From a virus, in the IMG/VR virus record IMGVR_UViG_3300050821_023536, positions 1-32,731 of that record: DNA of 32,731 nucleotides. One strand, written 5' to 3'. This document shows positions 1 to 32,731 of the stretch, piece by piece (within the stretch, counting starts at the first letter, position 1; every line of letters begins with the position of its first letter). The notes beneath the pieces are model-generated. The model had not been told where the DNA came from, searched no databases, and saw only the letters and a list, made by a program, of their open reading frames with translations. Position numbers and translations under genes: made by a program.

Positions 1-2
1 CT

Positions 3-470
3 ATGAGCGAGCTGACCAGCGAAGTCCGCTTCTATCCGGCGATCGACACCCGCGGCCAGCCGGGAGGAGGTTCCCTCGAGTGCATGCGGCTCATTTTCGC
101 GCTTAAGGGAGCGGCCGGCGCGATTACCTGGAGCGTGCTGACTCGGTGGGTGCCACCGGAATCGCACGAACTCGACGAGCTTCTCCTCAATCTCCCGCTG
201 ACCCGCGGCATCAAGGAGCACGATGTGACCCACGCTCTGTGCCGGCCATTGCCCGTCAGTGTCGATATACACCGGCCGGCGCGGGAGGGCGAGGAACCGG
301 GCGTCTGTCACGTCTGTCACTTGGTCGCGGGCGGCAAATGCGTGGTCGATTGCGGGAGTCTGGCCCACGGAATTGCGGTGTGGCGCGTATTTCTTCAGCA
401 GGGCGATGCCGCCGTCTGGCGTGAGCTCGAAGCGCGTTATCACCAAGCCTTGGAGGGGACAAACCTATGA
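3..470 (+). CDS. Phage protein of unknown function, first gene of early operon
   Basis: A 155-residue soluble protein with no signal peptide or membrane segment. The N-terminal half predicts beta strands and helices around a tryptophan-rich patch (AITWSVLTRWVPP). The C-terminal half has a Cys-rich stretch (CHVCH at about 101-105, then KCVVDCGS) and ends in an acidic helix (VWRELEARYHQAL). The pattern of a predicted CxxC region followed by 'xDCGS' and a terminal 'W-x-x-L-E-x-x-Y' helix resembles, from memory, a widespread family of uncharacterised phage proteins. I assign no function. The ATG at 3 may overlap the stop of a gene outside the window. Its own stop overlaps the ATG of the methyltransferase (ATGA), so the two are probably translationally coupled. 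Confidence 0.8.
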   Translation: MSELTSEVRFYPAIDTRGQPGGGSLECMRLIFALKGAAGAITWSVLTRWVPPESHELDELLLNLPLTRGIKEHDVTHALCRPLPVSVDIHRPAREGEEPGVCHVCHLVAGGKCVVDCGSLAHGIAVWRVFLQQGDAAVWRELEARYHQALEGTNL

Positions 471-2062
471 GCGCCGCATCGGCGGCGATCCCGCCCTTCA
501 AGATGCACTGCGGCGATGCGCTCGCCGTGATGCGCCGGCTTCCCGCGGAGAGCGTGCACTGCTGCGTCACGAGCCCGCCCTATTGGGGCCTTCGCGATTA
601 CGGGATCGAGCCGTCGATCTGGGGCGGCCAACCACCCCGCGGAGTCTTGGCCTGCGAGCACATGTGGGGAGATCAGGAGCGCGGACGGCGCAGCGATGTC
701 CTTCCGCGCGAGGAATCGAGCGCCGGAAGGCTTGGGCCGCGCGAGTGCCAGTCCGGGCAGAACGACGGCGGCCGATTCTGCGCGATCTGCGGAGCCTGGC
801 GCGGATGCCTCGGGCTTGAACCGTCGCCGGACTTGTTCGTCGAGCACATGGTCGCCATCTTCCGCGAAGTGCGGCGGGTGCTCCACGGTTCCGGGACGCT
901 GTGGCTGAATCTCGGAGACTGCTATGTTACGCGGCCCCATGGCGAGGGCCCGACCGCCGATCCGAAATATCCCCGAGGCCGCGATCGCAGCGAAGGCGAT
1001 CTGGCCAATCGCAAGACGGCCGCCGAGACCGGGCTGAAGAACAAGGACCTGGTGATGATGCCGGCGCGCGTGGCACTCGCGCTTCAAGCCGACGGCTGGT
1101 ATCTCCGCTCGCAAGTGCCGTGGCTCAAGCGCAATGGGATGCCCGAGTCGGCCGCGGACCGTCCCACCTCGATGGTCGAGTACATTTTCCTGTTCTCCAA
1201 ATCGGAGGAGTACTTCTACGATCGTGAGGCCGTGCTGCTTCCGCAGGCCGAGCATGAGCGCACCCGCCGCCTGCGCGAGCAGGAGCGCGGACTCGGCACG
1301 GTCTATCGCATCCGTCGCGATGATGAGCGGCACGGCCAGCCGTCGCCCGGCTCCAACGGCGTAGCGAAGACGGTGCGGGCGCGGCAGGAGCTGGCGCAGC
1401 GGGGAACCCGCGCTCGGCGCAATTCGGACTGGTTCTTCGAATCCTTCTCGGATGGGCTGATCCCGGACGAGTTCGGCGCGCCGCTGGCGATGCTCGTGAA
1501 TCCTCAGCCGTTCGGAATCGAGATGTGCGGCGCGTGCGAAGAGATCTACGAACGGCGTGAGTTCGCCAGATTGCCGAAGAACGAGGCGCAGGTCCGCATC
1601 TGCGCGTGCGGCGAGTCCGATTGGGTGAGCCACTTCGCGACCTTCCCGGAGAAGGTGGTGGCGCCGTGCATCCTCGCCGGAGCGAGCGAGTATGGCTGCT
1701 GCGCGCAATGTCTCGCGCCGTGGGAGCGCATCGTCGAGCGGCCGGCCCTCGGCGATTGGAACACGACGCCATCGCATAAGCGCGATCGCGGCGCGGTGGC
1801 TAGCATTCGCAACGGGACGCCGGACGGAGTCGGAAGCGTCACGATCGGCTGGCGCGCAACCTGCTCCCATCCGCTGTTTCCCGCGGCGCGCATCCCCTGC
1901 ACAGTGCTTGACCCGTTCGCCGGATCGGGGCGCACGGGCTTCGCCGCACTGAAGCTTGGGCGCAGCTTCGCAGGCATCGAGATGAATCCCCGCTATGTCC
2001 GTATGGCGGAATGGCAGGCGGGGCGAATTCTAGAACCGTTCCGGAAGGAGGCCGTGCTATGA
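467..2062 (+). CDS. Site-specific DNA methyltransferase, beta class (N4-cytosine or N6-adenine)
   Basis: A 531-residue SAM-dependent DNA methyltransferase. The catalytic motif IV SPPY is at residues 36-39 in VTSPPYWGLRDYG, near the N-terminus. The SAM-binding motif I DPFAGSGRTGFAALKLG begins at about residue 482 near the C-terminus. This IV-before-I order defines the beta class. SPPY is common in N4-cytosine enzymes and also occurs in N6-adenine enzymes, so the modified base is not settled. Between the motifs lies a long variable region, the usual place for target recognition. It carries Cys pairs (CAIC near 105, CGAC/CAC near 350-380, CCAQC near 410) that could form zinc ribbons. No cognate endonuclease gene is visible, so it is probably an orphan enzyme that protects phage DNA or regulates expression. 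It is coupled by ATGA overlaps to the genes on both sides. Confidence 0.95.
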   Translation: MSAASAAIPPFKMHCGDALAVMRRLPAESVHCCVTSPPYWGLRDYGIEPSIWGGQPPRGVLACEHMWGDQERGRRSDVLPREESSAGRLGPRECQSGQNDGGRFCAICGAWRGCLGLEPSPDLFVEHMVAIFREVRRVLHGSGTLWLNLGDCYVTRPHGEGPTADPKYPRGRDRSEGDLANRKTAAETGLKNKDLVMMPARVALALQADGWYLRSQVPWLKRNGMPESAADRPTSMVEYIFLFSKSEEYFYDREAVLLPQAEHERTRRLREQERGLGTVYRIRRDDERHGQPSPGSNGVAKTVRARQELAQRGTRARRNSDWFFESFSDGLIPDEFGAPLAMLVNPQPFGIEMCGACEEIYERREFARLPKNEAQVRICACGESDWVSHFATFPEKVVAPCILAGASEYGCCAQCLAPWERIVERPALGDWNTTPSHKRDRGAVASIRNGTPDGVGSVTIGWRATCSHPLFPAARIPCTVLDPFAGSGRTGFAALKLGRSFAGIEMNPRYVRMAEWQAGRILEPFRKEAVL

Positions 2063-2364
2063 CGTCGCGTAGCATCCACTTCGCTCCGATGGAGGAGCCG
2101 CCTGGCGCGCCCCGTCCGTCCAAGAAGCGGCGCGATCGAAAGCCGCCCGTGCGAGCTGATTTCCCCACCGCTCCGCCCCGCGGCCCGATCGTCATCTTGG
2201 GAGATCTCACGCGCGATATCCGCCTGCTCGACGGCGACGTAAAGCGTCTTCCAAAGTCGGCCGCGGAATACGACACCCGGCTGGAGCTGATGCTTCAGGC
2301 GGCGCACCGCATCGTCGAGGATTTGAGCAAGCTGCTGATCGATTACAGGGAGCGTGAGTCGTGA
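2059..2364 (+). CDS. Small hypothetical protein, basic N-terminus
   Basis: A 101-residue protein. I chose the ATG at 2059 because it overlaps the methyltransferase stop (ATGA) and has a good ribosome-binding site, AAGGAGG, at 2044-2050. An upstream in-frame ATG at 2011 lies inside the methyltransferase. Residues 1-50 are proline- and arginine-rich (SKKRRDRKPPVR) and look disordered. Residues 55-101 predict helices with regular leucines (ELMLQAAHRIVEDLSKLLIDY), possibly a short coiled coil. Function not recognised. It is followed directly by the Cys-rich DNA-binding-like gene through a GTGA overlap. Confidence 0.75.
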   Translation: MTSRSIHFAPMEEPPGAPRPSKKRRDRKPPVRADFPTAPPRGPIVILGDLTRDIRLLDGDVKRLPKSAAEYDTRLELMLQAAHRIVEDLSKLLIDYRERES

Positions 2365-3035
2365 CGATGCCTGCGCTAGCCCGCGCCAAGGCGGTCGAGA
2401 GCATCCTATCGCTGCTCGCGCCCGGCTTCCTCCGGGAGCAGCGCGAGAAGGAACGTCGCGTCTCCGCGCAGGAGGAACGCCTCTCGAAGATTAAGATCGC
2501 TTGCGCTTCGAAGCCGCACGGGACCAGGGCCCGCTACGCGGCCGGCTGCAAGTGCATGCTCTGCCGCGCCGCCAATTCGCGGTATGAAACCGTCCGCGCC
2601 CTTGCACGGAAGAACGGCGACGCTAACCCGATCGTGAGCGCCGACCGCGCGCGCCGGCATCTCGCCGAGCTGTCCGCGAAGGGAATCGGCCGGCATTCCG
2701 TGCACGAAGCCTGCGACGTTTCCGAGCAGATTCTGTGCGCCATCATCTACGGCCAGCGCGAGAACATCCGGGCCCGCACTGAGCGGAGGATACTCGCCGT
2801 CGATGAAGGCGCGCGGCGGGGCAAGTGCCTGATGCCGGCCGCTCCGACCTGGCGGCTGCTGCGCGAGCTGCTCCGGGACGGCTATTCCAAGGTGCAGATC
2901 GTGGAATGGATGGGCGGCAAGCGCGCGTTGCAGATCAAGCACGGCGAAGGCGCGCGCATCACCGCAGCAACGGCCATGAAGGTCGAGCGCGTGTACAACC
3001 TGATCCAAGCCGGCAAACTGCGGAGGACAAGATGA
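2361..3035 (+). CDS. Putative DNA-binding protein with CxCxxC motif and helix-turn-helix-like region
   Basis: A 224-residue protein starting at GTG 2361, which overlaps the previous stop; ATG 2367 is an alternative. Residues about 50-75 contain HGTRARYAAGCKCMLCRAAN. This 'HGTxxxYxxGCxCxxCRxAN' pattern recurs in many phage proteins, especially of actinobacteria. Residues about 95-145 (the segment around SVHEACDVSEQILCAIIYGQ) look like a helix-turn-helix that selects an interval, as in phage HTH proteins. A second helical region near 175-215 (GYSKVQIVEWMGG) may be another HTH. The likely role is DNA binding or early regulation; this is inference from motif pattern. It is coupled to neighbours by overlaps on both sides. 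Confidence 0.8.
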   Translation: MTMPALARAKAVESILSLLAPGFLREQREKERRVSAQEERLSKIKIACASKPHGTRARYAAGCKCMLCRAANSRYETVRALARKNGDANPIVSADRARRHLAELSAKGIGRHSVHEACDVSEQILCAIIYGQRENIRARTERRILAVDEGARRGKCLMPAAPTWRLLRELLRDGYSKVQIVEWMGGKRALQIKHGEGARITAATAMKVERVYNLIQAGKLRRTR

Positions 3036-3526
3036 CGGGAATGGAAGCCACTCAGACGCCCGGCGCGCTCGCGCATTGCGAGCGGTGCGGCCGGCAACTC
3101 CGGGTCGCCGATTCGCGGCGCGAGGATTCGAAGCCGTTTCGCTTGGCGAAGGTTCCCAAAGGCGTGTGCCCCGAATGCGTGATGACGCAGTTCCTCTACA
3201 ACACCTACCCGGTCAACATGCAGATCGACATCGCCGGCCCCGAGCTCCTGCTGAAGCTGCATATTCGCGAAGCGTTTCTCATGTGCGGAGTGCTCAACGA
3301 TTGCGATCTTCACATCGACGAAATCGACTGGCGGCGGGTGGTCGAGAATTGGAGCCTGCCTGTGAAGGTCGCCAAGAGTGCACTCAACATGTATCGGATG
3401 GGGGATCACGCGCGCCAGAAGAAGGCTGTCGCCGACGCAGGGCTGGGAGACGGCCTCGGATTTTTCGATCCGCCCAATGAGGCCGAGCGGGAACGGCGGA
3501 GCACCGAACGAAAGCTCCCGAACTGA
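3032..3526 (+). CDS. Zinc-ribbon hypothetical protein
   Basis: A 164-residue protein. The ATG at 3032 overlaps the preceding stop and follows a GGAGGA ribosome-binding site at 3022-3027. A four-cysteine zinc ribbon lies at the N-terminus (CERC at about 16-19 and CPEC at about 45-48). The rest is mixed alpha/beta, with a conserved-looking LHIDEIDWRRVVENWSLP segment and a charged C-terminal tail. I do not recognise a catalytic motif. The position between a DNA-binding-like protein and DUF5131 suggests an accessory early role. A longer reading frame extends upstream to 2825, but it runs through the previous gene and is not used. Confidence 0.75.
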   Translation: MTGMEATQTPGALAHCERCGRQLRVADSRREDSKPFRLAKVPKGVCPECVMTQFLYNTYPVNMQIDIAGPELLLKLHIREAFLMCGVLNDCDLHIDEIDWRRVVENWSLPVKVAKSALNMYRMGDHARQKKAVADAGLGDGLGFFDPPNEAERERRSTERKLPN

Positions 3527-3530
3527 CACT

Positions 3531-4382
3531 ATGGGAATAACCACCGGTATCGAATGGTGCGACTCGACGCTAAATCTTCAGATGGGCTGTGACGGCTGTG
3601 AGCTGTGGATCCCCAAGCTGAAGATCAAGAAGTGCTACGCCGGCAAGCTCACTCAGCTCCGCGCCGGCCAGAAGGGTTACCCGCCGGCATTCGAGCGGCC
3701 CGCGATCTTTCCGGCGCGCCTGGCCGAGGCCGAACGTTGGCCCAACCTGCGCGGTACCGTGCGCCCCGACAAGCCCTGGCTGAACGGTCTGCCCCGGCTC
3801 ATCTTCCTCGACGACATGGGCGACACATTCACCGAATCGCTGCCGCTCGATTGGCTGGCCGAGTTCCTGCCGCGCATGGCTGCCCTGCCCCACATCGTCA
3901 TCCTGCTGACCAAGCGCGCCAACCGGATGCACGAATTCTCGCGGGCGCATCCGTTCCCGCCGAACTTCTGGCTGCTGGTTTCGGTGACGAGCGCCGCGAA
4001 TTACAACCGCATCCCGCAGTTGCTGTCGGTCCGCGGCGGGAGCGTTCTCGGCATCAGCTACGAGCCGGCGTGGGGCGCGGTAGACTTCTCGCCGTGGCTC
4101 CCACTGCACGCCTTCGGACGGCGGTCCGGCTGGATCATTGGTGGCGGAGAGTCCGGCGCCGGAGCGAAGCCGTCTCAGCCCGACTGGTTTCGCTGCGTCC
4201 GGGATCAGTGCGTTGCCGCCGGCGTCCCGTTCTTCTTCAAGCAGTGGGGCCGCTTCGCGCCGGTCGGCCAAACCATGGTGCCGAGCAAGCTTGACCAGGG
4301 CCGCATGCTCGACGGCCGCGAATGGAGCCAGTTCCCGGATTGGTACCGGAGCGCGGAGGTGGTATCTGCTGCTCGGATTTAA
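3531..4382 (+). CDS. DUF5131 (phage Gp37/Gp68) family protein
   Basis: A 283-residue protein starting at ATG 3531, five bases after the previous stop. It begins with the family hallmark GIEWCDSTLNLQMGCDGCEL followed by KKCYAGKL, giving three close cysteines (GCxxC, then CYA), an arrangement reminiscent of radical-SAM iron-sulfur binding. The middle holds LIFLDDMGDTF and HIVILLTKRANRM. The C-terminal third has the strongly conserved IIGGGESGAGAKP, the DWFRCVRDQCVAAG helix and PFFFKQWG. These match the DUF5131 family, common in phages and prophages and biochemically uncharacterised; an Fe-S or nucleic-acid-modification role is speculation. The length is normal for the family. It overlaps the start of the next gene by 17 bases. 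Confidence 0.93.
   Translation: MGITTGIEWCDSTLNLQMGCDGCELWIPKLKIKKCYAGKLTQLRAGQKGYPPAFERPAIFPARLAEAERWPNLRGTVRPDKPWLNGLPRLIFLDDMGDTFTESLPLDWLAEFLPRMAALPHIVILLTKRANRMHEFSRAHPFPPNFWLLVSVTSAANYNRIPQLLSVRGGSVLGISYEPAWGAVDFSPWLPLHAFGRRSGWIIGGGESGAGAKPSQPDWFRCVRDQCVAAGVPFFFKQWGRFAPVGQTMVPSKLDQGRMLDGREWSQFPDWYRSAEVVSAARI
4355..4362 (+). promoter_or_regulatory. Strong ribosome-binding site that points to a CTG start
   Basis: The octamer GGAGGTGG is nearly a full complement of the 16S rRNA tail. The first in-frame codon at a suitable distance is CTG 4366, six bases after GGAGG. The next in-frame ATG is at 4399, about 39 bases away, which is too far for this site to serve. Confidence 0.7.
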
Positions 4383-4917
4383 GCTCCGGTTCGCGCCGAT
4401 GGTCAAGGACCATTCGAAGCGCCACACGATTCGCGCCCGGCGCAAAACGCGGCCGGGAGTGGGCGAGACGTGCCACTGCTATACCGGCCTCCGGACCAAG
4501 AGGGCGCGGCTGCTCGGGCGCTGGCCTTGCGTCAAGGTCGAGGACATCCTGATTTACGAGCGCGGCGATGGAACTTTCGGCGTCGTCATCGACGGCATCG
4601 AGCTGGGCATTGACGAGAAGAACGCTCTCGCCTGGCGGGACGGCTTCCGCCACGCCGGTCGGCGAAATGCGTTTGCTTCGATGATGATCTTCTGGAAGCA
4701 GGAGCACGGTCGCACCGGCGCGCCGCTGGATTTCAGCGGCGATGTCATTCACTGGAATCCAGAAGTCGCGGCGCCGCCGCCTGGGAGCACCCGCGAATAT
4801 CATCGCGCTTACGGGCGGATGCGCCGCTTTCTCCACCGACTCGGCCAGCCTTGCAAGAGTCCGGGAGTTAAGAAGGGCCACAGGTTCGCGCACCGGGCGG
4901 AGCCGCCGCCGGCATGA
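4366..4917 (+). CDS. ASCH-like domain protein, probable CTG start
   Basis: About 183 residues if read from CTG 4366, giving MLLGFKLRFAPMVKDHSK. The N-terminal block (GFKxRFAPxVxDxSKRHTIR, then PGVGETCHCYTGLRTKRARL and GRWPCVKVEDI) is the pattern of phage proteins with an ASCH-like fold, a PUA-related domain thought to bind RNA or modified nucleic acids. A short acidic middle (ERGDGTFGVVIDG) and the C-terminal DGFRHAGRRNAF...MMIFWKQEHG region follow, then a basic low-complexity tail. The conserved block would lose its first 11 residues if the ATG at 4399 were used, so both conservation and the ribosome-binding site favour the rare CTG. The start overlaps the end of the DUF5131 gene. Confidence 0.8.
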   Translation: MLLGFKLRFAPMVKDHSKRHTIRARRKTRPGVGETCHCYTGLRTKRARLLGRWPCVKVEDILIYERGDGTFGVVIDGIELGIDEKNALAWRDGFRHAGRRNAFASMMIFWKQEHGRTGAPLDFSGDVIHWNPEVAAPPPGSTREYHRAYGRMRRFLHRLGQPCKSPGVKKGHRFAHRAEPPPA

Positions 4918-5132
4918 ACCCGCATTTGACTGGCGAGTATCTGGGCTGGGTAAATGAGCTGGTGCCGAAGGCTGCGCCGATGGGAGCCTATTGCGTCGGG
5001 GCGGTCTCGGCCTCAGCCTGGCAGAGTGGACTGAAGCCCACGCGAGAGCTTCTGAGAGCGGCGTCGCTCTGCGAGACCACGGAAGCGGCGGACCGGCTCT
5101 TCGAGGACTGGAAAGCACGGAGGGCGCCGTGA
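4914..5132 (+). CDS. Small hypothetical protein
   Basis: A 72-residue acidic-to-neutral protein whose ATG overlaps the ASCH gene stop (ATGA) and whose TGA overlaps the next ATG. It has an amphipathic N-terminal helix (YLGWVNELV) and a C-terminal helix (ETTEAADRLFEDWKA). No known motif. Tight overlaps on both sides and an even codon pattern argue that it is a real gene of the early operon. Confidence 0.6.
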   Translation: MNPHLTGEYLGWVNELVPKAAPMGAYCVGAVSASAWQSGLKPTRELLRAASLCETTEAADRLFEDWKARRAP

Positions 5133-5368
5133 TGGAAGAGTACGTCTCCGTGGGCGACGAAGCGCCGTCCGCCGATCTGGTCGTCGCCTATCGCTTCAGC
5201 GGCCGCAATGCCACGCCGGGCTGCCGGGTCGATCTGGAATGCTCGGAATACGGCGAGCGCGTCGTGCTCGGCGAGAACGGCCAGCGTCTGGTCGCCGGCG
5301 GCGCGAAGATCTTCTGCCGGGAGTGCGCCGCCCCGCGGTTTGAGGAGGCGCATGCCGATCCGGGCTGA
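5132..5368 (+). CDS. Small hypothetical protein with C-terminal cysteine pair
   Basis: A 78-residue protein starting at ATG 5132 (GTG 5129 is also possible). The N-terminus is acidic (MEEYVSVGDEAPSADLV). Two Cys near residues 31 and 37, plus CREC close to the C-terminus, could bind a metal. Its 3' end overlaps the HNH gene by 17 bases, which is common when a small partner precedes a nuclease. Function not recognised. Confidence 0.6.
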   Translation: MEEYVSVGDEAPSADLVVAYRFSGRNATPGCRVDLECSEYGERVVLGENGQRLVAGGAKIFCRECAAPRFEEAHADPG

Positions 5369-5696
5369 GCTGCTCCACCTCTATCGCAGGCCGGAGTGGT
5401 TTGCGGCGCGGGAGGCCGTGCGCAAACGCGCCGGCGATCGCTGCGAGCATTGCACCTTGACCAACGGGACCACGGCGATGTTATCGTCACGCCGGCGAGG
5501 CCTGCACTGCGTCGCGATCCAGTGCGGCTGTGCGCATCTCAATGGCGTCGCGGGCGACGATCGTGACGAGAATCTCGCCTGGCTCTGCCGCGGCTGCCAT
5601 CTCCGCCACGATCGGGCGTTTCACCGCGAGACCCGCTCCGCTCGCAAGGACCTCGCGCGGCCGATTCTGGTGGCGCTGACGGAGGCGGCTCCGTGA
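5352..5696 (+). CDS. HNH endonuclease-like protein
   Basis: A 114-residue protein. ATG 5352 follows GAGGAGG at 5342-5348. It begins with a helix (ELLHLYRRPEWFAAREAVRKRA), then CEHC at about 32-35, a beta-hairpin region, the candidate core CAHLNGVAGDDRDENLAWLC, and CRGCHLRHDRAF. The pairs CEHC and CRGC would bind the structural zinc. The H in CAHLNG, the N in DENLAWLC and the H in CHLRHD are candidates for the H-N-H metal site. Small HNH proteins of this type are common in phages and often assist terminase packaging or nick DNA. The terminase is not in this window, so the partner is unknown. Confidence 0.85.
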   Translation: MPIRAELLHLYRRPEWFAAREAVRKRAGDRCEHCTLTNGTTAMLSSRRRGLHCVAIQCGCAHLNGVAGDDRDENLAWLCRGCHLRHDRAFHRETRSARKDLARPILVALTEAAP

Positions 5697-5944
5697 GGGC
5701 CGGAAACCGGGTCCGCCGGGAGACTCGCCAAAACTCCGGCCACCGCTTTCGAGCTGGCCACAGCGCTTGGCTGGCCGCGCCGCCGGGCATCGGCATGGTG
5801 CTGCTGCCTGCTTTGGGGGGGAGAGGTGGAACACGCGGGCCGGTCCGCGGCCCCGACGCCGGAGCGCGCCTGAACTATCTTTATGCGCTCACGGCGAAGG
5901 GCCGCAGTAGGCTTCGGCCATGGAAGGAGGCGGCGCATGCTTGA
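5693..5944 (+). CDS. Possible small basic protein, low support
   Basis: An 83-residue reading frame from GTG 5693, which overlaps the HNH stop, to TGA 5942. It is rich in Arg and Gly with little predicted structure until LNYLYALTAKGRSRL near the C-terminus. It contains a G7 run around 5815-5821 where a length error would shift the frame. It fills an otherwise empty stretch of about 240 bases between the HNH gene and the membrane peptide. The overlap at the start is the main reason to keep it. It could instead be untranslated spacer. Confidence 0.4.
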   Translation: MRAGNRVRRETRQNSGHRFRAGHSAWLAAPPGIGMVLLPALGGRGGTRGPVRGPDAGARLNYLYALTAKGRSRLRPWKEAAHA

Positions 5945-6095
5945 GATCCTCGCCGCCGCCGGTCTGGTCATCTGGCTCGCAAGCGGGCTGTATCGCCGCC
6001 GCGGCCGCCGCAAACGTGAGCGCGATGAGCTGCGGGAGATGCTCCGCGCAGTCGAACGCTCGATCGCGCGCGAAAGGGAGCGGCGAAATGGCTGA
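5937..6095 (+). CDS. Small single-pass membrane protein
   Basis: A 52-residue protein. ATG 5937 follows AAGGAGG at 5924-5930. Residues 2-18 form one hydrophobic segment (LEILAAAGLVIWLASGL), followed by a very basic tail (YRRRGRRKRERDEL...RERERRNG) with a helical heptad look. The positive-inside rule predicts the tail in the cytoplasm. The shape would suit a membrane-tethered accessory or spanin-like peptide, but it sits in the early operon, far from the lysis gene. Function unknown. Confidence 0.65.
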   Translation: MLEILAAAGLVIWLASGLYRRRGRRKRERDELREMLRAVERSIARERERRNG

Positions 6096-6369
6096 GCCGC
6101 GGCGTTGCCCGCATTGCGAAGAGCCCATCGAACCCACCGACCTCTCGGCTCCAATCATGTGCGACGGCAAGCTCGCGCAGATGCACTGGGAGTGCCGCAC
6201 GCGGCTCCTGATCGGCTCCGTGGGCCACCAGGAGCGCACCTGTTGCTGCTACGGAGGCACCGAGAGCGATCCGCCGGGGATGACCGCGCGCCAGGCCGCT
6301 CGCGCCGCCAACGAGCATTTCAACCGCGGCAACTTTCGCGGCTGGCCGCCGCGCCAGAGCTTGAATTGA
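6088..6369 (+). CDS. Zinc-ribbon small protein
   Basis: A 93-residue protein with ATG 6088 overlapping the previous gene's end. It opens with a zinc-ribbon half, RCPHCEEPIEP, then CDGKLAQMHWEC. The M-H-W-E-C arrangement could supply further ligands. A CCCYGGTESDPPGMTARQAARAAN segment follows, predicted partly helical. From memory, similar short phage proteins that start with 'CPxCxxPI' and contain 'HxEC' are frequent and uncharacterised. Probably a metal-binding early accessory protein. Confidence 0.75.
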   Translation: MAEPRRCPHCEEPIEPTDLSAPIMCDGKLAQMHWECRTRLLIGSVGHQERTCCCYGGTESDPPGMTARQAARAANEHFNRGNFRGWPPRQSLN

Positions 6370-6384
6370 AATGAAGGGAGAACC

Positions 6385-6675
6385 GTGCCGAAAGATTTGC
6401 TTGCCGATATCGACTATTTGATCCTGCCCGTATCTTGCCGCGAGGGGATGCGGCGCTGGATCGAGCAGGGCATCGAGCCGGGGAGCTTCCTCTGCGCCGT
6501 CATCCGCAACGAGCTGGTGGAAGCCTTCATCGCCGCCGATACGTACAACAGGACCGCGATGGGCTACTTCTGCTTGTTTCTACGGCACGAAGCTCCGCCT
6601 GAATGCTGGGGCTCGCGCGAGAAGATGGATGCTTGGCAGCGGCTTCGGGCCGAGGCGCGGGAGGCCGAGCCGTGA
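6385..6675 (+). CDS. Conserved phage hypothetical protein
   Basis: A 96-residue protein with a GTG start at 6385, preceded by an AAGGGAGA ribosome-binding site. The segment GMRRWIEQGIEPGSFLCAVIRNELVEAF followed by ADTYNRTAMGYFCLFLRHEAP and CWGSREKMDAWQ matches a pattern I recognise from many phage and prophage small proteins ('GMxRYIExGxxPGSFLxAVxxNDLxEA'), for which no function is established. The TGA overlaps the GTG of the next gene. Confidence 0.8.
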   Translation: MPKDLLADIDYLILPVSCREGMRRWIEQGIEPGSFLCAVIRNELVEAFIAADTYNRTAMGYFCLFLRHEAPPECWGSREKMDAWQRLRAEAREAEP

Positions 6676-6809
6676 AGAAACGCACCGAGGGTCAGATCAT
6701 GGCCATGAAACGCCGCGCCGCCCGAGCCTCGCGCAAGAAAGCGAACTACGCGCAGCCCCTGCCCGCGATCCGGCGTTACCAACGCGGCGCACGTGAGCGG
6801 ATCAACTGA
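6672..6809 (+). CDS. Small highly basic protein, end of early operon
   Basis: A 45-residue protein from GTG 6672, which overlaps the preceding stop. It is Lys/Arg rich throughout (MKKRTEGQIMAMKRRAARAS...RGARERIN), so a nucleic-acid-binding role is possible. No motif identified. It is the last rightward gene before the convergent sigma-factor gene. Confidence 0.55.
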   Translation: MKKRTEGQIMAMKRRAARASRKKANYAQPLPAIRRYQRGARERIN

Positions 6810-6826
6810 ATGACCAATTCGGCTCG

Positions 6827-6867
6827 ACCATAGATTTGCATGGTGCGGCACCATACATTTGTATAGT
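6827..6867. repeat. Two tandem 18-bp dyads at a convergent junction
   Basis: Copies ACCATAGATTTGCATGGT (6827-6844) and ACCATACATTTGTATAGT (6850-6867) are 23 bp apart, centre to centre. They agree at 15 of 18 positions, and each is a near-palindrome (6/8 and 7/8 arm matches). Between their centres the DNA can also fold into a hairpin (stem ATGGTG/CACCAT, loop CGG, 6840-6854). The site lies between two converging genes, so it may be an operator pair, a protein-binding iteron-like array, or a weak bidirectional terminator. Confidence 0.5.
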
Positions 6868-6889
6868 GGCGGCTCGCCCGTCGCCGCGA

Positions 6890-7342
6890 TCACGCCAGCC
6901 CCGCCCGCAGCGCCACCATCGCCGCCCGCTGTGCCGATTTGGCCGCATGCATCGAGCATCCCGCCTCCCGAGCCGCCTCCGCCATCGTCAGTCCCTTCCA
7001 AAACCGAAGGTGCAGCAGCAGGCGCTGTTGCCGCGGCAGCCGCTCGATCGCGCGCTGGATGTCGAGGCGCAGCGCGATATCGAAATCCGGCCAGGCCTCC
7101 GGCTCATTCTCCTCGAGAGACGCGTGCTTGCGCCGCTCCTCATAGCGCAGCCGGTCGACAATCGCGTTGCGGATCCGCCACCGCGCGTAGTCGGTGAACT
7201 GGATGCCGCGCGTGGGATCGAACTCGGCCGCCGCCAGCACCAGCGCGAAGTAACCCGTCGCGATCGTCTCGGGATCGAGCCATCCCATTCTCGACAGCAC
7301 CGCCGGCCGCACCAGGTGGAGATGCTCGGAAACCAGGTCCAT
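6890..7342 (-). CDS. Small RNA polymerase sigma factor, sigma-70 family
   Basis: A 150-residue protein with the two domains needed for promoter recognition. Residues about 5-70 are region 2 (GYFALVLAAAEFDPTRGIQF, then TDYARWRIRNAIVDRLR), the core-binding and -10-melting part. Residues about 95-147 are region 4 (IERLPRQQRLLLHLRFWKGL, then TMAEAAREAGCSMHAAKSAQ), the HTH that reads the -35 element. The linker is short and acidic, with no region 1.1 or 3. Being phage-encoded, it probably redirects host polymerase to phage promoters, perhaps for the long leftward late operon; this is inference. The ATG at 7342 has GGGAG immediately upstream. The gene diverges from the HTH-fusion gene and converges on the early operon. 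Confidence 0.92.
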   Translation of the reverse strand: MDLVSEHLHLVRPAVLSRMGWLDPETIATGYFALVLAAAEFDPTRGIQFTDYARWRIRNAIVDRLRYEERRKHASLEENEPEAWPDFDIALRLDIQRAIERLPRQQRLLLHLRFWKGLTMAEAAREAGCSMHAAKSAQRAAMVALRAGLA

Positions 7343-7366
7343 GCTCCCGAGTATTTTTTAATTCCT

Positions 7367-7395
7367 TTGCCTTTTCCATGTCTGGGACCGATAAT
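7367..7395 (+). promoter_or_regulatory. Sigma-70-type promoter for the HTH-fusion gene
   Basis: TTGCCT at 7367-7372 and GATAAT at 7390-7395 are separated by 17 bases, matching five of six and four of six or better to consensus. The predicted transcript begins near 7402, just upstream of the HTH-fusion gene. The same intergenic region must also hold the divergent sigma-factor promoter, which I could not define. Confidence 0.6.
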
Positions 7396-7420
7396 AGCCC
7401 ATAAAGGCGCATGTTTCCCT

Positions 7421-8110
7421 TTGGAACATCTATGGGGGGCAAAGGAATTGGCGTCGTATCTCGGAGTTTCTGAGAAGACGGCTCTCCGGCACATGAGAGA
7501 TGGATTATTCGCGGCGTTTCAGCTCGGCGACAAGCTGTGGCGCGTGCATCCGGAAGCGGTGCGCTCAGTCGTCCTGGCCAGGTTGGACGATGCCACTCAA
7601 CTGAGTGGCGTGACCATGGTCATTACCAACACGATGCTCGGCGACTTGAAGTGTTGGTTACCGCCGGCGGCCCACTATCTTTTTTCCACGCGCGCGCACG
7701 CCGGCGAAATCTACGCGATGACGCGGCGCAATTTCCCGAAGGCGAACCTGCAACTGGTCGACGCCTCGGTGGACGGCGATACGGTCTTCTTTGTGCTGCC
7801 GCACCCGAATCCACAGGGGATCGCGGTGTGGATCATCCAGGGGACTCTCCCCGGCAGGAACGGCAGGGTGTTGGTGATGGGCGATTACGCCGGCGACCTG
7901 TGGGGACGCGGACCGGTCGCCCAGGGCTTCGGCGGCCATCCCGGCGCGGCCGATGGCGAGCTGGGCGGCGACAATCTCACCTACATCGACGCCGGCGGCG
8001 GCTTAGCCGAGATGAAATGGTCCGCCAATGCTCAGGGAATCCTGTTGCCTCCGCGGCTGATTACCGGGTTACGGTCGGAGGCGGCTCGAGCGGAAGCGAC
8101 CGCCTGCTAA
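7421..8110 (+). CDS. Excisionase-like helix-turn-helix protein with unknown C-terminal domain
   Basis: About 229 residues from TTG 7421. Residues 5-50 (WGAKELASYLGVSEKTALRH, then MRDGLFAAFQLGDKLWRVHP) are a MerR/excisionase-type helix-turn-helix with its small wing. Residues about 66-229 form a second domain (MVITNTMLGDLKCWLPPAAH..., HPNPQGIAVWIIQG, GDYAGDLWG) that I do not recognise; ATG 7616 could start it as a separate product. The start is uncertain: an ATG at 7411 with AAAGG upstream is out of frame because of a G6 run at 7434-7439, and five G would put it in frame. The location between a sigma factor and a repressor implies a regulatory job. Confidence 0.75.
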   Translation: MEHLWGAKELASYLGVSEKTALRHMRDGLFAAFQLGDKLWRVHPEAVRSVVLARLDDATQLSGVTMVITNTMLGDLKCWLPPAAHYLFSTRAHAGEIYAMTRRNFPKANLQLVDASVDGDTVFFVLPHPNPQGIAVWIIQGTLPGRNGRVLVMGDYAGDLWGRGPVAQGFGGHPGAADGELGGDNLTYIDAGGGLAEMKWSANAQGILLPPRLITGLRSEAARAEATAC

Positions 8111-8171
8111 GAACTTTCCGCGCGGACCCCGTTCATACTGGGATGTGAAAGGAGAAAGAGGAGTTTATTTG

Positions 8172-8201
8172 GGCGCGCGGAGGCCAGAAAATCCGCGCGC
8201 C
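8172..8201. terminator. Perfect 10-bp stem between convergent genes
   Basis: GGCGCGCGGA (8172-8181) and TCCGCGCGCC (8192-8201) form a 10-bp perfect inverted repeat with a 10-base loop ending in AAAA. It sits between the stop codons of the rightward HTH-fusion gene and the leftward repressor gene. There is no clear U-tract on either side, so it is either a weak bidirectional terminator or a factor-dependent one. Confidence 0.6.
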
Positions 8202-8220
8202 GCCTAACCGCGTCCCCCGG

Positions 8221-9009
8221 CTAGGTCGAAGCAGAACGACGGCGCCGCGCCGCCGGCTCCAGGCTCATCGCGACCTTCGTAACTTGCCCGATCACTTCGA
8301 TTTCCGAGGGGAACGCGAACACCTGCGGCTTGCACTGCGAGGATGGGTGGGGTTGCAACACCAGGCGCTCCCCGCACAGGTCGCACCACGCGCAAGCGTA
8401 GCCGGCGCGATGCTCCAGGAAGTAGATGGGTCTATCGAACTCATTGCTCCAGCCATTGTCGGCGATGCGCCGCCGGCTGCCGTCGATCACCACCAACGAT
8501 CCCGGAGGCACGATGGGATGCATGAACCAGTCGTCGGTGCCGATCAATCCATACAGGAACTCGCGCAGGTCCAGCCCTTTCAGCAAAGCCAAAGGGAGGG
8601 TGCCCCAGCGCTCGATCATGCGGCTGAGGAAATCGGTCTTGGCCGGATCGATGCCCGGACCGAGCGCGACCGGCGCCTGCACTTCGGCCTGGTCTTGAGC
8701 CGACAGCCGGATGAGATGCGTCGCCGGCACTTCGACGAGCCTGGCGTCCCCAGGTAATTGATCCGCAGAAACCCCGTACCACGCGAGCGCCTCCCGCAGA
8801 TCCAGGCGATAGATGGCGCACAAGGAATAGAGCCGGTAGATACTCGGCGTCGTCCCCTTGTTCTCGATGTCCGCCAGGCGGCTCAGCCCAACTTCAAACT
8901 CGTCGTTCTGCCGGGCCTCGGCGATGCGCGAGCTGGCGTTCTCGACGTCGCGGAATTTCAGGTCCAGCCGCTCGCGGATGCGCTTGAGTTTTTGGCCAGC
9001 CTCTTGCAT
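8221..9009 (-). CDS. HTH transcriptional repressor with S24-like C-terminal domain
   Basis: A 262-residue regulator. Residues 1-75 are an XRE-type helix-turn-helix (LKRIRERLDLKFRDVENASS, LSRLADIENKGTTPSIYRLY). Residues about 155-250 have the fold pattern of the LexA/CI C-terminal domain (MHPIVPPGSLVVIDG, FDRPIYFLEHRAGYACAW, IEVIGQVTKVAMSL). In peptidases of family S24 the motif is GDSMxP; here the serine position is F162 in DDWFMHP, so autocleavage is unlikely. A CAWCDLC cluster (206-212) may bind metal. The layout matches, from memory, a regulator family abundant in Acidobacteriota, the main host clue. It has its own promoter inside the end of the upstream tail gene and probably maintains lysogeny. 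Confidence 0.88.
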   Translation of the reverse strand: MQEAGQKLKRIRERLDLKFRDVENASSRIAEARQNDEFEVGLSRLADIENKGTTPSIYRLYSLCAIYRLDLREALAWYGVSADQLPGDARLVEVPATHLIRLSAQDQAEVQAPVALGPGIDPAKTDFLSRMIERWGTLPLALLKGLDLREFLYGLIGTDDWFMHPIVPPGSLVVIDGSRRRIADNGWSNEFDRPIYFLEHRAGYACAWCDLCGERLVLQPHPSSQCKPQVFAFPSEIEVIGQVTKVAMSLEPAARRRRSAST

Positions 9010-9028
9010 ACGGCCGTGCTCGGGAATT

Positions 9029-9056
9029 AGTATATCCGAACGGTTTAGCGCGTCAC
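9029..9056 (-). promoter_or_regulatory. Probable promoter of the repressor gene
   Basis: Read on the minus strand, GTGACG (9056-9051) and TATACT (9034-9029) are separated by 16 bases. This would start a transcript near 9022, about 13 bases before the repressor ATG. It overlaps the last codons of the 1107-residue tail gene, so the repressor need not depend on late transcription. Confidence 0.5.
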
Positions 9057-12000
9057 GCTCGGCGGCTCGATCGGGAGCGGCTGTGTTCGCCAGCTAAACA
9101 GCACCGCGTGATCGATGGCCCAGAGGTTGACGCCCGGCAGCGCCAGGAGCAGCGTCGCCCACCATTCGCGATCCCATGGGCAGCCCTGGTTGTCCCACGC
9201 GATCAGGTAGCGGACGTCGTTCTTGGCCCACGAGAGCACGGTGAAGGCGAACCGCATCGTCGCCAGCGCGTTGTCGAAGTTGAAGTACTCCGAGCCCCAG
9301 CTCAACCCCTCGGCCTTGAACCGGTTGAGTCCGCTGCCCGATTTCGCGTGCCACTGCGACGGCAGGTTGACCGCGTAATTCAGGCGGCCGCCTTGCGGGA
9401 ACGGCAGGTCGTCCGTGTAGTAGCAGCCCGAGAAATTCACGTCGAAGGGCCACAGCACCTCGAACTGCGCGCCGGAAACCGCTGCAAGCACCGCGGAAAT
9501 AATCGTTGACACATGGGAGTAGATCCGTCCCGCGAGGAAATCCGCATCGGCCGAGCTGTTGATGGTCGGATCGTCATCCTGCGTGTAAAAGGACCACAGC
9601 GCGCGGCTGAGAGCAGTCAGCGCGGCGGCCGCCTGATTGGCGTCGTAGTAGGCCATCCCTCCGCCGGAGACCGTTCCCGCGGCCGCCGGCGATCCGCCTG
9701 GCCAGGTGGATCCGTCCACCGTGAAATGCGTGGCATCGATCACTGAAATAGATTGCGTACCATCTATAAGGCCGGTGCCGGCGAGAATCGAAGTCCAGCC
9801 GGTCGAGAACCCGTGAGCGCTCGCCGTCTCGACTTCGATCAGGCCGCCCGAATCCGCGAAGGCGGCGATGCCCAGCGACATCGTCTCAGAAAAGAACCAG
9901 TGCCCGACCTCGCCGAACTGGAGCCACGGCGTCAGCCCGGCGCCGTTCAGGATACTAGACGCCTGGACGTAACAGTAAGCCAGGTACGCGGTCACCGTTG
10001 AAGGGTTGAACGCGCACTGGCTGGTTTGCAGGTCGATGAAGACCGCGTCGCCGGCGTCCGGCGTGTAGCCGCCGGAGTTGGCGATCTCGACGCCCAGCGT
10101 GTAGTGATTCGCGTCGACTACCACCAGATACCACTCGCCGGTTTGGGTCGAGTTCGCGAAATGCGCGCTGTTTCCAGTGATATAGCCGTGGCCGGTCTGC
10201 TGAACCGTCCCACCACTCACCATCTCGACGTAGCCCGAGCCCCAGCTCCCGAACTCGGTATCGGTCAGGACCGTGGTTCCGTCCGCGAACCGCTGCGACC
10301 AGGCTCCCGCCGACGTGTTTGCATCCGGCGGCGCGAGCAGCTCCTGGCTGAACGCGACCGTCATGGTCTGGGCGGCCGCTTGCATCAGCGTGGCCATGTC
10401 GGTCAAGTAATCCTTGAAAGCTCGGTTCAGAGGCGACGTCTGCGTCGCGTCGACGCCCCACACGCCCTCCTGTCCGCCAACCGGCGCTCCGGCCACCATC
10501 ACCCCGATATCGCCGGCGACCGCCAGCGATCCAGCCGCCCCCGTGGCCAGCGATACGTCGAAAGTGAATCCGTTGATGGGGCTCAGCACCGTGACGGTGA
10601 GCTGGCCGGCGGTCGCCGTAGGCGCCGCGCAGACGCCCACAAACAACCCGTTGATCGCGTCGACGATGCGCTGAGCCAGCGTCGTCAGCGTATCCGCCGG
10701 ATATACCTGCACGCCGAAGACGGTCCCGCCGATCCCGATCCCGGACGGATTTCCGCCCTTCGTCGTTGCGCCGCTGATGGTGGTTCCCGAGTTGGGAAAA
10801 GTGCCGCCCGCCGTGACCCAGACGACGTCCCCGCTGTTGAACGTGCCCGAGAGCGTAACCGTGGCGTGGTGGAAACTCCCGCCATTGCGGATCCGTTTCA
10901 GCGCGAAGAAAACGCCGGCATAGAAATCGAGGTCGCCGGTGAAGCCCATCCGCTGCTGGATCCACAGCAGCCGCTCCGGAGCGATTTGATACGTCTGGTT
11001 GGTGTCGAAGTCGGCCGCGGCATTGACGGTCGAATAGGTGACGGCCGGGTCCTGCACGTCGCTGAGCACGGCCGCTTGCAGGAAATCGAAGTAGCACGTG
11101 GCGGAGCTGGACAGCGTCAGCACCACCGTATGCGTGCCGGCGGCAACGCTCGAGGCGAGCAGCCGCCGCGCCGGCAGCGGGCCTCCGGAGCTTAGCGCGC
11201 AATCGAGCGGCGTCTGCGACACGCTGTCCAAAGTGACGTCGAAGGTGCCGAAGCCAGCGCCGAGAACAGTACCTAAATAGAGTGAGTGCATCGACTGGCA
11301 GGAATACTCGATCGTCACCGAGTCACCGGAATGCGCCGAGGCCCGCGCGAAGCCTTCGAAGTAAGCGCCGACCTGCTGCGCCCAGCCGCTGCCGGAGAAC
11401 GACGTCCACCAGTCGCGGCTCGATACCACCACGCTGCCGGGCCCGGCCACACTCAGCGGAGTGTTCGAGTCCGGGTCGGTGAGGGTCCAGCTCGAGAAGA
11501 CGTAGGAGAATTCTTTCGCGGTGAACGGAACCAGCGTGGGATTGACTCCCCCACTGTCAATCGGGAGAGATGGCGCGAGAGTCAGCCAGCACTGCCGCAG
11601 GCTGGCCAGTCCCATCGCCGAGAAATCCAGCGTGACGTGGAAGGAGGTGGGATCGACGCCGCCCGTAAGCTTGGCCAGCGCCGGCGAGATGGTCGTGTTG
11701 CCGGCCGAGTTGTACATCGACAGCAGCTCGATCGTGTTGCCGTCCTGGCCAGGTTGGGTGCACGTGATTGTAATCATCGCGCCGGAGCTGCTGGCCGTCA
11801 GCGGAATCACCGAGGACGTGGCCGCATTGATTGCCGCCGCCATCGCGGTCGCGATCGCGCCCAGCGTCTCGCCCGTGGTGATGGCCCCGAAAACGTTGGA
11901 GTCGAAGACCACGTTGCCGAGGTAGACGATCTGCACCCGGTCTCCGCTGGTAGGCGTGCCGGCGAGAGTGAATGTCGCGCTCGCGGCAACCTCGCCGGTG

Positions 12001-12368
12001 GTGCTGGTGATGTTGAGCGGCGTCGTCCCCGGCGTGCCGGAGCTGGTGATCCAGCTCAGCATGCCCCACGGCACGCTTTGCGATTTGGAGGAGCCCGGGT
12101 AGAACCCGTTGGTGATGGCCAGGTCGAAATCGACGACGACGCCGGTCAGGTTGAAGTCGGGGAGATAGCGTGTGGTGAAGAGGTGTCCGTAATTGTCGTC
12201 GGCGTCGAACAGCACCACCACTACGAAGTCGGCGATATCACTAAAGACGCCGCTAACGGTGAATCCCGACGAGCTCGCCGAATGCAGCGAAGCCGCGCAG
12301 CCGCGCCGGTCGAATCCGCGCAGGTAGAGCGTGCGGTGCGGCTCGAACTTCGAAATCGCCTCGGGCAA
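9045..12368 (-). CDS. Large tail protein with glycoside-hydrolase-like TIM barrel
   Basis: A 1107-residue protein from TTG 12368, five bases after GAGG. The N-terminal ~120 residues are beta-rich. Two related repeats of the 'ATxTLxGTxxSGDxV...TLxxxAxxxxxAIN' type, a phage surface Ig-like pattern, lie at about 128-240 and 500-620. The C-terminal third has TIM-barrel strands: VAFSQELLAPPD (~672-683), WLQFGEVGHWFF (815-826), GMAYYD (904-909) and YLIAWDNQ. E676 and E819 are candidate catalytic acids for a glycan hydrolase. FCCH-like inserts (QTGHGYITGNSAHF, ASAHGFSTGWTSIL, each ending in 'DAxHxT') interrupt the barrel. It probably degrades or binds host surface glycan as a tail component. Last gene of the late region before the repressor. 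Confidence 0.78.
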   Translation of the reverse strand: MPEAISKFEPHRTLYLRGFDRRGCAASLHSASSSGFTVSGVFSDIADFVVVVLFDADDNYGHLFTTRYLPDFNLTGVVVDFDLAITNGFYPGSSKSQSVPWGMLSWITSSGTPGTTPLNITSTTGEVAASATFTLAGTPTSGDRVQIVYLGNVVFDSNVFGAITTGETLGAIATAMAAAINAATSSVIPLTASSSGAMITITCTQPGQDGNTIELLSMYNSAGNTTISPALAKLTGGVDPTSFHVTLDFSAMGLASLRQCWLTLAPSLPIDSGGVNPTLVPFTAKEFSYVFSSWTLTDPDSNTPLSVAGPGSVVVSSRDWWTSFSGSGWAQQVGAYFEGFARASAHSGDSVTIEYSCQSMHSLYLGTVLGAGFGTFDVTLDSVSQTPLDCALSSGGPLPARRLLASSVAAGTHTVVLTLSSSATCYFDFLQAAVLSDVQDPAVTYSTVNAAADFDTNQTYQIAPERLLWIQQRMGFTGDLDFYAGVFFALKRIRNGGSFHHATVTLSGTFNSGDVVWVTAGGTFPNSGTTISGATTKGGNPSGIGIGGTVFGVQVYPADTLTTLAQRIVDAINGLFVGVCAAPTATAGQLTVTVLSPINGFTFDVSLATGAAGSLAVAGDIGVMVAGAPVGGQEGVWGVDATQTSPLNRAFKDYLTDMATLMQAAAQTMTVAFSQELLAPPDANTSAGAWSQRFADGTTVLTDTEFGSWGSGYVEMVSGGTVQQTGHGYITGNSAHFANSTQTGEWYLVVVDANHYTLGVEIANSGGYTPDAGDAVFIDLQTSQCAFNPSTVTAYLAYCYVQASSILNGAGLTPWLQFGEVGHWFFSETMSLGIAAFADSGGLIEVETASAHGFSTGWTSILAGTGLIDGTQSISVIDATHFTVDGSTWPGGSPAAAGTVSGGGMAYYDANQAAAALTALSRALWSFYTQDDDPTINSSADADFLAGRIYSHVSTIISAVLAAVSGAQFEVLWPFDVNFSGCYYTDDLPFPQGGRLNYAVNLPSQWHAKSGSGLNRFKAEGLSWGSEYFNFDNALATMRFAFTVLSWAKNDVRYLIAWDNQGCPWDREWWATLLLALPGVNLWAIDHAVLFSWRTQPLPIEPPSVTR

Positions 12369-12375
12369 GTCTTCC

Positions 12376-12591
12376 TCAGCCGGCCACGCGGCCCCATTCC
12401 TTGACGACGCGAGCCCACTGCTTCACGTCAATGACGCCGCCTTGGAGCGCGGTTACGTAGCGGTTGTACTGCTCGGCGAACATGTTCATCCCAAGCAAAT
12501 CGGTGGGCACGCGCTCCTCGGGTTCTCGGCGTGCGGCGCGAGCGGGAATGCCGGCCAAAAGCATGAGAGCTCGCCTACGAATAATGTGCAT
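12376..12591 (-). CDS. Small hypothetical protein before the TIM-barrel tail gene
   Basis: A 71-residue protein from ATG 12591, with GAGG a few bases upstream. The N-terminus is short and basic-hydrophobic (MHIIRRRALMLLAGIPARAA), then a helical amphipathic C-terminal half (NMFAEQYNRYVTALQGGVID, VKQWARVVKEW). It might be a weak membrane anchor or signal, but the hydrophobic stretch is only about 8 residues. A longer frame reaches 12726 but crosses a region without coding character. The TGA is a few bases from the TTG start of the next gene, so the two are probably coupled. Function unknown. Confidence 0.65.
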   Translation of the reverse strand: MHIIRRRALMLLAGIPARAARREPEERVPTDLLGMNMFAEQYNRYVTALQGGVIDVKQWARVVKEWGRVAG

Positions 12592-12626
12592 CAAAACCTC
12601 GAAACGCGTGTAAGCTGAGAGAGTGA

Positions 12627-12656
12627 ATCGGGGCGGAAATGCTCCGATTAAAGGAG
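12627..12656 (+). promoter_or_regulatory. Leader hairpin and ribosome-binding site of a rightward mini-gene
   Basis: ATCGGGGC (12627-12634) pairs with GCTCCGAT (12641-12648) with one G-U pair and a GGAAAT loop. It is followed immediately by AAAGGAG at 12650-12656. The hairpin sits just upstream of the ribosome-binding site of the 24-residue basic peptide and could control its translation. No convincing promoter was found upstream. Confidence 0.4.
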
Positions 12657-12667
12657 AATCAGGAACG

Positions 12668-12742
12668 ATGGCCTCAACGAAGAGTCCCGCACCGAAGGCG
12701 GCGAAGAAGGGCAAAGCGAAGACCAAATCGCGGAGCGGCTAA
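12668..12742 (+). CDS. 24-residue lysine/alanine/proline-rich peptide
   Basis: ATG 12668 to TAA 12740 encodes MASTKSPAPKAAKKGKAKTK plus SRSG. The composition is that of a histone-H1-like tail, extremely basic and probably disordered, suited to binding DNA or RNA. AAAGGAG lies 12-18 bases upstream. The ORF is flanked by a 5' hairpin and a 3' hairpin, making a compact rightward unit inside the leftward late region. It is short, so chance cannot be excluded, but the ordered signals favour a real gene. Confidence 0.45.
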   Translation: MASTKSPAPKAAKKGKAKTKSRSG

Positions 12743-12773
12743 CGCGCAGCCCTTCCAGAGCGAGTTTCCCCGA

Positions 12774-12804
12774 GGGCGGTGGTCAATTATAATTGACGCC
12801 GCCC
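12774..12804 (+). terminator. Stem-loop with perfect 16-bp palindromic core
   Basis: GTCAATTATAATTGAC at 12782-12797 is a perfect palindrome. Outer arms GGGCGG (12774-12779) and CCGCCC (12799-12804) extend it with a one-base asymmetry. It lies 32 bases after the peptide stop and is followed by a pyrimidine-rich run (TTCCCGTCTTTCC), so a terminator is the simplest reading. The A/T-rich perfect core in G+C-rich DNA could also be an operator. Confidence 0.55.
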
Positions 12805-12819
12805 TTCCCGTCTTTCCGC

Positions 12820-12848
12820 TTCCCATTTCCTTCAAATCGCGCGATACT
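12820..12848 (+). promoter_or_regulatory. Promoter suited to leaderless expression of the next gene
   Basis: TTCCCA (12820-12825), a 17-base spacer and GATACT (12843-12848). The -10 ends seven bases before ATG 12856, so transcription would begin at or next to the start codon. There is no ribosome-binding site in this region, which fits a leaderless message. ATG 12850 is another possible start. Confidence 0.4.
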
Positions 12849-12855
12849 TATGCGC

Positions 12856-13122
12856 ATGAAGCCAACAATTGGCCGCATCGTCATCTATAACCGCCCCGCC
12901 GACCAAACCAACGCCGCGCAGCAATGCCCGGCAGTCGTCCGCAGTGCCGTGATTAACGAAAGCGCGCCGGGGAGTCCTGTCAGCGGACTCAACCTGGTGG
13001 TGTTCGGTCCGCAGATGGACGAACGCGTTTACGCGCGCGAGCAAGGCGACGGCCCCGGCTGCTGGAACTGGCCCACGATCATTGACGCGCCGGCCGAGCA
13101 GCGAACCTCCGCGGCGAGGTAG
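12856..13122 (+). CDS. Small conserved phage protein, rightward in the late region
   Basis: An 88-residue protein. It starts KPTIGRIVIYNRPADQTNAA, has a central QCPAVVRSAVINES and ends NLVVFGPQMDERVYAREQG, then DGPGCWNWP. From memory, this 'TIGRIVxY ... CPAxV ... NLxVF ... GPGxWxWP' pattern belongs to a family of short phage proteins of unknown function that often lie near lysis or tail genes. That conservation shows the rightward strand is the coding one, although overlapping frames are open on the other strand. It is opposite to its neighbours, with its own promoter and no ribosome-binding site, so it may be expressed separately from the late operon. Confidence 0.75.
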   Translation: MKPTIGRIVIYNRPADQTNAAQQCPAVVRSAVINESAPGSPVSGLNLVVFGPQMDERVYAREQGDGPGCWNWPTIIDAPAEQRTSAAR

Positions 13123-13284
13123 GCGCAGCGAAATACCAATGAAAAGTGGTCCTGCTGTTCCGGTGTGAGCCTGCCGAATCCAGTTGGTGCAGGCCAAGAG
13201 GCTGAGCGCGAACGGAGCCGATTCCGTTGCTCTGCTGCTCGTCGAAAGACTGGAACCGGATGGACCGCGCTTAAGACGTAGTGC

Positions 13285-13311
13285 CCGGAGGTCAAATCGG
13301 CTGGCCTCCGG
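13285..13311 (-). terminator. Hairpin downstream of the cell-wall enzyme gene
   Basis: CCGGAGG (13285-13291) and CCTCCGG (13305-13311) form a 7-bp stem with a 13-base loop, 36 bases after the leftward Tlde1 gene's stop. No U-tract follows. The surrounding 13123-13346 has no gene I can support on either strand. Confidence 0.35.
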
Positions 13312-13346
13312 TTCTCTCGATGTCAGCCGGCGTCCGCCCCGGCGCT

Positions 13347-13706
13347 TCATTCCACGACCGTCAGGTCGCAGTCCCCGCTCTGCGACATTGCGAGGCGGTC
13401 CGGCTCGAGCTGGACGATGCAGCCTTCGCTGAACTCTGGTCCGTGGATGTAGAATCCACCGCGGCCGCGGAGCCAGGCATAGCCGTTTACATCCATTTGT
13501 GGCACAAGCGGTGCACTGATAGGCCCGAGCTGCGCGTGCGTGCCCCACGCGCTGATTTTGTATTTACCGCACGGCAGCGGCCCGAGGTTATGAGCGTACT
13601 GAAGAGAGGGGTTGTTCAGCCCCGCCCCGTTCCCCGCATGGCCGGTGGTGCTGACAACCGCCCCGTCTCGTGACATCGTGTGCTGGCCCTGGCTATAGGT
13701 ATACAT
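13347..13706 (-). CDS. Tlde1/DUF2778-type peptidoglycan enzyme, probable endolysin
   Basis: A 119-residue protein with the compact L,D-transpeptidase-like fold. It begins MYTYSQGQHTMSRDG, then GHAGNGAGLNNP, GPLPCGKYKI and the catalytic block GFYIHGPEFSEGCIVQL. In this fold H (in IHG) and C (in SEGC) are the catalytic pair that attacks the peptide cross-link; both are present. Family members are typically 110-150 residues. No signal peptide, so release would need a holin, which is not evident here. It lies right after the second methyltransferase (4 bases), probably in the same transcript, and is the best lysis candidate in the window. An alternative is a tail-associated wall-penetrating enzyme. 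Confidence 0.85.
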   Translation of the reverse strand: MYTYSQGQHTMSRDGAVVSTTGHAGNGAGLNNPSLQYAHNLGPLPCGKYKISAWGTHAQLGPISAPLVPQMDVNGYAWLRGRGGFYIHGPEFSEGCIVQLEPDRLAMSQSGDCDLTVVE

Positions 13707-13710
13707 ATAC

Positions 13711-14376
13711 TTACCGAAGTCCCTCGATTCTCTTCCTCGCGATTTCGAAATAACGCCGCTCCTTCTCGAAGCCGACGAAGCGCCGGCCCGATCGGACGCA
13801 TGCCACCGCGGTCGTTCCCGAGCCCATGCAGCAGTCGAGAACCAGCGCGCCGGACCGAGTGTAGGTCCGAATCAGGTACTCGAACAGCGCGACCGGCTTC
13901 TGCGTCGGATGGAGCTTCTCCGGATCGCGGCCGAAATCGAGCACGCTGGCTGGATAGCCGGTGACCCGCTGTACAGTCGGCTTTTCGTGAGTCCCATAAT
14001 TCGCCGATTGCCGGTTGGATCGGAGTCTCCGAGCGCACGGCCTCAGTCCCTGCGGGAAATAGCGCGGCAGCCGCGGGCAGAACACGAGGATCGACTCATG
14101 CTTGCGCATCGGCATCCTCTTCGCGTTCAGATGGCCGGTGGCGTAGTCCTTGCGCCAGATCCATTCGTGCCGGAACCAGCGCGCGTTGGACATTACCAGC
14201 GCGCTCGTGAACGGCTGGCAGGCCGTAAGCACTACCGCCGCGCCCGGCTTGAGCACCCGCCGCCACGACTCCCATAACGACGCCAGGTCAATGCGCGAGT
14301 CCCATGAATTGTCGGTGCAGCCGTAAGGCAGATCGCAGAGCACCAGGTCGATGCTCCGGTCCTCCAACCGCCGCAT
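13711..14376 (-). CDS. DNA adenine methyltransferase, beta class, with a poly-C-disrupted start
   Basis: A 221-residue read from ATG 14376. Motif IV is DLPYG at about 15-19 (a DPPY variant), and the SAM-binding motif is LDCCMGSGTTAVACVRSG at about 180-197, the beta order typical of N6-adenine methyltransferases. The conserved block LHPTQKPVALFEYLIR precedes motif I. The normal N-terminus LHRGDCLAGMRRLEDRSIDL is only partly in this ORF. The missing residues lie in the same frame just upstream but have no start codon. An ATG at 14434, directly after the hub gene's TAA, would join it if the C run at 14419-14428 were nine long instead of ten (240 residues). So the full gene is off by one base, and the internal ATG may give a shorter, possibly inactive product. 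Confidence 0.88.
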   Translation of the reverse strand: MRRLEDRSIDLVLCDLPYGCTDNSWDSRIDLASLWESWRRVLKPGAAVVLTACQPFTSALVMSNARWFRHEWIWRKDYATGHLNAKRMPMRKHESILVFCPRLPRYFPQGLRPCARRLRSNRQSANYGTHEKPTVQRVTGYPASVLDFGRDPEKLHPTQKPVALFEYLIRTYTRSGALVLDCCMGSGTTAVACVRSGRRFVGFEKERRYFEIARKRIEGLR

Positions 14377-14418
14377 TCCCGCAAGACAGTCGCCGCGGTG
14401 AAGGGCCGGACAATTGCT

Positions 14419-14428
14419 GGGGGGGGGG
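14419..14428 (-). other. Ten-base homopolymer (poly-C on coding strand) at the methyltransferase 5' end
   Basis: G10 on the plus strand is C10 on the coding strand, starting six bases into the ORF that opens at ATG 14434. With C10 the ATG leads to a 48-codon dead end. With C9 it reads through into the methyltransferase. Runs of this length are prone to slipped-strand mispairing and transcriptional slippage, and also to sequencing error. Confidence 0.75.
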
Positions 14429-14434
14429 TATCAT

Positions 14435-17400
14435 TTAGCTGAAAATCACCGTCGCGGTGCTGCCCGGGTACGTCGTCCCAACCGCGGTGATGTTGACGAT
14501 CACGGCGGTATCCGCCCCGATCGTCGGAGTGCCGGTCGCTGAGCCGACCGTTTGCCCCGCCAGAATCGTCACCGTGAACAGCAGCGTCGCGCCCACGTAA
14601 ATCGTGAAGACCAGGTTGGCTCCGACCGGCGCCTGGCTGACCATAATCGTCACGCCTTGCGCGAGCGTCACCTCGGTCGGGTAGAACGCCGGCGGCCCGA
14701 GGTTGCTCCCGATCGCCAGCGTCCCCGGAATCACCAGCGTCATCCCGCCGGAGAGCGTGCCCGTCGCGCCGTAGATCCAGTCCTCGCGAAACGCCATGTC
14801 TCCCTCGGGAGACACTTTGCCGTTGACGTCCACCAGGAAGCTGCCGATCAGCACCGGCTGATCGATGTAATTCACCGTGTTCAGCGTCAGGCTCGAGGCC
14901 GTCGACGGGCTCAGTTGATTCACCACCGTCGTCGGAGCCGTGTTCTGCCAAGTCGGCCCTTCCACGATCCACACCGAGGTGTTGTCCATCAACAGCGCCG
15001 GTTGGAAACTGAGCCCCGTGGCCGTGTTGGCGGTGATGGTCGAGGGCAACTGGCCGCGGCCGGTCCCGGCGATCACCCTGATGAGGTTGCCGATCTCGGC
15101 ATTCACCGTCATGCCGGCATAGCCGACCGTGACGTTCTGGTTCGCCGCGTCGTCGACGGCGGTGACCAGAGTCGGAGTGCTGGTCAGATCGTCGGCCTTG
15201 AAGCGGATCACCAGCGCATCGCCGGCCAGCACGATGCCGGTGGGATCCCGATCCAGCGTCAGCGTGCCGGTGGTGTGATCGAACGCGGCTATGTTGAAGC
15301 TGGCGAACGGAGTGCTCCCGCTCGGCCGCCCGATGACGCTGCACGCGCGCCCGGTCCAGTTGACTGGTGAAGAGTGCGAGTCGATCAGCTCGGCGCTCAC
15401 TATCGTGTTGGTGGAGACGCTGGTCACGTCGACGCCGGCCGGCCCCGAATGCCGCAGCGGTTTCTCTTTGACGATCACCGTGGCGACGTTCGGATTCGGC
15501 ATGCCCCACCCCGATAGCGGAGCGTTCCCGGTGAAGGTGATCGACGTCGGCGTGTAGCTGTTGTTCGTGCCCGGCCCAGTCAACGAGCCGGTCTGCTGCG
15601 CGCAGATCGTGTCGTCATAGAGTGACGCAAAGATCACGTAGCCGCCGAGGTTGCCGACCGCCGGCCACTGGATGTTGCTCAGGACGATCTCATTCAGGTC
15701 GCTGCCGGCGGGCACGTTGACCAGCGCGATCACGGACGCCGGGCCCGGCAGTCCGTTGGTATCGGTGGCGCAGATAGAGATGCGCCACAGCGCTCCGCCG
15801 CCGGTGATCCAGCCCGAGCCGCCGCTGGTGTTCACCGCGACCTGCCCGATGACCGGCGCCGCGATGCCAGGGCTGCTGGCGTTTACCGGCAGCTTGCCGG
15901 TGCAGATCAGGTCGGCCTGGACGGTGCCGTCCTTGAGCTGTTGATAATTCTCGTTGATGTCGAATGTGTATTCGTAGGGGAACAGCGCGTCGGCCGCGTC
16001 GGCCTGCACCTGCCACGGCAGCCACACACTCAATGGCACGGGCCAGAACAGCGCGGGCAGAGGCAGCGGCAGCACATCCAGAGGCATCGGCCCGACGTCC
16101 AGGTTGTACATCGAATCGGTGACGGTCTGGAATCCGAACTCAACGCTCCAATCCTTGAAGACCTTCAGCGTCTGAATTCGGGCGTCCGCGGTGATCACCT
16201 GCCACGCGATGTTATTCCCGTTGCCCGGCGCTTCGGCGACGAACATCAAGAGCTCCGAGGTAAACGTGATCGGCGTCTGGATGCCTTCGATCAGCAGGAT
16301 TTTGTTGACCAGGCCGGGATCGTCCCACGAATCGCCGCTGACGAAGGTCAGGATTGTGCCGGAGACGTTGCACAGCCCGTGCATGCCGGGAATGCCGCTG
16401 CCGGGCATGCCCGCGACGCCGGGGTCGGTGATCGAGATCACCTTGCCGATGCCGCTGGTCAACCCCAGAAGAGTGGTGCGGAACGTGCCCTTGCGCAGGT
16501 TGCGCCACTCGCTGAAATTGACGCCGCCGATTTCCTCGCGCGTCTCGGTTGTGGCGATCTGCAACGCCTGCCCGAGCGTGCTGCATCCCACCAGGTGCGC
16601 CTGCGCGCTCAGCGGCGAATTGGGGCGGCCATAATAGGCCGCGTGCGTCTTGTCCACATAGACACCGGTGTTGGCCTGGAACTGATAGGCGACGTCGGCG
16701 TAGCTGATGGTCATCTGCTCGAAGCGGGCGTCGGCCGGCTCCAGGTGCAAACTCTGGTACAGCATGTTGCCGCGCGTGAAGGCGTCGGTGCTGCTGGCAT
16801 TGATCCGGATGCCGATATTCAGTACGCCGAACTCGAAGGTGGAATAGCCCAGGCAGCAGTGCAGGATCTCCTTCAGCCAGTCGCGGAAAGGCTTCTGAGT
16901 GGTGAGCGCGCCCTGAAATTGAAACTGGAGCTCCGTTCCGCTGCCGAGCGGCGGAGTCACCAGCGTGTCGCAGATCGCGGCCGAGGCCACCACGTCGGGT
17001 CCGACTGCGGCGGCGTACTGCGCGGCGATGGTCGAGCTGCTGTCGCCGATCCGCGGCGCCATCCCGATCGCGCGGAGATACGAGTTGACCGCGATCCAGA
17101 CCGGATTAATGAGACCGATCTGCCAGGTGGCGACGCCGCTCGAGTTCCAGGTGCGGCCGGGCATGCCTTGCGCGATCGGGACCGTCAGCGTGTGAGATAC
17201 CGGCGCGGTGGGATTGACGGTGTTCGGGGCGGGAATTGTGATCTGGACGAAAGAGATGCCCGCGGCATATGGTATTACGGGCAGGGAGGGGTCCGGGTAT
17301 TCGCCGAGGTTGATATCCACCAGCGCGAACGCATCCGGCCAGCCGGCATAGTAATTGTTCGCGGGCGAGCCGGAAGCCGCCGGATCCGGATCCGCGCCGG

Positions 17401-18940
17401 TAATCTGGCGGCAGCCTTTCGCCGAGCTACCGACCGCCGACTCATTCGATGAGCCCTGGTTCGCGATGGTCAATCCATACGGCCACACACCGTCCAGCAG
17501 TGGCGCGACTACGATGGAAAAGCCGTCGGCAGTCGTTTCCACTTCACCGGAGAAGCCTGGCGCAATCGTGAACGCTCCGATTGGCGCGCCGACGACGGCC
17601 AGCGCGTCCAGGTAGCCGGGGGCGCCGAGGCTTGTTCCGAGGAAGCCGCCTCCGTTGGCGGGCGTCTGGCGAATCGTCACGATCAGGCAGGTCGTGTAGA
17701 AGGCGTACAATGCGCTGGCCTGCTGATTGCACCAGATCTCGGGAATCGTATTGCCCCAGATGGTGTCGCTGATGATGGACGTGTCCGTCACTGTGTTGCG
17801 GCCGAAGTCCAGGAAGACGCCGCTGTTTGGATCCGCAACATTAGCGCTCTGCTGCACGGTCGGCAGTCCGCCGAACCATGGCGTCATGCCGTGCACCAGG
17901 CAGCCGTTGGTTCCGTTCCAGGTGAAGTCGCAACTCGTGGGATCGCCGCCGTTGGCGGTCACAGTAGCGGCGCTCGCGCCCGACGCCGCCCACGGACAGA
18001 ACTTGCCGTCGTTATACGTCTTCCAGCAGGTCCGGCTGGCGACGTTCGCGGGATACATCTGCATCACCGGGAACAGCCCGTCCGAGCAGTTCACCGGGAA
18101 CTTAGCGGTGCCGTCGCTTATGAACTGCTGGATGAATCCCAGCCAGAACTGCCACAGGATTCCGGTGTTGACGTGATAGAGGCAGAGGTCGATCGCGGTG
18201 TACTTGAGGTCGGTGTCGTTGGCCAGCGCAGCCATCACTCCGTCCGCGTTGCCGAAAACGAACTGGACGTTTTCCGCGGCGCCGTTGATGTTCTGCGAGA
18301 GCAGGACGTTGGTGCCGGGCTCGCCCATGTCCAGCACGCGCGGCAAATATAATTGACCGCCGACGGTGCACCTCCGGTCCGACAGATAGATGTCGGGCAC
18401 GGAGGTGTCGCGGACGCGAATATGGATCAGCGGGATGATCTGCTGGACCTGCGACAGCAGCGCCGCCGAGAGCGCGGAGGAGGGGAAGCGGGTGCAGGTG
18501 GAGGCGATCGAGTACTCGGGCGCGGTGGCCGGGTTGGGCACTTCGATCAGATTGAAGGTGACGACGCTGGAGCCGTTGGGCGACTCACTGACGGTGAGCG
18601 GCCGCGCCTCGAAGATGCAGGTGTATTGGACGAAGGTGCCGTCCGGCTGCGGCACGTTGTAGAGGAAGCTCTGGAAGCTGCCCTGCACCTCTTCGTAGAA
18701 GTTAAAGAGCGTGGCGCGCTGCGCGTAGTTGAGGAGCTGCGCGGGGAAGGGGAATTTGCGCGGGCCGACGCCGACCTCGAAGCGCTGCGTGGCCTTAGTG
18801 GCGAGCTCGCCGAAGCGATGGCTGATCACCGGCCACGGCCGCGCCATGCCGCACCCGAAGTCCGGCCGGATGGTCGAGGGCCACGTCAGTCCGGACGCGA
18901 CTGGAGCGGGGACGGTGATCCGCCCAATCGTGTCCGGCAT
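14435..18940 (-). CDS. Tail tip hub: fusion resembling lambda M, L and J
   Basis: A 1501-residue virion protein. Residues 1-140 resemble a distal tail (M-like) domain (FPFPAQLLNYAQRATLFNFY, VVTFNLIEV). Residues 150-350 resemble gpL/DUF2163 (HIRVRDTSVPDIYLSDRRCT), with four cysteines C305, C315, C337 and C347 (C-x9-C-x21-C-x9-C), like the Fe-S site of the gpL family. Residues ~600-1000 resemble the J hub (FRDWLKEILHCCLGYSTFEF, ISYADVAYQFQANTGVYVDK). The C-terminal ~450 residues are Thr/Ser/Gly-rich beta repeats, probably carbohydrate-binding or structural. In a siphophage tail it closes the tube and presents fibres. No ribosome-binding site is seen before ATG 18940. Its TAA abuts the ATG at 14434. 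Confidence 0.88.
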   Translation of the reverse strand: MPDTIGRITVPAPVASGLTWPSTIRPDFGCGMARPWPVISHRFGELATKATQRFEVGVGPRKFPFPAQLLNYAQRATLFNFYEEVQGSFQSFLYNVPQPDGTFVQYTCIFEARPLTVSESPNGSSVVTFNLIEVPNPATAPEYSIASTCTRFPSSALSAALLSQVQQIIPLIHIRVRDTSVPDIYLSDRRCTVGGQLYLPRVLDMGEPGTNVLLSQNINGAAENVQFVFGNADGVMAALANDTDLKYTAIDLCLYHVNTGILWQFWLGFIQQFISDGTAKFPVNCSDGLFPVMQMYPANVASRTCWKTYNDGKFCPWAASGASAATVTANGGDPTSCDFTWNGTNGCLVHGMTPWFGGLPTVQQSANVADPNSGVFLDFGRNTVTDTSIISDTIWGNTIPEIWCNQQASALYAFYTTCLIVTIRQTPANGGGFLGTSLGAPGYLDALAVVGAPIGAFTIAPGFSGEVETTADGFSIVVAPLLDGVWPYGLTIANQGSSNESAVGSSAKGCRQITGADPDPAASGSPANNYYAGWPDAFALVDINLGEYPDPSLPVIPYAAGISFVQITIPAPNTVNPTAPVSHTLTVPIAQGMPGRTWNSSGVATWQIGLINPVWIAVNSYLRAIGMAPRIGDSSSTIAAQYAAAVGPDVVASAAICDTLVTPPLGSGTELQFQFQGALTTQKPFRDWLKEILHCCLGYSTFEFGVLNIGIRINASSTDAFTRGNMLYQSLHLEPADARFEQMTISYADVAYQFQANTGVYVDKTHAAYYGRPNSPLSAQAHLVGCSTLGQALQIATTETREEIGGVNFSEWRNLRKGTFRTTLLGLTSGIGKVISITDPGVAGMPGSGIPGMHGLCNVSGTILTFVSGDSWDDPGLVNKILLIEGIQTPITFTSELLMFVAEAPGNGNNIAWQVITADARIQTLKVFKDWSVEFGFQTVTDSMYNLDVGPMPLDVLPLPLPALFWPVPLSVWLPWQVQADAADALFPYEYTFDINENYQQLKDGTVQADLICTGKLPVNASSPGIAAPVIGQVAVNTSGGSGWITGGGALWRISICATDTNGLPGPASVIALVNVPAGSDLNEIVLSNIQWPAVGNLGGYVIFASLYDDTICAQQTGSLTGPGTNNSYTPTSITFTGNAPLSGWGMPNPNVATVIVKEKPLRHSGPAGVDVTSVSTNTIVSAELIDSHSSPVNWTGRACSVIGRPSGSTPFASFNIAAFDHTTGTLTLDRDPTGIVLAGDALVIRFKADDLTSTPTLVTAVDDAANQNVTVGYAGMTVNAEIGNLIRVIAGTGRGQLPSTITANTATGLSFQPALLMDNTSVWIVEGPTWQNTAPTTVVNQLSPSTASSLTLNTVNYIDQPVLIGSFLVDVNGKVSPEGDMAFREDWIYGATGTLSGGMTLVIPGTLAIGSNLGPPAFYPTEVTLAQGVTIMVSQAPVGANLVFTIYVGATLLFTVTILAGQTVGSATGTPTIGADTAVIVNITAVGTTYPGSTATVIFS

Positions 18941-18967
18941 TGTTACGGTCTAAGTAGGGTCTAATTA
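18940..18967 (+). promoter_or_regulatory. Promoter-like element before a rightward small ORF
   Basis: TTGTTA (18940-18945), 16 bases, TAATTA (18962-18967), with the ATG of the 66-residue ORF six bases after the -10 hexamer. As at 12820-12848 this geometry suits a leaderless message. The element overlaps the start of the leftward hub gene. Confidence 0.4.
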
Positions 18968-18973
18968 GAGCGG

Positions 18974-19174
18974 ATGGAAACCGAAGAAGAGCAGCGCCGT
19001 TACGGCACGATCGCTGCCGGCCTCAAAGAACTCGACTGCTTTGTGCCGAACTTCTGCGCCCGGTTTCCGTATTCGTGCGGCTGCGGCGCTCTGATCCGCG
19101 CCCGGTGCACGACGCAAGAGGCCATGGACCTGCTGGCGGCCGGCCAGAAGCTCCCGATGCCCGCTAGCCCTTAA
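18974..19174 (+). CDS. Small Cys-rich protein, rightward in the late region
   Basis: A 66-residue ORF starting METEEEQRRYGTIAAGLKEL, with a Cys-rich middle (CFVPNFCARFPYSCGCG, then ARC) and a helical end. Five Cys in 25 residues suggest a metal site. It runs against the surrounding virion genes and fills a 230-base gap between the hub gene and a 34-residue gene; its stop overlaps that gene's stop. The realistic amino-acid composition (acidic start, aromatic-Cys cluster) and a promoter-like element support it, but the minus strand is also open here, so it remains uncertain. Confidence 0.5.
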   Translation: METEEEQRRYGTIAAGLKELDCFVPNFCARFPYSCGCGALIRARCTTQEAMDLLAAGQKLPMPASP

Positions 19175-19275
19175 GTTCTGGTGTTGGCGATCGCGTGGCA
19201 CCAGCGGCAGAACAGACAGCAGGTCGGGTTGCGGTGGCCGCACCGGCACGGCCACGAGTCCAGCTTGATTTTCAT
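19171..19275 (-). CDS. 34-residue zinc-knuckle peptide
   Basis: A 34-residue peptide from ATG 19275, which overlaps the stop of the upstream gene (TGATG). It begins MKIKLDSWPCRCGHRNPTCC and continues LFCRWCHAIANTRT. Six cysteines in CxC, CC and CxxC arrangement with HR suggest one compact zinc site. Overlap coupling and the ordered Cys pattern argue that it is a real gene. Role in the virion or assembly unknown. A longer frame upstream (to 19386) runs inside the neighbouring gene and is not used. Confidence 0.6.
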   Translation of the reverse strand: MKIKLDSWPCRCGHRNPTCCLFCRWCHAIANTRT

Positions 19276-19745
19276 CAGGAGAACGTCAGCGGCAGAAAGA
19301 GGATGTCCTCCGTCTGCCCGAGCAGCCAGATGGTGCCGTCGAGCTGCATGAAGCCGAGCTTCGGAATCGGGTACGCGATCACACAATTGTTGTTCTCGGA
19401 AAACGGATCGACGGTGATGCAGACGTTGCCGACCCTCCCGAAGACCGGCTCCGGATAGCTGTAGATGATCACGGTGCGCGGCAGGCTCGGATGTGTGTTC
19501 ATGATGAACAGGTAGTCCTTGTTGCCGGCGGTGAAATTGTTACCGACGAAAGGATTGGCCGCCTGCCAGAACACGTCCGGCCATTTGAACTGCATGCTGC
19601 CGCCCGACGGCGACGGGATATTCTGCTTGTTGAGCAGGATGCGGCCCTGGAAGTACCATGTGGCCTCCGTCACGGGCCGCGGCTGCCGCGCGAGCCCTCG
19701 CGCGCCGAGCCACGGCGTGGCCTGCACGACCCTGGTCAGCGACAT
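19275..19745 (-). CDS. Virion protein of unknown function
   Basis: A 156-residue protein, predicted almost all beta. Recognisable stretches are EATWYFQGRILLNKQNIPSP, GNKDYLFIMNTHPSLPRTVI and LDGTIWLLGQTEDILFLPLTF. No signal peptide or coiled coil. It lies among small tail genes between the fibre-like gene and the hub, three bases after the preceding stop, so it is probably a tail-tip or baseplate component. I do not recognise the family. Confidence 0.75.
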   Translation of the reverse strand: MSLTRVVQATPWLGARGLARQPRPVTEATWYFQGRILLNKQNIPSPSGGSMQFKWPDVFWQAANPFVGNNFTAGNKDYLFIMNTHPSLPRTVIIYSYPEPVFGRVGNVCITVDPFSENNNCVIAYPIPKLGFMQLDGTIWLLGQTEDILFLPLTFS

Positions 19746-19748
19746 GGA

Positions 19749-20204
19749 TTACTCTTCCCAGGTGACCGAGACGTTGTAGTCTTTGGCGGTCGGCCCGGTG
19801 ATCATCTGGATCCCGATTCCGATGACGGTGCCGGTGGAGAGGTTGCTCTCCGGCGCCGCATCTTCCAACGGCGGCTGCCAGATGGCGGTGCTGCTCATGT
19901 TCAGCGGGATCTCGATCGGATCGCCAGTCTGATACGTCGGCTCGCCGGTGTGGTTGATCACCGCGGTGACCGAGGGCGCGCCGTTGCTCTTGTTGAGAGC
20001 GAAGGTGACGCCGGCGGTCCCGGTACCGGCCGCCGTGATGAAGCGGATCGCGAAGAGCGCCGACGTGGCGGTCGGCGTCGCGTCCGAGCAGCCGATGATG
20101 ACTTGCAGCAGCTTCGGCTTCCGCGCGCTGGTCGCATACAACGCGAGCAGCGTGAAGGGGACGCCCGACGCGGTCAACTGCCCTGAGGAACAACTTGCTT
20201 TCAT
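19749..20204 (-). CDS. Virion protein of unknown function
   Basis: A 151-residue beta-rich protein from ATG 20204, with AGGAG seven bases upstream. It contains FTLLALYATSARKPKLLQVI followed by ATSALFAIRFITAAGTG and ends in YNVSVTWEE. The repeated 'small residue plus beta strand' look is typical of minor tail or decoration proteins. It is followed after three bases by the 156-residue gene. No function assigned. Confidence 0.75.
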   Translation of the reverse strand: MKASCSSGQLTASGVPFTLLALYATSARKPKLLQVIIGCSDATPTATSALFAIRFITAAGTGTAGVTFALNKSNGAPSVTAVINHTGEPTYQTGDPIEIPLNMSSTAIWQPPLEDAAPESNLSTGTVIGIGIQMITGPTAKDYNVSVTWEE

Positions 20205-20212
20205 ATAGTCTC

Positions 20213-20641
20213 CTAATCGATCTCTGCGAGCCCGAGCGGCACGTCGGTGCGCGGCAGCCCGATGGTCTCCGACCAGTTGCCGAGGAACACCACGGTGTGC
20301 CGCCCTTCCGTCGCCGCGCCGGTGGGGTCGTAGTTCGAGCCGATCGGCTCGCCCGCCCCGGCCTCGAACGGGTTATACCAATAGAACGGCGCCAGGCCGC
20401 CCAACTGGCCCTCGAAGAACTCGCGCAACTGGATCGCGACCGGCCCCGACAGTTTCTGCGCCAGCTTCCAGGTGCGGATCGAACCTGGCTCATTGACGCC
20501 GTCGGTGATCAGCCCGAGCTCGGGTGTGCCGTCGTGATACGTGTTCGAGAGCAGCGGGAAGATGCGGCTCTCCGAAAACAGCGTGCACAAATTCTGCGGC
20601 ATGACCGCCGTGGCCACCGCCGCCGCGAGATTTCCGGGCAT
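20213..20641 (-). CDS. Tail protein, DUF2460-like
   Basis: A 142-residue protein. The central block ESRIFPLLSNTYHDGTPELG, DGVNEPGSIRTWKLAQKLSG, then LREFFEGQLGGLAPFYWYNP resembles minor tail proteins of the DUF2460 or distal-tail kind, where a loop of 'RTWxLAxxL' is followed by a 'G-x-x-PFYFxNP' strand. The N-terminal ~20 residues are Ala-rich. No ribosome-binding site is seen before ATG 20641, seven bases after the stop of the fibre-like gene. Probably part of the tail tip. The family assignment is by pattern and moderate. Confidence 0.7.
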   Translation of the reverse strand: MPGNLAAAVATAVMPQNLCTLFSESRIFPLLSNTYHDGTPELGLITDGVNEPGSIRTWKLAQKLSGPVAIQLREFFEGQLGGLAPFYWYNPFEAGAGEPIGSNYDPTGAATEGRHTVVFLGNWSETIGLPRTDVPLGLAEID

Positions 20642-20648
20642 CGAGTGC

Positions 20649-22268
20649 TTACGGCGTCATCACCCGGTACGAAACCGAGATCGGGAAGGTGTCGGTGGTG
20701 GTGAGGCCGGTGCTGGCCTGCTTGATATAGATCGGGAGATTCGCCCACTGAGTGGTATAGCTCCCTGCGCCTCCTGCGGGGGTCGGCAGCCCGTTCGGCG
20801 ACAATACCGAAATGTCGTCCGTGCCGAACGTCGCAACCCGGCCGACACTGCCATAGCAGAATTGCCCCACGTTCCCGAAGGTCCCGTAATCCACGAAGGA
20901 GCCGGCCGAATACGTCCCGATCGTGAAGGTGACGGAGCCGCACCCGCTCACGCCGCCGCCTCCCTTATCGACGATCGTCATGTCGAGCAGGATGATGATG
21001 GTCCCGGCTCCCTGCGCCGGGATCAGCTCGATCGGCGTGTTCCCGGTGAATTGGGCGGCCGACATCACCACGTTGGCGGGCGTCTGATAGGTTCCTCCGC
21101 CGCCAGCCGCCGAAATCACCCCGGCGTTGATCGTGATCGTTGTGCCGTCCGGCTGGACGCATCCGAGGCTGGAGGTCGTCGCGTCCGCGCAGGCGACGTT
21201 GGTATTGTTCGTGACGATGATCCCGGCGCCCTGCGAGATCACCTGGTTGGTGACCGGCTGATACTGAGTGGGGGCGCTGCTGACCGCGCCTCCGGTCACC
21301 GGAATCGCGACTGTGTAAATCGCGATCGGCGGACTGCCGCTGGTGCAGGTGCTGCCGGCGAAGCCCGCCACCGTCCAATTGGATAGCGTAATTCCCGAAC
21401 TGTAATAGCAGACCGGTTGGTTGCTGGCGTTCGCGCCGACGTAGAAGGTTCCCGAATCGGCGCCGCTCGCGTGGGTGATGGTGTATGTGCCGTTGAGCAC
21501 GGTTACACCGTTCGCCGCGGTGAGCACCGCTCCGGCCCCCATTGTGATGACCGTGGACGTCGTCGTCACGTTGAACGACGATAAGCCGCCCGGATAGCAG
21601 CTCGATCCCAGGACGCAGGTGGTTCCGTTCACGGTCGTCGACGCGTTCGAGGCCGCCTTCGCATTCAGCGCGGTCTGCAAATCCGCCTGACTCGAAAGCG
21701 TCCCGGTGATCGCGCCCCAGGCGCTGGCGCTGGAGGTGCACCAGGCTGCGACTCCGCCCGTAATGCAGACGGTGTTGCCATTATTCGCGCCTGAGGTCGA
21801 GAGCTGCGACGGCAGCACCACATACGTCTGGCCGGGTGGCGTCGAAACCTGAATGCTCGCGATACTGACGGGCGAGCCGCTGGTGGGCACGAGCCAGATG
21901 GCTTGCGTCGTCTTGCCGCCGTTGTTGGTGGTGACGGTATATGCCGGCGTCAGATCCGGCAGCATCCCTGTGGCCGTGTCGGTGGGAACGAGCGCGATCG
22001 CGGGCGAGCACGCTCCGGCAATCACCAGGATGCGCAGCTCGCCGGCCTGCACCGTGACACCGGCGCTCGAGAACGTCGGCCAGGTGATCTGGATCGAGCC
22101 GTTCATGGCGGATCCGTCCGCGTTGACGATGCCGCAGGTGACCGAGGTTTTGGTGGACTGGGCTTCGACAAATGGCGCGATCGCAATCGCGCACACTGCC
22201 CATGCGAGCAGTATCGGCTTCATTCCCATGGTCCGAATACTCCGCGCGACGCCAGTTCTTCGCTCCAT
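20649..22268 (-). CDS. Tail-fibre-like protein with N-terminal signal peptide
   Basis: A 539-residue protein from ATG 22268 (GAGG upstream); ATG 22229 is an alternative with GGAG. Near the start, MKPILLAWAVCAIAIAPFVEAQS is a textbook signal peptide (Lys, hydrophobic core, small residues before cleavage near A/QS). The body has hallmark fibre motifs: WGAITGTLSSQADLQTALNA (~184-203) and ATTSSLGCVQPDGTTITINA (~364-383), plus Ser/Thr/Gly-rich beta repeats. Fibres normally assemble in the cytoplasm without a signal, so its export is odd. It may be a moron or a fibre borrowed from a secreted adhesin. It lies between tape measure and tail-tip genes after a 174-base gap. Confidence 0.8.
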   Translation of the reverse strand: MERRTGVARSIRTMGMKPILLAWAVCAIAIAPFVEAQSTKTSVTCGIVNADGSAMNGSIQITWPTFSSAGVTVQAGELRILVIAGACSPAIALVPTDTATGMLPDLTPAYTVTTNNGGKTTQAIWLVPTSGSPVSIASIQVSTPPGQTYVVLPSQLSTSGANNGNTVCITGGVAAWCTSSASAWGAITGTLSSQADLQTALNAKAASNASTTVNGTTCVLGSSCYPGGLSSFNVTTTSTVITMGAGAVLTAANGVTVLNGTYTITHASGADSGTFYVGANASNQPVCYYSSGITLSNWTVAGFAGSTCTSGSPPIAIYTVAIPVTGGAVSSAPTQYQPVTNQVISQGAGIIVTNNTNVACADATTSSLGCVQPDGTTITINAGVISAAGGGGTYQTPANVVMSAAQFTGNTPIELIPAQGAGTIIILLDMTIVDKGGGGVSGCGSVTFTIGTYSAGSFVDYGTFGNVGQFCYGSVGRVATFGTDDISVLSPNGLPTPAGGAGSYTTQWANLPIYIKQASTGLTTTDTFPISVSYRVMTP

Positions 22269-22442
22269 TCAAAATCCTCTTGTTCGTGCTCGAATTCGCC
22301 CGCCCGAAGCAACCCTCCGGGGGGCGCCTTGCTTTGGAAGCGCGCCGCGCCGGGGAGAAAACGCCAGCGGGCTTTGCTCCCGAAGGGCTGCTTCCGACGT
22401 ACGGGACATCTACGAGCGCACAGCGAATGCGTTGTGCGCGTT
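22269..22442 (-). other. Intergenic gap between tape measure and fibre-like gene
   Basis: 174 bases without a supported gene. A C/G-rich segment with AAGCAA...TTGCTT arms at about 22304-22337 can form an imperfect hairpin. I see no convincing promoter, but a gap of this size in an otherwise packed operon is a natural place for a terminator or internal promoter. Confidence 0.3.
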
Positions 22443-25400
22443 TTAAGTGATCAGGTTGGGCTGGCCCTGCATCGACGCGCTGCTGGTGACGCGGCCGTTC
22501 CCAGCGGCCCATGCCGACGCCACCTGGTCCTGAATCACGTCCGGCGTGATCACGTTGCCGGCCATGAAACTATTCAGGTCCTGGCCGCCGACGTTCAGCG
22601 ACAGGCTCATCGGCTGCGACGCGCCCGGATTGACGGTGCTGGAAACGCCGCCCAGCACCGGCACGTTCCCGCTGTAGCTATACGCATTGCCGTACTGATA
22701 GGTGGCCTGCTGGTAGAGCTTGCCGCCCTGCTCGGCCAGCGATCCGGCCTGCGGCGTGGTGGCCGACAGCGGCATCTTCTGCCCGGTGCCGGCTGCGTAC
22801 AGCCCGAGCATCTGCCGCACCTCCGGCGAATGCACCGCGACGGTGACGTTGCCGCCATACTTCGACTGCGCGATCTGCGCGATCTGCTGCGCCATCTGGT
22901 TATCGATGTTCAGGCCGTAGATCTGCTTGCAGAGCTGCTTGGCCTTCTGCTCCGGACTCACGTCGCCGATGGCCATCTCGATTCCGCCCGCGAGAATTCC
23001 GGCTGCGGCGCCGACCGCCGCGCCCACAGGACCTCCGTACTGTTCGCCGATCAGCGCCCCGCCGGCGCCCGATTCGATGATTCCGGCCGCGGTGCCGCGC
23101 CGGGAGCCAAAGAGTCCCGCTTCGCCCAGCATCATGCCGGAGATGCCGGCCAGCGGCGAGCTCGCGACGCTGCTGGCGATCGTGCCGGGGCTGTTGCCGA
23201 CGCCCGCGGTCCATCCCTGCGCGCCGTGATAACCGATGGCGCTGCCGAGCCCTGCCCAGCCGCCTTTCAGCGCGCCCAGGAGTCCTGCGGGTCCCGTGCC
23301 TCCGCCGCCGCCTCCGAAGATCCCCGCGAATGGGTTGCGCTGCGCGCCTCCTCCGGACCCGGACCCACCGCCGCCGCCGAAAAGTCCCGCGAAGAGGTTG
23401 CGACCCGGCATCGACGCAGTGGTGCCGGTCTGAAACACCGGACCAGCGAAGCCCGACGTTCCACCCGGCGCGCCGAAGCTGTCGCCGCCGAAACTGGGAT
23501 TGAAGATGTTGGTTCCCCAACCGCCGCTTGAGTAACCGCCTCCGCCGCCGCTCCATCCGCCGCCCGCATAGCCGCCTCCCGATGGAATGTTCACAGACGG
23601 GATGGAGACGTTGGGAACCGCAATACCCCCCACGGAGGAAGGCACGGGCACGCTCGCGCCCATGGTTGCGGCGGTCACCTGCACATGGGCATATAGCGCC
23701 GCTGTGTTTTGCTGGAGCGCCAGCAAATGCGCTCGATCGACTTCCAGCTTGGCTTGCTCATCCGACTTCTTGTTTCCGCCGGGTACAAAAATGTCGCCCA
23801 CCATCGAGCCGAATTCTTTGCTGATTTGCTTGTCGGTGGCCTTAACGAGGTACTCCTGGAAGGAGCCTTTCTTGTTGGTGATAGCGGCGTCAAACAACCC
23901 GGAGGCGACGCCGGCGATTTCCTTGTGCTGCTGCTCGGCGATCCGCTGTTGATCCTCCGCCACGGCCTTTTGCGCTTCGTTCAGTTTGTCTTGAGCCTCC
24001 TTCATCGAGTTGAAGTACAAGTCCGAAAGTGCCAATTGGTTCGACTGCCTCAACTCGTTCAAAGAGTTTTCGTGCTCAGTGTCCATCTTGCCGACGAGCT
24101 CGCCGTTGTCGAGAGCGTGCTGGCGCTCCGCCGCATACAATTCATTGCTGTACTGGACTTTGATCTGATATTCCTGATCGAGCGCATCGGCTCTGTTTGG
24201 CGCTCCACCGACACCTGACAGCTTTGCGGAACCCAGTGCGGACTGTTCCCGCCCCCGAATTGCGGCAAGCTGCGACTGGTAGTAATCGTTCTGTTGGGCT
24301 TGCCCGGCGGTGAGAAAATCGCCAATGCCCGGACCATTGCCACTCGCACCAACGGGCAGCATGTTGAACTGGGTGTCTACGTTTCCAAGTAGGTTGCCCG
24401 AGGAAAACGGGTTGACCGCTCCGCGGCGGGTCAATGGCACGTTCGCCATGCGGCCAGTTATGGTGGCCGCCTTATCGCTGGCCCCTTTCATCGATTCTTT
24501 CAGGGCGTCGATTTGGCTCGTTAAGGAGGCCGCTGCCTTGGCTGCTTCCGAGTATTTGTTGATGTCCGCATGTCCGAGAGAGCCATACTCGACCATGTTC
24601 TCTTTTGCCGTTTTGAGTTGAGTTTCAAGGCTCGATAGCGGGGTGGCGTTTCTCGCATCGATTGCCGCCTTTGCGGACAAAAACGACGTGTCTAGATTGG
24701 GGGCGCCCGGAGCGCCGTGTGGAGCGGATACGTTCCATCCCTGCTGTGGGCCATACGTGACGCCCATGGCTGCATTCACGAAGGAGGTAGATCTGGCGTC
24801 GGCCGCGTTGTAGCCCCGATAAAGCTTGCCAAGCAGCCCTTCCCCGCCTTCGGATTCAAACTTGATGTCTACTTTGAGCTGCTCCCCAAGCATGCCCGCT
24901 AGTTTTTCTTTGGCGAAATCGGCCGCCACACCCACGGTGTGCAGCATCTTTGCCCAGTCGTCGGCCTTTCTCGACGTGTCATCCATGCCGAGCCCCATCG
25001 ATTTGAGCAACCCTGTGGTCTCTTCGTAGTCGCCCAACACCGGCTCGATGGACTTTGCGAGTCTGGCACCGAAGAGTTCGCCCGCCGTGGCATTCCGCAG
25101 AGTGATGTCCTGCATTTGCGACAGCTTTTCGATCGCCGCCGGGATGATTTTCCCTACGTCCCCACCCATGTCCGTAACGGATAGACCAAGCCTTCCAAGG
25201 GCCGCCGTCATGAATTGAGCTTTGGCTCCGCCTTCATCCAGCGTGGTGGCCATCTGCGTGCCAGCGCGAGCCATCGAGTTCATGTCGACGCCGGCGATTT
25301 TACCGGCTGCCATTAACAGCTCCAGCTTTCCTGTAGCGATGCCGGTTTGAGCCGACAGATTTACGATTCCTTCTCCGGCTTCACCGCCGGCCTTGGCCAT

Positions 25401-25940
25401 CTCATACAGAGCCGCGCCAACGCCCAAGCCGGCGACGGTGACGCCGGCAAACACCGCGCCAGCAGGCCCCATCTTTTCCCATAGGCTGGTCGCAGCATTT
25501 CCGGCTGATCGCATCGGAGATTCGATGAACTTGGAGATGTTCTCGCCGAATTCCTTGAACTTGCCGCCGCTCTCGGAGGCCTCCGCCTTCGAGATCATCT
25601 GCTCGAACGCCGCAGTGTTGCGCCGGATCGCCTCTTCGCTGCCGGCGAGCCGCTTGTTGTACTCGTCGCGCTGAGCGATCAGCCGCTGGACCTCGGTGAT
25701 CTCCTTGCCATAGCTGGCCGCGCGCATCTCGTTCGATCGCACCAGGCGAAGGTTGCTGTCCTGCGCCTTGTCGTTCATGCGCAGCATCAGGTTCGAAACG
25801 CGCTCGAAGGAGTCTTGCAGCCGCTGGTTCGCGCCGGTGCTGCCCTTCTCGAAGCCCTCGACCGCAGTGTTCATCTGCGCCAGAGCGCCGACGACACTTC
25901 GCGGGTCGATCTCGAAGCTGACTTCTTCCAGGCCGGGCAT
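22443..25940 (-). CDS. Tail tape measure protein
   Basis: A 1165-residue protein. Its N-terminal ~130 residues are a coiled coil (FERVSNLMLRMNDKAQDSNL, then EVQRLIAQRDEYNKRL). Hydrophobic, membrane-like helices follow, e.g. AGAVFAGVTVAGLGVGAALY (~165-185), then long helices. A Gly-rich linker near 830-960 (GGGYAGGGWSGGGGGYSSGG, FGGGGGSGSGGG) precedes a C-terminal hydrophobic region (GAAVGAAAGILAGG) and a helical tail-tip end. Length and position, directly after the chaperones and a small tail protein, fit a tape measure. At about 0.15 nm per residue it would set a tail of about 175 nm, long for a siphophage. No peptidase motif was recognised. Confidence 0.9.
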   Translation of the reverse strand: MPGLEEVSFEIDPRSVVGALAQMNTAVEGFEKGSTGANQRLQDSFERVSNLMLRMNDKAQDSNLRLVRSNEMRAASYGKEITEVQRLIAQRDEYNKRLAGSEEAIRRNTAAFEQMISKAEASESGGKFKEFGENISKFIESPMRSAGNAATSLWEKMGPAGAVFAGVTVAGLGVGAALYEMAKAGGEAGEGIVNLSAQTGIATGKLELLMAAGKIAGVDMNSMARAGTQMATTLDEGGAKAQFMTAALGRLGLSVTDMGGDVGKIIPAAIEKLSQMQDITLRNATAGELFGARLAKSIEPVLGDYEETTGLLKSMGLGMDDTSRKADDWAKMLHTVGVAADFAKEKLAGMLGEQLKVDIKFESEGGEGLLGKLYRGYNAADARSTSFVNAAMGVTYGPQQGWNVSAPHGAPGAPNLDTSFLSAKAAIDARNATPLSSLETQLKTAKENMVEYGSLGHADINKYSEAAKAAASLTSQIDALKESMKGASDKAATITGRMANVPLTRRGAVNPFSSGNLLGNVDTQFNMLPVGASGNGPGIGDFLTAGQAQQNDYYQSQLAAIRGREQSALGSAKLSGVGGAPNRADALDQEYQIKVQYSNELYAAERQHALDNGELVGKMDTEHENSLNELRQSNQLALSDLYFNSMKEAQDKLNEAQKAVAEDQQRIAEQQHKEIAGVASGLFDAAITNKKGSFQEYLVKATDKQISKEFGSMVGDIFVPGGNKKSDEQAKLEVDRAHLLALQQNTAALYAHVQVTAATMGASVPVPSSVGGIAVPNVSIPSVNIPSGGGYAGGGWSGGGGGYSSGGWGTNIFNPSFGGDSFGAPGGTSGFAGPVFQTGTTASMPGRNLFAGLFGGGGGSGSGGGAQRNPFAGIFGGGGGGTGPAGLLGALKGGWAGLGSAIGYHGAQGWTAGVGNSPGTIASSVASSPLAGISGMMLGEAGLFGSRRGTAAGIIESGAGGALIGEQYGGPVGAAVGAAAGILAGGIEMAIGDVSPEQKAKQLCKQIYGLNIDNQMAQQIAQIAQSKYGGNVTVAVHSPEVRQMLGLYAAGTGQKMPLSATTPQAGSLAEQGGKLYQQATYQYGNAYSYSGNVPVLGGVSSTVNPGASQPMSLSLNVGGQDLNSFMAGNVITPDVIQDQVASAWAAGNGRVTSSASMQGQPNLIT

Positions 25941-25952
25941 TTGTAAGTTTAC

Positions 25953-26417
25953 TTACGCAACGTTTTGGAATCGAACCGGGCACTGCCGGCGCAGCTCCGC
26001 CAGCACCGCGGCGTTGACGGCCGCGCGGTCCTTGGGCGAGACACCGAATTGCTTCTCGCGGCGGTTATTGATGTGCGCGATCATGTCCGATTGCGGGTCG
26101 ATGAATCCGATGGTCACGGCGTTCTCGCTGGCCCGCTTCACTTTGAGCGAGCGCATGGTGCGGCCGGTCCACATCCAGTCGCGGATGGGCTGCAAGCCGC
26201 GCCGCATTTTATAGTCCGGATAGCCGGGCGCCTGATTGCCCCGGCTGGTCGTTCGGCCAGGCTTCAGCGGCTTGGCCTCGTCGTCGTCGCAGGTTTCGCC
26301 GCGTTTGATCCGCGCCGCGATCGAGTCGAGGCCGGCCTGCCCGATGCGCTGCATCTGCTCGGCAGAGAACGGGCCCAGCACGAACCGCGCCTTGCGGATC
26401 TTGGTTTGAAAAGCCAT
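25953..26417 (-). CDS. Minor tail protein, HK97-gp10-like, possible tail completion
   Basis: A 154-residue basic protein. The N-terminal helix FSAEQMQRIGQAGLDSIAAR is followed by a disordered Lys/Arg-rich linker, RTMRSLKVKRASENAVTIGF, then INNRREKQFGVSPKDRAAVN. The 'helix - TMRSLKV - beta - Q-x-GxSxxD' order resembles HK97-gp10-like or tail-completion proteins, but placement between chaperones and tape measure is unusual for them. A 14-bp inverted repeat (25943-25956) spans its stop and the region before the tape measure ATG. Assignment tentative. Confidence 0.65.
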   Translation of the reverse strand: MAFQTKIRKARFVLGPFSAEQMQRIGQAGLDSIAARIKRGETCDDDEAKPLKPGRTTSRGNQAPGYPDYKMRRGLQPIRDWMWTGRTMRSLKVKRASENAVTIGFIDPQSDMIAHINNRREKQFGVSPKDRAAVNAAVLAELRRQCPVRFQNVA

Positions 26418-26492
26418 ATTGCTGGTACTTTTTCCAGGTGTGGAAACGCCCGGCGCCCCGATAGGATCAGATCAACAGATGTTCCAAGAACC

Positions 26493-26531
26493 GGGGCGGA
26501 CGGATCGAGCGCCTTCGATCATCGCCGCCCC
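26493..26531 (-). terminator. Two-part hairpin in the tail operon
   Basis: Outer arms GGGGCGG (26493-26499) and CCGCCCC (26525-26531) enclose inner arms GATCGA (26503-26508) and TCGATC (26515-26520). It lies in the 128-base gap between the 65-residue gene and the HK97-gp10-like gene. There is no U-run after it on the coding strand, so it may be an attenuator or an RNA-processing site rather than a complete terminator. Confidence 0.5.
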
Positions 26532-26545
26532 GAAATCCTATTTGG

Positions 26546-26743
26546 CTAGGAATCGAGGACCTCTCTGGCTTCGAACATCACGCTCTCGGCGTCAGTCGAT
26601 TCCAGCAGGTTGATCTGCCGGTCGATCTCTCTCGTCCGGGCGTTCGCTTCCCGTTGGATGCCCGTCCGCTTCGCCCGCAGCAGGTCCGCCAGCGTTAGCG
26701 TGCGATCCCTATCCGGACATTGATTCGTGCTCTCTTTTCGCAT
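26546..26743 (-). CDS. Small helical protein of the tail operon
   Basis: A 65-residue protein from ATG 26743, with GAGGGAG upstream. It is charged and almost entirely helical (LTLADLLRAKRTGIQREANA, then TREIDRQINLLESTDAES), with heptad-like hydrophobics, so a short coiled coil or a chaperone-partner peptide is possible. It lies just after the frameshifted chaperone ORF and before the tape measure group. Function unknown. Confidence 0.65.
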   Translation of the reverse strand: MRKESTNQCPDRDRTLTLADLLRAKRTGIQREANARTREIDRQINLLESTDAESVMFEAREVLDS

Positions 26744-26758
26744 TCGTTTTTCTCCCTC

Positions 26759-27834
26759 TTAGCGGCGCTGGTTGCGCAGCGCCATTTCCCGCTCCATCTC
26801 TTTGCGCTGTTCGTCGGCGCGGCGATCGCGCTCTTCCTTGAGCACGCGCAGCCCGCGAGCTTCCTCCGCGGTGACATCGTTCCAGCGCATGTTGAAGCGA
26901 TCGACGCTGAAATCGAGCTCGATCAGCCGCGTCAGCAGCTTGCCGGCGCGCGAATGTTCGCGAGCTTCTTCCAGGTCCTCTAACGGGCAGGCTTCGCACC
27001 GCGTCACCGAAAATCCCAGCTCGCCGCAACCGGGGCAGCGGCCCGGAGCCCACACGTTGGGCGTGTCCCACCGGCGGCCGCAGTGGATGCACTTGACCGT
27101 CGACGATGCCGGGCACTGGTCCGGACCGGCTTCGCCGCCGAAGCACATCTCGGAGCGGCGCAGCTCGCAGTAGACCAGCAGCCGGAGCGGCAGCGGCCAA
27201 GGCCACCACTCCGGCCTTAGGAGTTTGGGCCCAGCTCGATTTGCGGATCCAGTTCGGCGACGGCCTGCGCCAGCTCGCCCGCGACGGCGAACTTGTGATG
27301 CGCCGGAACGTCGTAGCCGGCGGCGTAGCCTTCGGCCGACAGCTTCACCGCGTCGTACAGCTTCACCGAAGCGTCGGCCCGCCAGGCCAGCTCCTCGCGG
27401 CCGTGCCGCAGGTCGGTGGAGGCGAAATTGGTTCGGCCGAAGTCGAACATCTCGTCTTCCATTGGCTCGCGCAGCGTGTGGGAGACATCGCCGAAGGGCG
27501 TGCGCAGCGTGATTTTGTAGCCTTCCGCCGGGCGATCGCACGATACGACCTCGGCGGAGGTGAACTTGAGGATCGCCGCGCGGCACTCGGCCGCGCTGAA
27601 GGCGTCGCCCTCTTGATCGATTCGGAGCTCCGCGAACAGCTTCAGGTCGGCTTCCGGATTCGCCACCAGCTCGGACTGCCACTTGCCGCGCCCGATTGAG
27701 TTGCGGATAGTCTTCTGCCGGTTGATCCGCTCAATCATCTGAGCCGACGTGGGCAAACGCAGCACGGCGGACTTGGGAGGGTGCCGATTGGTGAACTTGA
27801 ACCCTCCCGACTGTGGAACCTCGCCGTACAGCAT
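26759..27834 (-). CDS. Tail assembly chaperone, -1 frameshift fusion (GT-type) with zinc ribbon
   Basis: Predicted 358-residue product: 204 codons of the upstream chaperone, then -1 slip at CCCAAAC (27229-27223), then 154 residues of the downstream ORF to 26759. The downstream ORF begins LLRPEWWPWPLPLRLLVYCE and has a zinc ribbon: CIHC, CPGC and CEAC give six cysteines (C45, C48, C63, C66, C76, C79 of that part). Its C-terminal half is a charged helix. It lacks an in-frame ATG/GTG/TTG near the upstream stop; the first is ATG 27148, 25 codons in. In lambda, G and GT load tape measure and tail tube; the order here (tube, small ORF, chaperones, tape measure) is the same. Confidence 0.8.
27217..27834 (-). 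CDS. Tail assembly chaperone, unshifted (G-type) product
   Basis: A 205-residue protein from ATG 27834, whose A overlaps the preceding TAA. The N-terminus is beta/charged (MLYGEVPQSGGFKFTNRHPP), then SAVLRLPTSAQMIERINRQK, a middle with LKFTSAEVVSCDRP and YKITLRTPFGDVSHTLREPM, and a helical C-terminus (YDVPAHHKFAVAGELAQAVA). The pattern 'PxSxxxxRINRQKxIxxxIGRG' resembles phage tail chaperones that precede tape measure genes. It ends ELGPNS just after the slippery heptamer. A longer frame upstream to 28074 runs through the 60-residue gene and is not used. Confidence 0.82.
   Translation of the reverse strand: MLYGEVPQSGGFKFTNRHPPKSAVLRLPTSAQMIERINRQKTIRNSIGRGKWQSELVANPEADLKLFAELRIDQEGDAFSAAECRAAILKFTSAEVVSCDRPAEGYKITLRTPFGDVSHTLREPMEDEMFDFGRTNFASTDLRHGREELAWRADASVKLYDAVKLSAEGYAAGYDVPAHHKFAVAGELAQAVAELDPQIELGPNS
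27223..27229 (-). promoter_or_regulatory. Programmed -1 frameshift site
   Basis: Coding strand G GGC CCA AAC TCC TAA. The C CCA AAC heptamer is in frame (X XXY YYZ), with an overlapping G GGC CCA candidate. A hairpin follows: AAGGCC (27218-27213) pairs with GGCCTT (27204-27199) around an 8-base loop, extendable to 8 bp with 27220/27197 and 27219/27198. The spacer from the heptamer is 2-4 bases, short but workable. The zero-frame stop lies within the stem. Confidence 0.8.
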
Positions 27835-28016
27835 TACGAGTTGGCGGGCCCGCTGATCGGAACGACGTTGGAGGCCGGCGCCGGCGCGGCCTTGGCCTTT
27901 TCGAGCGCGATCAGATCTTCGATGGCGGTCAAGCCGCGCTCGAAGAGCCCTTCGCCCACCGCGACGGCCGCTTGGCCGGCCGCCGAATTCAGGAACGTGA
28001 GAAGTTGCTGTAGCAT
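27834..28016 (-). CDS. Small hypothetical protein after the tail tube gene
   Basis: A 60-residue protein from ATG 28016, with AGGAG seven bases upstream. N-terminal hydrophobic helix (MLQQLLTFLNSAAGQAAVAV), a helical middle (GLFERGLTAIEDLIALEKAK) and an Ala/Pro/Ser-rich end. It overlaps the start of the chaperone gene (TAATG). Its place after the tube gene is usual for a tube-associated or chaperone-related peptide. Function not recognised. Confidence 0.7.
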   Translation of the reverse strand: MLQQLLTFLNSAAGQAAVAVGEGLFERGLTAIEDLIALEKAKAAPAPASNVVPISGPANS

Positions 28017-28046
28017 TGTTTTTCTCCTGACTGATAAATCGTGCGA

Positions 28047-29090
28047 CTACTGACAAATGGATGGCAGTACGCACTTGGAGGTGATCGAAATCACTCCGTT
28101 GGACGAGTTGTACATGGGGTCGGCGGTCACATGCACCGCGACCAGGCCTTCTTCGGCCTTGTTCTGGATGACCTTGTAGCTCAACTGTTCCCAGGTCCAG
28201 GTGATCTTGTCGTTGGTGTCGTAGGTCATGCCGATCACGGCGGTGCCCTGCGTCTGATTCACCAGCGCGTTAAATTCTGGTGAATTATGCTGTAATAACG
28301 CGTCGAATTCGAAGGTCGGAACGCGAGTGCCGATCGGGATCCAGTCCCGCACCTGCGCGGCAAGTCCGCTGTCCAGCACTTGCGTGCCCGAGCCAGGCCT
28401 ATAGCCGAGCTGGGCCAGCAGGTTATTTTTCCAGCCCATCTGGACGCTCAAGATGCGTCCGCTGGAAGCGGCCGTGATGTAATTGGTGCCGTTGATCGTC
28501 ACCGTGGCGGCGCCCGACAGCATGTTCAATTCGTTCAGGACGCCCGGCGCCGCGACGCCGCTGGGCATGGTGACGTTGCCGGAGCCGATCCAGCTCGCCG
28601 TGCATTTGTGGGTGGCGCGGCCGGCGCCGTATTTGATGACGCTCATCACCTCTTCGAGCGCGCAGCCGACGTAGGCATAATCGGCGGCACTCCCGCCGCC
28701 TTCGGCGATCTGCTCGACGACGGTGAAATAGGGCGGCTCGATGGCAGTGCCGGGGTTGATCGGCACGATGGTATAGGTGTAGGGCGCTCCCGAGCCGCTG
28801 ACGGTCACATTACCCAGCGCGAAGGCCCACGCCCAAGTGCTCCACTCCACCGATCCGTACTTGTCGAGCGATGCCCGCGGATCGAAGACCGTGGCGAACT
28901 GTTGGGTCGCGAATTCGTGGCCCTTACCGATTTCCGGCGCGTTGCTCTCGGTCCCGAAGTTGGGCGTCGCCAGGTCGGAGTTGAGCTGCGAGAACTGTAG
29001 GAAGCCGCCGCCTCCCGCGTAGAGTGTGGCGATCGCGGACTGCTTGCCCTGACTGAGCAGCGCAACCTTTTGCTGAATTCTTGCCGGCAT
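28047..29090 (-). CDS. Major tail tube protein
   Basis: A 347-residue protein with AGGAG upstream of ATG 29090. The N-terminus (MPARIQQKVALLSQGKQSAI, EIGKGHEFATQQFA) and the beta-barrel core (VEWSTWAWAFALGNVTVSG, ASWIGSGNVTM) resemble tail tube proteins of siphophages. The late segment RDWIPIGTRVPTFEFDALLQ and the C-terminal strand region VAVHVTADPMYNSSNGVIS complete the fold. Order (terminator, tube, chaperones, tape measure) supports the call. It is somewhat long for a tube protein, so an extra surface domain near residues 180-240 is possible. Confidence 0.82.
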   Translation of the reverse strand: MPARIQQKVALLSQGKQSAIATLYAGGGGFLQFSQLNSDLATPNFGTESNAPEIGKGHEFATQQFATVFDPRASLDKYGSVEWSTWAWAFALGNVTVSGSGAPYTYTIVPINPGTAIEPPYFTVVEQIAEGGGSAADYAYVGCALEEVMSVIKYGAGRATHKCTASWIGSGNVTMPSGVAAPGVLNELNMLSGAATVTINGTNYITAASSGRILSVQMGWKNNLLAQLGYRPGSGTQVLDSGLAAQVRDWIPIGTRVPTFEFDALLQHNSPEFNALVNQTQGTAVIGMTYDTNDKITWTWEQLSYKVIQNKAEEGLVAVHVTADPMYNSSNGVISITSKCVLPSICQ

Positions 29091-29105
29091 TGAAGTGAAA
29101 CTCTC

Positions 29106-29582
29106 CTATTGATCTCCGATTTGCGGAAACGCGAAGTGCGCGCAGAATCGGTCCATGCCTTCTAAGTCCATGTCGTGCTCGACCGATGGATTATCCGGGA
29201 TTTCCCATTTCCCCGGCACCAGGTGCAGATAGCGGATGTTGAGCGTCGTGCCGTTGACCGGCGAATTGACAATCAGCCACCACAACTCCTCATAGGCGAC
29301 CGGCGCGACTTCGCCAGCCTGGTTGGCCATGCGGATATAGATGGCGATGCTGTCCTTGATCAGCGTGGCTCCGTCGAAATTGCCGCCCTTCGCGCCCATC
29401 CACGCGACCAGGATGGACGGCGCGGTCATCTGTTGGATGGCGCGTGCCAGGCTCTGATCTTCGCCGAAGACGTAGTGATGCGCATAGATGTTCGTCTGGC
29501 TGCCGTTCATCGCGGCAACCAGCAGCTCGATCGACTGGAGCGCCGTCACCACGGCGTCGACCAGCGGCTGCGGATTGAGCAT
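29106..29582 (-). CDS. Tail terminator-like protein
   Basis: A 158-residue protein from ATG 29582 (no obvious ribosome-binding site, eight bases after the preceding stop). An N-terminal helix (LVDAVVTALQSIELLVAAMN), a beta strand with PSILVAWMG, then YIRMANQAGEVAPVAYEELW and the strand region LNIRYLHLVPGKWEIPDNPS fit the alpha/beta fold of lambda gpU-like terminators. Size (about 130-160) and location just before the tube gene support it. The longer upstream frame to 30413 overlaps the 441-residue gene and is not real. Confidence 0.72.
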   Translation of the reverse strand: MLNPQPLVDAVVTALQSIELLVAAMNGSQTNIYAHHYVFGEDQSLARAIQQMTAPSILVAWMGAKGGNFDGATLIKDSIAIYIRMANQAGEVAPVAYEELWWLIVNSPVNGTTLNIRYLHLVPGKWEIPDNPSVEHDMDLEGMDRFCAHFAFPQIGDQ

Positions 29583-29590
29583 TAGGCGGA

Positions 29591-30916
29591 TTACGCGTTG
29601 ACTTGCACGCCGTTGGCGCCGGTCAGGATCCCGGTTGCGGCGATGCAGCTCGCCGTGACGGTTTGGTTTCCGCTGCCGTTGTTGGTGATCGCCAGCAGCA
29701 CCGAAAGCTGGGCCTGCGCTCCGTCGAGCGAGGGCGTGTAAGTCCCCACCGTCTGGGCGTGCGTGCTGTCGTTCGTCGGCGCCTGCACTTCGGAGCCGAA
29801 CCCGATCGCGGAAGGCGTGAACGCGATGCCATGCCAGACCACCGGCGAGCTTCCGGTGGTCTTGACTTGATCGCTTACCAGCACGCGCAGCGAATTGTAC
29901 CGGCCCTGAATCAGCGAGGGCGCGATGACCGCGGAACTCGCAACGGTATACAAAGACCCGACCAGCGTTTCCGGGTGGATCACAACGAAAATGGGCTCGC
30001 CGAGCCCGGTCAAAAGCGTGATGATCGAGCCAAGGTTCGTGGTGGTGAGGTTGCCTTGGCCACCGGTGCCGATGGGCGCGTTCGTAATAAAGCTCGCATA
30101 TAGATTGAGGATCTTGCCGTCGAGCGAGCTCGCGAGTTGGAAAGCCAGCCGCCAGGCCAGCTCCCGAATCAGCGCCGGGGTGGCGATGACGACGTCCACC
30201 GGGACGGCTTCGGTCGCCGACAGCGTGCTCGCGCTGCCGATGGACGTGTTCCCCGAGGAAGTCGCTGAAAGGGCGCCGGTGGGAGTAACGTAAACCGTTC
30301 CGCCGAACAGCCCCGCCGCGCCGGTGGCTTTGTAGACGCACCGCAGCACGATGGAGGCGTCCAGAGTGTACTGCGCCACCAGCGGAGCCAGCGCATTTAC
30401 GAGAGTGGTGCACTGCGCGATGGTCGGCGTGCCGCTCGCCGCCAACGGCCGGGCGGTCCCGTAGATGAACTCGGGCGCAATGTCGGCGACCAGGGGCTCC
30501 TGCCCCAGCGCAAGCAGCGATCCGAGGGACGGAGCACTACCGAAGGTTCCATTGAGGCGCACTTGCACGGTCGCATCGCCGGTGGCGCCTCCGAGGGCGG
30601 CCGTTCCGGCGGTCGCTCCGATGCTGTTGAACCCGAGTGCGACGGGAACGACTAGGCTGGCGACGCCGATGAGTGTGTTCGGGCCCGAAGCGTTGCTGAT
30701 GTTGGAGGTGGCCTTGAGCGCCGTGTTGTCCCAGTAGACCGGGGCGCCGTTCGTGAAGGCGCTGGAATCCTTGGCGATGGTGACGATGCCGTCGACAGTG
30801 ATCTCGACCGGAGCTCCGGATGCGGCCGCATTCGTGGCCACGCCGAAGATATCGCCGGAAAGGACGCCGGCTCCAGTGGCGACGGCGGCCGGCGCCGTGA
30901 CGGTAAGGATACTCAT
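29591..30916 (-). CDS. DUF2190 domain fused to a capsid-like C-terminal part
   Basis: A 441-residue protein. Residues ~15-125 (VLSGDIFGVATNAAASGAPV, EITVDGIVTIAKDSSAFTNG, GATGDATVQVRLNGTFG) are a DUF2190-like capsid decoration domain. The same domain occurs in the 251-residue gene two genes upstream. The rest (AWRLAFQLASSLDGKILNLY, then FVVIHPETLVGSLYTVASSA, RYNSLRVLVSDQVK, VVWHGIAFTPSAIGFGSEVQ) has helices and strands like a capsid subunit. It lies between head-tail joining and terminator genes. It may be a second coat, a decoration or a connector; function uncertain. Confidence 0.7.
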   Translation of the reverse strand: MSILTVTAPAAVATGAGVLSGDIFGVATNAAASGAPVEITVDGIVTIAKDSSAFTNGAPVYWDNTALKATSNISNASGPNTLIGVASLVVPVALGFNSIGATAGTAALGGATGDATVQVRLNGTFGSAPSLGSLLALGQEPLVADIAPEFIYGTARPLAASGTPTIAQCTTLVNALAPLVAQYTLDASIVLRCVYKATGAAGLFGGTVYVTPTGALSATSSGNTSIGSASTLSATEAVPVDVVIATPALIRELAWRLAFQLASSLDGKILNLYASFITNAPIGTGGQGNLTTTNLGSIITLLTGLGEPIFVVIHPETLVGSLYTVASSAVIAPSLIQGRYNSLRVLVSDQVKTTGSSPVVWHGIAFTPSAIGFGSEVQAPTNDSTHAQTVGTYTPSLDGAQAQLSVLLAITNNGSGNQTVTASCIAATGILTGANGVQVNA

Positions 30917-30927
30917 AGGGGAAACTT

Positions 30928-31260
30928 TCAGCCAACCTTCCGGAGCTTGAGGGTCGCTCCGCCTTCGATGTCGACGTCGGGCACGCCCACGGTGTAGGCG
31001 ATGCCGTTAACGGTGATGGTGTCGCCGCTCTGCGGCAGCGGCACGGTCAGAAACTGGGGCGAGTTGGTGTCGATCCAGAAGCGCAGCACGCCTGTGCCTG
31101 CCGCGCCTCCGGGAACGTTCTGCTCCTCCATCCCGGGATTCTTAATGATCCCGGTGATGGAGAAGGGGCCGGAGCCGGACTGGGGCGCCAGGGTCGCTGG
31201 GATACCCCACGCGGAGAGAAATGCGGCGTGCGCCGCCTCCACCAAGTCCGGCCAGGCCAT
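30928..31260 (-). CDS. Head-tail joining protein, lambda FII-like
   Basis: A 110-residue beta-barrel-like protein (helix LVEAAHAAFLSAWGIPATLA, then SGPFSITGIIKN, VLRFWIDTNSPQFLTVPLPQ, SGDTITVNGIAYTVG, DVDIEGGATLKLRKVG). The pattern 'helix, beta, P-x-x-GD-x-I-x-x-x-G-x-x-Y-x-V' is that of lambda FII/attachment family proteins (~100-120 residues), which join filled heads to tails. It lies between the two DUF2190-type genes. Confidence 0.78.
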   Translation of the reverse strand: MAWPDLVEAAHAAFLSAWGIPATLAPQSGSGPFSITGIIKNPGMEEQNVPGGAAGTGVLRFWIDTNSPQFLTVPLPQSGDTITVNGIAYTVGVPDVDIEGGATLKLRKVG

Positions 31261-31272
31261 GGGAGAGCTCGA

Positions 31273-32028
31273 TTACGAGTTGCCGAGGTAGTAGAAGAGG
31301 TCGATCTCGACGACGCCCGCGGTCAGCGCGTCGGCCGACACCGTGACGGTGATCAGGCCGGCGGCCGTCAGCTTCACCGGAAGGATGAAGGTGCCGAGGC
31401 CGGTGACGAAATCGCCCGCCGCAAAACTGGTGATGGCGGTCGCGGCCAACAGCGCAGAGGCCGAAGAGCCCGCCGAAGTGCCCGCCGCGATCGAAGCGCC
31501 CGCGCCCACAACGGTGGTGGTCGCGTTGAACACCGTCCCGACGATGATCGCCTTGGCCGGGATCGAGGTGTTGATCAGCGGCGTGATGAGCCCGATGGCT
31601 CCGCCGTCGTTGGCGAAGTTGTAGGTCGCGTGAGCCCTCTGCAATCCGGAGCCGACCCCGAACTTGGCATTGAGCCGGACGCGCACGGTGGCATCGCCCG
31701 AGGCTCCGCCGAGTGCGTTGGTGCCGCTGGCCTGGACCAGCTCGGCTACGCCGATGTGGACGTTCATGCCCGTGCCGGCGGCGGCCTGTTTCGACGTAGC
31801 CACCAGGGCCACGTTGTCCCAGAAGATCTGCGCGCCTTCGACGAAGGTGCTGGTGTCCTTGGCCAGGTCGTAGACGCCCTCGACCTCGATTTCAACCGCC
31901 GCGCCCGACAACGCCGTGGTGGCGGCGATGCCGAAGATGAGGCCGCCGATCAGGCAGCCTCCGCCGGAGGTGACGTTGTACGGCGCCGTGACGGAGAGGG
32001 TTACCCCTTTGTGTACGTAATTCTGCAT
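31273..32028 (-). CDS. DUF2190-family head decoration protein
   Basis: A 251-residue protein with GAGG before ATG 32028. N-terminus QNYVHKGVTLSVTAPYNVTS, then LIGGLIFGIAATTALSGAAV, EIEVEGVYDLAKDTSTFVEG and GASGDATVRVRLNAKFG. Residues ~15-125 are DUF2190, found in capsid cement proteins. The C-terminal half (IVGTVFNATTTVVGAGASIA, FILPVKLTAAGLITVTVSAD) is a repeat-like beta domain, possibly a surface fold. Placed directly after the capsid gene, it probably stabilises the head. Confidence 0.78.
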   Translation of the reverse strand: MQNYVHKGVTLSVTAPYNVTSGGGCLIGGLIFGIAATTALSGAAVEIEVEGVYDLAKDTSTFVEGAQIFWDNVALVATSKQAAAGTGMNVHIGVAELVQASGTNALGGASGDATVRVRLNAKFGVGSGLQRAHATYNFANDGGAIGLITPLINTSIPAKAIIVGTVFNATTTVVGAGASIAAGTSAGSSASALLAATAITSFAAGDFVTGLGTFILPVKLTAAGLITVTVSADALTAGVVEIDLFYYLGNS

Positions 32029-32097
32029 GATTCTTTTCCTCTTGTTGGATTTGTTGGTGGAGCGGACTCGCCGGGTGGGAGCCCGCTCCGGTTGCCT

Positions 32098-32731
32098 TTA
32101 CGCCCCGGCGTTCTTCTGCATGCCGCGGTAGTCGATTGCCTGCGCCGCGAAATCCAGCCGAGCCTTGATCTCAACGCCGTCCACGTCGAAGCCCTGGCGG
32201 GTCTCGATGTAGACGCCTTCCTGGCCTTCCAGGTAGCAATATTCCAGGGTGTCGATCTGAGCCGGATCCGCGAACAGATACCAGGCCGTCTCGCTATTGG
32301 CGTCGAGCCGAGGCTCGACCACCGGCACCAGGCCGCGCACCCACTCCGGCACCACTTTGGTGAGGTCGGACGAGGCGATGTTGGCGGGATAGACCGCTTG
32401 CAACATGTAATTTTCGAGAGCCGCCGGAACCGCGATGAAGCGCGGCACCAGGTTCAAATAGGTGCCTTGCGGCCCGGTCTGCAAGCGCAGGTACTGCCGG
32501 CAGGTGGCCAGCGCGCCGAGCGCGTTGGTGATGATGCTGCTGCTGGAGCCGGTTTGCAGGTTGTCATGCGCGGCGTTGAACAACGCGACGTTGTCCTGCT
32601 GCATCACCTGGTTATTGATGACGACGTTCCAAACCGTGTTGGACTCGAGCTGCGCCGCGGCCACGCCCAGCACCGCGGGAACGCGGGTGAAGGCTTGCAG
32701 GTCGTCGTTGATGATCACCTTGCGGGTCAGC
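32098..32731 (-). CDS. Prohead protease/major capsid fusion protein, C-terminal part (cut by window edge)
   Basis: About 210 residues are visible; the frame continues past 32730 (LTRKVIINDDLQAF...), so the gene is incomplete. Hallmarks are FNAAHDNLQTG, LRLQTGPQGTYLNLVPRFIA, VVEPRLDANSETAWYLFADP, LEYCYLEGQEGVYIETRQGF and DVDGVEIKARLDFAAQAIDY. From memory, this matches the C-terminal capsid half of the fused ClpP-like protease/capsid proteins found in many prophages of Gram-negatives. The protease half would lie beyond the right edge. It is the first virion gene in this window in transcription order. Confidence 0.9.
   Translation of the reverse strand, partial: LTRKVIINDDLQAFTRVPAVLGVAAAQLESNTVWNVVINNQVMQQDNVALFNAAHDNLQTGSSSSIITNALGALATCRQYLRLQTGPQGTYLNLVPRFIAVPAALENYMLQAVYPANIASSDLTKVVPEWVRGLVPVVEPRLDANSETAWYLFADPAQIDTLEYCYLEGQEGVYIETRQGFDVDGVEIKARLDFAAQAIDYRGMQKNAGA

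Follow-up and report, generated by a model that had tools for sequence, protein, structure and literature searches.

In a phage of soil-dwelling Acidobacteriota, a single gene very probably gives rise to two tail-building proteins because a fraction of the ribosomes shift back by one base at a defined position. In the window, by which we mean the whole stretch of DNA analysed, a metagenome-assembled virus record of 32.7 kb, we hold with high confidence that ribosomes undergo programmed −1 frameshifting at C CCA AAC, so that both a short protein, G, and a longer G-T fusion are made. Frameshifting of this kind is well known for the tail chaperones of other phages. The mechanism is therefore already known, and what is new is the protein family, the turnover of slip sites at one position, and a branch carrying C CCG GAA at that position.

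Slippery heptamer and reading frames in the window

An in-frame C CCA AAC had been reported at the end of the chaperone gene by the first-pass annotation, and it was confirmed here: the minus-strand ORF 27834-27217 ends in GAG CTG GGC CCA AAC TCC TAA. Reading in the −1 frame from AAC gives CTC CTA AGG CCG GAG TGG TGG..., which stays open to 26759. The predicted junction joins ...GPN to LLRPEWW... and the predicted fusion has 204 + 154 = 358 residues, so that the frames, the junction and the fusion length proposed earlier were all reproduced. The elements involved are as follows.

27217..27834, minus strand: G, a putative tail assembly chaperone; zero-frame ORF of 205 codons, with homologues and an AlphaFold2 model
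27223..27229, minus strand: slippery heptamer C CCA AAC, conserved in relatives; phase X XXY YYZ, with TCC TAA next
27226..27232, minus strand: G GGC CCA, overlapping C CCA AAC; unique to the window phage and probably incidental
26759..27223, minus strand: T, which extends G in the −1 frame by 154 codons counted from the shift; stop at 26761-26759; with an AlphaFold2 model

In-phase XXXYYYZ strings number 10 in the 7,709 codons of the window's 19 main ORFs, and only one of the ten, the C CCA AAC at the end of G, has AAA or TTT as its Y-triplet. The codon CCA makes up 7.4% of the proline codons in the main ORFs. As for the overlapping G GGC CCA, it is present as had been stated; it was found in one of 36 close relatives, namely the window phage itself. 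The earlier remark that T lacks a start near the junction holds as far as an ATG at 27148, 25 codons inside T, and that codon is Leu in relatives; no independent T start is conserved among them.

Conservation and replacement of the heptamer among relatives

Searched directly, neither G nor T nor the tail tube candidate of the window had a match in IMG/VR, GTDB genomes or INPHARED. The capsid fragment (32101-32730), with matches in 80 contigs, was the only route to relatives. In these contigs, tblastn found homologues of G and T with 43-53% identity (about 35% in the wider G set), and profiles of these homologues then recovered 73 further IMG/VR loci and four loci in metagenome-assembled genomes (MAGs) of Bryobacterales, Solibacteraceae and Acidobacteriia. 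Matches occurred in 39 of 200 genomes from the family of the Solibacteraceae MAG, compared with 4 of 396 genomes drawn across the phylum. Based on this enrichment and on the MAG loci, the hosts are probably Bryobacterales-type Acidobacteriota. The Bryobacterales provirus group described in PMC11924767, where frameshifting is unmentioned, may represent the same phages.

From the IMG/VR contigs and the Bryobacterales/Solibacteraceae genomes, 99 distinct junctions were obtained, comprising a close branch N (n = 36), a remote branch S (n = 27) and a branch X (n = 36), and T lies in the −1 relation to G in 96 of the 99, drawn from independent samples and MAGs. All three branches are represented among the six G homologues of a single Solibacteraceae MAG (G003, the genome of L157), in which several coexisting prophages of the window's phage family therefore seem to be present.

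In branch N, every one of the 36 distinct junctions has an in-phase C CCA AAC and a T in the −1 frame. The 36 G genes of this branch have 39 amino-acid-invariant columns (Met and Trp excluded), among which only two are free of synonymous codons, namely the CCA and AAC of the heptamer, while all four Pro synonyms occur just six columns upstream of the heptamer's Pro. Thus both the site and the frame relation are present and under selection. Two relatives with altered spacing are informative as well. The zero-frame stop of L008 comes 49 nt past the heptamer start, where 10 nt is usual, and T homology nevertheless starts at the heptamer; in L103 a 54-nt insert separates the heptamer from T with the −1 frame preserved, which lengthens the predicted fusion by 18 residues. 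Together, the frozen codons, L008 and L103 set frameshifting apart from both a sequencing error and stop-start coupling. The ends of the L103 insert (L103:4954-5007) are inverted repeats, GCGCACA...TGTGCGC.

Branch S, whose G proteins share 21-29% identity with that of the window, shows replacement of the site. Its 27 distinct junctions carry C CCA AAC (17), A AAT TTT (3), G GGA AAC (2), A AAA AAC (1, in L193) or G GGT TTC (1), that is, five different canonical heptamers at one spot, and L187 and L192 have A AGT TTT, which is not a canonical heptamer. Conservation of the heptamer, which had been suggested as a check, thus extends to the whole close branch, and to most of the remoter one in the form of other canonical heptamers. 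These swaps are the strongest single argument for the site, because a chance heptamer would not receive such replacements. T is in the −1 frame at 24 of the 27 S junctions; among the exceptions, L178 and L048 look broken, and L194 is too remote for the T profile to reach. L171 has a displaced stop like that of L008, and its T homology also begins at the heptamer.

In the 36 distinct sequences of branch X, G ends in GAC CCG GAA TAG or a near-identical string (with a TGA stop in two sequences, T CCG in L041, and TCG in L070 and L075) and T stays in the −1 frame. A canonical heptamer is absent, and exact C CCG GAA is found in 33 of the 36; an example of such a junction is L057:11285-11340, to which 35 others are similar. 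Both codons of this site are frozen: the Glu codon is GAA in 36/36, though GAG prevails at almost every other Glu column, and the Pro codon is CCG in 34/34. A GC-rich stem lies a few bases past the site, with 91% of cells paired in the 21 aligned members, in which no covariation above shuffles was found. On balance, we lean towards the view that the family has remade its slip site several times in one place and that branch X slips at the non-canonical C CCG GAA, where tRNA-Glu would have to re-pair with GGA by a G-U pair in the middle position. Reinitiation at an ATA that overlaps the G stop in this branch (ATG in L049 and L067) is the rival explanation for T there; the hairpin lying directly past this ATA or ATG makes it less likely.

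Downstream stem-loop, proposed mechanism and alternatives

A stimulatory RNA structure downstream is usual, though not universal, at −1 frameshift sites. Two overlapping stems were considered in the window.

27180..27216, minus strand: stem-loop, the likely stimulator; 15 bp (27216-27202 with 27194-27180) and a 7-nt loop
27199..27218, minus strand: the 6-bp hairpin of the first-pass annotation (stem 27218-27213/27204-27199; −9.6 kcal/mol), overlapping the longer stem

The 6-bp stem can form, but the conserved structure is the 15-bp stem, which is the window's minimum-energy structure (−29 kcal/mol, z −3.45 versus shuffles). For the structure tests, junctions were aligned without gaps because RNAalifold gave no information on the MAFFT-gapped ones. 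Across 30 close relatives, 89% of cells were paired in the long-stem layout, against 40-54% in slid controls, whereas the 6-bp hairpin had 57% and was rejected as a conserved element. No covariation above shuffles was found for the stem in these 30 close relatives of branch N. In branch S, 87.5% of cells were paired and the covariation score exceeded all 500 shuffles; the main signal was a G-C to C-G swap in which two codons changed synonymously, Gly GGG/GGC together with Ser TCC/TCG, and on the G tree two separate clades show this compensatory swap. Taken together, covariation in S and pairing without it in N make a structured stimulator well supported in branch S and likely in branch N, as judged from these alignments.

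Under the proposed mechanism, most ribosomes would end at TAA and release the 205-aa G, and a minority would pause at the stem-loop, which begins 6 nt downstream of the heptamer. Both tRNAs would then move back by one base, from CCA to CCC and from AAC to AAA, and the slipped ribosomes would continue into T and complete the 358-aa G-T fusion. By analogy with lambda, the tape measure protein would be coated by G, with the T portion recruiting tail tube subunits. The slippage event itself, its efficiency and the chaperone roles are what we infer. A lambda G/GT-type frameshift was also the main interpretation of the first-pass annotation, which is supported by the conserved heptamer, the −1 relation and the lack of a conserved T start.

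It appears improbable that T is instead a gene of its own with a non-standard or internal start, reached by reinitiation or coupling past the G stop, and that the heptamer is incidental. Candidate starts do exist, such as the stop-overlapping ATA or ATG of branch X, the ATG at 27148 of the window and a TTG 38-41 nt past the G stop in most close relatives. In branches N and S, however, no conserved start precedes the conserved P..W..LR.L residues, which begin right at the junction, and L008 and L171 have a shifted stop but an unshifted T start. Independent translation would also leave the frozen CCA AAC codons and the canonical-heptamer swaps unexplained, and the stem-loop at the would-be start would hamper initiation.

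Slippage of RNA polymerase, producing a fusion mRNA, is a still more remote explanation. A few relatives do have runs on which it could act, e.g. A AAA AAC in L193, but the usual site, CCCAAAC, contains no run longer than three bases, and the phase and hairpin spacing match tandem tRNA slippage. Least probable of all, and refuted in substance, is that the frame change reflects a sequencing error or a decayed gene: although the record is metagenome-assembled and L048 and L178 look broken, the repetition of the −1 relation across nearly all independent junctions is incompatible with it. Programmed ribosomal frameshifting is therefore the reading retained below.

Gene order, protein families and known systems

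The surroundings of G and T resemble a tail gene cluster, with the following features.

28047..29090, minus strand: tail tube candidate of 347 aa, by position; conserved in relatives and placed like the tube annotated in RcOceanus
22443..25940, minus strand: tape measure candidate of 1165 aa, by position and length
27026..27091, minus strand: zinc-ribbon-like CxxC...CxxC segment in T (residues 45-66), from Pfam zinc-ribbon and rubredoxin-like matches of relatives

The order tube candidate, G, T and tape measure candidate recurs in relatives, in agreement with the lambda GT-like placement proposed earlier, with the tube and tape measure identities being mainly positional; the L030 homologue of the tape measure candidate resembles the RcGTA tape measure at E 4.7e-6, under the curated cut-off. 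Since G and T sit between a tube candidate and a tape-measure-like gene, as in lambda and RcOceanus, we infer a chaperone role for them from position and architecture. The chaperone identity given by the first-pass annotation fits in these two respects, but no known chaperone was matched by family or by fold. Searches of Pfam, PHROGs and NCBIfam gave no chaperone match for G or T, only the zinc-ribbon matches of T; the G profile had no credible match among PDB sequences; and G did not match RcOceanus gp14 or Mu gp41 in a profile comparison. The AlphaFold2 models of G and T are confident (mean pLDDT 89.5 each), and with Foldseek and VIA-align they gave no convincing known-fold match; the best viral match of the G model was the nameless A0A6M2VCE7 (E 0.007, TM 0.54), and Mu FS-gp41 turned up at E 0.1 only. 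Low similarity of tail assembly chaperones between phages is known (PMC5009743). The zinc-ribbon or rubredoxin-like segment is found in T of branches N and X and is absent from S, and judging by these sequences it is a domain gained or lost within the part made only by frameshifting.

Several other genes of the window stand out. A 60-aa ORF (27834-28016) between the tube candidate and G overlaps the start of G as TAATG, and no homologue of it was found in any fetched relative. Two Phage_cement_2 (head decoration) genes, 29591-30916 and 31273-32028, flank the head-closure gene, and the 441-aa Phage_cement_2 protein has a long additional C-terminal part. At 29106-29590, a conserved protein of ~158 aa lies within the longer mechanical ORF 29106-30413 (residues 277-435), with its true start near 29590. 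In the 1107-aa ORF 9045-12368, the N-terminal part weakly matches a tail sheath (phrog_165), and a non-contractile tail sheath protein is matched below threshold through its TIM barrel. Of two N6/N4 DNA methyltransferase genes (467-2062 and 13711-14376), the 531-aa product has matches split between both ends, as though a domain were inserted.

These results extend tail-chaperone frameshifting to a family of Acidobacteriota phages and prophages. Current family libraries do not recognise its chaperones, so that an annotator would otherwise list two orphan genes or overlook T. One position in this family also carries a naturally occurring set of slippery sites, among them the unproven C CCG GAA, so that slippage rules can be tested in homologous sequence.

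Compared with lambda, whose slippery site is G GGA AAG, the window has C CCA AAC, a zinc-ribbon-like segment in T and a strong stem-loop downstream. The likeness to lambda G/GT lies in two frameshift-joined ORFs between the tail tube and tape measure genes (PMC5009743), and a sequence or fold relation between the two pairs was not detected. RcOceanus (MW677520) has a homologue of the capsid with 43% identity and the same order of tube, chaperone, frameshifted chaperone and tape measure, with gp14/gp15 annotated as a joined CDS, whereas its chaperones are not alignable with G of the window by profile comparison. For branch X, the closest parallel is the still hypothetical 'threetwotwo' motif that PRFect proposed from annotated phage chaperones, with CCCGGAA as its commonest form and G-U re-pairing as its explanation (PMC10885494). 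That form is identical to the branch X heptamer, but was derived from joined gene annotations in other phages, while the X sites sit in homologues of phages with canonical sites and additionally show frozen codons and a hairpin. If branch X does slip there, the motif hypothesised by PRFect would be a naturally selected slippery site, with the homologous canonical sites as built-in controls.
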